Assembly (NCBI RefSeq): GCF_900142095.1
Contig: NZ_FQZP01000010.1
Coordinates: 1 to 58,099, forward strand
DNA length: 58,099 nucleotides
Source: Thermoclostridium caenicola
Lineage (GTDB): Bacteria > Bacillota > Clostridia > DSM-8532
Direction: 5' to 3'
Shown here: one piece after another, positions 1 through 58,099 of the stretch
Layout of the letters: every line of letters starts with the position of its first letter
Position numbering within the stretch: the stretch's first letter is position 1
Program-made: the position numbers and the translations under genes
Notes under the pieces: model-generated
What the model was told of the DNA's origin: nothing
Database searches by the model: none
Seen by the model: the letters and a program-made list of their open reading frames with translations, nothing else

Positions 1-111
1 AATGGTTTCACGGAAGGTGTCAACAACAAGATTAAAGTGATCAAACGAAATGCCTATGGGATAAGAAATTTCACAAGGTTCAGAAACAGGATACTGCATG
101 TTATGGCATAG
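1..111 (+). CDS. ISL3-family transposase, C-terminal fragment (partial at window edge)
   Basis: The frame opens at base 1 and reads 36 residues to a TAG at 109-111. It contains FTEGVNNKIKVIKRNAYG, the conserved C-terminal stretch of ISL3-family DDE transposases, in which the third catalytic acid is the E of TEGVNNK. The gene is cut by the window edge, so nothing can be said about whether the full copy is intact. A nearly identical fragment lies inverted at 57989-58099. Confidence 0.85.
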   Translation, partial: NGFTEGVNNKIKVIKRNAYGIRNFTRFRNRILHVMA

Positions 112-211
112 AGCTGCCAAGAAAAAGGCAGATGACCAAAATTGATCATCTGCCAACAAAGCTTAAGCTGCTTCATTTTACTAGTTCCACCCCAACAATT
201 GACGTAGAACC
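1..211 (+). mobile_element. ISL3-family insertion sequence, right part only (left window end)
   Basis: This is the 3' part of an insertion sequence: the end of a transposase gene (1-111), an untranslated tail with a 9-bp hairpin (127-135 with 146-154), and a terminal inverted repeat ending at about 211 (GGTTCTACGTCAATTG read inward on the minus strand). The same sequence, with a few substitutions, occurs inverted at 57887-58099. Terminal GGTTCTACGTCAA with a GGGGTGGA continuation is typical of Clostridia ISL3-like elements as I remember them. The rest of the element lies outside the window. Confidence 0.85.
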
Positions 212-274
212 GATATAATGCAGGATACGTTCGAATCATTTTCGGGATGGTCTTATAGTATGCGCCTGTTTGAT

Positions 275-2572
275 TCAGCTATGGACATGATGACAGTCGG
301 TTCCCGGGGTTAACCGCATACGTTGGTCAAAGAGAAGAATGTCCAGCGGATCGCCCTTTTCAAGGCGTATGGTCGTTCCGGATTTATCCACGGTTATTTT
401 GATAATCCGTCCCCTGAATACCAGACGGAAGGAGTACTCTTCCCATTGTTCCGGGATAAACGGCGCAAGATACAGCTCGCCTTTCTTAATCCGCATACCG
501 CCAAAACCGTGTACTATGCTCATCCAGGTACCGGCCATCGATGTGATATGAAGGCCGTCATCGGTATCGTTATTGTAATTGTCCAGATCCAGCCTTGATG
601 TTCGCAGATAAAATGCATAGGCCTTTTCCCTGAGCCCGATCTCCGCCGCCAGAATCGCGTGGATACAGGGCGACAATGAGGACTCATGCACCGTCAGCGG
701 TTCATAAAAATCGAAGTTCCTTTTCTTCTCTTCAAGCGAATATTCCTCATTGAGGAACCATAACCCCTGGAGGACGTCCGCCTGTTTGATGTAACAGGAC
801 CTCAGTATCCTGTCCCATGACCAGTTCTGGTTCAGGGGGAGATCCGACGGCTTCAGCGCCGATACGGGAACAATCTCCTTGTCCAGGAAGCCATCCTGCT
901 GCAAGAATATGCCTCTTTCCTTGTCCTCGGGAAGATACATATTCATGCTGACCTTCCTGAATGTTTCCACTTCCTCCGCGGTTACGCCGAGATGCCTTAT
1001 GGCTTCCTCATAAAGCCTGCTTGCGTTTTCCCGCATCTCTTCCAGGGTATCGACGGTATACAGAAGGCTCCATTTCACCATCCGGTTTGTGTACCAGTTG
1101 TTGTTAACATTGTTCTCATATTCATTGGGCCCCGTGACGCCCAGAATCATATAAACCTTCTTGGTGGGATGGTAAGTTACCCTCGAAACCCAGTACCTGG
1201 AGGTCTCCACCAGGACATCGATGCCCTTTTCATAGAGATAGGATTTGTTGCCGGTATATTCGGTATAAACCTTGATGGCGTTGGTAATGGCGCAATTCCG
1301 GTGGATCTCTTCAAAGGTAATCTCCCATTCGTTATGGCATTCTTCGCCGTTCATGGTCACCATGGGATACAGGGCGCCCCGGGTCCCCAGCTTTCTGGCG
1401 TTTTCCTTCGCTTTTTCAAGATGGTTATAGCGGTATTCAAGCAGGCTTCTTGCAATTTGAGGCTCCCTCGTACCCAGGTAGAAATAGAGGCAGAAAGCCT
1501 CGGTATCCCAATAGGTACTCCCGCCGTATTTCTCGCCGGTAAACCCTTTGGGCCCGATATTCAGCCTGGGATCGTCACCCGAATAAGTGCAGTTCAGCTG
1601 GTAGATGTTGAACCTGATGCCCTGCTGGGCTTTGATATCGCCTTTGATGGTGATGTCGCCCATGCTCCAGATATTGTCCCATTTAGCCCTGTGGGCATCA
1701 AAGAGACCCTGGTAACCGGTCTCCTTGGCTTTCAATGCCTTTTCACGCGCAATGTCTGCCAGCTTATCCGCATCATAATACCTGTCGCTGATGACCGAAA
1801 CATATTTGGTTAATGTCACGGTTCCGTTTTTTCCGATTTTTGTCCTGATTCTGTTTCCGACAAATTCGCCGCCGTTTTCGCTCACGGCTTTGTTTTCCAG
1901 GACATCGGCCCCGAAAAGCTCCCAGGTAAAGGCGGCTGTCACGTTGAAATGGGTTTTTAGCGTTCTGGAAGTGATGTAGGATATGGAACCGTCGGTGCCG
2001 CTGGCCACATATTCCCAGAATTTTTCGTTATAGTTGGCGTCTTCGTTCCTTACGTCGCCGTTCAGGAAAGGCGTGAGAACCACCTCAGCCTCGCCCGATA
2101 GGCTGGTTATGGCATATTTGATGGCAGCAAGGTCACCGTCCGCATAGCTTAAAAAACGCTCGGTGTTTATTTTGAATTCCGAACCGTCTTTCCCAATGAA
2201 GGTGAAGCTTCTTCTCAGTATGCTTTCCTTCATGTCCAGCTCGCGTCTGTAATCCTTGAAACGGCATTTTGCCAAATCCACAGTCTCGCCGTTTATGGCA
2301 ACCTTGATGCCGATAAAATCAACGGCGTTCAACACCTTCGCAAAATACTCAGGATAACCGATTTTCCACCATCCGACACGTGTCTTGTCAGGATAATACA
2401 CGCCGGCAATGTAGGTTCCTTTCAGGGAATCGCCGGAATAATCCTCCTCGTGGTTTCCCCGAAGTCCCATCCTGCCGTTTCCGGTAGACATGATGCTTTC
2501 AAAGAAACGGTTTTTTTCTGCTGAAAAGCCTACCTGGATTATCTTCCAACTGTCCGAGATCAGTTTGCACAT
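275..2572 (-). CDS. mapA: Maltose phosphorylase, glycoside hydrolase family 65
   Basis: The 765-residue product should phosphorolyse maltose in the cytoplasm to glucose and beta-glucose-1-phosphate. A GH65 N-terminal domain is followed by the (alpha/alpha)6 catalytic barrel. Residues 413-421 read HNEWEITFE, the loop that in Lactobacillus maltose phosphorylase (H413-E421) sets maltose over trehalose specificity. The general acid is expected at the Glu of TGPNEYENN near 484. There is no signal peptide. The start is at 2572 because GGAGG lies 6 bases before this ATG; an upstream in-frame ATG at 2605 overlaps the end of the lacI-like gene and has no such site. It follows that regulator by 29 bases, so the two are probably co-transcribed. 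The matching beta-phosphoglucomutase is at 16890. Kojibiose or nigerose phosphorylase is less likely because of the loop. Confidence 0.88.
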   Translation of the reverse strand: MCKLISDSWKIIQVGFSAEKNRFFESIMSTGNGRMGLRGNHEEDYSGDSLKGTYIAGVYYPDKTRVGWWKIGYPEYFAKVLNAVDFIGIKVAINGETVDLAKCRFKDYRRELDMKESILRRSFTFIGKDGSEFKINTERFLSYADGDLAAIKYAITSLSGEAEVVLTPFLNGDVRNEDANYNEKFWEYVASGTDGSISYITSRTLKTHFNVTAAFTWELFGADVLENKAVSENGGEFVGNRIRTKIGKNGTVTLTKYVSVISDRYYDADKLADIAREKALKAKETGYQGLFDAHRAKWDNIWSMGDITIKGDIKAQQGIRFNIYQLNCTYSGDDPRLNIGPKGFTGEKYGGSTYWDTEAFCLYFYLGTREPQIARSLLEYRYNHLEKAKENARKLGTRGALYPMVTMNGEECHNEWEITFEEIHRNCAITNAIKVYTEYTGNKSYLYEKGIDVLVETSRYWVSRVTYHPTKKVYMILGVTGPNEYENNVNNNWYTNRMVKWSLLYTVDTLEEMRENASRLYEEAIRHLGVTAEEVETFRKVSMNMYLPEDKERGIFLQQDGFLDKEIVPVSALKPSDLPLNQNWSWDRILRSCYIKQADVLQGLWFLNEEYSLEEKKRNFDFYEPLTVHESSLSPCIHAILAAEIGLREKAYAFYLRTSRLDLDNYNNDTDDGLHITSMAGTWMSIVHGFGGMRIKKGELYLAPFIPEQWEEYSFRLVFRGRIIKITVDKSGTTIRLEKGDPLDILLFDQRMRLTPGTDCHHVHS

Positions 2573-2601
2573 AGGGAACCTCCATTGGCACTTTGTTGTA
2601 A

Positions 2602-3618
2602 TCAATAAAAGGGTTCGACTTCCACGATGTTTGTTGGGACAATATAATGGGTGGGTAGATTCTTTTTGCCTTCTATCTTGCCGATCAGGAGCTTCGCGGC
2701 ATAAAAGCCCAGTTTGTTTGCGTTGACATCGACAGAGGTAAAGCTTTCGTTCTGATACAGGCTTATCGGCGTGTTGTTAAAGCCGGTTACCGCAATATTG
2801 GAGATGTTCTTCTTCCGCATCGCCTTCAATACCCCGAGGGCCTGCATATCATCGCTGGTAACAATGGCCGTCGGAAGCTCGGCGCCTTTTTTACTGGCAG
2901 TAATGATCCTGAGCATGCATTCGCTGCCGAATTCTTCGGAGAAATTCCCGTCCAGGAAGGTCAGTTCCTTATCTATGGCGTATCCGTGCACGGTCATGGC
3001 TTTCTTGTATCCCTCAAACCTGTCCCGCGACACGTTATGGTCCCGGGGGCCTCCCAGGAAAGCGATCCGCTGATGGCCTTTCATTATCAGATCATTGGTG
3101 ACCTGATAGGTCGCCTGGAAGTTGTCATTGTCCACCCAAAGCACGCCCTCGGTCTGGTCCGGCCGCCCGATGACGGAGAACGGAAAATCGTTCTTTTTCA
3201 AAAAATCGATGCATTTATCATTTGTCCTTGAGGTGAACAGGATGATGCCATCAACACACCTGCTGTTGACATACCAGACGGCGATGTCCAGATCGCCGGC
3301 TTCGCTTTTGTTGTAGGCAAACATGACGTTATAGCCGTTCTTCTGCGTATACTGGCTGACGCCTGTCATCGCCTGGATGAAGAATGGGTTTCTTACCAGG
3401 GTTTCCGCTTCGGTGTTGAGAATGAGGCCGATTGTCTTTGAGGATTTGTTTGCCAGGCTCCGGGCAATCGCATTAGGATGGTAGTTAAGCTCCTCTATGA
3501 CTTTTCTGACGCGTCGTTTCGTCTCTTCGCTTATTCTCGGGCTGTCCGAAATAACACGCGAGACCGTTGAAGTGGAAACGCCTGCGACTTTCGCAACATC
3601 ATTTATCGTGATCTTCAT
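2602..3618 (-). CDS. LacI-family transcriptional regulator (first of two)
   Basis: The 338-residue protein starts with a LacI helix-turn-helix and hinge (residues 3-25, INDVAKVAGVSTSTVSRVIS), followed by a periplasmic-binding-like effector domain to the C terminus. The usual family length is 330-345. The start at 3618 gives the typical MKITINDVA opening; the ribosome site is poor (a G-rich run about 15 bases upstream). It lies directly upstream of the maltose phosphorylase gene on the same strand, so it probably controls that gene and itself. Its promoter (3680-3709) carries a LacI-type operator just downstream of the -10 box. The effector is unknown; maltose, a maltodextrin or a glucose phosphate would fit. 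Confidence 0.88.
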   Translation of the reverse strand: MKITINDVAKVAGVSTSTVSRVISDSPRISEETKRRVRKVIEELNYHPNAIARSLANKSSKTIGLILNTEAETLVRNPFFIQAMTGVSQYTQKNGYNVMFAYNKSEAGDLDIAVWYVNSRCVDGIILFTSRTNDKCIDFLKKNDFPFSVIGRPDQTEGVLWVDNDNFQATYQVTNDLIMKGHQRIAFLGGPRDHNVSRDRFEGYKKAMTVHGYAIDKELTFLDGNFSEEFGSECMLRIITASKKGAELPTAIVTSDDMQALGVLKAMRKKNISNIAVTGFNNTPISLYQNESFTSVDVNANKLGFYAAKLLIGKIEGKKNLPTHYIVPTNIVEVEPFY

Positions 3619-3660
3619 CTGGACCCACTCATTCCCCCAATTTCTATGTTGTGAAAGCTG

Positions 3661-3709
3661 TGAAAACGCTTGCACTAGTATTATATCTTAATCTATCTTT
3701 TGGTGTCAA
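3661..3709 (-). promoter_or_regulatory. Promoter and hybrid LacI-type operator of the lacI-mapA unit
   Basis: On the minus strand TTGACA (3704-3709) and TATAAT (3680-3685) are separated by 18 bases. Just downstream lies GCAAGCGTTTTC (3662-3673). Its left half matches the GCAANCG arms found before malE, pgmB and the chemoreceptor; its right half matches the CGTTTTC arms found before the GH13 gene. On the plus strand the same bases nearly fit a CcpA cre site (TGAAAACGCTTGCA), so carbon catabolite control is an alternative. Confidence 0.7.
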
Positions 3710-3816
3710 TAACAAAGGATCCCATCCGGATAGACTGGGAGAATGGTGTTGCTGCTTACACTTTCCTATTGTACCAGCTCCTGTATCGGTTGTCCACGCC
3801 AAAATGCCAGTAATAC

Positions 3817-5580
3817 TTATTCGTGCCGCATAATAACAGCCCCTCCTAGCGGCGGCAGTGTAAGACGGATCTCACCGGCTTCGCATGTGACAGGCGTACC
3901 TTCCAGGATATCGCAATAGCCGGAAGCGCTGTTGTCCGATTCACCCGCGCAGAACCTGACGAGCCGAGATTCTTCGCTGTTGTTCAGGACGACAATGGCT
4001 TCCTTGTTATCGGTAAACCTTGAAAAGGCATAAACGCCTGTGCCGTTATCTTTAAAGACGGTTTTTACGCCGCCTGTGAAAATGTCCGTGTATTTCTTCC
4101 TGATTGAAATGATCTTTTTATAATACGCCGTGAGATCTTCGGTCACCCGATCGTCCTGCCAGACCATCGGTGCGCGGTATTCATGCTCTGCGGCACCGGA
4201 TATGGCTTTCTCGTCCCCTGCAAAAACAGTCGGTATGCCGACATAAGTCATCATGAACAGGGCGGCAAGCTTGAGTCGGCGAATATCCCCACCGCAGTAA
4301 TGCAGAAAACGGGGTACGTCATGGGAATCCAGCATGTTCATCTGGACCAGGGTTATCTGCTTTTTATAACGCATCAGCATATAGCCGAGACTGTTGTCAA
4401 AATCGTCAACACTGATATCATGGCTTGCAAAAAAGGCCTTGCAGATATCAACGAACCTGTAATTCATGGCGGAATCAAACTGATCTCCCAAGAGCCATTG
4501 CTCCGCATCCTCCCAGATTTCCCCGATCAGGAACGCATCGGGCTTCTCTTCCTTCACAGCCTTCCTGAAAGCGCGCCAAAAATCATGGCATACTTCGTTG
4601 GCCACATCCAGGCGCCAGCCGTCGATATCGGCTTCCCTGATCCAGTAGCGGCCGACGTCGCAAAAATACCGGATCACTTCAGGATGACCGGTGTTCAGTT
4701 TCGGCATTTGACGGACATAGGCAAACGCGGCGTAGTTCAGCTTTTCGGTGTCGACGGGGAAGTTCAGCTTGTAGAACCAGTCTTTGTACTTCGATTTTTC
4801 TCCCTTTTCCAATACGTCTTTGAAAGCGAAGAACTTCCATCCGCTATGGTTGAAAACCCCGTCCAGGATGACCCTGATACCCTTTTGGTGACAGGCTTTC
4901 ACCATGTTTTTAAAGTCTTCCATTGTGCCGAAGCACGGATCGATGGTGTAATAATCGATGGTATCGTATTTATGGTAGGATTCGGCGGTGAATATAGGAT
5001 TCAGGTAGATGCAGTTGATTCCCAGGTCGGCCAGGTAGTCCACGTTTTCGGTTATACCTCTGATGGTTCCGCCGAGACGGGAATGGGACATATCCTCGCC
5101 GTTTACGGACACGGACTTTTTCTCGCCGCTGATATATCTCTTTCCGGTTGCAAAGCTGTCGGGAAAGATTTGATACAGCACCGCATACTTGGCCCATTCG
5201 GGAACGACAGCGATGTCATTGCGGTGGACGTAGGGGAACTGGAAGTATTCCACCCGATTGTGCGTCGGGGTGTGGGTGAAGATTCCCGAATAGTAATAAT
5301 AGTCCTCTGTTCCGTCGGTCAGCCAGAAATAATAGCATATCCTGTTGATATCGGTATGGAAATCGGCTTCAAAATAGTCAAACAGGCGGTCGGATGCAAC
5401 ACGCTCCATTTCCTGCGTATGCATGATAACACTCGGTTCGGGGTACATCCTGTCTCCGTAAAACAGTACACATCTTTTTATATCGCCTTTTGCCGCCCTA
5501 AGCCTGATGCATATCCTGGTCTCTGAAAGGGCATGGCAATAACTGGAGTCCGGCAGGTGGAACACGGCATGCTTGTTCAT
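3817..5580 (-). CDS. Intracellular cyclomaltodextrinase / neopullulanase / maltogenic amylase (GH13_20)
   Basis: The 587-residue enzyme has an N-terminal CBM34-like beta domain (about 1-120) and a GH13 barrel. The catalytic triad is visible: nucleophile Asp325 in GWRLDVANE, acid/base Glu354 in FLIGEIWED, and Asp421 in NMLDSHDVPRF. As I recall, this numbering equals that of Thermoactinomyces TVA II, the type enzyme. There is no signal peptide, so it should hydrolyse imported maltodextrins or cyclodextrins. The start at 5580 is fixed by AAGGAGG nine bases upstream; 27 further upstream residues in frame are not needed. It is transcribed divergently from the second lacI gene and carries a perfect palindromic operator in its leader. 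The exact specificity among the three activities cannot be read from sequence. Confidence 0.88.
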   Translation of the reverse strand: MNKHAVFHLPDSSYCHALSETRICIRLRAAKGDIKRCVLFYGDRMYPEPSVIMHTQEMERVASDRLFDYFEADFHTDINRICYYFWLTDGTEDYYYYSGIFTHTPTHNRVEYFQFPYVHRNDIAVVPEWAKYAVLYQIFPDSFATGKRYISGEKKSVSVNGEDMSHSRLGGTIRGITENVDYLADLGINCIYLNPIFTAESYHKYDTIDYYTIDPCFGTMEDFKNMVKACHQKGIRVILDGVFNHSGWKFFAFKDVLEKGEKSKYKDWFYKLNFPVDTEKLNYAAFAYVRQMPKLNTGHPEVIRYFCDVGRYWIREADIDGWRLDVANEVCHDFWRAFRKAVKEEKPDAFLIGEIWEDAEQWLLGDQFDSAMNYRFVDICKAFFASHDISVDDFDNSLGYMLMRYKKQITLVQMNMLDSHDVPRFLHYCGGDIRRLKLAALFMMTYVGIPTVFAGDEKAISGAAEHEYRAPMVWQDDRVTEDLTAYYKKIISIRKKYTDIFTGGVKTVFKDNGTGVYAFSRFTDNKEAIVVLNNSEESRLVRFCAGESDNSASGYCDILEGTPVTCEAGEIRLTLPPLGGAVIMRHE

Positions 5581-5604
5581 CGGGAAAAACCTCCTTCGTC
5601 TATT

Positions 5605-5655
5605 AGGAAAACGTTTTCCTGAAATTATTATAAATGTTGCGGCAAGTTTTGTAAA
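5605..5655 (-). promoter_or_regulatory. Promoter and perfect palindromic operator of the GH13 gene
   Basis: On the minus strand TTTACA (5650-5655) and TATAAT (5627-5632) are 17 bases apart. AGGAAAACGTTTTCCT at 5605-5620 is a perfect 16-bp palindrome with a central CG, as expected for a LacI-family operator, placed around the transcription start so that binding would block initiation. A similar half-conserved site lies at 5808-5820 before the divergent regulator. Confidence 0.75.
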
Positions 5656-5807
5656 TACCAAGCTCGTGGAGGCCTATGGAAAATGCTTATGACTTTCGGC
5701 GTATGGCTTTATATCGGCGCTTTGTACGGGACGTATCCAACGGGACATTGAATGATCAGGCAATAATTGATAGAATATTCTCAGTACATTTCCTTTTGGG
5801 AGCAAAT

Positions 5808-5820
5808 ACAACGTTTTCCT
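5808..5820 (+). promoter_or_regulatory. Imperfect LacI-type operator before the second lacI gene
   Basis: ACAACGTTTTCCT repeats the right half of the 5605-5620 palindrome and lies 30 bases before the start codon of the second LacI-like regulator. This suggests autoregulation together with control of the divergent GH13 gene. No convincing -35/-10 pair was found for this direction. Confidence 0.5.
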
Positions 5821-5849
5821 AAAGAATATACAAGGAAGAAGGAGCTAAT

Positions 5850-6881
5850 ATGGGTGTAACCATAAAAGATGTCGCAAGGAAAGCCGGTGTGTCCATATCC
5901 ACCGTTTCAAAGGTCATCCATGACGCACCCACCATATCGGATGCGACGAAGAAAAGGGTTCTGGAAATCATGAAAGAACTCAATTACCACCCCAATATCA
6001 TTGCAAGGAGCTTTGTGAGCCAGAGCTCATACCATATCGGGCTGATCATGAGCCTCAAGAAAGAGGATGCTTTCCTGAACCCTTATATCTACGAGATAAT
6101 GGGCGGTATCGAAGAGGTAGCGCGAAAGAACGGCTACCTGTTGTCCATCATCAATACAAGCACCCTTTCGGAAAATCCCGCCGAACTGGAAAAGCTCATC
6201 GCTCAAAAAAGGGTGGACGGGCTCATCATCCATCTGGGAGGATTCGATGAGAAGCTCACCGCGGTCCTGAACAGAGCCGATTTTCCCTACGTGTTTATCG
6301 GGCGGCCTAACTTCGCAACTGGCGCCAGCTGGGTGGATATCAACAATGCGAAGGCAGGGGAGATTGCAACCCATCACCTGGTCGACCAGGGATGCAGATG
6401 TATCGCCTTCATCGGAGACGGTGTTGCGATCCGGCATTCAATCTGTGCCGCCCGCGCCGAAGGGTATAAAAACGCCCTGCAGGCAATGGGGTATGCGGTG
6501 GACGAGCGCTACATCAAGGACATGAAGGGAACGTGTGAAAACATCCCGGCCCTTCTGGAGGAACTGCTCGGCATGGATGAGCGGCCTGACGGGCTGGTGT
6601 GCTCCGACAACTTTATCGCCTTTGAAACGCTGAAATACCTGCAAAGAAAAAACATTGAGGTGCCCGGGGAAATGCTCCTGATCACTTTTGACAACTATCC
6701 GTTTGCTCCTTATACCATGCCCCCCATGAGTACCGTGGACATAGACGTTTTCGAACTGGGGGTCCAGTCCGCGCGTGCCATCATCAACAAGCTTTCCAAT
6801 CCCGGCATGACCATTCAGTACAGCCTTTTGTCTCCGTCCCTTATCATCAGGGAGTCGTCAGCCAGAAAAATCACAGGATGA
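5850..6881 (+). CDS. LacI-family transcriptional regulator (second of two)
   Basis: The 343-residue protein has a LacI helix-turn-helix (residues 4-25, IKDVARKAGVSISTVSKVI) and a C-terminal sugar-binding effector domain. GGAG lies about eight bases before the ATG. It is related to, but clearly different from, the regulator at 2602-3618. It is divergent from the GH13 gene, with GAAAACGTTTTC-type sites at both promoters, so it is the natural candidate for binding those sites. It also lies upstream of the mal operon, which carries a different operator (GCAACCGCTTGC). Which of the two regulators binds which site cannot be decided from sequence. Confidence 0.88.
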   Translation: MGVTIKDVARKAGVSISTVSKVIHDAPTISDATKKRVLEIMKELNYHPNIIARSFVSQSSYHIGLIMSLKKEDAFLNPYIYEIMGGIEEVARKNGYLLSIINTSTLSENPAELEKLIAQKRVDGLIIHLGGFDEKLTAVLNRADFPYVFIGRPNFATGASWVDINNAKAGEIATHHLVDQGCRCIAFIGDGVAIRHSICAARAEGYKNALQAMGYAVDERYIKDMKGTCENIPALLEELLGMDERPDGLVCSDNFIAFETLKYLQRKNIEVPGEMLLITFDNYPFAPYTMPPMSTVDIDVFELGVQSARAIINKLSNPGMTIQYSLLSPSLIIRESSARKITG

Positions 6882-7205
6882 ACGCCTCCACATGCTGAAT
6901 GGGCTTTAGATGAAAGATTACAAGTAAGAGTATTGGCGCTCACGCCTGGCCTATCGCCGATAGACTTCTTCTCATTTGCCCGGAGCCGCCACACGTCGAG
7001 AGTCGGAAGAAATGGCCCATCCCTGCCAAAACCCTCTTATTTCAGCTTCTCCCGCACTTTGGTGTAACCGATTGCATTTTTTATGAACCGCTTCACGGGT
7101 GTCGGAGCATTTTTCAGGAAGAGCTAAAGTATATTATTACATAAGCATTTATTCAATATGTTGCAAAATACATTGCAAAGAAGGGGGGATTTTATACAAA
7201 CTGCA
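6882..7205. other. Intergenic stretch between the regulator and the mal operon promoter
   Basis: No complete gene is seen. On the minus strand a short open segment (about 7037-7123) reads LKNAPTPVKRFIKNAIGYTK before a TAA; it looks like a natural protein tail but lacks a start and is preceded by a stop, so at most it is a decayed remnant. Nothing else recognisable. Confidence 0.4.
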
Positions 7206-7260
7206 TTGACAAAAGGAAAATGGAATATTATACTATGTTGTAGAAAGTGCAACCGCTTGC
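7206..7260 (+). promoter_or_regulatory. mal operon promoter with downstream LacI-type operator
   Basis: TTGACA (7206-7211) and TATACT (7229-7234) are separated by exactly 17 bases, a near-consensus sigma-A promoter. GCAACCGCTTGC (7249-7260), an imperfect inverted repeat with a central CG, lies just past the predicted start, where a LacI-family repressor would block transcription. The malE-like gene starts at 7307. Confidence 0.8.
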
Positions 7261-7306
7261 TTTATTCTTTCTAACAGTGCCATAAAAATAAAAGGAGGAA
7301 GAAGTA

Positions 7307-8578
7307 ATGAAAAAGCGCAGCATTTTATCCCTGTTCCTTGCAGTAGTTATGGTGATGTCCCTGTTTGCCGGCTGCGGCAAGGAAGCAGAATCAGTCGCCA
7401 CACCAAGTGCTCCCGCAGCTTCTGCTGACACAACCGCATCTACGAACTCAGAGGCTCCAAAGGAACCGGTTACCCTCAAGGTTTGGGAATCTGACGGACC
7501 CGAGAAGGAATTCATCGAAGAAATGGCAGCGGCCTACATGGCAGAGAACCCCCATGTGACTATCATTGTTGAGCCCGTCTCCCATACCGATGCGGCACAG
7601 AGGTTACAGCTGGACGGTCCTGCCGGGGTTGGCGCCGACGTGTTTGCAGCACCTCATGACAAGCTGGGTGAAATGCTTACCAGCGGCATCATTCTTGAAA
7701 ACGCTTACGCGAATGAAGTAAGACAGGTCACGGTGGACGCCGCTATCACGGCAACATCGTCGGAAGGCAAGCTCTATGGTTTCCCCACGGGCGTTGAGAC
7801 ATACGCACTCTTCTACAACAAGAAGCTTGTTTCCGATCCGCCTGAAACATGGGAAGAAGTCAAGGAGTTCTGCAAAAATTTCAATGACAAGAGCCAGGGT
7901 AAATACGGTATCGTTTGGGATGTAGACGATGCTTACTTCAGCTATATGTTCCTGTCGGGCTACGGGGCCGATCTTTTCGGTCCGGAAGGCACTGACAAGA
8001 GCAAGCATATGGTTAACAGCGAAGAAGCCATCAGATCGCTGGAATACTTCCAGAACTTCAGAAAAGAATGCCTTGACGTTGACGCTGCCGACCTGACCGC
8101 CGACTTCATGAACGCCGGTTTCCAGAACGGCACAATAGCGATGGTTATTACAGGTCCCTGGGCTATTGCCGGTTACAGGGAAGCCGGAGTGGATTTTGGC
8201 GTCACAACACTGCCGAAACTCCCCGGAAGTGATACGCCGCCGAAGTCGTTCTCCGGTATCCGTGCCATGTATGTATCCGCTTTCACTAAGTATCCCGAAG
8301 AGGCTCAGAAGTTCGCTTATTACCTCGTATCCAAGGAAGCCCTCCAGAAGCGGTACGAGATTACCAACCAGATACCTCCCCGTAAGGATATCCACATCGA
8401 AGATGAGGCACACGAGGGTATCCTGGCCCAGTTCGCTTACTCCAAACCCATGCCGAGTATTCCTGCTATGAATACATACTGGCCTGCAATGGCTTCTGCA
8501 TATGCCAACATATGGAACGGAAATGACATTAAGACAGAGCTGGATCTCGCCGCGGCAGCCATTGAAGCCGCACCATAA
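7307..8578 (+). CDS. malE: Maltodextrin-binding lipoprotein of an ABC importer
   Basis: The 423-residue protein begins with a lipoprotein signal (MKKRSILSLFLAVVMVMS, lipobox LFAGC, Cys at 23), then a Ser/Thr/Ala-rich linker, then a family 1 solute-binding fold beginning VTLKVWESDG, similar to MalE and cyclodextrin-binding proteins. It should be anchored to the outer face of the membrane and deliver maltodextrin to the MalF-MalG permease encoded downstream. An AAAGGAGGAAG ribosome site precedes the ATG. It is the first gene of the mal operon. A hairpin after its stop (8597-8624) may set it at higher expression than the permease genes. Sugar specificity is inferred from its neighbours. Confidence 0.9.
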   Translation: MKKRSILSLFLAVVMVMSLFAGCGKEAESVATPSAPAASADTTASTNSEAPKEPVTLKVWESDGPEKEFIEEMAAAYMAENPHVTIIVEPVSHTDAAQRLQLDGPAGVGADVFAAPHDKLGEMLTSGIILENAYANEVRQVTVDAAITATSSEGKLYGFPTGVETYALFYNKKLVSDPPETWEEVKEFCKNFNDKSQGKYGIVWDVDDAYFSYMFLSGYGADLFGPEGTDKSKHMVNSEEAIRSLEYFQNFRKECLDVDAADLTADFMNAGFQNGTIAMVITGPWAIAGYREAGVDFGVTTLPKLPGSDTPPKSFSGIRAMYVSAFTKYPEEAQKFAYYLVSKEALQKRYEITNQIPPRKDIHIEDEAHEGILAQFAYSKPMPSIPAMNTYWPAMASAYANIWNGNDIKTELDLAAAAIEAAP

Positions 8579-8596
8579 GCGGTGTAACATTCTAAT

Positions 8597-8624
8597 GGCG
8601 GTTCCGAAACCGGAATCGCCTTTT
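8597..8624 (+). terminator. Hairpin with short T-run between malE and malF (partial terminator)
   Basis: GGCGGTTCCG (8597-8606) pairs with CGGAATCGCC (8611-8620) around an AAAC loop, followed by TTTTATAAT. In binding-protein operons a leaky terminator or stabilising stem at this place keeps the binding protein in excess over the permease. Confidence 0.65.
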
Positions 8625-8707
8625 ATAATAATATTGTAAATCAAAGGTATAAGTTTCAACTTGGGCAAGCACATCATGTTTTGTTGCCGAAAGGGGGAGC
8701 ATTCAAC

Positions 8708-10039
8708 ATGAAAAAACGCTCCGATTTGACTGCCCCCATTCTGTCGGCCATCTTTATGGGGCTTGGTCAAATCATCGTTCTGAAGCAGTACATCAAAGGT
8801 ATACTGCTCGCTTTGATCGAAGTGCTTGTACTGCTCAACACAGGTACCATCGCCAAGGCAATTGAGGGGTTGATTACGCTCGGAGAGCCGAAACCCCATT
8901 TGCCGGTCGCCCAGAGGGACAACTCGACGTTCATGATGCTGGATGGTCTGATCGCGGTAGTCGTGGTTATCATTGTAGCAATCATTTATCTATACAATAT
9001 TCTGGACGCCAGAAAAACGGCGAAAATCTATCTGAAGACCGGTATCCTACCATCCAGAAAGAATGGCCTCAGCGCAATAGGCGAAAAGGCTTTTGCGTAC
9101 TTTGCCCTGTCTCCGGCATTCGTCATGCTTGCATTCTTTGTGGTCATTCCGCTGGTCTTTGCCATCCTGATTGCTTTTACCAACTATTCGGCTCCCAATC
9201 ATATACCGCCGAACAACACCATTGACTGGGTAGGGTTTGAGACCTTCAGGGAAATGCTGAGTCTCAAGCAGTACTCCCAGGGATTTGCCCGTACCGCCAT
9301 CTGGACGTTTGTTTGGGCATTGCTCTCCACGACTACCTGCTATTTCGGCGGGATGTTTTTAGCCCTTGCACTCCTGGACAAAAAGATCAAGATTGCGGGC
9401 GTTTTCAGGACCATCTTCATACTGCCGTATGCGATTCCGGGCATGATTAGCCTTTTCATGTGGGCTATTCTCTTAAACGGACAATTCGGGCCTATCACAC
9501 GGGCTTTCAGGGAACTTGGGATCATCTCCTGGCTTCAGAAAACTGGCATCCTTCAAAAGGACATCATCCCATGGCTTTCCGATCCGCTCCTTGCCAAAAT
9601 CATGTTGATTCTCGTGAACCTGTGGCTGGGATTTCCCTATTTTATGCTCATGATCACAGGCATCATGACATCCATGAGGCAGGATATCTTTGAAGCGGCC
9701 CTGATCGACGGGGCGAGCAAGTTCCAGCAGTTCAAGTACATCACCTTCCCGCTGCTCATGTACCAGACGATGCCGCTGTTCATCATGAGCTTCTCGTACA
9801 ATATGAACAACTTTGCGGGCGTTTACTTCCTCACCAATGGTAACCCGCCGGATACCATCACCACGCAGTCGTTCGCGGGTACGACGGACACCCTTATCAC
9901 GTGGATGTATAAGCTGACGCTGGATCAGAGGCTATACAACAAAGCTTCCGTCGTGGCGCTCATCATGTTCCTTGTTGTGGCACCCTTTGCTTTGTATAAC
10001 TTCGCCCAGACCAAGTCGTTCAAGGAGGGTGAGCTGTAG
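8708..10039 (+). CDS. malF: Maltodextrin ABC transporter permease MalF
   Basis: The 443-residue membrane protein has an N-terminal part with two hydrophobic segments before a soluble-looking loop (about 60-80), then the usual six-helix permease core. The EAA loop that contacts the ATPase is visible as EAALIDGASKFQQFKYITFP. Start 8708 is chosen because AGGGGGAG lies eight bases upstream; an in-frame ATG nine codons earlier has no ribosome site. It pairs with the MalG-type protein that begins on its last base. No ATPase gene is in the operon, so the importer must use a shared ATPase of the MsmX type encoded elsewhere. Confidence 0.92.
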   Translation: MKKRSDLTAPILSAIFMGLGQIIVLKQYIKGILLALIEVLVLLNTGTIAKAIEGLITLGEPKPHLPVAQRDNSTFMMLDGLIAVVVVIIVAIIYLYNILDARKTAKIYLKTGILPSRKNGLSAIGEKAFAYFALSPAFVMLAFFVVIPLVFAILIAFTNYSAPNHIPPNNTIDWVGFETFREMLSLKQYSQGFARTAIWTFVWALLSTTTCYFGGMFLALALLDKKIKIAGVFRTIFILPYAIPGMISLFMWAILLNGQFGPITRAFRELGIISWLQKTGILQKDIIPWLSDPLLAKIMLILVNLWLGFPYFMLMITGIMTSMRQDIFEAALIDGASKFQQFKYITFPLLMYQTMPLFIMSFSYNMNNFAGVYFLTNGNPPDTITTQSFAGTTDTLITWMYKLTLDQRLYNKASVVALIMFLVVAPFALYNFAQTKSFKEGEL

Positions 10040-10878
10040 TGAAAAAGGCATTGACGGTTGTTCGGTACTTCTTCGTGTACCTGATGCTTATTATCCTGTC
10101 ATTCATCGTGCTCTATCCTATTGCGTTCACCATCAGCGGTGCCTTCAACAAGGGCAAGTCCCTGTTCCAGATGAACGTGCTGCCAATACCCTCCAATCCA
10201 ACAACAGAACACTTTACCGAGCTGTTTACCAAAACCAACTATTTGAACTGGTACAAGAACTCCTTCATCATTGCGGTTTGCAATATGCTTATGACGACGG
10301 TTCTTGTTATGATAACGGCTTACATTTTCTCAAGGTACAGGTTTGCCCTGAAAAAGCCCATGCTCATGAGCTTCCTGATACTTCAGATGTTCCCGAGCAC
10401 CATCGGCATGATAGCCATTTATGTCATCCTTAACCGTTTTGGCCTTACCGATAATCTGTTCGGACTTATCCTGGTTTATACAGCGGGCAATATCCCCTAC
10501 AACACATGGCTGCTGAAAGGTTATTTTGACACCATCCCCAAGAGCATCGACGAAGCGGCCAAAGTGGACGGGGCAGGGAATCTCACGACGTTCTTCAGGA
10601 TTATCCTGCCCAATACCCTGCCCATGGTGGCCTTCCTGGCTGTAACCAGCTTCACGCAGCCCTGGATGGACTTCATACTTCCCAGGTTTATCTTAAGAAG
10701 CGACAAAAACAAGACATTGGCTGTCGGCCTGTTTGAAATGATTAACGGACGGTCCAACGACAATTTCACCCAGTTTGCGGCAGGAGCCTTGTTGATAGCC
10801 GTCCCGTTCGTCATTCTGTTTGTCATCAACCAAAAATACCTGGTTAGGATAATGTCGGCCGGTGCGGTTAAAGAGTGA
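10039..10878 (+). CDS. malG: Maltodextrin ABC transporter permease MalG
   Basis: The 279-residue inner-membrane permease has six hydrophobic segments and the EAA motif DEAAKVDGAGNLTTFFRIIL, which docks on the ATPase. It uses a GTG start that shares its first G with the TAG stop of malF, a translational coupling arrangement; AAGGAGG lies about ten bases upstream. Length and motif order fit MalG. Together with MalE and MalF it forms a maltodextrin importer. Confidence 0.93.
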   Translation: MKKALTVVRYFFVYLMLIILSFIVLYPIAFTISGAFNKGKSLFQMNVLPIPSNPTTEHFTELFTKTNYLNWYKNSFIIAVCNMLMTTVLVMITAYIFSRYRFALKKPMLMSFLILQMFPSTIGMIAIYVILNRFGLTDNLFGLILVYTAGNIPYNTWLLKGYFDTIPKSIDEAAKVDGAGNLTTFFRIILPNTLPMVAFLAVTSFTQPWMDFILPRFILRSDKNKTLAVGLFEMINGRSNDNFTQFAAGALLIAVPFVILFVINQKYLVRIMSAGAVKE

Positions 10879-10913
10879 GGCTGAACATGGATTATAGCTA
10901 AGGGGGAAAAACA

Positions 10914-12602
10914 GTGCTGAAAAAGCTGTTGTCAAAATGCTTATGCCTGCTGCTGCTTTTTGCTCTTGCAGCCTGCGGTTCCGGTTCTTCTTCCACAAAT
11001 AATCCGGAGCCGTCAGCGTCGGTCCAGACATCTTCGGTTGACCCTGAAACCTCGTCTGTACATTCCGCCGACCCTGTCTATGCGCTTGCTCCTACTGCGC
11101 AGAACGCATCAGGCAACAGGCAGGGCGTGTATTACGAGATATTTGTCAGGGCTTTTGCCGATTCGGACGGCGACGGGATCGGTGACCTCAATGGCCTGAT
11201 ACAGAAACTCGATTACCTGAACGATGGCAACCCCGAGACGACAACCGACCTTGGGATCACGGGTATCTGGCTCATGCCTATCAATAAGGCGGCTTCATAC
11301 CATGGATATGATGTGACCGACTATTATGCCATCAATCCTGAGTACGGGACCATGGAGGATTTTGAAAGGCTCATTGAGGAAGCCCATAAAAGAGGCATCT
11401 CGGTAATTATGGACCTTGTCCTTAATCATACCAGCAGCTCACATCCATGGTTCATAAGCGCCCGGGATCCCGCAAGCCCGTACAGGGACTGGTATCTGTG
11501 GGCGGACGAAAACTCTGACGAGTATAATGTCAAGGCCACCATCTGGGGCCATAACGCATGGCACAAGGTGAACGATTCCTATTACCTGGGCCTGTTTTGG
11601 AGCGAAATGCCCGATCTGAACTACAACAATCCCGAAGTGCGGCAGGAAGCCAAGAACATAGCCGCCTTCTGGCTGGATAAAGGGGTTGACGGGTTCAGGC
11701 TTGACGCGGTTCCCCATCTGTTTGACTCGGTTGAGGTCCGTCCCGGTGAAAGCGGCCTCGAAAAGACCCTGGAATGGTGGACCAAGTTCACGGCGTTTTG
11801 CCACGAAAAGAAGCCGGGCTGTCTCATCGTCGGCGAAGTGCTCAACGAAAGCACGTCAATCAGGGCCTCGTACTTACCGGCGCTTGACTCCACGTTCCAC
11901 ATCGGCCTGGGGCCCCAGATTGCCAATGTCGTAAAGGGCGGCGCCAGCAACAACAACTATATAAGCACGTTCATCGCCAACAACTATGCCCAGTATGCGA
12001 AAGCCAATCCCGATTATATCGATGCACCGATGCTTTCCAACCATGACCAGAACAGGATCATAACCGCTGTGGGCGGCGATCATGAAAAAATGAAGGTTGC
12101 AGCCAGCATTTATCTGACGCTGGAAGGCATCCCGTTCATCTATTACGGCGAGGAAATCGGCATGGTGGGCGGTAAGCCCGACGAAGATATCCGGCTCCCG
12201 TTCGTCTGGGGCGGCGACGATCCCCTGCAGACAAGGTGGAGGGAGTCCAAGTACAATGCCATTGTCAAATCGGTGGCTGAGCAGGAAGGTGATCCGAATT
12301 CACTTCTCACCCATTATAAGCGGCTTATACGGGTCAGGACGAAGAACCATGCCCTTTATGCCGGTAAGTTCAGCCCGATTGAGTCCGAGAATCCTTCCAT
12401 CGTCGCATATAACATGAAATCCGACAGACAGTCGGCGATTATCCTGCATAACCTGGCCCAGACCGAGCAGTCCATCTCGTCGTTGGATCTGACAGGTTAT
12501 ACCCTTGAATTCTGCCAGAAGAAGGACGGGTTTGTCCAGGACGGCAATCAAGTTGTGATGCCGCCATTAAGCACCGTCATATTTGTCAGGGATTTAAATT
12601 GA
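10914..12602 (+). CDS. Membrane-anchored extracellular alpha-amylase lipoprotein (GH13)
   Basis: The 562-residue protein has a lipoprotein signal with lipobox LAAC (Cys21), a low-complexity Ser/Pro linker to about residue 68, and a GH13 barrel. The catalytic residues are Asp264 (GFRLDAV), Glu308 (LIVGEVLNE) and Asp378 (LSNHDQNR). The opening YYEIFVRAFADSDGDGIGDL and the SYHGYDVTDYY motif resemble the GH13_36 group that includes the lipoprotein amylase of Halothermothrix. It starts with GTG, 36 bases after malG. It should cut starch or long maltodextrins at the cell surface and supply the MalEFG importer. Oligo-1,6-glucosidase-like or transferase activity cannot be excluded. Confidence 0.87.
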   Translation: MLKKLLSKCLCLLLLFALAACGSGSSSTNNPEPSASVQTSSVDPETSSVHSADPVYALAPTAQNASGNRQGVYYEIFVRAFADSDGDGIGDLNGLIQKLDYLNDGNPETTTDLGITGIWLMPINKAASYHGYDVTDYYAINPEYGTMEDFERLIEEAHKRGISVIMDLVLNHTSSSHPWFISARDPASPYRDWYLWADENSDEYNVKATIWGHNAWHKVNDSYYLGLFWSEMPDLNYNNPEVRQEAKNIAAFWLDKGVDGFRLDAVPHLFDSVEVRPGESGLEKTLEWWTKFTAFCHEKKPGCLIVGEVLNESTSIRASYLPALDSTFHIGLGPQIANVVKGGASNNNYISTFIANNYAQYAKANPDYIDAPMLSNHDQNRIITAVGGDHEKMKVAASIYLTLEGIPFIYYGEEIGMVGGKPDEDIRLPFVWGGDDPLQTRWRESKYNAIVKSVAEQEGDPNSLLTHYKRLIRVRTKNHALYAGKFSPIESENPSIVAYNMKSDRQSAIILHNLAQTEQSISSLDLTGYTLEFCQKKDGFVQDGNQVVMPPLSTVIFVRDLN

Positions 12603-12651
12603 GTGATTAAGTATACACCAGTAAGTCGACAAGTAAATGGAGGTAGAACAG

Positions 12652-14292
12652 ATGCGCAAATTACCTAAGGTGGCCTACTTTTGCATGGAATACGCTATCG
12701 AATCCAATGTGAAACTCTATGCCGGGGGGTTGGGCATACTTGCCGGCGACTACATGAAAGAGGCCTGCGATAACGGCTATCCTGTAATCGGCATAGGCAT
12801 CAAGTGGAAGCAGGGTTACGGGGAGCAACTGATCGACAAGGAGAACTGCCGGCCTTATGATGCCTATGTAAACAGGTATTATGATTTCCTGAAAGACACG
12901 GGCATAACCGTGACCGTCAGGATCAATCAGAGGGATGTGAAGGTCAAGGTTTGGCAATACGACGCCCATGGCGTTAACAACCTCTACCTGCTGGATACGG
13001 ACGTGGACGGCAACGACGGCGACGCAAGATGGATAACGGGCCAGCTTTACGGATGGTTCGGCGAAGAACGGGTGGCCCAGGAAATGGTCCTTGGCATAGG
13101 CGGCGTCCGGGCTCTCCGTGCCCTTGGCTTTGAACCGGATGTCTACCATTTTAACGAGGGCCATGCCTTATTTGCGGGCTTTGAACTCATCCGCGAAAAA
13201 ATGGCAAAAGGACAGAGCTTTGAAGAAGCGGTTGAAAACACCCGCAAAGAGGTCGTCTTTACAACCCATACCCCAGTCATACAGGGCAACGAATCCCATC
13301 CGATCGAGCGCCTGGTCTATATGGGCGCCAACCTTGGCATGACCAAAAAGCAACTGAAGGCGATCGGCGGTTCGCCTTTCAACATGACGGTCGGGGCCCT
13401 CAGGCTCTCCAGGCTGTCCAACGCGGTGGCGCAGCTTCATAAAGAGACCGCCAACAAGATGTGGAGAAAAGTCAGGAACAGAAGCGAAATCATCGGCATC
13501 ACCAACGCCATCCATATCCCGACCTGGGTGGACAGCCGGATGCTGGAACTTGCCGAAAAATATGACGGCAGCGCAAAGGCAAGGGAAGAATTATGGAACA
13601 GGCATATGAAGAACAAGAGAGACCTCATTGACTTTGTTGAAAAGCGGACCGGTGTACGGCTCAATCCCGATGCATTGCTTATCGGATTCTCCCGCCGCGC
13701 GGCGCCTTACAAGCGCTCCAACCTCATCTTCACCGACAGGAAGTTCATCGAACCTTTGCTGAAGTCCGGCAAGCTCCAGATCGTCTTTTCCGGAAAAGCC
13801 CATCCGCTTGATGACGTAGGCAAGCGGATCGTTTCCGACATCCTGGAGGTGACAAAGCTTTATCCGAACAGCGTGGTATTCCTTGAAAACTACGATATGG
13901 AAATTGGCCGTGCATTGACGCGCGGTGCCGATGTCTGGCTCAACAACCCCAGGCGTCCCATGGAAGCCTCGGGTACCTCGGGCATGAAAGCGGCGATGAA
14001 CGGCGTCCTCAACGTTTCCATCCTGGATGGATGGTGGCCGGAAGCATGCCGTCACGGCGTCAACGGCTGGCAGTTCGGAGATGGCAGGCAGTTCGAGGAT
14101 GAAGCGCAATGCGACGCCCATGACTTCGAAGTGCTGAAGAACTGCCTGACCAGGGAAGTCCTGCCTGCATACTATCAGGACAGGAACAAGTGGATTGACA
14201 TGATGGCCGCTTCCATCAACACGACCAGGGACCAGTTCGGCATGAAGAGAATGCTCGATGAATACTACAACAGGATGTATATCGTCAAATAA
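12652..14292 (+). CDS. glgP: Alpha-glucan phosphorylase, short form (GT35)
   Basis: The 546-residue enzyme should phosphorolyse maltodextrin or glycogen to alpha-glucose-1-phosphate using pyridoxal phosphate. The cofactor lysine is expected at about 446 within EASGTSGMKAAMNG; HFNEGHALF and FTTHTPVIQGNE are further family landmarks. It lacks the roughly 100-300 extra residues of classical phosphorylases and matches the compact group found in thermophiles and Clostridia. The start at 12652 is set by GGAGG eight bases upstream; an ATG at 12637 overlaps that ribosome site. It is the last gene of the mal operon, 49 bases after the amylase, and ends before a bidirectional terminator. Confidence 0.9.
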   Translation: MRKLPKVAYFCMEYAIESNVKLYAGGLGILAGDYMKEACDNGYPVIGIGIKWKQGYGEQLIDKENCRPYDAYVNRYYDFLKDTGITVTVRINQRDVKVKVWQYDAHGVNNLYLLDTDVDGNDGDARWITGQLYGWFGEERVAQEMVLGIGGVRALRALGFEPDVYHFNEGHALFAGFELIREKMAKGQSFEEAVENTRKEVVFTTHTPVIQGNESHPIERLVYMGANLGMTKKQLKAIGGSPFNMTVGALRLSRLSNAVAQLHKETANKMWRKVRNRSEIIGITNAIHIPTWVDSRMLELAEKYDGSAKAREELWNRHMKNKRDLIDFVEKRTGVRLNPDALLIGFSRRAAPYKRSNLIFTDRKFIEPLLKSGKLQIVFSGKAHPLDDVGKRIVSDILEVTKLYPNSVVFLENYDMEIGRALTRGADVWLNNPRRPMEASGTSGMKAAMNGVLNVSILDGWWPEACRHGVNGWQFGDGRQFEDEAQCDAHDFEVLKNCLTREVLPAYYQDRNKWIDMMAASINTTRDQFGMKRMLDEYYNRMYIVK

Positions 14293-14333
14293 CCAGGCGG
14301 CGAGTGCCTGCCAGGAAATATAAAGAAAACAAG

Positions 14334-14370
14334 ATGGCCCGGATTTTCCATGATCCGGGCCATTTGTTTC
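14334..14370. terminator. Bidirectional terminator between glgP and the chemoreceptor gene
   Basis: ATGGCCCGGAT (14334-14344) pairs perfectly with ATCCGGGCCAT (14353-14363). T-rich tracts follow on the plus strand (TTGTTTC), and an A-rich tract precedes it, giving a U-rich tail on the minus strand. The flanking genes converge. Confidence 0.85.
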
Positions 14371-14411
14371 TATCAATATCGACAGCCGCTATATACAAGG
14401 CGGGTTTTCTG

Positions 14412-16637
14412 TTATTCCGGTATGACGAACATTGAGACGGCATCCTTAAGCCTTGCAGCGCTTTCATCGGCAGTTATGGCCTTCGTAAGGACGTTTTCGG
14501 AGCCGGCCAGTATCCTGGAGGCTTCTTCGGCAATCACGGCGGCGCCCTGGGCACCGTCATTTGTAGCCGAAACAACCTTCATGAGCGTATCCTTCAGTGC
14601 CGTGATGGCATTTGACAGGGTTTCGGCGGTGGACGCCAGCTTGAGCGACATTTCCTGGTACAGGGCGGCGTCCCGGTTATACTGCTCGCCGGTCTGATCC
14701 AGCAGCTTGAAGCTTTCCTTTACATTGGTCTCGAAATACCTGAGCAGATCATTGGCGCTTTCAGACAGATGGGTTACCGACAGCAGCACCAGGTTCGATA
14801 TGTCCTGGATCTGGGATGCGCTGTTTCTGGACTGGGTGGCCAGCTTTCTGATTTCTTCTGCAACCACACTGAAGCCTGCACCGGCCTTGCCGGCCCTTGC
14901 AGCTTCTATGGCCGCGTTCAGCGAGAGAAGGTTGGTCTGGGAGGCCACCGCCATGATGTTATCCAAGAGCAGGGTGATCTGATGGATCGAGTCAGCTTCA
15001 CGTATGGCTTCTTCAAGCCTTTTCTTGGTTGCCTCCTGCATCTTCTGGTTCTCGCTGCTGCTGAGCCTTACCTTATTAAACACTTCCTGAGCACGGTTTC
15101 GGATCTCCATCGACGATATATTGCCTTTTTCCGCGTTGGATCGGATGGTGTCAACAACCTGTGTCAAATCGGAAACCGCCTTGTTCATGTTCTCGGCAGA
15201 ACCGTTCGTATCCGTCAAAGCGGCCGACAGCTGCTGGGTATTGGCCGAAATGGTTTCTATACTGAGATGCAGGTTGTTGATATAGTTCCTGACCGTGGCG
15301 ACGGCTTCGGCAACCTCATCGGCCTGGACACGCACGTTCCTGATAATCTCGGATACGGACTGCTGCATTTTCTCCGTGGAACTGGCAAGCTTTCCGATCT
15401 CATCTTTCCGCTTTCTTAAATTTGCAGGGATACTGGATGTGAAATCCGCGTTAGCAAACCTTTCGATATGCCCGGTAAGCACCTTGATGGGCCTGATCTG
15501 CCTGGATACCAGCAGTGACGCCACAATCAGAACGATGAGGAGAGTTGCAATGCTGATGAGGATCACGATGGATGTAAAGGTGTTGACTTCATTCATGATG
15601 CCGTCGATGGGTATCTCCGACCAGAATATCCATCGGATGTCGGTACCGGGTATGGTAACGGGGGAGAAGCAATAGAGTTTTTTGTCGGCATAGCTCAGCT
15701 TGCTGACGGTGCTTCCTTTTTCCTTGGCTTCCTGATATGCCGCCATAAGATCTTTGCTAAGGTATGATGAGATGTTCCGGCCTTCATAACCAGTATCCGA
15801 CCCGTACGACAAGATCTCCCCGTTGTCCATTACAAGGCCGCTCATGCCGATCTCCTGTGTTGCCTCTTTCACCAGGCTGCTAAAGTGATCGGCGTACATC
15901 TCGGTTCCCACAATGCCGTGGAAATCGGTGCCATTTGTCGTGATGGGCATACTGTAGGCTATGACGGTGTATTGCTTGTCTCCCTCTTCCACAACATAGG
16001 GAGAGGTAATATAGGGCTTGATGGTTTGCTTGATGTGGGAATATGCTTCGGTATCATCCGCGTTGGTGGGATGGTCGGGATCCAAAAGATAGGGATTGAT
16101 GTTGCCTAATCTATTGTAGTGCTTGATGACGTGCAACCTGATGCGCCCTTTGCTGTCGCCAAGGTCACTGTTGACGAAACTGACGTCGATCTCGTCGGCA
16201 GCCTTCGCTTCGCCAAGCACATACATGCCAAAAATATGTTCCGGGGAGCTGTCCAGGTTCCTTTCAAGAATTGTCCTTACTTCGGACCTTTGCAATATCC
16301 TGCTGATGCGCTGTATGATCATCATTTGCTGAAAATATTTCGTATAACCGGTTACGTTTTCGATGAAGATCTCGATGCTCCTTGCCTTCTCATTGGCGAG
16401 GCTCTCGGTGATGCGTATTTCTTCATCGAGTTTTCCTGCCCTCATGGTGCCGACGACATAGCTTAATAGGATGATGTTTCCGACGAGAACCACCGATACA
16501 ATCAGGGTGATAATCCTTACGACCAGCCGCTTACTGAAAAAACTGAAAATCGAAGCCAGGATGCTTTTCTTTTGTTTCTCCGGTCCGGTTTTGCCCGCGT
16601 TTCTGAAAGGGAGTTTACTGCTCAACAACTTAATCAT
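14412..16637 (-). CDS. Methyl-accepting chemotaxis protein with extracellular Cache domain
   Basis: The 741-residue receptor has a transmembrane helix near 38-62, an extracellular double-Cache-like domain (about 65-345), a second helix near 350-375 ending in SRQIRPI, a HAMP domain, and a cytoplasmic signalling coiled coil with the conserved tip [19 protein letters not shown]. The start at 16637 is chosen because AAGGAGG lies seven bases upstream; a GTG directly before it is too close. It should steer flagellar chemotaxis. Its promoter carries the operator type found before malE and pgmB, suggesting it is expressed with the maltodextrin genes and may sense a related ligand; the ligand is not evident. 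Confidence 0.9.
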   Translation of the reverse strand: MIKLLSSKLPFRNAGKTGPEKQKKSILASIFSFFSKRLVVRIITLIVSVVLVGNIILLSYVVGTMRAGKLDEEIRITESLANEKARSIEIFIENVTGYTKYFQQMMIIQRISRILQRSEVRTILERNLDSSPEHIFGMYVLGEAKAADEIDVSFVNSDLGDSKGRIRLHVIKHYNRLGNINPYLLDPDHPTNADDTEAYSHIKQTIKPYITSPYVVEEGDKQYTVIAYSMPITTNGTDFHGIVGTEMYADHFSSLVKEATQEIGMSGLVMDNGEILSYGSDTGYEGRNISSYLSKDLMAAYQEAKEKGSTVSKLSYADKKLYCFSPVTIPGTDIRWIFWSEIPIDGIMNEVNTFTSIVILISIATLLIVLIVASLLVSRQIRPIKVLTGHIERFANADFTSSIPANLRKRKDEIGKLASSTEKMQQSVSEIIRNVRVQADEVAEAVATVRNYINNLHLSIETISANTQQLSAALTDTNGSAENMNKAVSDLTQVVDTIRSNAEKGNISSMEIRNRAQEVFNKVRLSSSENQKMQEATKKRLEEAIREADSIHQITLLLDNIMAVASQTNLLSLNAAIEAARAGKAGAGFSVVAEEIRKLATQSRNSASQIQDISNLVLLSVTHLSESANDLLRYFETNVKESFKLLDQTGEQYNRDAALYQEMSLKLASTAETLSNAITALKDTLMKVVSATNDGAQGAAVIAEEASRILAGSENVLTKAITADESAARLKDAVSMFVIPE

Positions 16638-16671
16638 CACAATTCCTCCTTAACATGATGCGCGGCTGAGG

Positions 16672-16728
16672 GCAATCGGTTGCACGTGCCTCCATATCAA
16701 ATATACAAAATTCCCGTTATTTTTACAA
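16672..16728 (-). promoter_or_regulatory. Chemoreceptor promoter with LacI-type operator
   Basis: On the minus strand TTGTAA (16723-16728) and TATATT (16700-16705) are separated by 17 bases. GCAACCGATTGC (complement of 16672-16683) follows just downstream, with the same GCAANCG arm and placement as the site before malE. Confidence 0.65.
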
Positions 16729-16800
16729 CCTTTTTGTGTATTTTTGTCATATTGTGTCCCTTGTTTTTCTATTGTATTTCCTCACAGTTCCTCATAAAAT

Positions 16801-16830
16801 AAAAATAGGTTCTTGCCCGAACCTATTTTT
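16801..16830. terminator. Strong hairpin with T-runs in a divergent intergenic region
   Basis: AAAAATAGGTTC (16801-16812) pairs perfectly with GAACCTATTTTT (16819-16830) around a six-base loop. Both strands give a stem followed by a U-rich tract. Its place between two divergently transcribed genes, where neither transcript should end, is unusual. Confidence 0.7.
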
Positions 16831-16843
16831 TGCACATTTTTAT

Positions 16844-16855
16844 GCAAGCGGTTGA
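16844..16855 (+). promoter_or_regulatory. LacI-type operator before pgmB
   Basis: GCAAGCGGTTGA matches the GCAANCGNTTGC pattern with one mismatch at the last base. It overlaps a TTGACA (16852-16857) and lies just upstream of TATACT (16865-16870). The spacing of those two boxes is too short for a standard promoter, so the promoter itself is not resolved. Confidence 0.55.
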
Positions 16856-16889
16856 CATTGCGAATATACTTGTTTTGGAGGTTAGACCA

Positions 16890-17546
16890 TTGCCAATCAA
16901 AGCTGCAATTTTTGATCTTGACGGCGTGATCGTCGATACGGCCAAGTACCATTACATGGCATGGCGGAGACTGGCCGAGGAGCTTGGCTTTGTCTTTACG
17001 GAAAAGGATAACGAGAGGCTCAAGGGCGTGTCCCGCATGCGTTCCCTTGAGATCCTGCTGGAAGTAGGCGGGCTCGCGGACAGGTTCACCGCGGAAGAAA
17101 TGGCAGCCATGGCCGCCAGGAAAAACGAATGGTATGTCCAGTACATTTCAGGGATGGATGAAAGCGAGATCCTTGAGGGTGCCGTTGAATGCCTTGCCGG
17201 CTTCAGGGCTCTGGGGGTTAAAACCGTGCTGGGATCTGCAAGCAAGAATGCCATGCTGATTCTCAATAACCTACGGCTCGTTCCCTATTTTGACGTGATC
17301 ATTGACGGCACCAGGGTCACGAAGGCCAAGCCCGATCCGGAGGTCTTCCTGCTGGGAGCGAAAGAGGCAGGGGTAAAGCCGGAAGAGTGCGTTGTCTTTG
17401 AGGATGCTCAGGCGGGCATTGATGCCGCCAAAAGCGCGGGAATGAAAGCGGTGGCCATAGGAAGGCCCGACGAGCTTCATGGGTATGACAGGATATTCAG
17501 GGGGCTATACGAAGTGAAGCCCCGGGAAATATTAGAACAGGATTAA
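16890..17546 (+). CDS. pgmB: Beta-phosphoglucomutase (HAD superfamily)
   Basis: The 218-residue protein should interconvert beta-glucose-1-phosphate and glucose-6-phosphate. The HAD nucleophile motif is FDLDGVIVDTAKYHYMAW (nucleophile and acid/base Asp 8 and 10). The cap motif KGVSRMRSLEILL is diagnostic for beta-phosphoglucomutases, followed by VLGSASKN and the metal-binding VFEDAQAGIDAA. The start is TTG at 16890, with GGAGG eight bases upstream; in-frame upstream codons have no ribosome site. It completes the maltose phosphorylase pathway encoded at 275-2572 and carries an operator of the same family as malE. A strong terminator follows. Confidence 0.92.
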   Translation: MPIKAAIFDLDGVIVDTAKYHYMAWRRLAEELGFVFTEKDNERLKGVSRMRSLEILLEVGGLADRFTAEEMAAMAARKNEWYVQYISGMDESEILEGAVECLAGFRALGVKTVLGSASKNAMLILNNLRLVPYFDVIIDGTRVTKAKPDPEVFLLGAKEAGVKPEECVVFEDAQAGIDAAKSAGMKAVAIGRPDELHGYDRIFRGLYEVKPREILEQD

Positions 17547-17554
17547 ACCAGACA

Positions 17555-17592
17555 AGGGGACAGCTGAGTAAAATAGCTGTCCCCTCTATATT
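17555..17592 (+). terminator. Intrinsic terminator after pgmB
   Basis: AGGGGACAGCT (17555-17565) pairs with AGCTGTCCCCT (17575-17585), followed by a T-rich tract (CTATATTTTT). Confidence 0.8.
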
Positions 17593-17735
17593 TTTCGGGC
17601 TGTATTGGTTGTTCCGAGCCTTTAAACCTTAAGCATGCCGCGGAAGCTCCTGGAGCTATGGTAGGATTCGGTGCCGTTATGGTAGATGAAGACATACCCG
17701 TAACATAATCACCGAAGATGATGTGCGTCTGGATA

Positions 17736-19166
17736 TCAGGAAGGCGGGGGTCCAAAATTGCTTTCGGACATTTCTGCCTCCTCCTTGAAGAGGCGCATGA
17801 CCGAATCTTCATCCGTCTCCCCGGTCACATAACCTTCCATGGCATCGAGCAAGAAGTTGAAGATGGACATCCCATCATGTTTTCCCAGGGGCTGTTTCAA
17901 CAGGTTATAGATGACGGGATTGACATCCTGCCCGCCCAGGGCATCACGGCGGCTTTCAGCATTTCTCAGGACCGTTCCGGAGAGCACCGATGTTTTGGAA
18001 CCAAGCAAATCACCCGTTGCAAGACCGTATTGGGCGCCTTCTTCCGAACAGTCGAGGGTGATCCACTCGACCAAAGGCCCCAGGATGTCTTTGTTCGGCG
18101 ACGCCTTGTTGACCATGATTCCGATACAACCGGTGTACCATGTTGTAAACGGTGGCATGCATATAGCCCAGTCCCCGCTGGTTTCACTTATGAAATAATC
18201 GGCATCGAAATAGTCAGGGAAAACAACTGTGCCAAACACTTTGCTGCCCGGACCTTCCAGAGCGTTGCTCCATTCATTATTGAACAAGTCGTTGAAATCA
18301 GAGACATAGCCGTTATCAACCAGATACTTCGCAATATCCATATATTCTTCCCATAAGGGGTTTGGCTGATTTTGCGCATAATCCAAGGCGGGATATGAGC
18401 TGGTATCAATCATCCACATAAGGTGTTTGTAGCCGGGGGCTATATAATACCCGTGCTTTTTCAGTTCTTTTGCCGCTTCAATGAACTTGTCCCAGCTTTG
18501 CGTACCGCCTCCGATGATCTCGGCTATTTTTTCAGGGTCGTCCGTTCCCCAAACATCCCTGGCAATGGACCTCCGGTACAGGAATGCAAATGCTGCTGAC
18601 TGATAGGGGAGGGCAATCACTTCCCCGTCCGGATTGCGCCTGACAGCATATTCCGGGATGTCAGCCTTCTTCAGGGCGTTTTCCACATCGATGCCCAGCT
18701 CCTTATAGGTGCAGGCATATTGGGAAAACTCCCCTTTGAGATAATAGGGGGCGAGCCGCTCGTCGAGTACATAGACGTCTACAGCGCCGTCACCGCTCAG
18801 CAGCGACTGCTTGACCATGTTGTGGATATCTGTTTGGCTGTAGTATATTGAACCATCATATTTTTTGATATAGCAATTGCCCCAATGCTTTTTTGCATAG
18901 GCATCGATCATCTGATAGAGATCCCAGTCGGAATATGACACATAGATATTGATTTGGTTTACCTTGCGCGAAGGCGCCTGATCGGTTCCGGTTGGCTCTG
19001 AACCATTCGAATTTTGTGCGTTTTCAGAATTCGCCGCCGTTGTTTCCTCATCTGCCGGCGCAGGGGAAGAGGCGGTATCCCGGGCGGGACGATGCGTCAA
19101 GACCGCCACGGCGATGAGCGCTATGGCCAGGACGGATACGATGGCTATAATCGTGTGTCTCTTCAT
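17736..19166 (-). CDS. Orphan extracellular solute-binding protein (family 1 type)
   Basis: The 476-residue protein has an N-terminal signal or anchor helix (about residues 5-25) without a lipobox Cys, a Ser/Thr/Glu-rich linker to about 65, and a two-domain solute-binding fold. Landmarks shared with the protein at 31034-32509 are YRRSIARDVWGTDDPEKI, a SWDKFIEAAKELKKHGY segment and EWITLDCSEEGAQYGLATG. No permease or ATPase gene lies nearby, so it either serves a transporter elsewhere or acts as a ligand-binding partner of a sensor. The start at 19166 is preceded by GGGGTGG; an ATG seven codons upstream is possible. The ligand is unknown. Confidence 0.8.
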   Translation of the reverse strand: MKRHTIIAIVSVLAIALIAVAVLTHRPARDTASSPAPADEETTAANSENAQNSNGSEPTGTDQAPSRKVNQINIYVSYSDWDLYQMIDAYAKKHWGNCYIKKYDGSIYYSQTDIHNMVKQSLLSGDGAVDVYVLDERLAPYYLKGEFSQYACTYKELGIDVENALKKADIPEYAVRRNPDGEVIALPYQSAAFAFLYRRSIARDVWGTDDPEKIAEIIGGGTQSWDKFIEAAKELKKHGYYIAPGYKHLMWMIDTSSYPALDYAQNQPNPLWEEYMDIAKYLVDNGYVSDFNDLFNNEWSNALEGPGSKVFGTVVFPDYFDADYFISETSGDWAICMPPFTTWYTGCIGIMVNKASPNKDILGPLVEWITLDCSEEGAQYGLATGDLLGSKTSVLSGTVLRNAESRRDALGGQDVNPVIYNLLKQPLGKHDGMSIFNFLLDAMEGYVTGETDEDSVMRLFKEEAEMSESNFGPPPS

Positions 19167-19356
19167 CAGCAAGCCACCCCTATACATCCGATCTTAATAA
19201 GATAATACCATATATTAACTTAATATGAAATAGCGGGACGAAATAGCAGTTACATATGCGCCTGCATCAACAGGTTTATGAGCAACATAAAATCCATGTG
19301 GTATAATAAAGGGAAATCCGCAACTGAGAGCACATCCCGGCAAGGAGGCGTTTTTC

Positions 19357-20241
19357 TTGAAAATCCAGAGCCTGAGCGTCGTCGTTCCCAACAAGAAATG
19401 CATCAATAACTGCCGCTTCTGTGTCAGCCGCATGCATGAAAGCCCGTACAAGAACATGATGGACGAGAACCTTCCGTTCTTCGACCTTTACCAGAGGGAT
19501 TACATAAAAAGGCTGGAGTTTGCGCGGGATAACGGCTGCAATACGGTCATGCTGACCGGCAACTCGGAACCCCAGCAAAACCGCAGCTTCCTGCAAGCCT
19601 TTGGAACTATGAACAACAACCTGTCCAAGCCGTTCCGGTGGATTGAGATGCAGACAACCGGCGTCCTTTTGGACGAATCCTATCTGCGTTTTTTGAGGAA
19701 CCATGTGGGGGTCAGCACCATCAGCGTTTCCCTTTCGGCCTTTGACGATGACATCAATGCCGAGTATAACGGTACGCTGCCGCAGCTGAAAGTGAATCTG
19801 CGCAAGCTGTGCGCCCTCATCAAGAAATATGATTTCAACCTCCGGCTGTCCGTCAACATGACGGACTACTTTACCGGGCGCTCACCGGAAGAAATCCTTA
19901 CCTATGCCCGCCAGGAGCTTTTGGCCGATCAGGTGACCTTCAGGGTGCTGTATACCAGCACCGACGATGTCAATGCCCAGACCCAGCAGGATAAATGGAT
20001 CCTGGAGCACGGCGCCTCACCGGAGACCCTTGATGCCATCAAGAAGTATGTGACCGAAAAAGGAAGGGCACTTGAGATACTGGAATTCGGGGCTGTGAAG
20101 TATTCCGTGATGGGCATGTCAACCGTCATTGACGACGACTGCATGAGCACCGTTCCCAAGGAATCCTTGAAATACGTGATCCTGCAGCCCAACTGCAAGC
20201 TGTATTCCAAGTGGGACGACCCGGCATCGCTGATCTTCTAG
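19357..20241 (+). CDS. Radical SAM protein of unknown function
   Basis: The 294-residue protein carries the canonical CX3CX2C iron-sulfur motif very close to the N terminus (Cys15, Cys19, Cys22 in KCINNCRFCVS), so it should bind a 4Fe-4S cluster and S-adenosylmethionine. A glycine-rich MLTGNSEPQ segment follows, as in the SAM-binding GGE-like region. The C-terminal part contains only scattered cysteines (DDDCMST, QPNCKLYS), so a second cluster is not clear. It starts with TTG, eight bases after AAGGAGG. It lies 66 bases before a type I restriction operon on the same strand. I do not recognise the subfamily and no substrate is evident. Confidence 0.85.
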   Translation: MKIQSLSVVVPNKKCINNCRFCVSRMHESPYKNMMDENLPFFDLYQRDYIKRLEFARDNGCNTVMLTGNSEPQQNRSFLQAFGTMNNNLSKPFRWIEMQTTGVLLDESYLRFLRNHVGVSTISVSLSAFDDDINAEYNGTLPQLKVNLRKLCALIKKYDFNLRLSVNMTDYFTGRSPEEILTYARQELLADQVTFRVLYTSTDDVNAQTQQDKWILEHGASPETLDAIKKYVTEKGRALEILEFGAVKYSVMGMSTVIDDDCMSTVPKESLKYVILQPNCKLYSKWDDPASLIF

Positions 20242-20307
20242 CGTCCATGTCGAATTTGCTATAATTATTGCATCAAGTATAGTCAGCCATCTTGGAGAGG
20301 TGCACAC

Positions 20308-21777
20308 ATGATAACCGGAGAAATCAAGAACAAGATCGACAAAATATGGACGGATATTTGGGCAGGGGGAATTACTAACCCGTTAACAGTGATAGAGCAG
20401 CTTACCTATCTCATGTTCATACGTTCCCTCGATGAAAAGGAGTTGGAGAAAGAGCAATTTGAGGCGCTTACAGGAGAAAAACAGCCCAAAATCTTCCCGC
20501 AGGATGAAGAGGGGCAATCCATGCGATGGAGCAGGTTTAAGACCATGGATCCCCGTAAAATGTATGATATCGTCAGCAATAAGGTATTCCCGTTTATTAA
20601 ATCGCTTAACGGAAACAGTGAGTCGGCGTTCTCCAGATACATGCAGGATGCCATGTTCCTGATACCAACGCCGCAAGTGTTACAAAAAATCGTAACAGGT
20701 CTGGATGAACTCTATGAGTACGATATCAAAGACCGGGACATGCAGGGCGATGTTTATGAATACATGCTGAGCAAACTGTCCACAGCAGGTCAGAACGGCC
20801 AGTTCAGAACGCCCAAGCACATACGGGACATGATGGTGCGCCTCGTTGAGCCTTCGCCCGATGACAAGATATGCGATCCGGCTTGCGGTACTGCGGGATT
20901 CCTCGTTTCTTCGGCTGAATATATCCGGGAAAAATATGAGGCCGTGATGACCAATGAGCAGTGGGAACATTTTGCAGGCGATATGTTTACAGGTTTTGAT
21001 ACAGACAGGACCATGCTACGTATATCCGCAATGAACCTGATGCTCCACTCGGTTACCCAGCCGCATATTACTTATGTGGACAGCGTTTCCAAGCAAAACA
21101 TGATTTCATCAAAATACGATGTGATCCTTGCCAATCCGCCCTTTACGGGAACCGTTGATGCAGAAAGCATCAATGATGACCTGAAAGCCGTATGCAACAC
21201 GAAGAAGACGGAACTTCTGTTTGTTGCCCTCTTTCTGCGGATGCTCCGGAAAGGGGGGCGTTGCGCCTGCATCGTTCCGGACGGTGTATTGTTTGGTTCT
21301 ACAAAAGCCCATAAAGCTTTGCGCAAAGAGCTGGTTGACAACCATCACCTGCGTGCGGTTATCTCCATGCCCAGTGGGGTTTTCAAACCCTATGCCGGTG
21401 TGAGTACCGCTGTTTTGGTGTTTACCAAGACTGGCTCTGGCGGTACCGACAAGGTCTGGTTCTATGACATGAAAGCGGATGGCTATTCACTTGACGATAA
21501 GCGCACGCCTATTCAGGAAAACGACATTCCGGACATTCTTGCGCGTTTTCATAATCTTGAGGGAGAAAAAGATCGCAAGCGGACCGATCAGAGCTTCTTT
21601 GTTGATAAATCGGACATTGTGGCTAATGATTATGATTTGTCCATCAACCGGTACAAAGAGGTGGTGTATGAGAAGGTTCAATATGATCCGCCTGTGGTAA
21701 TTATGGATCGCCTGGACAAACTGAGCCTCGAAATTGCAGAAAAGATGAAGGAGCTAAGGGGGCTTATTGGTGAGTAA
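20308..21777 (+). CDS. hsdM: Type I restriction-modification system, DNA methyltransferase subunit HsdM
   Basis: The 489-residue subunit has an N-terminal HsdM helical domain (about 5-130) and an N6-adenine methyltransferase domain with SAM motif I DPACGTAGF (190-198) and catalytic motif IV NPPF (276-279). It should methylate adenine in the host's recognition sequence, with specificity from HsdS, and take part in the restriction complex. The ribosome site GGAGAGG precedes the ATG. The hsdS gene begins inside its last codons, and hsdR follows, giving the order M-S-R in one operon. Confidence 0.95.
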   Translation: MITGEIKNKIDKIWTDIWAGGITNPLTVIEQLTYLMFIRSLDEKELEKEQFEALTGEKQPKIFPQDEEGQSMRWSRFKTMDPRKMYDIVSNKVFPFIKSLNGNSESAFSRYMQDAMFLIPTPQVLQKIVTGLDELYEYDIKDRDMQGDVYEYMLSKLSTAGQNGQFRTPKHIRDMMVRLVEPSPDDKICDPACGTAGFLVSSAEYIREKYEAVMTNEQWEHFAGDMFTGFDTDRTMLRISAMNLMLHSVTQPHITYVDSVSKQNMISSKYDVILANPPFTGTVDAESINDDLKAVCNTKKTELLFVALFLRMLRKGGRCACIVPDGVLFGSTKAHKALRKELVDNHHLRAVISMPSGVFKPYAGVSTAVLVFTKTGSGGTDKVWFYDMKADGYSLDDKRTPIQENDIPDILARFHNLEGEKDRKRTDQSFFVDKSDIVANDYDLSINRYKEVVYEKVQYDPPVVIMDRLDKLSLEIAEKMKELRGLIGE

Positions 21778-22897
21778 AACAAGGCTTGGTGATATTTGTA
21801 CCATTATTAAGGGAACAAAGGTTGAACAAACTGAACAAGACTGCAATTCTATACGTTATATTCAGATCGAGGATCTTAGAAGTAATGAGTGCATAAAGTA
21901 TTGTGAGAAAAAAGAACATTATGTAATTGCAAATCCACGCGATATTATTATTGCATGGGATGGGGCTAATGCAGGAACAGTTGGTTTTGGATTAAGTGGT
22001 GCAATAGGAAGTACGCTGGCTATTATAAGATTGAATAGGGAGGATTTTGATACTAGATTTCTTGGAATGCTTTTGCGCAAGAAGTTTAATTATTTAAGAA
22101 GTAATTGCACTGGTGCCACTATACCTCATATTAACAGAAGATCTCTTGAAGAGATAAAAATTCCCTTATTGCCCCTCGAAACCCAAAAGCAAATAGCCAA
22201 AACCTTGGACACAATATCAGAGCTGCTTTCCTTGCGCAAACAGCAGCTAGCTGAATTGAATAATCTGACTAAGTCTATCTTTTATGATATGTTTGGTGAT
22301 CCGGCAACAAACGAGAAAGGTTGGGATATAGGTACCATTCGAGATATTGTTGCTGATGTAAAATATGGCACAAGTAAACCTGCTCAAGAAAAAGGGAAAT
22401 TTATATATCTTCGCATGAACAATATAACATATGACGGAGATATGGATTATTCAGACATTAAATATATAGATCTACCCGAGCATGAAGTAGAGAAATATTT
22501 AGTCAAGAAGGGTGATGTGCTTTTTAACCGTACAAATAGCAAAGAATTGGTAGGGAAAACTGCGGTATTCAAAAATGATACACCTATGGTGATCGCTGGT
22601 TATATTATTAGAATTAGAGTAAATGAACGGGCGGATCCCGAGTTTTTGTCTGCAATTTTAAACTCCAGGTATGGCAAGGAAACACTGTATGGAATGTGTA
22701 AAGCAATTATTGGGCAGGCAAATATAAATGCGCAAGAACTGCAAAATATTCGTATTTTTATTCCACCTATTTCTTTGCAAAAGCAATTTGCAACAATAGT
22801 TTGTAAAATCGAAGAGCAAAAATCCCTCGTGAGAAAAGCCATCCAAGAGACACAGCTTCTGTTTGACAGCCTGATGAGCCAATACTTTGACGAATAA
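21770..22897 (+). CDS. hsdS: Type I restriction-modification system, specificity subunit HsdS
   Basis: The 375-residue protein has two target-recognition domains (about 1-140 and 180-340), each followed by a conserved helix region: LPLETQKQIAKTLDTISELL in the middle and an equivalent helix at the C terminus. Each half reads one part of a bipartite target. The start is GTG at 21770, overlapping the end of hsdM by eight bases, with AGGGGG seven bases upstream; a TTG one codon earlier is possible. Both target-recognition domains are strikingly AT-rich compared with hsdM and hsdR and with the short central region, a sign of domain exchange by horizontal transfer. Confidence 0.93.
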   Translation: MSKTRLGDICTIIKGTKVEQTEQDCNSIRYIQIEDLRSNECIKYCEKKEHYVIANPRDIIIAWDGANAGTVGFGLSGAIGSTLAIIRLNREDFDTRFLGMLLRKKFNYLRSNCTGATIPHINRRSLEEIKIPLLPLETQKQIAKTLDTISELLSLRKQQLAELNNLTKSIFYDMFGDPATNEKGWDIGTIRDIVADVKYGTSKPAQEKGKFIYLRMNNITYDGDMDYSDIKYIDLPEHEVEKYLVKKGDVLFNRTNSKELVGKTAVFKNDTPMVIAGYIIRIRVNERADPEFLSAILNSRYGKETLYGMCKAIIGQANINAQELQNIRIFIPPISLQKQFATIVCKIEEQKSLVRKAIQETQLLFDSLMSQYFDE

Positions 22898-22914
22898 AGT
22901 TGAGGTGCGGAATC

Positions 22915-25900
22915 ATGTCTGCAAACTTTGACTTCTTGCACGGTAAGCCTGAATATAAACTATTCTCACAAGCCTGCATTGAGGCCGAGCGGGTATTGGC
23001 CACCTCTCCCGCCATGGCGGCTATCGGCTGCCGTAAGGCCTTGGAGCTTGCCGTCAAATGGGTCTATTCAGCAGACAACACCATGCAGATGCCTTATAAG
23101 GATAACTTGCAGGCATTGATCCACGAGCCAACCTTCAAGTATTCCGTTACAAAGCAGACATGGAGCAAGCTCCCGTATATCATCAAGCTTGGCAATCTGG
23201 CTGTTCATACCGAAAAATCTGTTAGCCGGGGCGAAGCTGTTTTGGCTTTATCGGCTCTTTTTGAGTTCATCCAGTGGATTGACTACTGCTACGGAACCGA
23301 ATATAAAGAGCGTCAATTTAATGAGGCAATTATTCCGACCGAAAAAGTTATCCTCGACGAAGCCAAAATCAAAAGGATGCAAAGTCTGATCGAGCAGAAG
23401 GATACGGAGATTGAGGCTCTGCGGGCGCAGATTGCGGCCATGAGCGCCAAATACACCGAGGAAAAGGATGCGAAAAAGGAAGAGCGGCGATTTACGCCTG
23501 TGGATATTACCGAATACCAGACCCGTAAGACGTATATCGATGTGGAACTGAAGCTGCTCGGTTGGACCTTTGGAGATGATGTGCTGGAAGAAGTTGAACT
23601 CTATGGTATGCCCAATCCGCAAGGAATCGGCTATGCCGATTATGTCCTTTACGGAAAGGACGGGCTCCCCCTTGCCGTCATCGAGGCCAAACGCACATCA
23701 AAAGAACCAAATGTTGGTGTAAAACAGGCAAGGCTGTATGCGGATTGCCTTGAAAGAATGACTGGGAGAAGGCCAATTATCTTTACCACAAACGGCTTTG
23801 AGACATATATCTGGGATGATGTCACCTCTCCGCAGCGAAAGGTCAGCGGCATCTTTTCCAAGGCTGACCTGGAAAAGCTGATCAACCGCCGCACGGAAAT
23901 GAAACCGCTCAACGAGGTACCCATTGATGACAGAATAACAGACCGCTATTACCAGAAGGAAGCTGTCCGAGCCGTATGCGACAGTATCCAGAAGGGCCAC
24001 AGAAAATTCCTGCTGGTCATGGCTACTGGAACCGGTAAAACAAGAACGGCCGCCAGCTTAACGGATGTATTGTCCCGCGGAGGCTATGTGACCAATGTGC
24101 TTTTCCTGGCCGACAGAACCGCCCTGGTGTGCCAGGCCAAGGATGCGTTCAAGAACTATCTTCCGGACATGTCCCTTTGTAACCTGCTTAACAACAAGGA
24201 AGATAAAAACGCGCGCATTGTTTTTTCAACCTATCCTACCATGCTGAATGCGATTGATACGGCAAAAAATGAGGCGGGACAGCGTCTTTTCTCGCCTGCC
24301 CATTTTGACTTGATTATCGTTGATGAAGCGCACAGAAGCATCTTTAAGAAATATCGGGCCATCTTTGAGTATTTCGATGCCATGTTGGTCGGTTTGACAG
24401 CCACGCCCAGGAATGATGTGGACCGAAATACTTACGAATTCTTTGAGTTGGAAAGAGGTGTCCCGACCTTCGCCTATGAATATGAAACAGCGGTCAATGT
24501 TGACCATGTGCTGGTTCCATACCGAAATATCGAGGTCAAACTGAAGTTCCTTGAGGAGGGCATTGTCTATGATGAACTCTCCGAAGAGGATAAGGAACGG
24601 TATGAAGAGGATTTCACAGACGAAGATGGAGAGATGCCTGAGTATATCCCTTCTCCTGAGCTCAACGAATTCATTTTTAACCAGTCCACCGTCGATACGG
24701 TTCTAGAAGATTTGATGACAAAGGGGCTGAAGGTTGCCGGCGGAGACAGGCTGGGGAAGACCATCATCTTTGCGCAAAACAAAAGGCATGCCCAATACAT
24801 CGTGGAGAGATTTAATGCATTATATCCCCAATATAAAGGAGGCTTTGCGCAGCGAGTGGTCTGTGACGACAATTACGCACAAACCATCATCACAGATTTC
24901 AAGGTTCCCGATAAAGAGCCCCATATCGCCGTTTCGGTTGATATGCTGGATACCGGTGTTGATGTCCCTGAGATTGTTAATCTGGTATTTTTCAAGCGTG
25001 TCCGCTCCAAGATAAAGTTCTGGCAGATGATTGGCCGCGGAACAAGACTTTGCAAGGATTTGTTCGGGCCGGGAAAGGACAAGCAGTACTTCCTGATATT
25101 CGACTATCTTGGCAATTTTGAGTTTTTCAGGACCCATAAAGAGGGGATAGAAGGCAGTGAAGTACAGAGTTTGACTGAGGCGATATTTGCAAAAAGGGTA
25201 CGTTTGATTCATCATCTCCAGCACGCTGATTATATGGATGAAGCGCATCAGGCGCTGCGCGATTCCCTCGTGGAGACAGTGCTGGCGCAAATCAATGCGC
25301 TGAATCCGGAACTGATATCGGTAAAACTGCAACTGCAGCATGTGGAGAAATATAAGCACAAAGAGGCGTTTGTTTGCCTTTCGGAAAACGACAAAGAGAA
25401 TTTGATCAAATGCCTTGCACCCTTGGTTTACATGGATGATGCCGATGAACATGCCAAACGGTTTGACAATTTCATGTATGGGCTCATGCTTGCCTTGCTG
25501 GAAGGCAAAGCGCAGTATAGCAGGGGCAGGAAAGAACTTATAAATATCAGCAACAGCCTGCAAAGAAAGGCAACCGTTCCCCAAGTCAACAGCAAGATTG
25601 AGCTAATCAAAACTATTGGCAGTAATGAATTCTGGGATAATGCCAACATTTTAAATTTTGAAAAGGTGCGTGTTGAGCTTCGGGAACTCATCAAGTTTAT
25701 CATGGAAGGCGAAGACAGGAAGATCATCTATACCAATCTCCAGGATGAGGTTATTTCCGTTCAGGAGGGTAAAAACATTGATCCCGGCTTTACTTTTGAA
25801 GATTACAAACTTAAAGTGAACCGTTATATTGAGGAGAATAAAGACCACATCGCCATTTATAAACTCCGGCATAACGTACCTCTTACCCAGGCCGATTATA

Positions 25901-26262
25901 AGGAATTGGAGCGCATCTTTACGGGAGAGCTTGGTACGGCTGAAGATTATCAAAGGGAGTTTAAGGATACGCCCTTCGGTTTGCTTGTCAGGAAAATTGC
26001 CAAATTGGATTATCAGGCGGCATGTGAGGCTTTCAGCGAGTTTATTAACGACCAGTCCCTCAATCAGGAGCAAATCGTCTTTGTGAAAAAAGTTATCGAC
26101 TATATTGTCAAAAACGGTTATATCGAAAACATATCGGAGCTGATGAAACCGCCCTTTGACAAGCCGCAAAGCTTTATCAGGCTGTTTGACAGCACGAAGC
26201 AAAGGAAAATGGTTGAAACAATTAACAAGATAAAGGAAAACGCCACTAAGATAGTTGGCTAA
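22915..26262 (+). CDS. hsdR: Type I restriction-modification system, endonuclease/translocase subunit HsdR
   Basis: The 1115-residue subunit begins with a DUF4145-like domain (about 5-125), then a coiled coil (about 145-190). Next comes the PD-(D/E)XK nuclease (Asp242 in YADYVLYG; Glu257 and Lys259 in AVIEAKRTS), then a superfamily 2 motor (Walker A ATGTGKT at 370-376, DEAHRS, GLTATPRNDVDRNT, MIGRGTRLC) and an EcoEI-like C-terminal domain. It should translocate and cleave unmethylated DNA with HsdM and HsdS. The ATG at 22915 is preceded by GAGGTG and lies 17 bases after hsdS. All key motifs are intact. Confidence 0.95.
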   Translation: MSANFDFLHGKPEYKLFSQACIEAERVLATSPAMAAIGCRKALELAVKWVYSADNTMQMPYKDNLQALIHEPTFKYSVTKQTWSKLPYIIKLGNLAVHTEKSVSRGEAVLALSALFEFIQWIDYCYGTEYKERQFNEAIIPTEKVILDEAKIKRMQSLIEQKDTEIEALRAQIAAMSAKYTEEKDAKKEERRFTPVDITEYQTRKTYIDVELKLLGWTFGDDVLEEVELYGMPNPQGIGYADYVLYGKDGLPLAVIEAKRTSKEPNVGVKQARLYADCLERMTGRRPIIFTTNGFETYIWDDVTSPQRKVSGIFSKADLEKLINRRTEMKPLNEVPIDDRITDRYYQKEAVRAVCDSIQKGHRKFLLVMATGTGKTRTAASLTDVLSRGGYVTNVLFLADRTALVCQAKDAFKNYLPDMSLCNLLNNKEDKNARIVFSTYPTMLNAIDTAKNEAGQRLFSPAHFDLIIVDEAHRSIFKKYRAIFEYFDAMLVGLTATPRNDVDRNTYEFFELERGVPTFAYEYETAVNVDHVLVPYRNIEVKLKFLEEGIVYDELSEEDKERYEEDFTDEDGEMPEYIPSPELNEFIFNQSTVDTVLEDLMTKGLKVAGGDRLGKTIIFAQNKRHAQYIVERFNALYPQYKGGFAQRVVCDDNYAQTIITDFKVPDKEPHIAVSVDMLDTGVDVPEIVNLVFFKRVRSKIKFWQMIGRGTRLCKDLFGPGKDKQYFLIFDYLGNFEFFRTHKEGIEGSEVQSLTEAIFAKRVRLIHHLQHADYMDEAHQALRDSLVETVLAQINALNPELISVKLQLQHVEKYKHKEAFVCLSENDKENLIKCLAPLVYMDDADEHAKRFDNFMYGLMLALLEGKAQYSRGRKELINISNSLQRKATVPQVNSKIELIKTIGSNEFWDNANILNFEKVRVELRELIKFIMEGEDRKIIYTNLQDEVISVQEGKNIDPGFTFEDYKLKVNRYIEENKDHIAIYKLRHNVPLTQADYKELERIFTGELGTAEDYQREFKDTPFGLLVRKIAKLDYQAACEAFSEFINDQSLNQEQIVFVKKVIDYIVKNGYIENISELMKPPFDKPQSFIRLFDSTKQRKMVETINKIKENATKIVG

Positions 26263-26385
26263 GAATGCGATTGCGGGGATATAAGGGTGGTGCTTCGAGT
26301 TTTGAGAACTCATACTGAAAATTTTGAGTATATCCAGGTTGATTTATTTCCCCACAGTAGTATAATTACAATTAATTGAAAATGA
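26263..26385 (+). promoter_or_regulatory. Intergenic region with promoter of the thiamine salvage operon
   Basis: TTGATT (26339-26344) and TATAAT (26361-26366) are 16 bases apart and lie just upstream of the TPP aptamer. No gene is seen in this stretch, and no clear terminator of hsdR was identified. Confidence 0.6.
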
Positions 26386-26478
26386 CAATGGGGAGCTTGC
26401 TGAAGCAGGCTGAGAGTAAGCTGTATCGCTTAGACCCATCGAACCTGATTTGGGTAATGCCAACGCAGGGAAATATGG
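26386..26478 (+). ncRNA. TPP riboswitch (THI element)
   Basis: The conserved blocks are present in order: GGGGAGC, GGCTGAGAG, the variable P3 arm, GACCC, GAACCTGAT, GGGTAATGCC and GCAGGGAA. This is the thiamine pyrophosphate aptamer. It lies between a promoter and an intrinsic terminator upstream of thiM, so thiamine pyrophosphate should stop transcription of the thiM-thiE-HAD-thiD operon. Confidence 0.95.
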
Positions 26479-26490
26479 TGCAGAGGATGC

Positions 26491-26528
26491 TGCATATATG
26501 CTGCTTGTTGGCGTATATGCATTTTTTT
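26491..26528 (+). terminator. Riboswitch-controlled terminator before thiM
   Basis: TGCATATATGC (26491-26501) pairs with GCGTATATGCA (26511-26521), followed by a run of seven T. It is the expression platform of the TPP riboswitch. Confidence 0.85.
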
Positions 26529-26567
26529 ATATTTTAGAACCCCTTGGATTGGAAAGGAGAGAACCGT

Positions 26568-27389
26568 ATGCTGAAGGATTGCCTTGAAAATGTCCGACTG
26601 AGAAAACCCCTTGTCCACAATATCACCAATTATGTCACCGTCAACGATGTGGCCAACGTGCTGCTTGCCTGCGGGGCAAGCCCCATCATGTCGGACGATC
26701 CGGAGGAAGTAGAGGAGATCACGTCCATTTGCGGCGGGTTGTGCATCAACATCGGAACCCTGAATCAGCAAACCATACCTTCCATGTTTCTTGCCGGGAA
26801 AACCAGCAACAAGCTGGGGCATAAGGTGGTGCTGGATCCGGTCGGGGCGGGAGCCAGTAAGCTGCGCACCGATACGGCCGTCAAACTGATGGACGAGATC
26901 CGGTTTGATGCTATCAGGGGAAACATTTCGGAGATCAAGACCCTGGCGCTGGGAAGCGGCAGAACGAAGGGCGTGGACGCCGATGTGGCCGATGCCGTCA
27001 CGGAGGATTCCCTGGATGAAGCCGTAGCGTTTGTAAAGGCATTCGCCCAGAAGGCGGGTTCCATCATCATTGTGACGGGAGCCATTGACCTGGTATCCGA
27101 TGGCGGGAAGTGCTATGTGATCCGCAACGGCCGGGCTGAAATGGGAAGAATTACGGGTACGGGCTGCCAGCTTTCCGCATTGATAACCGCGTACCTTGCG
27201 GCAAACCCGGAAAACGCCCTTGAAGCGGCTGCGGCGGCTGTTTGCGCCATGGGCCTTGCGGGAGAGCTGGGCTGGCAGAGCATGCAGCCTTCCGACGGCA
27301 ACACCGCGTACCGGAGCAGGATCATCGACGCCATTTACCATATGGACGGAGAAACATTGGAAAGAGGGGCGAAGTATGAAACTCGATAA
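26568..27389 (+). CDS. thiM: Hydroxyethylthiazole kinase
   Basis: The 273-residue enzyme phosphorylates 4-methyl-5-(2-hydroxyethyl)thiazole in thiamine salvage. Landmarks are the N-terminal PLVHNITNYVTVNDVANVLLA, LDPVGAGAS in the substrate/nucleotide region, IRGNISEI, and the anion-hole/catalytic segment ITGTGCQLSA with the catalytic Cys. The start at 26568 has AAGGAG nine bases upstream; a codon 24 bases earlier in frame is less likely. It is the first gene behind the TPP riboswitch. Its end overlaps thiE by 14 bases. Confidence 0.95.
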   Translation: MLKDCLENVRLRKPLVHNITNYVTVNDVANVLLACGASPIMSDDPEEVEEITSICGGLCINIGTLNQQTIPSMFLAGKTSNKLGHKVVLDPVGAGASKLRTDTAVKLMDEIRFDAIRGNISEIKTLALGSGRTKGVDADVADAVTEDSLDEAVAFVKAFAQKAGSIIIVTGAIDLVSDGGKCYVIRNGRAEMGRITGTGCQLSALITAYLAANPENALEAAAAAVCAMGLAGELGWQSMQPSDGNTAYRSRIIDAIYHMDGETLERGAKYETR

Positions 27390-28017
27390 GAAGGATTTGC
27401 TTTTGTATGCTGTGACCGACAGGTCCTGGCTTGGTGGCGACACCCTCGCCCATGCTGTGGAGAAGGCACTCAAGGGTGGCGCAACCTTCATCCAGCTCAG
27501 GGAAAAAGAGCTGGCGTACGATAAATTCCTGGAAGAAGCCAGGGAAATAAAGGCTTTGTGCAAAAAATACGGCGTGCCCTTCCTGGTCAATGACAATGTG
27601 GACATCGCCCTGGCGGTGGATGCGGACGGCGTCCATGTGGGCCAGAGCGACATGGAGGCAGGAAATGTGCGCCGCCTCATTGGCCCGGATAAGATCCTGG
27701 GCGTCTCGGTGCAGACGGTGGAGCAGGCGCTTCTGGCAGAGCAGCGGGGCGCGGACTACCTGGGCGTGGGAGCCGTGTTCCCCACCGGTTCCAAGGCGGA
27801 CGCGGAAGAGGTGAGCCATGAAACCCTGAAGGAAATCTGCCGGGCTGTCAGGATTCCCGTGGTGGCCATCGGGGGTATCAGCAAGGATAATGTATTGGCC
27901 CTGTCAGGTACCGGCATTAGCGGGATTGCTGTGATCAGCGCCATATTTGCCCGGCCCGACATTGAAAAGGCAGCCGCTGAGCTGAAAGCACTGGCCGGAA
28001 AGTTGGTGATGCCATGA
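27376..28017 (+). CDS. thiE: Thiamine-phosphate synthase
   Basis: The 213-residue TIM-barrel enzyme joins hydroxymethylpyrimidine diphosphate and thiazole phosphate to thiamine phosphate. Family landmarks are FIQLREKEL, FLVNDNVDIALAVDADGVHVGQSD, LGVGAVFPTGSK and VVAIGGISKDN. It starts inside the end of thiM and its stop overlaps the following HAD gene by ATGA, so all three are translationally coupled. Confidence 0.95.
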   Translation: MKLDKKDLLLYAVTDRSWLGGDTLAHAVEKALKGGATFIQLREKELAYDKFLEEAREIKALCKKYGVPFLVNDNVDIALAVDADGVHVGQSDMEAGNVRRLIGPDKILGVSVQTVEQALLAEQRGADYLGVGAVFPTGSKADAEEVSHETLKEICRAVRIPVVAIGGISKDNVLALSGTGISGIAVISAIFARPDIEKAAAELKALAGKLVMP

Positions 28018-28670
28018 TCAGGGGTGCGATCTTTGACCTGGACGGTACCCTGCTGGATTCCATGCCCATCTGGGAGGACGCGGCAGAAAGATTTCTGAAC
28101 AGCCTGGGGATAGAAGCCGAACCCGGGCTTCGGCAGATCCTGTATCCCATGAGCATGACGGAAGGTGGCGAGTACCTGAAGAGCAGGTACCGACTGGAGC
28201 TGAGCGTTGATGAAATCGTAGCGGGTGTCAGCCACGTCATTGAGGATTTCTATGCCCATCAGGTTCAGCTGAAGGAAGGCGTGGGACAGTTTCTGGCAGG
28301 CCTTAAGCAGGCCGGCATCAAAATGGTGATAGCCACCTCCAATGACCGGCAGGTGTTTGAAGGCGCCCTGAAACGGCTGGGTGTGTTCGACTGTTTCGAC
28401 CAGATCTTTACCTGCTCAGAAATCGGTGTGGGCAAATCAAAGCCCGATATCTTCCTTGTGGCGGCCGAGTTCATGGGGACGCTCCCGGAGGAGACCTGGG
28501 TTTTTGAAGACGCGCTGTATGCCATCCAGACAGCCAAAAACGCCGGTTTCAGAACGGCCGGGGTCTATGATTCCTGCAGCGCCGGTGACTGGGAGGAGAT
28601 TAAGCGGGTCAGCGATATCCACATGGAGAAGATGGATATCCGGTTCTTCCTGGAGAAGGCATCCGCTTAA
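28014..28670 (+). CDS. HAD-superfamily phosphatase in the thiamine operon
   Basis: The 218-residue HAD subfamily IA protein has the nucleophile motif FDLDGTLLDSMPIW (Asp8 and Asp10), an alpha-helical cap, motif II VIATSNDR and the metal-binding FEDALYAIQTAKNAG with a GKSKPD lysine motif. It overlaps thiE by four bases and precedes thiD, so it is firmly part of the TPP-riboswitch operon. The position suggests a phosphatase acting on thiamine monophosphate or on an intermediate of the salvage pathway. This is inference; HAD sequences do not reveal substrates. It is related in fold to, but distinct from, pgmB at 16890. Confidence 0.85.
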   Translation: MIRGAIFDLDGTLLDSMPIWEDAAERFLNSLGIEAEPGLRQILYPMSMTEGGEYLKSRYRLELSVDEIVAGVSHVIEDFYAHQVQLKEGVGQFLAGLKQAGIKMVIATSNDRQVFEGALKRLGVFDCFDQIFTCSEIGVGKSKPDIFLVAAEFMGTLPEETWVFEDALYAIQTAKNAGFRTAGVYDSCSAGDWEEIKRVSDIHMEKMDIRFFLEKASA

Positions 28671-28747
28671 TACCTTTCGGAACCAAGCGACATCTTGATC
28701 TCATAGAGGCCGGAGAAATTAACATGAAAAGATGGAGTGAAAGCGAT

Positions 28748-29542
28748 ATGAGAACAGCATTGACGATAGCGGGCAGCGATTCCAGCGGGGGTGCCGGCAT
28801 CCAGGCCGATATCAAGACCATGACCGCCAACGGCGTATATGCCATGAGCGCCATCACCGCGCTGACCGCACAGAATACCCTGGGCGTTACTGACATCATG
28901 GAGGTAACCCCGGAATTTTTGGGCAAGCAGCTGGACTGCATTTTTACCGATATCTTTCCGGACGCGGTCAAGGTCGGAATGGTTGCGTCGGTCGGGCTGA
29001 TTAAGACCATATCGGAGAAGCTGGCCTTTTACCAGGCAAAAAACATTGTTGTGGATCCGGTTATGGTTTCTACAAGCGGTTCGAAGCTTATCCGTGACGA
29101 TGCCATCGAGGCTTTGAAAAACAGCCTGTTCCGCCAGGCGGTGGTCCTGACGCCCAATATTCCCGAAGCGGAAGTCCTGGCAGGTATTCCTATCGAAACT
29201 GAGGACGATATGCTCAAGGCTGCTGCAATCATCGGGGATGAATACGGGTGCGCCGTTCTGGTTAAGGGCGGGCATTGCATGAGCCATGCCAATGATCTGC
29301 TGTACCACAAGGGCCGGTTCAAGTGGTTCACGGGGGAGCGGGTTGATAACCCCAACACCCATGGAACCGGATGCACCCTGTCCAGCGCCATCGCCTGCGG
29401 CCTTGCGAAAGGCATGGACCTGGAAACATCCATCCGGATGGCGAAGGATTATGTGGCGGGCGCGTTGAAGGCCATGCTGGATCTGGGCAAGGGAAGCGGG
29501 CCGCTCAACCATATGTGGCAGATGGGCAACACAGGGCAATAA
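28748..29542 (+). CDS. thiD: Hydroxymethylpyrimidine / phosphomethylpyrimidine kinase
   Basis: The 264-residue ribokinase-fold enzyme carries out the two phosphorylations that make hydroxymethylpyrimidine diphosphate. TIAGSDSSGGAGIQADIKT is the diagnostic N terminus; VDPVMVSTSGSKL and NTHGTGCTLSSAIA (catalytic Cys) follow. The start at 28748 matches the usual family opening and has GGAG ten bases upstream; an ATG at 28724 with its own weak site is an alternative giving eight extra residues. It is the last gene of the operon and is followed by a terminator. Confidence 0.95.
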   Translation: MRTALTIAGSDSSGGAGIQADIKTMTANGVYAMSAITALTAQNTLGVTDIMEVTPEFLGKQLDCIFTDIFPDAVKVGMVASVGLIKTISEKLAFYQAKNIVVDPVMVSTSGSKLIRDDAIEALKNSLFRQAVVLTPNIPEAEVLAGIPIETEDDMLKAAAIIGDEYGCAVLVKGGHCMSHANDLLYHKGRFKWFTGERVDNPNTHGTGCTLSSAIACGLAKGMDLETSIRMAKDYVAGALKAMLDLGKGSGPLNHMWQMGNTGQ

Positions 29543-29575
29543 AGGATTTTACGTGAAACCATATTGCGGGTATAG

Positions 29576-29628
29576 AAAAAATCTCTTCCGGTTAGGATGA
29601 TGTTTGGACTGCCGGGGGAGATTTTTTT
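29576..29628 (+). terminator. Intrinsic terminator after thiD
   Basis: AAAAAATCTC (29576-29585) pairs with GAGATTTTTT (29618-29627), with an additional CCGG/CCGG pairing inside the loop, ending in a seven-T run. Confidence 0.75.
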
Positions 29629-29758
29629 ATCGGGATGGGTAAGTATGGATCAGACAGCCTGATGGACTTCCGAGGCGACAGACCTGTATGGTTTGCCATC
29701 ATATGATTCAGATTTGCCATAAAGATCTTTAGTTCATCGTATGAAGGAGGGTTGAACC

Positions 29759-30373
29759 ATGAGTGATGTGAAACTGGCGGTGATCTATTACAGCATGGGC
29801 GGAACCAACTACCAGCTGGCAAAATGGGCCGCTGAAGGCGGCAAGGAGGCCGGGGCTGAAGTGAGATTGCTCAAGGTCCGCGAGCTGGCCCCGCAGTCCG
29901 TAATCGACAACAATCCGGTTTGGAAAGCCTATCTTGAAGCCACGAAAGATATACCCGAAGCAACAACCGACGATTTGGACTGGGCGGACGCGATCATTTT
30001 CAGCACACCCACCCGCTTCGGCGTTATGGCCTCCCAGATGAAACAGTTTCTGGATACGACCGGAGGCCTCTGGGCCCAGGGCAAGACGGTCAACAAAGTG
30101 GTAAGTGCCATGTCCTCCGCTCAGAACCCCCACGGCGGCCAGGAAGCGACCATACTGTCCATCTATACCATGATGTGCCATTGGGGGGCCATCATCGTGC
30201 CGCCCGGATTTACCGATCCGGTTATTTTTGAAGCCGGCGGGAATCCCTATGGGACAACGGTAACGGTGGATGAAGACGGGAAAATGGTTGAAAACGTCGA
30301 GGCCGCGGTGAAGCACCAGGCAAGACGCACCGTCACCGTAGCCCGCTGGCTCAGGAAAGGCAGAGAATGTTGA
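29759..30373 (+). CDS. wrbA: NAD(P)H:quinone oxidoreductase, WrbA-like flavodoxin-fold protein
   Basis: The 204-residue protein has a flavodoxin fold with an FMN phosphate loop near YYSMGGTNYQLAKW (residues 10-23), STPTRFGVMASQMKQFLDTT in the middle and a SAQNPHGGQEATILS segment, all typical of WrbA / type IV quinone oxidoreductases. It should reduce quinones with two electrons, protecting against oxidative stress. GAAGGAGG precedes the ATG. It is a single gene ending at a bidirectional terminator. Confidence 0.9.
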   Translation: MSDVKLAVIYYSMGGTNYQLAKWAAEGGKEAGAEVRLLKVRELAPQSVIDNNPVWKAYLEATKDIPEATTDDLDWADAIIFSTPTRFGVMASQMKQFLDTTGGLWAQGKTVNKVVSAMSSAQNPHGGQEATILSIYTMMCHWGAIIVPPGFTDPVIFEAGGNPYGTTVTVDEDGKMVENVEAAVKHQARRTVTVARWLRKGREC

Positions 30374-30423
30374 AAGCGCAGCGCGGTATCTTGTTGAGCA
30401 AGCGGGATGACAAGTGAAAGCAA

Positions 30424-30475
30424 AACCTCCATTGCCGGTTACCCGATGGCTGACAATGGAGGTTTATTTCTTTCG
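30424..30475. terminator. Bidirectional terminator between wrbA and the small minus-strand gene
   Basis: AACCTCCATTG (30424-30434) pairs with CAATGGAGGTT (30454-30464); T-rich sequence follows on the plus strand and the complementary TTTTGC on the minus strand. The flanking genes converge. Confidence 0.75.
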
Positions 30476-30481
30476 GTTATT

Positions 30482-30736
30482 TCAGTTGAGATCAATGTAT
30501 TTTGCGGTTACGCCTTCTACGCTGTTGAGCTCTTCGACCAGGGCCTCAACATCCTCCTTTTTACCGTAGGGCTGCAGGATGATGATCCCGTCGTTTGAAC
30601 AGGCGTTTTCGCCTACCTCGTGCAATCCCAGGCGCGTTTTGATTTTGCATCCGTTCCTTGTGAGCACTTCCTGGAACTTGACGGCGTTGTTCACCCGGTT
30701 ATCCAGCCGGATGCCGATGATATAATAGCAAGACAT
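30482..30736 (-). CDS. Small ferredoxin-fold (ACT-like) protein, similar to iron-only hydrogenase system regulators
   Basis: The 84-residue protein has alternating strand and helix patterns of a ferredoxin-like or ACT fold: YYIIGIRLDNR, a helix, IKTRLGLHEVG, IIILQPYG, a helix and ending in VTAKYIDL. Its order, the TRLGLHE motif and the length resemble the TM1266-type putative iron-only hydrogenase regulators, but it carries extra Cys residues (CACS-like NACSND). GGGGAGG lies seven bases before the ATG. It is a single gene; a regulator or small-molecule sensor role is inference. Confidence 0.7.
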   Translation of the reverse strand: MSCYYIIGIRLDNRVNNAVKFQEVLTRNGCKIKTRLGLHEVGENACSNDGIIILQPYGKKEDVEALVEELNSVEGVTAKYIDLN

Positions 30737-31033
30737 GATAATTCCTCCCCATCACCAATGCATGTTCTATACCATTATACCCATCCATGCCATTCGTAAA
30801 CAAAGGCTTTCCTGCAAGGAAGTCCGGGTGTCTTGTAGCCATGCGCCAGATATCCGGAAAGCATCCTGCTGCCCTGGTTGGACGGAAGCAGCCCCGGAGA
30901 TGCGGCAAGGGGAGAGGGGATAGTCATGGAAATGTAACTGAAATGTTAATCCGATCATGACAAAATATAGTACAATATAATAGAGGTTGGATTTCCGGGA
31001 GAGCCATCTGTGAAATGCCAAGGAGGCATGGTC
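30737..31033. other. Intergenic stretch before the second solute-binding protein
   Basis: No gene seen. A TATAAT-like box occurs near 30976 in an AT-rich tract, but no -35 box at a good distance could be assigned. Confidence 0.3.
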
Positions 31034-32509
31034 ATGAAACGGGTTATACATCTGATTGTTGCAATCCTTCTTTGCCTGAGCCTGGTAAGTTGCTCATCCG
31101 TACAAAACACGCCTATACCCTCCCCAACGCCCGAGGCGGCGCAGGAAAACCAAGGAACAGAAGTAGAGCCAATTGATGAGAATACCGGGCAGGGAGAGGA
31201 ACAGGAAAAGATTATCCGTATTTTTTGCTATAACGATGAGGTTAAGCAAATCATAGAAAAGTTCATGGAACTTCATCCGGACTTTGGGTATGACATAAAG
31301 ATCATCACCGAATACGCCTTCGGCTGCATCGATCGCAGTGTGATTGTCAACAATCTGATGAACGGGGCCTATGATATGGAACCCCCCGATATGTTCAGCA
31401 TCGAGGTCGATTATATCTATCCCTATACCCACGGAAGCAATTACCGGTTTGCAGCGCCCTACGAGGAGCTGGGTATCGACGTAGACACGCTTGTCAAGGA
31501 GGCCGGCATTCCCAGGTACATGGTGGAAGCAGGGACCAACAGGGATGGCAAACTGGTGGCACTGGGTTACCAAAACTACGCGGGAGCATTCATCTATCGC
31601 CGCTCCATTGCCAAGAAGGTGTGGGGAACCGACGATCCGGATGTGATAGGGAATATCATCGGCCCGGGCTGGGACAAATTCCTGAAAGCGGCGGCTGATC
31701 TCAAAGCAAAGGGATACGGTATCTGCTCCGGTATCGAGGATATCTGGATGCCCTTTGAAAGGAACTCGGAGCAGGGGTGGATAAAGGACGGCGATATTGT
31801 GATTGATCCCAAACGGGAAGCCTTTCTTGATTATGCCCGTATCCTGGTTGAAAACGGTTATACCAACAATACTGCATCATGGAGCGATGAATGGTATTCC
31901 GATATGCGGGGTGAAGGGAAAAAGCAAATCTTCGGGTTCTTCGGGCCAGTTTGGTTTGTCCATTACATTCTCGAAAGCTATAGCGGTGGTGAAAAACCCG
32001 GGGAAGGGACATACGGCGACTGGGCCGTGTGTGATCCGCCGGAAGGCTTTTTCTGGGCAGGCCCCATGATTCTGGCCAATAAGAACACGAAGCACAAGGA
32101 AGCGGTGGGCGAGATCATCCGCTGGATCACCCTGGATACATCGGAGAGCGGATTACAGTATTTATGGGCAACCGGTGCCTTTGGTGAAAAAAGGGATTTG
32201 CCCGCAGCTGCCGCTGTGGCAGGAAAGCTGGAATGCCGGACGGTTTTTATGGGGGGACAGGATCTTTTTGAAGCCTACCTTTCAGCCTCAGAGCATGCCA
32301 GAGGCATGGGCCTGTCGGAACATGACGATTATATCAGCCACGAGTTTATCCAGGAAGCCATGGCGTATGCGAATGGGCAGAAATCCCGGAACGAGGCCAT
32401 CGAAGACTTTAAAAAAAATGCGGCCGACAGGTATGCATGGTTTTCCGGATTGCTGAAAAAGGAAAGCACAGGAACCGGGCAGAATGACGGCAGTCGTGCC
32501 GGGGATTAG
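31034..32509 (+). CDS. Orphan extracellular solute-binding lipoprotein, paralogue of the protein at 17736-19166
   Basis: The 491-residue protein has a lipoprotein signal with lipobox LVSC (Cys19), a Pro/Glu/Gln-rich linker to about 60, and a family 1 solute-binding fold. It shares FIYRRSIAKKVWGTDDPDVI, GWDKFLKAAADLKAKGYGI, GDWAVCDPPEG and RWITLDTSESGLQYLWATG with the other orphan, so they are clear paralogues. No ABC permease or ATPase lies nearby. The start at 31034 is fixed by AAGGAGG seven bases upstream. It converges on the ROK gene. Ligand unknown. Confidence 0.82.
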   Translation: MKRVIHLIVAILLCLSLVSCSSVQNTPIPSPTPEAAQENQGTEVEPIDENTGQGEEQEKIIRIFCYNDEVKQIIEKFMELHPDFGYDIKIITEYAFGCIDRSVIVNNLMNGAYDMEPPDMFSIEVDYIYPYTHGSNYRFAAPYEELGIDVDTLVKEAGIPRYMVEAGTNRDGKLVALGYQNYAGAFIYRRSIAKKVWGTDDPDVIGNIIGPGWDKFLKAAADLKAKGYGICSGIEDIWMPFERNSEQGWIKDGDIVIDPKREAFLDYARILVENGYTNNTASWSDEWYSDMRGEGKKQIFGFFGPVWFVHYILESYSGGEKPGEGTYGDWAVCDPPEGFFWAGPMILANKNTKHKEAVGEIIRWITLDTSESGLQYLWATGAFGEKRDLPAAAAVAGKLECRTVFMGGQDLFEAYLSASEHARGMGLSEHDDYISHEFIQEAMAYANGQKSRNEAIEDFKKNAADRYAWFSGLLKKESTGTGQNDGSRAGD

Positions 32510-32559
32510 GAGCAGATGCTCCCATCAGCCCTGTCTGCCCGAATCCATGAAGCGGATAC

Positions 32560-33708
32560 CTATATGGTGTCAAGAAACTTTTTAACAAGTGTCAGGGCCG
32601 CGCCAAGCTGGGTGGACTTTTCCCCGTACCGGCTGATCCGGAACCTGAAGGATGGTGTGTCGAAAGCGCACTGTTCCTTAACATAATTGGTCAGCATCTC
32701 GATATCGTCCTGGTTCATGAACTGGAGCAGATAGCCGCCCAGGATGAAATCGCAGTCTACGACCATGCGGATGTTGTCAACGGTGATGGCCAGATTTTTA
32801 AGGTAGGTCCGCCAGATCTTGGAGCAGCGGGGATCCCCTGCGTGCACGCGCCGGAAAAACTCATCAAGTTCCATGTTTGCCATGTTTTTCAGGCTGCCGG
32901 CGGAGCAGTAGGTTTCAACGCATCCCTGTTTGCCGCAGTAACAGAGAGGGCCGTCGGGGCGCAGGCACATATGCTCGATGATGCCGCTGCCCAGTTCACG
33001 CCCCTGCACCACCTCGCCGTTGATGATGAGAATGCCGCCGAAATTGCGGTTCAGGGATAAATACACGGCATTTTCGATTTTATTCTGCCAGAGGGCGGCG
33101 GCAGCGGCGGCTTCGGTATCGTGGATCAGATGGCAGGGCAGATCGATATATTTCTGGTAGGTGGCGCGCGTCACCCCGGTGCATTGCAGGATTTCCGCAA
33201 AGGTGATGGTCTCGCCGTCATGGGAGACCAGGCCCTGGAGGGCGATGCAGACGCCCAGCAGACGATCGGAAGGATAGGGAAGGCTTTTGGCAAAGTCGTT
33301 GATCCAGTTCCCCAGGCGTTCATAATAGCTCTCGGAATTTTCAAAACGCACGGGCAGAGTGTCTTCCCGGAGGATGTTGCCGTAGAGATCCACAGCCACA
33401 ATCTGGGAGCATTCCTTTAAAACCTCCACGCCTATCGCGATGCGCGCTTTCTCATTGCAGTGGATGATCTGGGCCTTTCTTCCGCCCGTGGATTCATATT
33501 CGCCGTTCTTCTCCACAAGCCCAAGCCTGATGAATTCGTTGAGATTTTGCGTAATGGTCGGCAGGCTGAGGCTGAGCGCTTCCGCAATGGCCTGCTTGGA
33601 TGTTTGTCGGGACTCGTAAATATAGGTATATACTTTCTTGCGGTTCAACTTTTTTAATTCGGTTGGCGTAAGTTTTTTTTCTGTGGGGTTTATTACCGCT
33701 CTGCCCAT
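32560..33708 (-). CDS. ROK-family transcriptional repressor (NagC/XylR type)
   Basis: The 382-residue protein has an N-terminal winged helix (about 20-75, KQAIAEALSLSLPTITQNL) and a ROK sugar-kinase-like domain. The zinc motif CYCGKQGCVETYC (CXCGXXGCXE) is intact; the phosphate-binding loop is not kinase-like, fitting a repressor. GGGAGG lies seven bases before the ATG. It is divergent from the zinc alcohol dehydrogenase gene and probably controls it; the effector should be a sugar or sugar phosphate. Confidence 0.88.
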   Translation of the reverse strand: MGRAVINPTEKKLTPTELKKLNRKKVYTYIYESRQTSKQAIAEALSLSLPTITQNLNEFIRLGLVEKNGEYESTGGRKAQIIHCNEKARIAIGVEVLKECSQIVAVDLYGNILREDTLPVRFENSESYYERLGNWINDFAKSLPYPSDRLLGVCIALQGLVSHDGETITFAEILQCTGVTRATYQKYIDLPCHLIHDTEAAAAAALWQNKIENAVYLSLNRNFGGILIINGEVVQGRELGSGIIEHMCLRPDGPLCYCGKQGCVETYCSAGSLKNMANMELDEFFRRVHAGDPRCSKIWRTYLKNLAITVDNIRMVVDCDFILGGYLLQFMNQDDIEMLTNYVKEQCAFDTPSFRFRISRYGEKSTQLGAALTLVKKFLDTI

Positions 33709-33766
33709 GGGTGGACCTCCCGGATAACGTAAAGCATACTAATCATACTTAATTTGGCTAATTATT

Positions 33767-33795
33767 ATATTAATAGAATGCAACAATATTGTCAA
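33767..33795 (-). promoter_or_regulatory. Promoter of the ROK gene
   Basis: On the minus strand TTGACA (33790-33795) and TAATAT (33767-33772) are 17 bases apart, 59 bases upstream of the start codon. Confidence 0.65.
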
Positions 33796-33890
33796 AAGCC
33801 CGCCTGATGCACGAAGCAAAGATAAAGCCGCAAATTTTTCCGGCTCAGCGGATATTTGGCCGGGGTGGACTGACAGAACAAGCAAGCCTG

Positions 33891-33919
33891 TTGAAAACGG
33901 GTTACCATTGTGTTACAAT
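33891..33919 (+). promoter_or_regulatory. Promoter of the zinc alcohol dehydrogenase gene
   Basis: TTGAAA (33891-33896) and TACAAT (33914-33919) are 17 bases apart, leaving a leader of about 120 bases. The rest of the 33709-34044 gap holds no gene that can be supported. Confidence 0.6.
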
Positions 33920-34044
33920 GGACTGGGTTAAGGAAAAACACTTTATAAAAGTAACATTATTAAAGATTGGATCAAGAAAGAGCGCTGAGCGTTACAAGGT
34001 CTTTCTTTTGGAATTGCAATTTGATGAAAAGCGGGGGAGGAAAC

Positions 34045-35067
34045 ATGAAGGGGACCTATTTTCTTGGAAATAAGCGATTTGAAACCCGGGAGATTCCGAG
34101 CCGCGACCTGGCTCCCGACGAAGTTCTCGTGAGGGTGGCAGCCTGCGGTGTTTGCGGAACCGATGTCCATATTTACCACGGCAGCAAGGGCTCTGCCGAG
34201 GTGACACCGCCTGTGATTCTTGGCCATGAGTTTTCCGGTGTGGTTGAGAAGGTTGGCAGCGCGGTGGATAAGGTAGCGGTAGGGGATCATGTTTCGGTCG
34301 ATCCCAACATCTACTGCGGGAGATGCCATTTCTGCGGAATCGGGAAGAAGCAGATGTGTACGAATCTCTTTGCCGTCGGCGTCAACCGCGACGGGGGATT
34401 TGCGGAATACTGCTATGTTCCCCAGTCCCAGTGCTACAAGCTGGATAAATCCGTGCCCCTTGAAAATGGTGCCATGGCTGAGCCTCTGGCCTGCTGCCTG
34501 CACGGTATAGACCGGCTGAACATGAGGCAGGGCGATACCGTTTGCGTTGTCGGTGGAGGTCCAATTGGGCTGATGATGGTGCAGTTGGCGAAACTTTCGG
34601 GCGCATCCAGGGTTGTTCTGAGCGAACCGGTCCAGCATCGCCGGGAGATCGGCCTTTCGGTTGGCGCCGATTATGTGGTGGATCCTGTCAATGAATCACT
34701 GCCCCAGAGGCTTCAGGAATTGCTGGGCACCCAGGGTACCGATGTGGTCATCGAGTGCGTGGGGAACGTCATAGCTACCGGCCAGGCCATTGAGGCTGCC
34801 AAGCACGGTGGAACCGTGCTGCTCTTCAGCGTGCCCAAGGTGGGATCGGTCTATCCCCTGAGCCTGGATGATGTTTTCCATAAAGAACTGACCATCATGG
34901 GTTCAAAGATCAATCCGGACACCCATGAACGGGCGGTGCAGCTCATCAACAGCGGGCGTATCCAGCTGAAGCCTTTGATCACACACCGTTACCCGATTGA
35001 TCAGCTTGAAGAAGCCATATTGATGCAGATGTCGGATGAATCCATCAAGGTGATTGTCGGGGGCTGA
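34045..35067 (+). CDS. Zinc-dependent medium-chain alcohol/polyol dehydrogenase
   Basis: The 340-residue enzyme has the catalytic zinc site (Cys in GVCGTDVHIYHG, His-Glu in LGHEFSG), the four-cysteine structural zinc loop CGRCHFCGIGKKQMC, and a Rossmann fold with VVGGGPIGLMMVQLAK. It belongs to the sorbitol/threonine dehydrogenase-like branch and should oxidise a polyol or secondary alcohol with NAD(P). The start at 34045 is set by GGGGGAGG six bases upstream; earlier in-frame codons lack a site. It is divergent from a ROK repressor, which points to a sugar-alcohol substrate; the exact one is unknown. Confidence 0.88.
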   Translation: MKGTYFLGNKRFETREIPSRDLAPDEVLVRVAACGVCGTDVHIYHGSKGSAEVTPPVILGHEFSGVVEKVGSAVDKVAVGDHVSVDPNIYCGRCHFCGIGKKQMCTNLFAVGVNRDGGFAEYCYVPQSQCYKLDKSVPLENGAMAEPLACCLHGIDRLNMRQGDTVCVVGGGPIGLMMVQLAKLSGASRVVLSEPVQHRREIGLSVGADYVVDPVNESLPQRLQELLGTQGTDVVIECVGNVIATGQAIEAAKHGGTVLLFSVPKVGSVYPLSLDDVFHKELTIMGSKINPDTHERAVQLINSGRIQLKPLITHRYPIDQLEEAILMQMSDESIKVIVGG

Positions 35068-35130
35068 AAGAATAACATTCTTTTTCTCGTATGACCGCCG
35101 GGATTTCTGCCCGGGGGCATGGGGGGGGGG

Positions 35131-35159
35131 AAGGGGACCCATACGGAGTCCCCTTTTTT
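35131..35159 (+). terminator. Intrinsic terminator after the alcohol dehydrogenase gene, preceded by a G10 tract
   Basis: AAGGGGAC (35131-35138) pairs with GTCCCCTT (35148-35155), followed by TTTTTA. Directly upstream is an uninterrupted run of ten G (35121-35130). Confidence 0.75.
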
Positions 35160-35275
35160 ATGTTCAGATTGTGAAGGCCTTTTGCCTGACGCAAAAAGCT
35201 GCGGGACGGTATGCATGGTATAATAAATATATAGGCCACGATAAGACCATCTTGTGTAAACGGGGGTGAACGCCT

Positions 35276-35539
35276 ATGCGCCGCTGCGAACATTGCGGCA
35301 GGAACTATTATTACGATAACTGTCCCTATTGCGAGCTGATGTCCGGGCAAGAGTCCGGCAGGAAAGCCGCGTTTCTCAGCGGTCAGGGCTACTTCTGGAT
35401 CGTCATCATCATAATGGGCTTTATCGCGGCCGTTATAAATCCCTCATCCATTATCCCCCTGGCAGGCGTGGCAGGGCTTATCTGGGTTGTATCAAGGCTG
35501 GGCAGCCAAAGCCGGAAAAACAGGCAAAGAAAGCGTTGA
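35276..35539 (+). CDS. Small zinc-ribbon membrane protein
   Basis: The 87-residue protein begins with a zinc ribbon (CEHCGRNYYYDNCPYC, four Cys in CX2C...CX2C) followed by two hydrophobic segments (about 38-53 and 58-73) and a basic tail. A GGGGGTG site precedes the ATG. It stands alone between two terminators. Function unknown; the layout resembles many short zinc-ribbon membrane proteins of Firmicutes. Confidence 0.75.
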   Translation: MRRCEHCGRNYYYDNCPYCELMSGQESGRKAAFLSGQGYFWIVIIIMGFIAAVINPSSIIPLAGVAGLIWVVSRLGSQSRKNRQRKR

Positions 35540-35564
35540 AATGATCGAAGCATTCAAGATATGC

Positions 35565-35599
35565 AAAGGAGGCATCCCGGGAAGGATGCCTCCTTTTTT
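35565..35599. terminator. Terminator between the zinc-ribbon gene and the NhaC-family gene
   Basis: AAAGGAGGCATCC (35565-35577) pairs perfectly with GGATGCCTCCTTT (35584-35596), then TTTTT. The flanking genes converge. Confidence 0.85.
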
Positions 35600-35624
35600 A
35601 TGGACATGTTTGCAGTGAAAAGTC

Positions 35625-37280
35625 TTAACGCGCTGCGGATTTCCCGGCTTCTCCGCCCTTGATGGAAGGTACAGCAGCCCGGATGATCATGAGCACGCTG
35701 AAGAGGACCACCAGGGATATCGGCAGGACAACCCACGCGGAGGGGATGAATCCGGCCAGGATATAGCCCAGGAAGGAGACAGCAGCCACTGTGAGGGCAT
35801 AGGGAAGCTGGGTGGAGACATGGTTGATATGGCTGCACATGGCTCCGGTGGAGGACATGATGGTGGTATCGGAAATCGGTGAGCAATGGTCGCCGCATAC
35901 CGCTCCGGCCAGGCAGGCGGATATGGTAACAATCAGAAGCTCGGGAGTTCCGCCGGAAAAGGCTGCGGACTTATCGAAGACATCGACCACCAGGGGCAGC
36001 AGGATGCCGAAAGTACCCCAGGAGGTGCCGGTTGCGAAGGACATCCCTACGGCTATGGCGAACACGATGGCCGGCAGGAATACTGTGGCGGCGCTTTCAT
36101 TGAAAATGCCGCTTACAAACTCGCTTGAACCAAGAGACTTGGTTAACCCGCTCAAAGTCCAGGCAAGGGTCAGGATGAGGATGGCGGGAACCATGGCCTT
36201 GAAACCATTGGGCAGGCATGCCATGCATTCATTGAAAGAAAGCACCTTTCGGCCAATGAAATAGATAATGATGATGATCAGGGCCAGAACCGAGCCCAGC
36301 GACAAGCCAAGTGAAGCGTCACAATTGGCGAAGGCGTTCACAATGTTCTCACCTTCCAAAATGCCGCCCGTATAGAGCATGCCCAGGATGCAGCATACGA
36401 TGAGGACAATGACGGGAATGACCAGATCCCGCACCTTTCCTTTCGTGTTCCGTGCCTGGTTTTCCTGCCCTTCAAAGGGACGATCGGGCGTTGTGTAAAG
36501 ATCCCCGTTCAGGGCGTTTTCCTCATGTTTTCTCATTGGCCCGTACTCAATGCCCAGGAAGGCGATGATCAGAATCATGGCAAGGGTCAGCAGGGAATAC
36601 AGGTTGTATGGAATGGCGCGAATAAAGAGCTCAAAGCCGTCATAGCCCTCCACTACGCCTGTAACGGCTGCCGCCCAGGAGGAGATGGGAGCGATCATGC
36701 AGATGGGAGCGGCCGTGGCATCCACCAGGTAGGCCAGTTTTGCGCGGGAGATCCTGTGCTTGTCGGTGATGGGACGCATTACGTTGCCAACGGTCAGGCA
36801 GTTGAAATAGTCATCCACGAAGATCAGGACGCCAAGCCCAAAGGTAGACAGGATGGCACCTTTTCGGGTTTTTATCCTTCTGCTGGCCCATTCTCCGTAG
36901 GCGGCAGAACCGCCGGCCTGGTTCATCAGGCATACGATGGTTCCCAGCACCACCAGGAAAATGAGGATGCCTACATTCCAGCTGTCGGCCAGGGATGCGA
37001 TAAAGCCGTCATTTAACATGACGGTGAAGGCATTAACAGGATTGAAGTTGGCATACAGCAAGGCGGCGCTCAGGATGCCTATGAAGAGCGAGCTGTACAC
37101 CTCCTTCGTGATGAGGGCCAGAACGATGGCGATAATTGGCGGAAGAAGGGCCCAGAATGTGCCATAAACAAAGCTCTGGCTTTCTTCACCGGAGGCGTCT
37201 TCGGCAAAGACAGGCAGCGCAAAGACGGTGAGTATGGCTGCAAGAACAAGCAGCAGCAGGAGCAGTTTTCTTGGTTTCAT
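35625..37280 (-). CDS. NhaC-superfamily transporter, probable lysine importer
   Basis: The 551-residue protein has a cleavable-looking signal peptide (residues 1-26 ending VFAED), then about 12 hydrophobic segments of the NhaC Na+/H+ antiporter superfamily. Landmarks are IFVDDYFNCLTVGNVMRP, MIAPISSWAAAVTG, ATGTSWGTFG and CGDHCSPISDTTIMSS. By sequence alone it would be called a Na+/H+ antiporter. However, a complete lysine riboswitch lies in its leader (37374-37535), and NhaC-type proteins under lysine riboswitches were predicted to be lysine transporters (Rodionov and colleagues' LysW group, from memory). GGAGG lies six bases before the ATG. It is a single-gene unit. Confidence 0.87.
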   Translation of the reverse strand: MKPRKLLLLLLVLAAILTVFALPVFAEDASGEESQSFVYGTFWALLPPIIAIVLALITKEVYSSLFIGILSAALLYANFNPVNAFTVMLNDGFIASLADSWNVGILIFLVVLGTIVCLMNQAGGSAAYGEWASRRIKTRKGAILSTFGLGVLIFVDDYFNCLTVGNVMRPITDKHRISRAKLAYLVDATAAPICMIAPISSWAAAVTGVVEGYDGFELFIRAIPYNLYSLLTLAMILIIAFLGIEYGPMRKHEENALNGDLYTTPDRPFEGQENQARNTKGKVRDLVIPVIVLIVCCILGMLYTGGILEGENIVNAFANCDASLGLSLGSVLALIIIIIYFIGRKVLSFNECMACLPNGFKAMVPAILILTLAWTLSGLTKSLGSSEFVSGIFNESAATVFLPAIVFAIAVGMSFATGTSWGTFGILLPLVVDVFDKSAAFSGGTPELLIVTISACLAGAVCGDHCSPISDTTIMSSTGAMCSHINHVSTQLPYALTVAAVSFLGYILAGFIPSAWVVLPISLVVLFSVLMIIRAAVPSIKGGEAGKSAAR

Positions 37281-37312
37281 AACCTACCTCCATAAATCAT
37301 GAATTTTCGGCC

Positions 37313-37348
37313 TATATAAAAACATGAGGCACCGGGGGCCTCATGTTT
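37313..37348 (-). terminator. Riboswitch-controlled terminator before the lysine transporter gene
   Basis: On the minus strand AAACATGAGGC (37338-37348) pairs with GCCTCATGTTT (37320-37330), followed by TTTATAT. It lies between the lysine aptamer and the start codon, so lysine should cause premature termination. Confidence 0.85.
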
Positions 37349-37373
37349 GCAGTCGACATACATCAACAGACAT

Positions 37374-37535
37374 GATAGCGCTCCACTTTAAAAAGTGACA
37401 GTCTGACACATATTCTGTGCCAGCCCGGCAACGGCTCCTCCTGGTGGAAACCGAAACCTCGGCGGTCATTCTTTTCGTCTGCCCCGTTTGCCAGGTCATG
37501 AAGGACAGATTACTCGTAAGGACCGCGCCTCTATC
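37374..37535 (-). ncRNA. Lysine riboswitch (L box)
   Basis: Read on the minus strand, the element opens with GATAGAGGCGCG, followed by ACGAGTAA, a GCCGAGGTTTC block, CCGGGCTGGCACAG, CTGTCAC and the closing GTGGAGCGCTATC. These are the conserved blocks of the lysine aptamer in the right order. The closing stem pairs GATAG (37531-37535) with CTATC (37374-37378). The 162-base span is the normal size. It precedes a terminator and the NhaC-family gene. Confidence 0.9.
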
Positions 37536-37570
37536 ATTCCTTCCTGATTCGATTTTCAGCTCTTTTCTTA

Positions 37571-37600
37571 AGCATATTCAATGCGATAGCCAAATGTCAA
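37571..37600 (-). promoter_or_regulatory. Promoter of the lysine-riboswitch transcript
   Basis: On the minus strand TTGACA (37595-37600) and TATGCT (37571-37576) are 18 bases apart, about 35 bases upstream of the aptamer. Confidence 0.65.
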
Positions 37601-37798
37601 TAAGTATAAGGTTTTTAGCAGAATTTGTGGCGTATGCACCCGTGCCGGAACGAAAGCATGTTTCAGCGGAAGTCAAGGAATACAGGCGCAAGTCGCAAGG
37701 GAGCCGTTTTGAAAAGCAGGGTGGTATTCAGAAAAATGAAAAACTTGCAGAAAATACTCGGAAACGCTTATAAATAATAGCTTTCAAGTAATATTCTA
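37601..37798. other. Intergenic stretch between divergent promoters
   Basis: No gene, repeat or known motif was recognised between the lysine-riboswitch promoter and the promoter of the ECF operon. Confidence 0.4.
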
Positions 37799-38006
37799 TT
37801 GACTAAACGCGCGAAAAATGCCATATTGGTATTAAAGACATGATATTAAACATAGATGAAAAGTGGGAAAAACCTCCTGTTCCCATGATCGGCTGATATT
37901 CCTGCAATAGACAGGATTTTCATGGCATCATGGCTCAACCGTTTTTTATATGCATAATCCGGATGTGCGGGTTATGCATACGTGAATAGAAATTTGGAAT
38001 TGGAGG
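37799..38006 (+). promoter_or_regulatory. Promoter and structured leader of the ECF transporter / SAM hydrolase operon
   Basis: TTGACT (37799-37804) and CATATT (37822-37827) are 17 bases apart. The leader holds several pairings. TGGGAA (37864-37869) pairs with TTCCCA (37880-37885), with the loop ACCTCCT complementary to the ribosome site TGGAGGG (38001-38007). CCATGAT (37883-37889) pairs with ATCATGG (37927-37933) and overlaps the first stem, so the two exclude each other. CGGCTGA (37890-37896) can pair with TCAACCG (37935-37941; one mismatch) directly before six T, like a terminator. TATGCATAA (37949-37957) pairs with TTATGCATA (37972-37980). This is riboswitch-like architecture; I do not match it to a known class. 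Confidence 0.5.
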
Positions 38007-38013
38007 GTCAAAG

Positions 38014-38601
38014 ATGAAGAAGAGCTTTCTCAAAACATTGCTTGGTGTATGGAATACCAAGACGGTCGTTGCCATCGCCATCGGTGCGGCCCTTTTCGGC
38101 GTGCTGATGAATTTCGGCGGAATCCCGATTTACACAAACACCAGGCTGACGACGGCCATGATCGTTCCTGTTATTGTGGGTTCCATGTTTGGTCCCGTTC
38201 CGGCGTTCATCACCTGCTTTGTCGGCAACACCATCGCGGATCTCATCGGCGGTTGGGGCTTCTGGTTCGACTGGTCGGTGGGTAATGGCGTGTTGGGCTT
38301 TATCGTGGGACTGTTGCCGTTCTATGGCGCCAGGATCAACGAGGGAATCTTCAAGCCCGTCCATGCCGTTATCTATGCCATTACATGTATCGTTGGCAAT
38401 GCGCTCGCATTTGGCGTTGTCACTCCATTGATGACAGTCGCTTTTTATGGCGGTGAACTGACCATCACTTTCCTTCAGGCTTTTGCAGGCGGTATTGCCA
38501 ACACAGCCGTATTGGTCATAATCGGTATTCCCATCCTGTATGCCCTCGCAAGGCGCAGCGCCCACAGCACAAACCTGAAAATGGAGGAAGAAAAGGAATA
38601 A
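38014..38601 (+). CDS. ECF transporter substrate-specificity (S) component, UPF0397-like
   Basis: The 195-residue membrane protein has about five to six hydrophobic segments and an N-terminal TKTVVAIAIGAALFGVLMNF followed by GIPIYTNTRLT, typical of the UPF0397 group of ECF S components. The S component captures the vitamin-like substrate and docks on the T component and ATPases encoded next. TGGAGGG lies seven bases before the ATG and may be masked by the leader. The substrate of this group is not established to my knowledge; automatic labels such as riboflavin are unreliable. It is the first gene of a six-gene operon. Confidence 0.82.
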   Translation: MKKSFLKTLLGVWNTKTVVAIAIGAALFGVLMNFGGIPIYTNTRLTTAMIVPVIVGSMFGPVPAFITCFVGNTIADLIGGWGFWFDWSVGNGVLGFIVGLLPFYGARINEGIFKPVHAVIYAITCIVGNALAFGVVTPLMTVAFYGGELTITFLQAFAGGIANTAVLVIIGIPILYALARRSAHSTNLKMEEEKE

Positions 38602-38604
38602 CAG

Positions 38605-40332
38605 ATGCCAGTGCGTACACCCATTGTAGAATTCAGGAACTTCAGCTTCAGATATAAATCCCAGTCGGAACCAACGCTTCACGACATCAACCTCACCATC
38701 TACAAGGGGGAAAAGGTGCTCATCCTTGGCCCCAGTGGAAGCGGAAAGTCGACGCTGGCAAATTGCATCAACGGTTTAAATCCTTTTTCATACGATGGGG
38801 TTATCACAGGCTCATGCAAAGTTGCTGGCATGGAAACCAAAAATGCCAGCATTTTTGCTCTGAGCAAGGTGGTGGGAACCGTCCTCCAGGATTCGGATGC
38901 CCAGTTTGTGGGCCTGAGCGTTGGGGAAGATATCGCCTTTGCCCTGGAAAACCAGAGCGTGCCGCGGAAAGAGATGCTGCCGAAGGTGGAATGGGCGGCC
39001 GGGGTTGTGGGCATGTCCGATTTTCTCATGCATGTGCCCTACGAGCTGTCGGGAGGACAGAAGCAGAAAGTGGCCCTGGCTGGTGTCCTGCACGGTGATG
39101 TGGACCTCCTGATCTTTGACGAACCCCTGGCTTCCCTGGACCCCATGATGGGCATGACCGCGGTGGAGCTCATCGACCGCATCCATAAGGAACAGAACAA
39201 GACGGTCCTGATCGTGGAACACCGGCTGGAGGATGTGCTGCACCGCAGCGTGGACAGGATTGTCCTGATGAACGAGGGCAGCATTGTCTATGACGGCGAT
39301 CCCGACAGGCTTCTGGCTTCCGATCTCCTGACCCGTTACGGTATTCGTGAGCCTCTCTATATCAAGGCTTTGCAATATGCCGGCTGCGAGCTGTCGAGCG
39401 AACAGAAACTGGCGGACATCCAGACGGTGGATCTGTCCCCCTTTGAAGAGCAGCTTAAAAAGCAGCAGATGATGAAGCTTGAGAAATATGTTCCCAGGCT
39501 CGGCGAGGAGATCCTGAAGGTTGAAAACGTTACCTTCGCCTATGATAAAGATCCGGTTCTTAAGAACATATCCTTCTCGGTAAGAAAGGGTGAAAAGATC
39601 GCCGTTGTGGGCAAGAACGGGGCCGGAAAGAGCACCCTGGCCAAACTGCTCTGCGGCATCGTCAGGCCCCGGGAAGGGCGTGTGCTGATTAACGGCACCG
39701 ATTATACACAGTATTCCATCAAGGAGATCGGCGAGCGAATCGGCTATGTTATGCAAAACCCCAACCAGATGCTGGTGAAGGATATCATCAAGGATGAGGT
39801 TGAGCTGGCCATGCTGCTCAGGGGAAAGAGCCGGGCGGAGATCGATGAGGCTGTCAAAAAGACCCTTAAGATGTGCGGACTCTATCCCATGAGGAATTGG
39901 CCGGTTTCGGCGGTGAGCTACGGGCAGAAGAAACGGGCCACCATTGCATCCATCCTGGTGCTCCAGCCCGAGATCATCATCCTGGACGAACCCACAGCCG
40001 GGCAGGATTTCCGCCATTATACCGAGATCATGGAGTTTTTGGACGAACTCAACAGGGAGTATGGCATCACCATCCTCTTCGTCACCCACGACATGCACCT
40101 GGCCATCCAGTACACCGACCGGGCGCTTGTCTTCTCTGAGGGCGAACTGGTGGCCGATGATTCGGTCTTCAGGGTGCTGTCCAATGATGAGGTCATTACC
40201 AAGGCCAACCTGAAGCAAACCTCCCTCTACACCCTGGCCAGGCGTTTGGGGTTCGAGCCGGAAGCCTATATCGAACACTTCATCAATTATGAAAGGATGG
40301 TGCGGGTTCATGGAAAACAAGCTGCTGATTAA
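38605..40332 (+). CDS. ECF transporter fused double ATPase component
   Basis: The 575-residue cytoplasmic protein contains two ABC ATPase domains in tandem. The first has Walker A GPSGSGKST (about 40-48), signature LSGGQKQK and Walker B LLIFDEPLASLDP. The second has Walker A GKNGAGKST (about 339), signature SYGQKKR (degenerate) and Walker B IIILDEPTAGQD. This is the EcfA-EcfA' pair in one chain, as in YkoD-like proteins. It starts three bases after the S gene's stop and overlaps the T gene by 23 bases. It should energise import of the unknown S-component substrate. Confidence 0.92.
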   Translation: MPVRTPIVEFRNFSFRYKSQSEPTLHDINLTIYKGEKVLILGPSGSGKSTLANCINGLNPFSYDGVITGSCKVAGMETKNASIFALSKVVGTVLQDSDAQFVGLSVGEDIAFALENQSVPRKEMLPKVEWAAGVVGMSDFLMHVPYELSGGQKQKVALAGVLHGDVDLLIFDEPLASLDPMMGMTAVELIDRIHKEQNKTVLIVEHRLEDVLHRSVDRIVLMNEGSIVYDGDPDRLLASDLLTRYGIREPLYIKALQYAGCELSSEQKLADIQTVDLSPFEEQLKKQQMMKLEKYVPRLGEEILKVENVTFAYDKDPVLKNISFSVRKGEKIAVVGKNGAGKSTLAKLLCGIVRPREGRVLINGTDYTQYSIKEIGERIGYVMQNPNQMLVKDIIKDEVELAMLLRGKSRAEIDEAVKKTLKMCGLYPMRNWPVSAVSYGQKKRATIASILVLQPEIIILDEPTAGQDFRHYTEIMEFLDELNREYGITILFVTHDMHLAIQYTDRALVFSEGELVADDSVFRVLSNDEVITKANLKQTSLYTLARRLGFEPEAYIEHFINYERMVRVHGKQAAD

Positions 40333-41164
40333 CCTGATCCCCGGCGACACCTTCCTTCATAGGCTGACCGGCAAGACCAAGGTCCGCACGTTTATCGTGC
40401 TCCTGATTTACCTCATCATGTCCTTTGATCTTCGGCTGATTCTGCCGTTGTTCATCCTGGGCATCATCGGTCTCAAGTCGCTGAAGCCAGCCTGGAAGAC
40501 GCTTAAGTATTTCTTTATCATCATTGTGGCAGTCAACCTGCTCAACATTGTGCTTTTCTGGCTGGCGGATCCGGACATCGGGGCCTATTGGTGCGGGGGA
40601 GGCCATACGGTGCTGTTTAAGCTGACCGACCGCTTTTACCTGACAGCCGAGACCCTCTGGTATCTGATGGTCCGTTTCATCAAGATGATTACTTCCTTCA
40701 TGGTTTCGGTGGTATTCATCCTGTCCATAACGCCGTCGGAACTGGCAGCCGGCCTGTATTCCATCAAGGTGCCCTACAAGATATGCACCATTTTCTCGCT
40801 GGCCTTCAGGTATATCCCCGATATCGGGCGTGACTTCCAGAATATCAAGGTATCCCTGCAAACGAGAGGCGTGGAGCTGGATCCCAAGAAGGCGTCCCTG
40901 AAAGACCGGTTGAAGCAGAACGTGCTGATCCTGATCCCCCTCATCATCTCCTCTTTCGACCGGGTGGCCAATATATCCAATGCCATGGATCTGAGGGGAT
41001 ACGGCAGGGGAAAGACCAGGACCTATTACAGCGAGCATGAAGAGCTGAAAGCCGACAAGGCCTTCAAGGTCATTTACGTTGCCCTGCTGCTGTTCTGCGC
41101 ATACTGGATCATCACCCACAACACCATGCCCCAGGATTTCAGGATGTGGTACCCATTCGCATGA
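40310..41164 (+). CDS. ECF transporter transmembrane (T) component
   Basis: The 284-residue membrane protein has four to five hydrophobic helices and the T-component coupling region near its C terminus, with the motif AMDLRGYGRGKTR (compare AMEARGY in EcfT). A preceding LQTRGVELDP segment is also family-typical. The start at 40310 overlaps the ATPase gene by 23 bases, and its stop overlaps the peptidase gene by ATGA. It is therefore dedicated to this operon rather than shared. Confidence 0.9.
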   Translation: MENKLLINLIPGDTFLHRLTGKTKVRTFIVLLIYLIMSFDLRLILPLFILGIIGLKSLKPAWKTLKYFFIIIVAVNLLNIVLFWLADPDIGAYWCGGGHTVLFKLTDRFYLTAETLWYLMVRFIKMITSFMVSVVFILSITPSELAAGLYSIKVPYKICTIFSLAFRYIPDIGRDFQNIKVSLQTRGVELDPKKASLKDRLKQNVLILIPLIISSFDRVANISNAMDLRGYGRGKTRTYYSEHEELKADKAFKVIYVALLLFCAYWIITHNTMPQDFRMWYPFA

Positions 41165-42507
41165 ATTTGGAACAGTATTACCCTGATATCATCAGCAGCA
41201 TATCCGAACTTGTCAGAATACCCACGGTCTATGACGCGGCATCGGTGACGCCGATCATGCCCTATGGGAAATACATCCATGAAGGGTATGAGTGGCTGAA
41301 AAGGAAGGCCCTTTCCGACGGGTTCGAGGTGCTGGAATTCGATGGCCATGCCCTGGCGATCCGCATCCCCGGAAACAGCACGGGTGAGCGGATTGACGTG
41401 ATTTCCCACCTGGATGTGGTAGCCCCCGGCGACGGATGGCTTGCCGATCCCTTCAGCGGAGAGGTTTCGGGCGGATTCATCCATGGCCGGGGTACCCAGG
41501 ATATGAAGGCCGCATTGATGCTGACTTATTATGCCCTGAAATATATAAAGGATCATGGGATACCGCTGAAAAGGGAACTCCGTGTGGTCATCGGCTGCGA
41601 TGAGGAGCGGACCATGGAAGATATGAAGTATTATGCCCGAAAGTCGGGAGTTCCGGCGTTCGCCTTCACACCTGACGGCCGATTCCCTTACACCCTGGGC
41701 GAGAAGGGCGCCCTGATGTGGTCTGTTGAAGGGCACATGGAGACCTGCATGGAAGCGCTGGAGGGCGGCATCCAGTGCAATGTCGTCAGCCCGGAGGCCT
41801 GGGCTTTGATCCGGTGCGGCCAAAGCGCTGACGCGTACCGGAACATGCTGGAGCAAAAGGGGTATCCGGGCGAGGTGTCCCGGGAAGGAGACCGGATCAG
41901 GCTTCGGGTCCTTGGCAAGGCGGCCCACGCCTCAAGGCCCGAGGACGGAGCCAATGCCACGGTGCGCCTTTTGGAGCTGGTTGCCTGTGTAAGCGCCGAT
42001 CCGCTGGCGGATCTTCTATATCGGTGCTTCTCTGATCACAACGGCAAGGGTGCAGGCCTGGACTATGACATCGCGCCCATGGGCAAACTGACCATGAACC
42101 TGGGGGTGCTCAAAGTCAGGGAGAACCAGGTATCGGCCGAGGTGGACTGCCGGTATCCTTATGGCATTACCTCCGATATCCTGACAGGCAGGTTACAGGA
42201 GGTCTTAAAGCCCCTGAAGGTGACCCTGCGGTATGACGACAGGCCCACCCTGGCCGATAAGAATTCCTCCTGGCTGAAAATCCTGCTGGATACTTACAGG
42301 GAGCTCAGCGGGGACGCCGGGGCAGAGCCTGTGATAAGCGGCGGTGTGACCTATGGGAAGGCCATCGGTAATTGTGTTGCCTTCGGACCCTTCAGGGAAG
42401 GCGAACAGGAGTTGGCCCACCAGGCCAATGAACGGATAGAAATTGAAAGAGTCAAACAGCTTTTCGAGATATACACCACCGCCATGATCCGGCTGGCAAC
42501 TTTGTGA
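41161..42507 (+). CDS. M20-family metallopeptidase (PepV/YgeY-like) in the ECF operon
   Basis: The 448-residue zinc enzyme has the M20 metal ligands in order: His83 and Asp85 in ISHLDVVAPG, Asp114 in GRGTQDMKAA, Glu148 and Glu149 in GCDEERT, and a later Asp in TPDGRFPY. A dimerisation/lid domain occupies the middle (about 190-320). It should hydrolyse a dipeptide, acyl-amino acid or similar amide. It is translationally coupled to the T component (ATGA), so it most likely processes the imported compound. There is no signal peptide. The substrate is unknown. Confidence 0.85.
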   Translation: MNLEQYYPDIISSISELVRIPTVYDAASVTPIMPYGKYIHEGYEWLKRKALSDGFEVLEFDGHALAIRIPGNSTGERIDVISHLDVVAPGDGWLADPFSGEVSGGFIHGRGTQDMKAALMLTYYALKYIKDHGIPLKRELRVVIGCDEERTMEDMKYYARKSGVPAFAFTPDGRFPYTLGEKGALMWSVEGHMETCMEALEGGIQCNVVSPEAWALIRCGQSADAYRNMLEQKGYPGEVSREGDRIRLRVLGKAAHASRPEDGANATVRLLELVACVSADPLADLLYRCFSDHNGKGAGLDYDIAPMGKLTMNLGVLKVRENQVSAEVDCRYPYGITSDILTGRLQEVLKPLKVTLRYDDRPTLADKNSSWLKILLDTYRELSGDAGAEPVISGGVTYGKAIGNCVAFGPFREGEQELAHQANERIEIERVKQLFEIYTTAMIRLATL

Positions 42508-42556
42508 GCCGAAAAATAGCATCCCGGGAAAGACATCGACAGGAGAAGGTGAGAAC

Positions 42557-43399
42557 GTGGAGAAACCGATTCTCGTATTTCAGACAGACTTTACCTATAA
42601 GGAAGGCGCGGTCTGCGCCATGTATGGCGTGGTCAAATCGGTGGACCGCAGCCTGGAGATCTTTGACGGCACCCATGAAATCCCTCATTTTGATACATGG
42701 AGTGCCTCCTATCGCCTGTACCAGACCATGCGGTTCTGGCCGAAAGGCACCATTTTTGTCTCGGTTGTGGATCCGGGTGTGGGCACATCACGCCGGGCCT
42801 GCGTGGCAAAAACCTGCGACGGCTATTATGTTGTCACCCCTGACAACGGTACGCTGACCCATCTGAAAGCCTATGTGGGCATTCAGGAAGTACGCGAGAT
42901 CGATGAGACCCGCAACCGTCTGAAAAGCACGGAGGGGACCAGCGTCTTCCACGGCAGGGATTTGTTCGGTTATTGCGCCGCAAGGCTTGCAAGCGGCATC
43001 ATTACCTACGAGGAAGTGGGACCAAACTATCCTGTGGAAGAGATCGTCATGCATCCCATCATGGAACCCAGGGTCAGCCCGAACCGGGCCGAAGGCATCT
43101 TTGAGATCTGCGATCCCAATTTCGGGAACATGTGGACCAATATCCCCGTGGACCTGTTTCTGAGCAACGGATTCGAATATGGCGATATGCTGGACATGAC
43201 CATATGCCATGAGGGCAGGATAGTCCATCGTGAAAAGGCGCTCTTTGCCAGGTCCTTCGGGTATGTCAATAAAGGGGAAACCGTTATCTATACCAATGAG
43301 CTCATGCGCATCGCGGTCGCCACCTGTATGGGCAATTTCCGCGAAACCTGGCATGTGGACTTTGGCAGTGACTGGACGGTTGTGTTTGAGAAGGCATAA
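42557..43399 (+). CDS. S-adenosylmethionine hydrolase (adenosine-forming), first of tandem pair
   Basis: The 280-residue DUF62 protein should hydrolyse S-adenosylmethionine to adenosine and methionine. The Asp-Arg-His triad of the family is visible: Asp72 and Arg79/80 in VDPGVGTSRR, His132 in VFHGRDLFGY. The N-terminal FQTDFTYKEGAV gives the adenosine-binding Asp. It starts with GTG after a GGAGAAGGTGAG site. Halogenase or fluorinase activity is unlikely because the triad for water activation is kept. The next gene is a close paralogue. Confidence 0.88.
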   Translation: MEKPILVFQTDFTYKEGAVCAMYGVVKSVDRSLEIFDGTHEIPHFDTWSASYRLYQTMRFWPKGTIFVSVVDPGVGTSRRACVAKTCDGYYVVTPDNGTLTHLKAYVGIQEVREIDETRNRLKSTEGTSVFHGRDLFGYCAARLASGIITYEEVGPNYPVEEIVMHPIMEPRVSPNRAEGIFEICDPNFGNMWTNIPVDLFLSNGFEYGDMLDMTICHEGRIVHREKALFARSFGYVNKGETVIYTNELMRIAVATCMGNFRETWHVDFGSDWTVVFEKA

Positions 43400-43418
43400 T
43401 GTGAGCGAGGTGAACGTT

Positions 43419-44264
43419 ATGAGCAGTCTTTTGATTTTCCAATCCGATTTCGGTATAGCTGACGGCGCGGTCAGTGCCATGTACGGTGTGGCCTACTCGG
43501 TATGCAGGGATCTGAAGATATGCGACCTGACCCATGAAATACCCCAGTACAATATCTGGGAGGCTTCCTACCGCCTGATTCAGACTGTTAACTACTGGCC
43601 GGAGGGTTCGGTGTTCGTTTCGGTGGTGGATCCCGGCGTGGGTTCCACGAGAAGGAGCATTGCAGCCAGGACCATAAACGGCCAGTACATCATCACGCCG
43701 GATAACGGCACGCTGACCCATATCAAGCGAATGCTGGGCATCCGGGAGGCCAGGGAGATAGACGAGGAAACCAACCGCCTTCCCAACTCCGGCGAGTCTT
43801 ATACCTTCCATGGCAGGGATATCTATGCCTACACCGGCGCCAGGCTGGCGGCAGGCATCATCAGCTTTGAGGACATAGGACCATTGGTTGATGTGGACAG
43901 CATCGTGGAGCTTCCTGTATCGGAGCCTGTTAAGGAAGGAGACACCATTACGGGCACCATCGACATCCTGGACGTCCGGTTTGGAAGCCTTTGGACAAAC
44001 ATCAGCAGGGATCTGTTCAAAACGCTGGATGTCCCCTATGGCGGCAGGGTGGAGATAACCATCATGAATGATACGCGGGAAGTCTACCGCAATATCATAC
44101 GGTATGTAAAATCCTTTGCCGATGTTTACATAGGCGAGCCCCTGGTCTATGTGAATTCGCTGGACTATATTGCTGTGGCCATCAACCAGGGATCCTTCTC
44201 AAAAGCGTATAATGTTTCGTCGGGAACCAACTGGAAGATCACCATTAAAAAGGCACAGCTCTGA
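43419..44264 (+). CDS. S-adenosylmethionine hydrolase (adenosine-forming), second of tandem pair
   Basis: The 281-residue DUF62 protein is clearly homologous to the preceding one along its full length. It also keeps the triad: Asp71 and Arg78/79 in VDPGVGSTRR, His131 in TFHGRDIYAY. The start at 43419 follows GAGGTGA; only 19 bases separate it from the first copy. Conservation of both active sites suggests that both copies are functional, perhaps as a hetero-oligomer (the family is trimeric) or with different substrates. It ends the ECF operon at a terminator. Confidence 0.88.
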   Translation: MSSLLIFQSDFGIADGAVSAMYGVAYSVCRDLKICDLTHEIPQYNIWEASYRLIQTVNYWPEGSVFVSVVDPGVGSTRRSIAARTINGQYIITPDNGTLTHIKRMLGIREAREIDEETNRLPNSGESYTFHGRDIYAYTGARLAAGIISFEDIGPLVDVDSIVELPVSEPVKEGDTITGTIDILDVRFGSLWTNISRDLFKTLDVPYGGRVEITIMNDTREVYRNIIRYVKSFADVYIGEPLVYVNSLDYIAVAINQGSFSKAYNVSSGTNWKITIKKAQL

Positions 44265-44311
44265 TCCGCAGGTTCAGCCTGCGTTCAATGGAAACGGTTA
44301 ATTGGTCATTC

Positions 44312-44343
44312 GGGGCGGGAATAAAAATCCCGCCCCATTGTAT
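44312..44343 (+). terminator. Intrinsic terminator of the ECF / SAM hydrolase operon
   Basis: GGGGCGGGA (44312-44320) pairs perfectly with TCCCGCCCC (44328-44336), followed by ATTGTATTTTC. Confidence 0.75.
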
Positions 44344-44472
44344 TTTCTTGCGCCGGTTATCGGAAAATAGATGAGGGAGAATTGGTCTGCGGCTGATTCG
44401 ACGGGCTACAACCGGGTAAGAAGAAAATGTAAGTTCTTATTCAGCGAACGGTTGCGACGGGGAGGGGAGGAT

Positions 44473-44700
44473 ATGGCCGGGCAGATCGATCTTAGGAAAA
44501 CCGTCTATGAGCTTTGCAGCGAAAACCCGGAAATCATGGATATCATGAATGAGCTGGGGTTCAAAAGTATCACGAATCCTGCCATGCTTCGCACGGTTGG
44601 CCGTTACATGACCATCCCGAAGGGAGCGGCCATGAAAGGGATCGATTTGGAAAAAGTTAAGGAAGCTTTCCGGCAAAGAGGGTACGACGTGATTGAGTAA
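44473..44700 (+). CDS. DUF1858 domain protein
   Basis: The 75-residue protein has the DUF1858 pattern: DLRKTVYELCSENPEIMDIM, then GFKSITNPAMLRTVGRYMTI and IDLEKVKEAFRQRGYDV. Such small helical proteins often occur alone or fused to iron-sulfur or methyl-transfer enzymes. GGGGAGGGGAGG lies just before the ATG at 44473. It stands between two terminators. The biochemical role is unknown; a redox or metal-related role is a guess from fusions of the family. Confidence 0.8.
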   Translation: MAGQIDLRKTVYELCSENPEIMDIMNELGFKSITNPAMLRTVGRYMTIPKGAAMKGIDLEKVKEAFRQRGYDVIE

Positions 44701-44726
44701 GCGTCCCATAAGCATATTTCCCATAG

Positions 44727-44765
44727 AAAAATCTCCCTGCGTGAGAGCGCAAGGAGATTTTTTTT
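44727..44765 (+). terminator. Intrinsic terminator after the DUF1858 gene
   Basis: AAAATCTCC (44728-44736) pairs with GGAGATTTT (44753-44761), with an inner TGCG/CGCA stem, followed by a T run. Confidence 0.8.
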
Positions 44766-44979
44766 GCCGCCCGAAGGCCCGATACTTACGGCGACTTACA
44801 TATTTATGCAATCAAAAAGTAATAAATAACCGGTTTCGGCCCCGTAAAACTGTGGTAAAAATTTCATGGCTTCTTGTAATGATTGGCATATGCCTGTGTG
44901 AATTATCTGCATAGAGATAAAAAGATAAAGACACAGAGAAGTGCAAAAAAAGATGATTTATGTTGATTATGGTGATGAT

Positions 44980-47547
44980 ATGAGTTTCAGGATAGGGACT
45001 AGACATATCTTGATATTTGCTATTCTCCTTGTAATGCTTGCCATGTTTGTCATGGTTTCTGCCCATGCGCGCCCAATGGACGAGCAAAAGCATGTGCTTA
45101 TCCTGAACTCCTATCATGAAAGCTTCACATGGACCCGCGAGATCGTCGGCGGGATTCTCGATACCCTCCATGAATCCGATTATATCCTGAATATCTCCGT
45201 CGAATACATGGACTGGAAGAACTACCCCAACGAGGACAACCTCAGGCGCCTGGCGGAGTATTACCGCTACAAGTACAGGGATCGGCAGCTCGATGTGATC
45301 ATCACCTCGGATGATGCCGCCCTGGAGTTTGCCCTGAAGAACCGGGCGGAGCTGTTTTCCAATGCGCCGGTGGTGTTCTGCGGTGTCAATGAGATGGGAA
45401 TGGACGCCATCGTATCCGGACATGATAATGTGACGGGCATCCTTGAACAGGTTGATCCCGGTGACACGGTCCGGCTGGCTATTGAAGCCATGCCCGGCCT
45501 GAAAAAGATCTATATCCTTTATGACACGACCGAAAGCGGCATGTCTTCCGGGCAACTTGCCCTTTCCACGCTGAAGAAAATCAGGCCCGACATCGAGGGC
45601 ATCAGCCTCAACAACATGACCTACAAGGAGATCTTTGATACCGTTGAGCGCATCGAATCCGACAGCGCCATCTACATCGTCTCTTTCTATTCCGACAAGG
45701 ACGGAAACAGCATGAGCTTTGAGCAGCTGTGCCATATGATCAGCCAGCGGAGCAAGGTGCCTGTTTTCCACCTGTATGATTTCACCATAGGGCACGGCGC
45801 AATAGGCGGGAGCATGCTGAGCGGCCGGCTGCAGGGAGAGCATGCGGCCAGGATCGCTCTGCGCATACTGAACGGGGAATCCGCCTCCGACATACCCGTA
45901 TCCCGGGAAAAAACCGTGAGAACGATCTATGATTACAAGCAATTGGCCCGGTTCGGCATTCCCCTCGACCGGATAGACCCAAACAGTGAAGTCATCAACA
46001 GTCCGTTCTCCTTTTTCGACGAATACAAGCTGGAAGTCCTGGTTGTATTGGGCGTAATCATCATCCTCACCGTTCTGATCGTTGTCCTGGTCATCTATGT
46101 CAGGCGTCTGAAAGTGGCCGAAAAGAAGCTCCAGGAAAGCTATGAGGAAATGGAAGCCACCTATGAGGAGCTTTTTGCCACCCAGGGTGAGCTGAGCGTC
46201 AAGTATGAGGAAATGAAGGACATCCAGGAAAAGCTCCGCCAGAATGCCTATCATGATTCCCTGACCGGGCTTCCCAACAGGCTGTCCCTGTTTGAGAACA
46301 TGCAGGAAATCATCAAGACCAGAAAAGACGAGCTGTGCGCGCTCCTGTATGTGGATTCCGATAATTTCAAGTTTATCAATGACACGCTGGGTCATACCAA
46401 TGGTGACAAGCTGATTGTCAAGATGGGCAAAAGGCTGTCGGCCATATTGAGAAAGAATCAGACCATCTACAGGCTGGGCGGTGACGAGTTCATCATCTGT
46501 TATTGCTCTCCCAGAAGCATCAGGGCGGTGGAAGATTTCGCCCAGAAGATCATTCACAGCTTTGCCAAGCCCTTTACCATAGGCGGAAGTACGTTATATG
46601 TCACCGTGAGCATTGGCATTGCCATCTATCCGGATCATGGAACCGATACCGAGGAACTGTTGCGGCATGCGGATCTGGCCATGTACCGGGCCAAGGCCAC
46701 CGGCAAGAACAAGTACTTTATATATAATAAGGATCTACAAATCGCCTTTGAGAAAAGGATGAAGATTGAGAAGAACCTGCGGGGTGCCATGGACAACAAT
46801 GAGTTCTTCCTGTACTTCCAGCCCCAGATGGATATCCTGGATGGCAGAATTACAGGGTTTGAGGCCCTCCTCCGCTGGCAGAATCCTGAACTGGGGTTTG
46901 TCCCGCCTCTGGATTTTATTGGCATTGCCGAGGAGACCCATCTTATTATTCCCATCGGCCAGTGGGTCCTCAAAAATGCCTGCATGTTCCTTAAAAAGCT
47001 GAATGATATGGGCTATCGGGATATGATGATAGCCGTTAATGTGTCCATACTCCAGCTGCTCCAGGAAAACTTTGTGGATATGGTCCTGAACACCATTGAA
47101 GAATCCGGGCTTAAGCCGGAACAGGTGGAGCTGGAGATCACCGAGTCGATTCTGGTGGAGTCTTATCAGACCATCAGGACAAGGCTGCTCCAGCTGAAGG
47201 AGGCCGGCGTGAAGATCGCCCTGGACGATTTCGGAAAGGGTTCTTCGTCCCTCAGCTCGCTCAAGCAGCTGCCCATCAATACGCTGAAAATCGACAAGTC
47301 TTTTGTCGACAGCATCAGCACGGGCCAAATCGGTGAAAGCTTTATCGATACCATTGTCATGATGGGACGCAAGATGGGCCTTGTGGTCCTGGCAGAAGGC
47401 GTTGAGAAGAAAGAGCAGATAGAGTACCTTATCAAGCGAAAATGTCATCGGGCTCAGGGTTATTTCATCAGCAAGCCGATGCCCGAGGATCAGGCCATTG
47501 TGCTCTGCAGGGACTGGAGCAACCCGCTGGTGAAGGAAACCGTTTAG
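44980..47547 (+). CDS. Membrane GGDEF-EAL protein with periplasmic-binding-type sensor domain
   Basis: The 855-residue protein has an N-terminal signal/anchor helix, an extracellular ABC-substrate-binding-like sensor (about 35-320, beginning KHVLILNSYHESFTWTREIV), a transmembrane helix near 350-370 and a coiled coil. A GGDEF domain (RLGGDEFIICY intact) and an EAL domain follow. The EAL catalytic residues look complete: FEALLRW, NVSILQ, ELEITES, ALDDFGKG, KIDKSFV and AEGVE. It may make or break cyclic di-GMP, depending on the ligand. The start is uncertain: 44980 has GGTGAT upstream and gives a normal signal peptide; ATG 44953 or GTG 44941 are possible. It follows a terminator and ends at another. 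Confidence 0.88.
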   Translation: MSFRIGTRHILIFAILLVMLAMFVMVSAHARPMDEQKHVLILNSYHESFTWTREIVGGILDTLHESDYILNISVEYMDWKNYPNEDNLRRLAEYYRYKYRDRQLDVIITSDDAALEFALKNRAELFSNAPVVFCGVNEMGMDAIVSGHDNVTGILEQVDPGDTVRLAIEAMPGLKKIYILYDTTESGMSSGQLALSTLKKIRPDIEGISLNNMTYKEIFDTVERIESDSAIYIVSFYSDKDGNSMSFEQLCHMISQRSKVPVFHLYDFTIGHGAIGGSMLSGRLQGEHAARIALRILNGESASDIPVSREKTVRTIYDYKQLARFGIPLDRIDPNSEVINSPFSFFDEYKLEVLVVLGVIIILTVLIVVLVIYVRRLKVAEKKLQESYEEMEATYEELFATQGELSVKYEEMKDIQEKLRQNAYHDSLTGLPNRLSLFENMQEIIKTRKDELCALLYVDSDNFKFINDTLGHTNGDKLIVKMGKRLSAILRKNQTIYRLGGDEFIICYCSPRSIRAVEDFAQKIIHSFAKPFTIGGSTLYVTVSIGIAIYPDHGTDTEELLRHADLAMYRAKATGKNKYFIYNKDLQIAFEKRMKIEKNLRGAMDNNEFFLYFQPQMDILDGRITGFEALLRWQNPELGFVPPLDFIGIAEETHLIIPIGQWVLKNACMFLKKLNDMGYRDMMIAVNVSILQLLQENFVDMVLNTIEESGLKPEQVELEITESILVESYQTIRTRLLQLKEAGVKIALDDFGKGSSSLSSLKQLPINTLKIDKSFVDSISTGQIGESFIDTIVMMGRKMGLVVLAEGVEKKEQIEYLIKRKCHRAQGYFISKPMPEDQAIVLCRDWSNPLVKETV

Positions 47548-47564
47548 CGCCGGGCAATGACGGA

Positions 47565-47596
47565 GGCACTGATAGCAACCCCTATCGGTGCCTTTT
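47565..47596 (+). terminator. Intrinsic terminator after the GGDEF-EAL gene
   Basis: GGCACTGATAG (47565-47575) pairs with CTATCGGTGCC (47582-47592; one G-U pair), followed by TTTT. Confidence 0.8.
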
Positions 47597-47722
47597 CTGT
47601 TATTCCCCGGAATGGACGGGCTGTACAGGATAAAAGTGCTATAATGATAGGGGCGGGATACCCTGCCCGGAAGGCTGCGGATAAAAGATGCGGCGTTCCA
47701 TTGCCAGAAGGGGGTGTTTGCG

Positions 47723-48463
47723 GTGAGTGCAGATAAACTGGCAGCATTGAAGGAGATGCTTGAAAGCAGCAGCTATGTGGTCTTCTTCGGCGGGGCCGGC
47801 GTTTCCACCGAGAGCAATATACCCGATTTCAGAAGCGAGGACGGGATTTACAAAACCCTGACAAAATACGGGCGCTCGCCCGAGCAACTGTTGAGCCATA
47901 CCTTTTTTATGGCCCATCCGGAGGAGTTTTTCGAATATTACCGGAACAATCTCATCTTCGCTGAAGCCAGACCGAACCGGGCCCATCAGGCCCTTGCCGA
48001 ACTGGAGAAGCGGGGGATTCTGAAAGCGGTGGTCACCCAGAACATCGACGGACTGCACCAGATGGCCGGAAGCCAGGAGGTTCTGGAGCTCCATGGTTCC
48101 GTCTTCCGGAACTACTGCATGAAATGCGGGGAGAATTATGACCTCAAGTATGTGGTGGATTATCCGGAGACAGTCCCCAAATGCCGCCAATGCGGCGGAA
48201 TGGTCCGTCCGGATGTGGTGCTTTATGAGGAAGGCCTGGACATGCGTATTTTGAAGAGGGCCACCTCCCATATCCAGAAGGCGGACATGCTGATTGTGGG
48301 GGGAACATCCCTGGCCGTCTATCCGGCGGCCGGCCTCATCGACTACTACAGCGGGAACAGGCTGGTCCTGATCAATAAATCCCCCACGCCCTATGACCAG
48401 CGGGCTGATTTGGTCATCACCGATGCCATAGGAAAAGTTTTGGGTGAGGCGGTATTCGGCTGA
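47723..48463 (+). CDS. cobB: NAD-dependent protein deacylase, sirtuin
   Basis: The 246-residue Sir2 protein has the NAD-binding GAGVSTESNIPDFRS, the catalytic TQNIDGLHQ with the active-site His in LELHGS, and a zinc site from two Cys pairs (YCMKCGE and PKCRQCGG). It should remove acetyl or other acyl groups from lysines. The start is GTG at 47723, eight bases after AGGGGG; a GTG at 47714 overlaps that site. Downstream is a lipoprotein gene about 100 bases away on the same strand. Confidence 0.92.
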   Translation: MSADKLAALKEMLESSSYVVFFGGAGVSTESNIPDFRSEDGIYKTLTKYGRSPEQLLSHTFFMAHPEEFFEYYRNNLIFAEARPNRAHQALAELEKRGILKAVVTQNIDGLHQMAGSQEVLELHGSVFRNYCMKCGENYDLKYVVDYPETVPKCRQCGGMVRPDVVLYEEGLDMRILKRATSHIQKADMLIVGGTSLAVYPAAGLIDYYSGNRLVLINKSPTPYDQRADLVITDAIGKVLGEAVFG

Positions 48464-48565
48464 TTCGGGGCTTTCAGCCCCTTGCTGATGCCGGATGTCC
48501 GCTGCAGTTTCCGCGATGGCTTCATCAAGCTGTTCCGTATTTTGCGAAAACGGGAAGGACGGTTC

Positions 48566-49630
48566 ATGAACAAGCGTATTCTTCGGATTTTTTGCCTGCT
48601 GGCAGCCATGCTGTGCCTGGGTGCCTGTTCCGGATCCGGGACAGGGAAAGCGGTTTTATCACGGGATATGGATGAGGTCCTGCTGCCCTTTGAAGCAGAC
48701 GGCAAATGGGGATATCTCAATCCCCGGGGCGAGACGGTCATAGAGCCGGTCTACGCCTATGCCGGATATTTCTCGGAAGGGCTGGCCATCTTTTCCGACG
48801 GGGAGCGGTATGGTTATATCAACAAGCAGAACCAGGTTGTGATACCGCCCGGATATGACGGTGCCGATGCGTTTGTCAACGGATATGCGGTGGTATGCAA
48901 AGGCGACTGGGAGTCCGGGAACGCCCTGTGGGGGTTTATTGATGCCACGGGACGGGAGCTCGTCGAACCCCGGTTTCTGTATGCCGAAAGCTTCACGCCC
49001 GAGGGGCGGGCGCTGGTATGGGCATTCCGCGGGGAGGAAGTGGTCAGAGGCTTTGTCAACACCGACGGTGAGGTGTTCATTCCGGAGGATTATGAGATTT
49101 GCTCCCGGTTTTCAGACGGACTGGCCCTGATCAGGCAGGACAATTTGTTTGGCTATATCGGTGCCGACTATACCATCGCCATTGAGCCCCGGTACACGGA
49201 TGCCGGCGATTTCTGGGAAGGCCTGGCTTACGCGGAGAAGGACGGCGAAAAATTCATCATCGACAAGACAGGTAACCCTGTGGCCGCCGTTGAACATGCC
49301 TTCGGTACCTTTTCCAACGGACTGGCCGTCTTCCGGAAAGATGATCTGTACGGCTATATCGACAGGAACGGGAAAATCGCCATAGAACCCCGGTTCGCCT
49401 GGGCGAAGGATTTCCGGAACGGGCTGGCAGCTGTCCAGACCCGGATGGAGGCCGGAGGAAAATGGGGATTCATCAATACCTCCGGTAACATGGTCGTCGA
49501 TGCGGTTTACGATGAGGTGGAGGATTTCACGACCGGCTATGCCAGGGCGTATAAATATAATGATTTTACCTATTATATTCTTGATGGGAACGGGAAGGTT
49601 GTCCATTCCGGACGTTACAGGGTCCAGTGA
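48566..49630 (+). CDS. WG-repeat lipoprotein
   Basis: The 354-residue protein has a lipoprotein signal with lipobox LGAC (Cys19) and then about seven repeats of roughly 40 residues of the WG type (for example DGKWGYLNPRGETVIEP, LFGYIGADYTIAIEPRY, LYGYIDRNGKIAIEPRF, GKWGFINTSGNMVVDAVY). WG repeats form beta-rich extracellular domains with probable binding roles. The start at 48566 has GGGAAGGA upstream. It should sit on the outer face of the membrane. Function unknown. Confidence 0.87.
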   Translation: MNKRILRIFCLLAAMLCLGACSGSGTGKAVLSRDMDEVLLPFEADGKWGYLNPRGETVIEPVYAYAGYFSEGLAIFSDGERYGYINKQNQVVIPPGYDGADAFVNGYAVVCKGDWESGNALWGFIDATGRELVEPRFLYAESFTPEGRALVWAFRGEEVVRGFVNTDGEVFIPEDYEICSRFSDGLALIRQDNLFGYIGADYTIAIEPRYTDAGDFWEGLAYAEKDGEKFIIDKTGNPVAAVEHAFGTFSNGLAVFRKDDLYGYIDRNGKIAIEPRFAWAKDFRNGLAAVQTRMEAGGKWGFINTSGNMVVDAVYDEVEDFTTGYARAYKYNDFTYYILDGNGKVVHSGRYRVQ

Positions 49631-49756
49631 GCGGGGAAAGCGGTAAGGCTGCATCAGCAAGCCTGCGGTATCCTTGCGGACCGAGCAAAACGCTTGCAAG
49701 CCCGTTGTTTTGGGGAAAATATAATTATAAAAGCTATTAAGGGGGCAGGTGACTTT

Positions 49757-50017
49757 ATGAAAAGGGTAACCATGTTCAAACTTCCAGGATGCCCGTATTG
49801 CAAACAGGCGGAAGAATATCTCAAAAACCTGATGGAGAAGAATCCCGAGTACCGTGCTGTGGAGATAGAGCGGATCGACGAGACCGCAAGACCTGATATT
49901 GCGGATCAATATGATTACTGGTATGTTCCGGCCTTCTATATCGGCAGGGAAAAGCTGCATGAGGGCGTGCCCACCCTGGAAAAAGTGGAGGCTGTGCTGA
50001 AAGCCGCCCTGAAGTAA
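49757..50017 (+). CDS. Glutaredoxin-like thioredoxin-fold protein
   Basis: The 86-residue protein has a thioredoxin-fold opening MKRVTMFKLPGCPYCKQAEEYL with the redox motif CPYC (Cys12, Cys15), a cis-Pro segment WYVPAFYIG and a final helix. It should act in thiol-disulfide exchange in the cytoplasm. The ATG at 49757 is preceded by GGGGGCAGG. It is a single gene with a terminator just after its stop. Confidence 0.87.
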   Translation: MKRVTMFKLPGCPYCKQAEEYLKNLMEKNPEYRAVEIERIDETARPDIADQYDYWYVPAFYIGREKLHEGVPTLEKVEAVLKAALK

Positions 50018-50025
50018 GATGAACC

Positions 50026-50050
50026 GGGCGGCAGCCCGCTTTTTTTGTAA
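50026..50050 (+). terminator. Terminator after the glutaredoxin-like gene
   Basis: CGGGC pairs with GCCCG around a GGCA loop, followed by a seven-T run. Confidence 0.6.
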
Positions 50051-50180
50051 TAACAGACAGATGCCTTACAATGAGCATCCGGGGCCATCCTCTGTTATTG
50101 GCCGGGCGAATCTGGGTATAAAACAATTACTCAAAGTATGTTGATCAGTTCATTTTAAATCGTTCGCGGGGGGATGCAGG

Positions 50181-51644
50181 ATGCTCAGAGCCAAGGCCTG
50201 TCATGAAGCTGATCTGATTATCAATTATGTCACTGCCAGATTAAGCGGCAAGCAAGTCGAAAAACCGGTGGTTCAACGCCCTATCCATCAGCGCATTCTT
50301 AATGAGTTTGAAAGGCTCCTGAACAATGAGGAGTCCCTGGCTTCCACATCGGTGGAAATGCTCGGCGAGATATCAAAACTCAGCGATTTCGATGTGAACA
50401 TGTCGTTTCTGGCGGAGTCCATCAGCCAGTTTGCCGAGGAAATGACCGCGATGAGCGAAACCAATATGGCCATCGTGGAGCAGACGACCGCCAGCATGGA
50501 TCATGTCAATGACTCCATCAAGAACCACACCGAAACGCTGAATAAGATCACCAGGCAATCCCAGGATCTGATCGAACTGAATGGCAGGAGTATCAGACAG
50601 ATCGAGGAGATCAATCAAATCAAGGACAACGTGATAAAAGATGCCAACGATATGTCCGCCAAGATAGAGGCCCTGGTTGAAATGGTCGCCAAGGTGAACG
50701 AGATTGTGGCAGGCGTTGAGGAGATAGCCGAGCAGACCAACATGCTGGCCCTGAACGCGGCGATTGAGGCTGCCCGCGCGGGGGAGTCGGGCAGGGGCTT
50801 CGCCGTGGTTGCCGATGAGATCAGAAAACTGGCCGATGACACCAAGAACAACCTCGAGGGCATGAGAAGCTTTATACAAGGTATCCAGAAAGCTGCCAAC
50901 GAGGGCAGACAGAGCATGTCGAACACCATTGAATCCACAATGGAGATGTCGCAAAGGATTGAGGACATCAGCAAATCCATCCATGAGAATGTCAACAGCC
51001 TGAAAGAGACTGTGAACGGCGTCAACGATCTGGCCTCGGCCATGAATGAGATCGCCCTTGCCGCCAATGAAATCAATAAAGCCATGAAGAACACCAGTGA
51101 GGAGACACAGCGCATAACCTTCATGACCGAGGGCATCGTGGAGCAATCCCGGACGGCGGCAGAGTCGGCAAAAATCATCTCCGTCATTGATGCCAATATG
51201 TCCAGGCTGACAGCGGATATCTATAATCTGGTCATGGGCGGTATCCATGCCATGAACAACGAACAGTTCCTCTCGCACATCAATGCCGCAAAAGAGGCGC
51301 ACGGCAAGTGGATAGAAAAGCTCAGACGCATCGTTGCCAACCGGAAGCCTGAGCCCCTGCAGACCGACAGCACCAAGTGTGCCTTCGGGCATATTTACCA
51401 TGTTCTGCATGTGAAACATGAAAACATTGCTTATGAATGGTCGGAGATCGGAAAAGTTCACGACGAACTGCACAGGAAGGGCGAAAAGGTGCTGGCGGCC
51501 ATCAGGGGGAATCGCTGGACGGAGGCCGAGCAATTGCTGGAGGAGACCCTGGCATGCTCCCGCAGGATCTTTGAGCTGTTTGAGGTTGTTGAGCAAAAGG
51601 TTACTGAGATGTCCGGGCGGAACGAGCAACTGTTCAGCGCTTGA
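50181..51644 (+). CDS. Soluble methyl-accepting chemotaxis protein with C-terminal zinc-binding CZB domain
   Basis: The 487-residue receptor has no membrane segment. An N-terminal helical region leads to the MCP signalling coiled coil with the tip [19 protein letters not shown] (near 185-205). The C terminus (about 365-470) is a chemoreceptor zinc-binding domain with the His/Cys ligands in [14 protein letters not shown] and KVHDELH. CZB domains sense zinc or oxidants through a zinc-bound Cys, so this receptor probably links metal or oxidative stress to chemotaxis. GGGGGG lies seven bases before the ATG. It is a single gene, converging on the reverse rubrerythrin gene. Confidence 0.9.
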
Positions 51645-51673
51645 ACCGCACGGGCTGATATCGTGGGAAGAAA

Positions 51674-51709
51674 AGCAAAACCGGAATGGTCTACACCATT
51701 CCGGTTTTG
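51674..51709. terminator. Bidirectional terminator between the CZB receptor and reverse rubrerythrin genes
   Basis: CAAAACCGGAATGG pairs perfectly with CCATTCCGGTTTTG around a six-base loop, giving T-rich tails on both strands. A second small stem, CCCATAT/ATATGGG (51721-51740), lies just after the minus-strand gene. Confidence 0.85.
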
Positions 51710-51748
51710 CTATCAGAAAGCCCATATTTGCCGATATGGGTCTTATTT

Positions 51749-52303
51749 TTACTTGTTGCCGAAATACCTTTCGAGCAGGCCCTTGAATGCCTTTCCATGC
51801 CTTGCTTCGTCCTTGGCCATCTCGTGAACGGTGTCATGGATAGCGTCATAGTTCAGTTCCTTGGCCCTTGTAGCCAGATCCTTCTTGCCCTGGGTTGCGC
51901 CGTGCTCGGCCTCAACCCTTGTCCTCAGGTTGGCCTCTGTGCTGGCGGAAACAACTTCGCCGAGAAGCTCAGCAAATTTGGCCGCATGCTCGGCTTCCTC
52001 AAAGGCAATGCGCTTGTAAGCCTCGGCTATCTCGGGATAACCTTCCCTGTCGGCCTGCCTGCTCATGGCCAGGTACATGCCCACTTCGGTGCATTCTCCC
52101 ATGAAGTTGGCCCTCAGTCCCTCTACGACTTCGGGATCAAGCCCTGCCGCAATGCCCACTTTGTGCTCGTCGGCAAACTCAAGGTTGGAAAGATCAACTG
52201 CCGCTCTGAAATTTTCCTTTGAGGCCTGGCACTGAGGGCATTTCTCAGGAGCCTCATCCCCATAGTGAACATAGCCGCATACGGAACATACAAACTTCTT
52301 CAT
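51749..52303 (-). CDS. Reverse rubrerythrin (peroxide-scavenging diiron protein)
   Basis: The 184-residue protein starts with a rubredoxin domain ([22 protein letters not shown], residues 4-25) and continues with a four-helix diiron domain whose ligands lie in [21 protein letters not shown] and [10 protein letters not shown]. The rubredoxin-first order defines reverse rubrerythrins, which in Clostridium reduce hydrogen peroxide and protect anaerobes against oxygen. GGAGGGG lies eight bases before the ATG. It has its own strong promoter. Confidence 0.93.
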
Positions 52304-52361
52304 GATAAAAACCCCTCCATGAATTATGTTATTATTACATATTTGAAATCGTTACAAATAT

Positions 52362-52390
52362 ATAATAGCAAAACATGATATCGGTGTCAA
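52362..52390 (-). promoter_or_regulatory. Promoter of the reverse rubrerythrin gene
   Basis: On the minus strand TTGACA (52385-52390) and TATTAT (52362-52367) are 17 bases apart. AT-rich partial inverted repeats lie between the promoter and the start codon, but no convincing PerR box was found. Confidence 0.75.
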
Positions 52391-52611
52391 CACCTAAATT
52401 AAAATTTTTTTCCATATGGAAGGCGGATGAATAAAGATTTATATCCTGATGCACTGTGGTATATGATAGGAAGGCGATATCATCATTCGGGCTGCGCATG
52501 CTGCAACTGCCCACAGCGCCTTCCGGAGATTGCATAACCCGGACGACATCAACGGTAAATCCTCTTTGAGTGCGGGAAATATGGGAAATACCTTTTGAAA
52601 GGATGTCGGCT
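52391..52611 (+). other. Leader region before the beta-mannosidase gene
   Basis: No gene is supported here. GGAAGGCG (52469-52476) can pair with CGCCTTCC (52517-52524), which would form a long stem-loop in the mannosidase leader. No promoter was clearly assigned. Confidence 0.35.
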
Positions 52612-55062
52612 ATGAAGCGTATGCTTGACGGTACATGGACATTGGAAAAGGAAAGGCGGCCCGTAGCGGCTGCAAAGGTTCCCGGCAGCGTATACGAGAG
52701 CCTTCTGGACGCAGGCTTGATCCCTGATCCCTTCTGGCGCGACAACGAAGAAGAGGCCTATAGGGTCTGCGAGGAGGATTATGCTTTCTCGAGGACCTTT
52801 GAGGCCGATGAAGCCCTGCTTTCCCAGGACGAGGTATGGCTTGTCTGCGAAGGGCTGGATACCCTGGCCACCGTCCTTCTCAATGGCCGGACTGTCGGAA
52901 AGGCTGAGAACATGCACAGGACCTACAAATTTCCCATAAAGGATTACCTGCGCCTGGGGGAAAACCATCTGTGCATCCGGTTTTCCTCTCCCGTGGATTA
53001 TGTCCGGAAGATGGACAGGAAACGCCCGGTGTGGGGTGCATCCCATACCATGCCCGGCTACCAGCATATCCGCAAAGCCCATTGCATGTTTGGCTGGGAT
53101 TGGGGACCGGTTCTGCCCGATATGGGCATCTGGAGAAGCATTGCCATCCAGGGATACCGGATTGCAGCCCTGGAGGATGTCCGTTTCAGGCAGCGCCACT
53201 GGGAGAACAGGGTTGAGCTTTCCGCGGAAATCACGGTGAAGCGTTTCCGGGAAGGACGGCTGACGGCGGAAATGACGATTCTGCATCCCGACGGCAGCGT
53301 AACCCATGCCTGCACAGGCTTTGAACAGGAAGGCTGCGTTCTTGAAACCATGGTGGAAAACCCAAGGCTCTGGTGGCCCAACGGCTACGGCGATCAGCCC
53401 CTTTACCGGGTGAAGGTCATCATCAGGGATCAGGAGATATTGGATGAGCGGGAATATGAAATCGGGCTTCGGACCGTTGAACTGAGCACGGGCCGGGATC
53501 AGTGGGGAAGAGAGTTCGCCTTTGTGGTCAACGGGGTCAGGATATTCGCCATGGGGGCCAACTATATCCCGGAAGACTGCCTGCTGGGGCGCCGTACCCC
53601 CGAAAAGACCGAACGCCTGATCCGGGATTGCGTACGGGCCAATTTTAACATGCTGCGCATCTGGGGCGGCGGACACTATGCTGACGATTATCTGCTGAGC
53701 CTTTGCGACCGCTATGGGATCCTGGTATGGCAGGATTTCGCCTTTGCCTGTGCCCTGTATGATCTGAACCCGGCTTTCCGGGAGAATATTGCCCGGGAAG
53801 TGGAAGACAATGTCCGGCGGATGCGCCATCATGCCTGCCTGGCCCTCTGGTGTGGCAACAATGAGATTGAAACAGGCCTTGTGAACTGGGACATACCCGC
53901 AAACGACAAGCTGAGAGCCGATTATATAGACCTTTTTGAGCGCCTGATACCCGGAATACTGGCCCAGCATGACGATGAGCACAGCTACTGGCCGTCCTCG
54001 CCATCCAGCTTCGGCGGCTTCCAGCGTCCGGAGGATGTCAATTGCGGCGATACCCACTATTGGGATGTGTGGCATGGCATGAAACCCTTTGAGGACTACA
54101 GGAACCATTATTTCAGGTTCTGCTCGGAATTCGGCTTCCAGTCCTTTCCCGCCATGAAGACCATCGAAAGCTTTACCCTGCCCCAGGACAGGAATATCTT
54201 TTCCTACGTTATGGAGCGGCACCAGAAAAATGAAACCGCCAACGGCAGAATACTGGCCTATCTGTCGCAGAACTACCGGTATCCCAGGGATCTCCGCCAA
54301 CTGGTTTACGCTTCCCAGCTTCTCCAGGCGGAGGCCATCGCCTTCGGCGTTGAGCATATGCGCAGGAACAGGGGGCGGTGCATGGGCGCCCTTTACTGGC
54401 AGCTCAATGACTGCTGGCCGGTGGCCTCCTGGTCCAGCATCGATTACCATGGCCGCTGGAAGGCCCTCCATTACGCGGCCAAACGTTTCTTTGCGCCCGT
54501 CCTGCTGTCCTGCGACCTGGGGGAAGGCGTGGGTATTCTGAACGTGAGCAATGAACGCAGGATACCCTTTTCAGGGGTTGTCAGGTGGTTTATCCGGAAT
54601 AACGATGGCTCGGTTGTCAGGGAGGACTCGGCACCCGCGGAGGTTCCCGCTCTTTCGGCCCGGAATATTGCCGAGCTGGATCTGGCGGAGGAAATCGCCG
54701 CTAAGGAAGTGCGGATGAACCGGTACCTGGAGTACGAGCTGCTCGAGGGAGGACAGGTGATTTCCCGGGGAACCAGCCTCTTCGTCAAGCCCAAGCATTA
54801 TCATTTTTCGGATCCCGGAATAACCTGGCGCGTGGAGGAAAGCGAAGCGGCATTTGTGATAAGGCTTCAGTCCAAAGCGTATGCCCGGTTTGTGGAGCTC
54901 TCGGTGCCGGACAGGGATCTTGTGTTCAGCGACAACTATTTTGATCTTACCGCCGGCCGGGAATGGGTTGTCACGGTCGAAAAGGCCCAGCTGCCCGATG
55001 GTTTTTCAGCCCATGAGCTAGCGGGCCTGTTGTCTGTCAACAGCGTGTTTGATATCGCATAA
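52612..55062 (+). CDS. Beta-mannosidase, glycoside hydrolase family 2
   Basis: The 816-residue enzyme has the GH2 layout: sugar-binding jelly-roll, immunoglobulin-like domain, TIM barrel and C-terminal beta domains. The acid/base is Glu418 in [10 protein letters not shown] and the nucleophile Glu506 in [12 protein letters not shown], both typical of beta-mannosidases rather than galactosidases or glucuronidases. [14 protein letters not shown] and [13 protein letters not shown] are further marks. No signal peptide, so it should act on imported manno-oligosaccharides. The start at 52612 lies nine bases after AAAGG; upstream ATGs lack proper spacing. It converges on the manA gene, and the two products form a mannose route. 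Confidence 0.93.
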
Positions 55063-55086
55063 ACGAATGAAGATGCAACAGAAAGG

Positions 55087-56229
55087 TCAATCCTGACGCT
55101 GGAAGCCGGCGACTTTTTCCCGGATCGCTTCCGGGGAATAGCCTGCTTCCGCCAGGGGCTCCAGGACATCCCTGGTCAGGTCGCCCACGAAGGATTTCAG
55201 GATGGCGGCATGGCCTTGGATTCGGTAGCTTCCCAGTTCTGCCGGTATGAGGATGGATTCGCCGGTCCTGAAGGGAAGCGTTCCGCCCTTCCAGGACAAC
55301 TGGCCCTGGCCGGACAGGATGATCAGGGCATGGAAGGATCGGCCGTCCGCAATGCATGCGGCTTCCGACGTGACGGTCAGGCGTTGGATGAAGAAATGGG
55401 GATCGGCTATCAGGTATTCCACGCACAGGCCAGGTTCCGGACAAACCTTAAGTCCATCCACAAAGCCGTCCTGGCGGACCCTGCCGTAGTCTATGGCGTC
55501 CAGGGCCTTTTCTATATGCAGCGGCCTGGAAGTCCCGTCAGGGTTTTTGCGATCATAGTCATACAGGCGGTAGGTCGCGTTGGAATTTTGCTGGACCTCC
55601 GCAAGGAGAAGGCCCCTGCCGGCCGCATGGATGGTTCCTGCGGGTATGTAGACCACATCCCCCTTCCGGATCGGCCGGTACTTCAGGATCTGGTTCAGCC
55701 TGCCTTCCTGGAGATAAGCCTTCAGTTCCTCCCGGCTGATATCCCGGTTGAGGCCGTGGATGATCGTGGCATCGGGCTCCGCTTCAAGCACCACCCAGGC
55801 TTCGGTCTTGCCGGTGTCCCTTTCATGAAGGGCGGCGTAACGGTCGTTGGGATGGACCTGCACGCTGAGCCAGTCGTTGGCGTCGATGAGCTTAAGCAGC
55901 AGCGGGAAGTGTTCCCCGTATGCCTGATAGCTGGCTGTTCCGACGATGGCTACGGGATGCGCACGGATCAGCTCCTGGAGGGTATGCCCCTGAAAAGGCC
56001 CGTTGGCGATGATGCCCATGCCGTCCGGGTGGGTGGATATCTCCCAGCTCTCCGCAACCCTGCCTTCGGGCAGTTCCTTTCCCAGTCTCTCCAGATTTCT
56101 TCCTCCCCAGATGTAGTTCTTATAGAGAGGGCGGAATTTTATCGGGTACAACGGAACATCATTCTGCGGAATGCCCTGAAGTACCTTCTTATTGGCCGAT
56201 ATGCCGTTTTCCGACTGTTCGCGATACAT
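55087..56229 (-). CDS. manA: Mannose-6-phosphate isomerase, class I
   Basis: The 380-residue cupin enzyme interconverts mannose-6-phosphate and fructose-6-phosphate. Zinc ligands are visible in SVQVHPNDRYA and IPAGTIHAAG with the Glu of KTEAWVVL between; the opening YKNYIWGGRNLERLGK is typical of the compact Firmicutes type. That type is usually about 315-320 residues; this one has roughly 30 extra residues at the N terminus, without a clear role. The ATG at 56229 has GTGGGGTG upstream, a modest site. It lies 24 bases from the convergent beta-mannosidase gene. Confidence 0.9.
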   Translation of the reverse strand: MYREQSENGISANKKVLQGIPQNDVPLYPIKFRPLYKNYIWGGRNLERLGKELPEGRVAESWEISTHPDGMGIIANGPFQGHTLQELIRAHPVAIVGTASYQAYGEHFPLLLKLIDANDWLSVQVHPNDRYAALHERDTGKTEAWVVLEAEPDATIIHGLNRDISREELKAYLQEGRLNQILKYRPIRKGDVVYIPAGTIHAAGRGLLLAEVQQNSNATYRLYDYDRKNPDGTSRPLHIEKALDAIDYGRVRQDGFVDGLKVCPEPGLCVEYLIADPHFFIQRLTVTSEAACIADGRSFHALIILSGQGQLSWKGGTLPFRTGESILIPAELGSYRIQGHAAILKSFVGDLTRDVLEPLAEAGYSPEAIREKVAGFQRQD

Positions 56230-56468
56230 GATCAGTGACACCCCACTTTCTGAAGTCGTGTTCGCATAAAATTCCCTGGAAGAGTCATTAGGCATAGAAA
56301 GGAATGAATTGGTGGGTTCATTGTATTGTAGGTTCAGACAGATGTCAAGGCCGGATGCCCGGAATTTCCCGGGAAGGCATTTCCCCGTACAGGCCGCAGG
56401 ATTTCCCCAAAAACAAAGAACGTACAGTCGCATCCACTGTACGTTCCTCACCTAACAGACCAATGGCT

Positions 56469-56714
56469 TTACTCCTTGTTTTTAAGGAGTTCGTAGCATT
56501 CTCCGCAGACGTTCTTACCCTTGTACTGCCTGATGTCACGGGCGTTGTCACAGAAAATGCAGGCTGGCTCATACTTCTTCAATATAATGGCGTCATCATC
56601 CGAGTAGAATTCCAGTCCATCACCGATCTCTATGTCCAGCACTCTGCGCAGTTCAATCGGAATGACGATTCTGCCCAATTGGTCAAGGCTTCGGATCATA
56701 CCTGTAGCCTTCAT
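56469..56714 (-). CDS. AbrB/SpoVT-type transition-state regulator with C-terminal zinc motif
   Basis: The 81-residue DNA-binding protein has the AbrB swapped-hairpin domain (KATGMIRSLDQLGRIVIPIE, residues 2-21, continuing LRRVLDIEIGDGLEFY). The C-terminal half carries CIFCDN and CGEC, a four-Cys zinc-ribbon-like pair not present in Bacillus AbrB. It should control growth-phase genes by binding DNA as an oligomer. The start at 56714 lies eight bases after a run of eight G, which serves as the ribosome site. Single gene. Confidence 0.87.
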   Translation of the reverse strand: MKATGMIRSLDQLGRIVIPIELRRVLDIEIGDGLEFYSDDDAIILKKYEPACIFCDNARDIRQYKGKNVCGECYELLKNKE

Positions 56715-56874
56715 CTTAAGTACCCCCCCCAAATTTATTTTGATACGTTTGAATTTTAACGCTATGGCTAAAATATGTCAAGATTTCGGTGAAATATTTT
56801 AACAATACAGAAAGAATTTATTGAAATATGTTATAAATCTAGGATGAATCGGCCGAAAAAATAGTTCATTTTGT

Positions 56875-56888
56875 CGCAACCGGTTGCG
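56875..56888. promoter_or_regulatory. Perfect LacI-type palindrome before the right-end lipoprotein gene
   Basis: CGCAACCGGTTGCG is a perfect 14-bp palindrome with a central CG and the same GCAANCGNTTGC core as the sites before malE, pgmB and the chemoreceptor gene some 40-50 kb away. Confidence 0.65.
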
Positions 56889-57005
56889 GAAAACCCCATC
56901 CCAAAAGCACTTGCCTTCGAAGTAAAAATATGTAATAATTACATTCATGGGCTATAGAAACAGAAGTGGCCATGAGAGAAACAAAGCTATTTGGAGGAAA
57001 AATCG

Positions 57006-57839
57006 ATGAAAAGCATCAAGAGAGTATTCGCAATCTTTCTCGTAGTTATGCTGATGGCTACCGCATTTGCCGGCTGCGGGAGGAAGGAAGAACCCGAAGA
57101 CACCCCTGATGTGGCTGTTGCAGACAAGGTGGAAGATACATCCACTCCCGAGCCCGAGGAGACCCCGGCGAGCACACCCGAAGAAGCTTCCGAGGAGCCC
57201 ACTGAAGAGCCTGCAGAAGAGCCTGCAACCGATACGCCCGAGTCCGCTTCCGAACCGGCACAGACCGGCGAAGTGGAAGCCGACCTGGTGCTGGGAACCG
57301 TGGAAGGCAACACTTACACCAACGGCTATTTTGGTTTCACCCTGCCCATCCCCGAGGGATGGTTTGTCGCGACCAGGGAACAGCTGGCCCAGCTCCTCAA
57401 CGCTGCGCTGGACTATCTGGAAAACGACTCCGGAGCCGGAACCATTGATCTGGAAACGCTGCAGATCGTTCCCCTCATTATTATTGCTGAACAGGATCCG
57501 TCCAGCAGTATCGGTCCCAATTCCAACCTGGCATGCACGGCGCAGAACATCAGCCAGTACGGAAGCCTGATTAAGGACCTCAAAACTTATATGAACATGG
57601 CCGTCCAGGGACTCAAGGCCCAGGGCGTAGAACAGTCCGGGGATATTGAATATCTCAATATTGGCGGTCAGGAAGTTGCCAAGGTATCCGCAAAGCAGAG
57701 CGTGGCCGGCATTGCGCTCAACCAGACCATGTATGTCTTTATGAAAAACGGGTTTGTCGTCATGTTCACCCTTACGAGCAACACCGATGAAGGTATGCAG
57801 ACGCTTGAGAACATCATGAGCGGCATAGCCTTCAAATGA
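57006..57839 (+). CDS. Lipoprotein with acidic linker and PsbP-like domain
   Basis: The 277-residue protein has a lipoprotein signal with lipobox FAGC (Cys24), then an extremely acidic Pro/Glu/Thr linker (about 25-100), then a globular domain starting NTYTNGYFGFTLPIPEGW. That opening and the tandem strands resemble PsbP-like or DUF-type surface domains, but the assignment is weak. GGAGG lies ten bases before the ATG at 57006. It should be anchored on the cell surface. A perfect LacI-type palindrome lies 118 bases upstream, so it may belong to a sugar regulon. Function unknown. Confidence 0.8.
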   Translation: MKSIKRVFAIFLVVMLMATAFAGCGRKEEPEDTPDVAVADKVEDTSTPEPEETPASTPEEASEEPTEEPAEEPATDTPESASEPAQTGEVEADLVLGTVEGNTYTNGYFGFTLPIPEGWFVATREQLAQLLNAALDYLENDSGAGTIDLETLQIVPLIIIAEQDPSSSIGPNSNLACTAQNISQYGSLIKDLKTYMNMAVQGLKAQGVEQSGDIEYLNIGGQEVAKVSAKQSVAGIALNQTMYVFMKNGFVVMFTLTSNTDEGMQTLENIMSGIAFK

Positions 57840-57860
57840 TGCCGGTAAATCGCAAAAAAG

Positions 57861-57885
57861 GCGTCCCGAACGGGACGCTTTTTTT
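57861..57885 (+). terminator. Intrinsic terminator after the right-end lipoprotein gene
   Basis: GCGTCCC (57861-57867) pairs with GGGACGC (57872-57878), extended by A/T pairs, followed by a seven-T run. The insertion sequence begins one base later. Confidence 0.88.
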
Positions 57886-57886
57886 A

Positions 57887-58099
57887 GGTTCTACGTCAAT
57901 TGTTGGGGTGGAACTAGTAAAATGAAGTAGCTTATGCTTTGTTGGCAGATGATCAATTTTGGTCATCTGCCAATTTTGAATATAAGAGCTAAGCCATAAC
58001 ATGAAGTATCCTGTTTCTGAACCTTGTGAAATTTCTTATCCCATAGGCATTTCGTTTGATCACTTTAATCTTGTTGTTGACACCTTCCGTGAAACCATT
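57887..58099 (-). mobile_element. ISL3-family insertion sequence, right part only (right window end)
   Basis: This is the inverted counterpart of bases 1-211. The terminal repeat starts at 57887 (GGTTCTACGTCAATTG), followed by the same hairpin (57944-57952 with 57963-57971) and the end of a transposase gene on the minus strand. The outer 90 or so bases match the left copy exactly; the part nearer the IS end has several differences. The rest of the element lies outside the window. Confidence 0.85.
57989..58099 (-). CDS. ISL3-family transposase, C-terminal fragment (partial at window edge)
   Basis: The frame entering from the window edge reads 36 residues to a TAG (57989-57991) and gives the same protein end as at 1-111, including TEGVNNKIKVIKRNAYG. 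DNA differences in the last codons (CTT versus CTG, GCT versus GCA) show that this is a separate copy rather than the same one read twice. Confidence 0.85.
   Translation of the reverse strand, partial: NGFTEGVNNKIKVIKRNAYGIRNFTRFRNRILHVMA

Follow-up and report, generated by a model that had tools for sequence, protein, structure and literature searches.

A candidate methionine-salvage operon pairing an ECF transporter with two putative SAM hydrolases in Thermoclostridium caenicola

In the 58,099-nt stretch of Thermoclostridium caenicola DNA analysed here (the window), we identified a compact operon that encodes a complete ECF transporter, an M20 metallopeptidase and two DUF62 proteins, SH1 and SH2. 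The association of such transporters with DUF62 is conserved in other genomes, and in several relatives the operon is preceded by methionine-type regulatory leaders. We propose that this may be a methionine-salvage operon, which would import SAM, or an S-adenosyl sulfonium close to it, and hydrolyse this to methionine and adenosine; to this reading we give an even chance. Its parts, an MtsABC-type ECF transporter and DUF62, are already known. In the literature that we searched, with partial coverage, we found no description of a link between an ECF importer and DUF62.

Organization of the operon and its upstream region

The six genes form a single predicted operon (38014-44264; Table 1). As the initial annotation had described, all of them lie on one strand in the order given, the T component gene overlaps the ATPase gene, and the T component and M20 genes have an ATGA in common. 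The overlap measures 23 nt, and through the ATGA M20 is translationally coupled to T. The single terminator that it had placed after the genes corresponds to a terminator-like hairpin.

Table 1. Features of the operon and of its upstream region.
Feature	Position	Strand	Remarks
Promoter-like element (sigma-A type), TTGACT-N17-CATATT	37799-37827	+	Predicted by consensus scan
Leader, ~185 nt	37828-38013	+	
S component gene	38014-38601	+	PF07155; NCBIfam PRK13661/UPF0397
Fused double ATPase (A-A') gene	38605-40332	+	Two ABC_tran domains with DUF3744 in between
T component gene	40310-41164	+	CbiQ family
M20 metallopeptidase gene	41161-42507	+	Sapep/PepV dipeptidase type
SH1, DUF62 SAM hydrolase paralogue (putative)	42557-43399	+	SAM_HAT_N and SAM_HAT_C
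SH2, DUF62 SAM hydrolase paralogue (putative)	43419-44264	+	SAM_HAT_N and SAM_HAT_C
Terminator-like hairpin (intrinsic type), 3' end of the operon	44312-44336	+	

The predicted promoter is the likely start of the transcription unit, and the same element occupies the same place in the leaders of three other genomes (G045, G101 and G214). The leader sequence is poorly conserved among relatives; in the window, it contains an inverted repeat, TATGCATAA...TTATGCATA, around 37950-37985. Relaxing the Rfam threshold to E<10 brought up no methionine switch in the window or in the leaders of its closest relatives, and at that level the leader of the window matched no Rfam family. A lysine riboswitch at 37368-37541 was rejected as the switch of the operon, since it belongs to the divergently transcribed antiporter gene on the opposite strand. 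SAM-III-like regular-expression matches were scattered and unsupported, and were discarded.

The ECF transporter

The S component scored 129.5 bits against NF010182 (PRK13661/UPF0397), for which the cut-off is 99, and belongs to a divergent subclade of UPF0397, referred to below as the window type. In its predicted model (pLDDT 92), the six-helix S fold is present, and the model is that of a good S component. The best structural matches were the S components FolT, ThiT, RibU and PanT (VIA-align Z 13-16), which are too close together to discriminate, and the assignment of a ligand by structure search was rejected. When its sequence was compared with those in the PDB, no relative emerged, only chance matches. 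S components of the UPF0397/MtsA type occur in many Gram-positives, including streptococci, staphylococci and enterococci; our literature search found no reported substrate for them.

The S component, two ATPase domains and the T component are encoded together, as in a dedicated module, and the genome encodes two other T components, which also argues for a dedicated ECF module. The genome has its own MetK and therefore does not depend on SAM import for its cofactor.

The DUF62 proteins

Both domains of SH1 and SH2 are above their gathering scores, and the NCBIfam equivalog scores of the two proteins are under the cut-off. The Asp-Arg-His triad, which separates hydrolases from halogenases (PMC10491745), is intact in SH1 (D72/R79/H132) and in SH2 (D71/R78/H131). 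Based on their family, both are predicted to be SAM hydrolases. In a quick tree of DUF62, the SH1 clade was nearly confined to ECF operons. The role of SAM hydrolase, which the initial annotation had called unclear, was indeed still disputed in 2025 (PMC12120602), but DUF62 has been described as hydrolysing (R,S)-SAM, the epimer that StDUF62 prefers (PMC12120602; PMC10491745).

Conservation of the linkage and methionine-type regulation in relatives

The co-occurrence of these genes in other genomes, whose absence would have refuted the proposal according to the initial annotation, was examined by searching genome samples and was confirmed. Among 245 genomes of the class, DUF62 was present in 10 and the S component in 20, and both were present and adjacent in 9 (hypergeometric probability 2e-10, with relatedness ignored). 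The S component was located within a few kb of DUF62 in nine of the ten DUF62-bearing genomes, and DUF62 was absent from 11 of the 20 genomes with the S component. The corresponding figures for a sample of 398 genomes of the phylum were 23 with DUF62, 11 with the S component and 6 with both in adjacent position (7e-6). These genome samples are not biased. A further set of 80 named loci, fetched by DUF62, is biased; in 43 of them, drawn from five phyla, ECF genes adjoin DUF62 on its strand, and their order varies. The S-A-T operon with DUF62 recurs in Bacillota, Spirochaetota, Chloroflexota and Actinomycetota and in one gammaproteobacterium. The pairing is not due to chance, and this conserved linkage supports the earlier idea that importer and SAM cleavage take part in one process. 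ECF operons of the same family without DUF62 also exist, and the neighbours of such S-A-T operons (Dus, sulfatase, helicase and glycosyltransferase genes) revealed no common theme.

T-box leaders were found directly upstream of the operon in L052, L055, L074, L075, L084, L091, L099 and an Enterococcus faecium plasmid copy (L127). The specifier is AUG (methionine) in all of them except L099, in which none was identified; L074 belongs to the window-type subclade. In L044, an S-box lies directly upstream of the S component gene. The density of T-box motifs across whole loci predicts ~0.2 in 45 leaders, against 7 found, in a sample consisting mainly of Bacilli and Erysipelotrichia. Gene context adds single cases: the E. 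faecium plasmid copy has mmuM and an amino acid permease gene nearby, MetNIQ-like genes with a methionine T-box lie beside L044, Nup-like ABC genes precede L050, and L082 is preceded by a nucleoside hydrolase gene. With these T-boxes and the S-box, the system looks like one of salvage, one of the options that had been suggested. Switching on a hydrolase at methionine or SAM shortage is sensible only if the cell's own (S,S)-SAM is not wasted. Lone DUF62 genes with a methionine T-box also occur in Listeria (L129/L131, with no UPF0397 in the record) and in two Bacillaceae (L057 and L063), so methionine regulation alone is no proof of an imported substrate.

Proposed function and alternative explanations

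In the mechanism that we propose, the dedicated ECF transporter (S, A-A' and T) would bring S-adenosylmethionine, or an S-adenosyl sulfonium very like it, into the cytoplasm, where SH1 and SH2 would split the imported compound into adenosine and methionine. Because SAM epimerises spontaneously at the sulfonium, each paralogue may have its own share, one taking for instance the (S,S) epimer and the other the (R,S) epimer. M20, an addition of the window lineage, perhaps frees methionine or strips an acyl or aminoacyl group from a related substrate. In favour of this mechanism are the conserved linkage, the methionine-type leaders and gene contexts of relatives, the MetJ-regulated MtsABC and the S. 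suis mtsA neighbourhood described below, the intact triads and the model of the S component. Counting against it are the lack of a recognisable methionine switch in the window leader, the lone DUF62 genes under methionine T-boxes, the S-component genomes that lack DUF62, the riboflavin labels of the S family and the presence of MetK. The most specific version of this mechanism, an importer for external SAM with two dedicated hydrolases that act on one sulfonium epimer each to give methionine and adenosine, we put forward tentatively and consider rather doubtful. If true, the external-SAM route would account at once for what DUF62 does in the cell and for what the UPF0397 S component binds. Thanks to its persistence and to the methionine switches, the operon makes both points directly testable.

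A live alternative to import, or a complement to it, is that the (R,S)-SAM hydrolysed is the cell's own. DUF62 would then clear this epimer and recover methionine, while the ECF transporter, as a member of the same methionine regulon, would bring in methionine, S-methylmethionine or another precursor. Such a role agrees with the substrate preference of StDUF62, with the lone DUF62 genes under methionine T-boxes and with the ECF operons that lack DUF62. Nevertheless, it leaves unexplained the persistent ECF-DUF62 adjacency across phyla, the near-confinement of the SH1 clade to ECF operons and the need for two paralogues, and clean-up as the general role of DUF62 is doubted by the authors of PMC12120602; we consider it unlikely, if worth serious attention. 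Quite improbable, in our view, is that the cargo is a different adenosyl or thio compound (methylthioadenosine, S-adenosylhomocysteine or adenosine), with DUF62 acting on that compound or a derivative. The Nup-like and nucleoside hydrolase genes beside L050 and L082, a single case each, also point in this direction, as does the loss in the DUF62 copies of some operons of W193 and N247, otherwise invariant, which suggests changed substrates. The copies in the window, however, retain the family residues, and DUF62 chemistry is a displacement at C5' of a sulfonium; the leaving groups of thioethers such as methylthioadenosine and S-adenosylhomocysteine are poor.

The family labels of the S component, 'ECF-ribofla_trS' in Pfam and 'ECF-type riboflavin transporter' in NCBIfam, together with TmRibU among the structural matches, would make the operon a transporter of riboflavin or another vitamin with the SAM hydrolases as mere neighbours. 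This we regard as very unlikely: FolT and ThiT match the model as well as RibU, all at <20% identity, and the linkage to DUF62 is conserved. Furthermore, a scan of 46 loci found no operon with an FMN riboswitch upstream, methionine-type leaders occurring instead, and the window has none either; the sole FMN element, in L106, lies downstream. Least probable of all is that a peptide- or amide-linked cargo is imported and cleaved first by M20, with SAM cleavage as a later step, which is close to what the initial annotation had envisaged. The coupling of M20 to T would suit it, as would the recurrence of M20 only with window-type ECF genes (in the window genus, G214, L046 and L062) and the tight grouping of the operon M20s of the family (62-100% identity, and <=34% to other M20s). 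Neither such a cargo nor the trimming step is supported: nearly all operon relatives, including two genomes of the same family (G172 and G235), lack M20, and the peptidase is an accessory, lineage-restricted gene outside the conserved core.

Comparison with known systems

The closest known transporter is MtsABC, a putative ECF transporter and member of the MetJ regulon in Vibrionales (PMC4239095). The window operon resembles it in the UPF0397 family of the S component, the fused ATPase and the T component of its own (PMC4239095, PMC9423846); the methionine-type regulation of MtsABC has its counterpart in relatives of the window operon, L074 of the window-type subclade among them. It differs in its divergent S subclade, with 26-33% identity to the main type, and in that the MtsABC descriptions found in the literature give neither a substrate nor a SAM hydrolase partner. 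The name MtsABC also denotes an unrelated manganese transporter. In S. suis, mtsA adjoins a gene named 'RNA polymerase delta subunit' (PMC9423846), a name also carried by the DUF62 structure 7ccg. We suggest that this name, probably applied to DUF62 in S. suis, and that of 'riboflavin transporter' may hide a widespread salvage route.

SH1 and SH2 share both domains and the D-R-H triad with the DUF62 proteins (SAM hydroxide adenosyltransferases, (R)-SAM hydrolases) PH0463, StDUF62 and MJ1651, and differ from them as two diverged paralogues in a transporter operon. The S-methylmethionine salvage system MmuP-MmuM offers a functional parallel, in which a methionine sulfonium is imported and converted to methionine, and mmuM is found near the plasmid copy of the operon; its transporter and enzyme are different, and its reaction is methyl transfer rather than hydrolysis. 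Finally, M20 resembles the PepV/Sapep dipeptidases, with 300 bits against TIGR01887 (cut-off 208) and the metal-ligand motifs kept in a full-length alignment to 3khx, whereas it is operon-borne and ~33% identical to the ordinary PepV-like proteins of the class.

Association of DUF62 genes with ECF transporter genes

The partnership between DUF62 and ECF transporter genes is real and widespread. In the class sample (245 genomes), DUF62 was rare, being found in 10 genomes, while the UPF0397 S component was present in 20; the two were adjacent in nine of the 10 DUF62 genomes. In the phylum sample (398 genomes), DUF62 occurred in 23 genomes and the S component in 11, with both adjacent in six. The corresponding hypergeometric values, which ignore relatedness, were 2e-10 and 7e-6, respectively. 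The linked cases are spread over several families and their gene order is variable: S-A-T-SH1-SH2, SH2-S-A-T, SH2-A-T-SH1-S and S-A-T-SH1 were found, where A is the fused double ATPase and SH1 and SH2 are the two DUF62 paralogues. ECF genes also lie beside DUF62 in 43 of the 80 named-genome loci gathered with the DUF62 alignment, a set biased by its selection on similarity. These linked loci belong to Bacillota, Spirochaetota (Treponema), Chloroflexota (Anaerolineaceae), Actinomycetota (Arcanobacterium, Brachybacterium) and Psittacicella; the Bacteroidota DUF62 genes of the same set showed no ECF linkage.

The conserved core comprises the S-A-T genes and either a single DUF62 gene or two. The M20 peptidase is present in the genus of the window, in G214 (a genome of the same family) and in loci L062 and L046, where the ECF genes are of the same divergent S-component subclade as those of the window; the operons of G172 and G235, also of this family, do not contain it. 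Within the family, operon M20 proteins are 62-100% identical to that of the window, and all other M20 proteins of the class sample reach at most 34%. M20 is an operon-specific, yet accessory, enzyme. Operons of other lineages have acquired different extras; L039, L060 and L067 encode a GNAT enzyme together with a regulator of the GntR/UTRA type. In a Spirochaetaceae locus (L087:460-5136), a GntR regulator, a GNAT enzyme and an MFS_2 transporter accompany two tandem divergent DUF62 genes; here, an unrelated MFS transporter seems to take the place of the ECF importer.

The operon in T. caenicola

The six genes of the operon are transcribed in the same direction. The S and ATPase genes are separated by 3 nt, the ATPase and T genes overlap by 23 nt, the T and M20 genes share ATGA, and gaps of 49 and 19 nt precede the first and second DUF62 genes. 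The genome has no DUF62 gene beyond this pair, and SAM synthetase is encoded elsewhere. The operon T component is one of three of the CbiQ family in the genome, which indicates a dedicated ECF module. The antiporter-family gene, which is oriented divergently from the operon, probably encodes a lysine transporter.

Features of the operon and of its surroundings
Feature	Position (strand)	Description
Operon	38014-44264	six genes
S gene		ECF S component; PF07155, UPF0397 model score above cut-off
A gene		fused double ECF ATPase carrying DUF3744 domain
T gene		ECF T component
M20 gene		M20 peptidase, Sapep/PepV type
SH1	42557-43399	DUF62, both SAM_HAT domains
SH2	43419-44264	DUF62, both SAM_HAT domains
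Promoter-like	37799	TTGACT-N17-CATATT; same position in three relatives
Terminator-like hairpin	44312-44336	3' of operon
TPP riboswitch	26379-26489 (+)	followed by thiM/thiE-like genes from 26544
Antiporter gene	35625-37280 (-)	Na+/H+ antiporter family
Lysine riboswitch	37368-37541 (-)	directly 5' of antiporter gene
DUF1858 gene	44473-44700 (+)	small protein just past terminator; same place in genome G101
GGDEF-EAL gene	44950-47547 (+)	fused to ABC-type substrate-binding domain (PF04392)

The two DUF62 proteins

SH1 and SH2 are distinct paralogues with 47% identity. In a quick tree, SH1 falls in a clade of 20 rows, 18 of them ECF-linked, and SH2 groups with the larger DUF62 family. The Asp-Arg-His triad, which distinguishes the hydrolases from fluorinase and chlorinase (PMC10491745), is kept in both (D72/R79/H132 in SH1, D71/R78/H131 in SH2); based on this and on family membership, both proteins likely hydrolyze SAM. 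In the two copies of G214 (L021:11295-13007), the catalytic His is replaced by N and Y, a possible loss of function. Strongly diverged extra paralogues within the ECF operons of L095, L100, L077, L051 and L062 have lost residues that are otherwise invariant (W193, N247), and two of them also lack the triad; they may act on new substrates or be inactive partners.

The S component

The AlphaFold model of the S component (pLDDT 92) best matches FolT, ThiT, PanT and RibU (Z 13-16; 13-19% identity), which settles the predicted fold and does not discriminate among ligands. The database name "riboflavin" for this family is a homology-based assignment; among the operons scanned, that of the window included, none showed an FMN switch on its 5' side. 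The name MtsABC, published for a putative methionine-regulated ECF transporter (PMC4239095, PMC9423846), suits it better.

Methionine-type regulation and proposed function

T-box leaders lie directly 5' of the operon in eight relatives (L052, L055, L074, L075, L084, L091, L099 and L127), with the methionine specifier AUG in all except L099, where the specifier was not identified; L044 has an S-box (SAM riboswitch) directly 5' of the S gene. The L074 S component belongs to the same subclade as that of the window. L127 is a conjugative E. faecium plasmid carrying the operon with its Met T-box between IS1216 copies, near an amino acid permease gene and mmuM, which represents sulfonium salvage via another route.

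Such leaders imply that, in these relatives, the hydrolases are produced when methionine or SAM is scarce. Since destroying its own (S,S)-SAM during shortage would harm the cell, the substrate should either enter from outside, via the ECF transporter encoded in the operon, or be the (R,S) epimer, which the cell cannot use; both may also apply. We propose that the ECF importer would take up SAM or a close sulfonium compound, which the DUF62 enzymes would hydrolyze to yield methionine. Alternatively, DUF62 would clear the (R,S)-SAM formed by the cell itself, and the transporter would import something else. Lone DUF62 genes with a Met T-box occur in Listeria (L129, L131; AUG specifier, 5' of 4989) and in two Bacillaceae (L057, L063), and UPF0397 was not found in the two Listeria records. 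Methionine regulation of DUF62 therefore exists also without the importer, which keeps this clean-up role alive; for this reason, we consider SAM import by the operon transporter about an even call.

Relation to known systems

In the searchable literature, we found no paper tying DUF62 to this transporter; two likely older sources lie outside it. Both genes stand side by side, uncommented, in an S. suis table (PMC9423846), where the neighbor is named "RNA polymerase delta subunit"; we infer that it is DUF62, given where it lies and given that 7ccg bears this name too. In S. aureus, they are consecutive locus tags, also uncommented (PMC13210130). The parts are known, and their partnership has apparently gone unremarked; the proposal made here, in which SAM or a close sulfonium would be taken up and hydrolyzed for methionine, is clear and testable.
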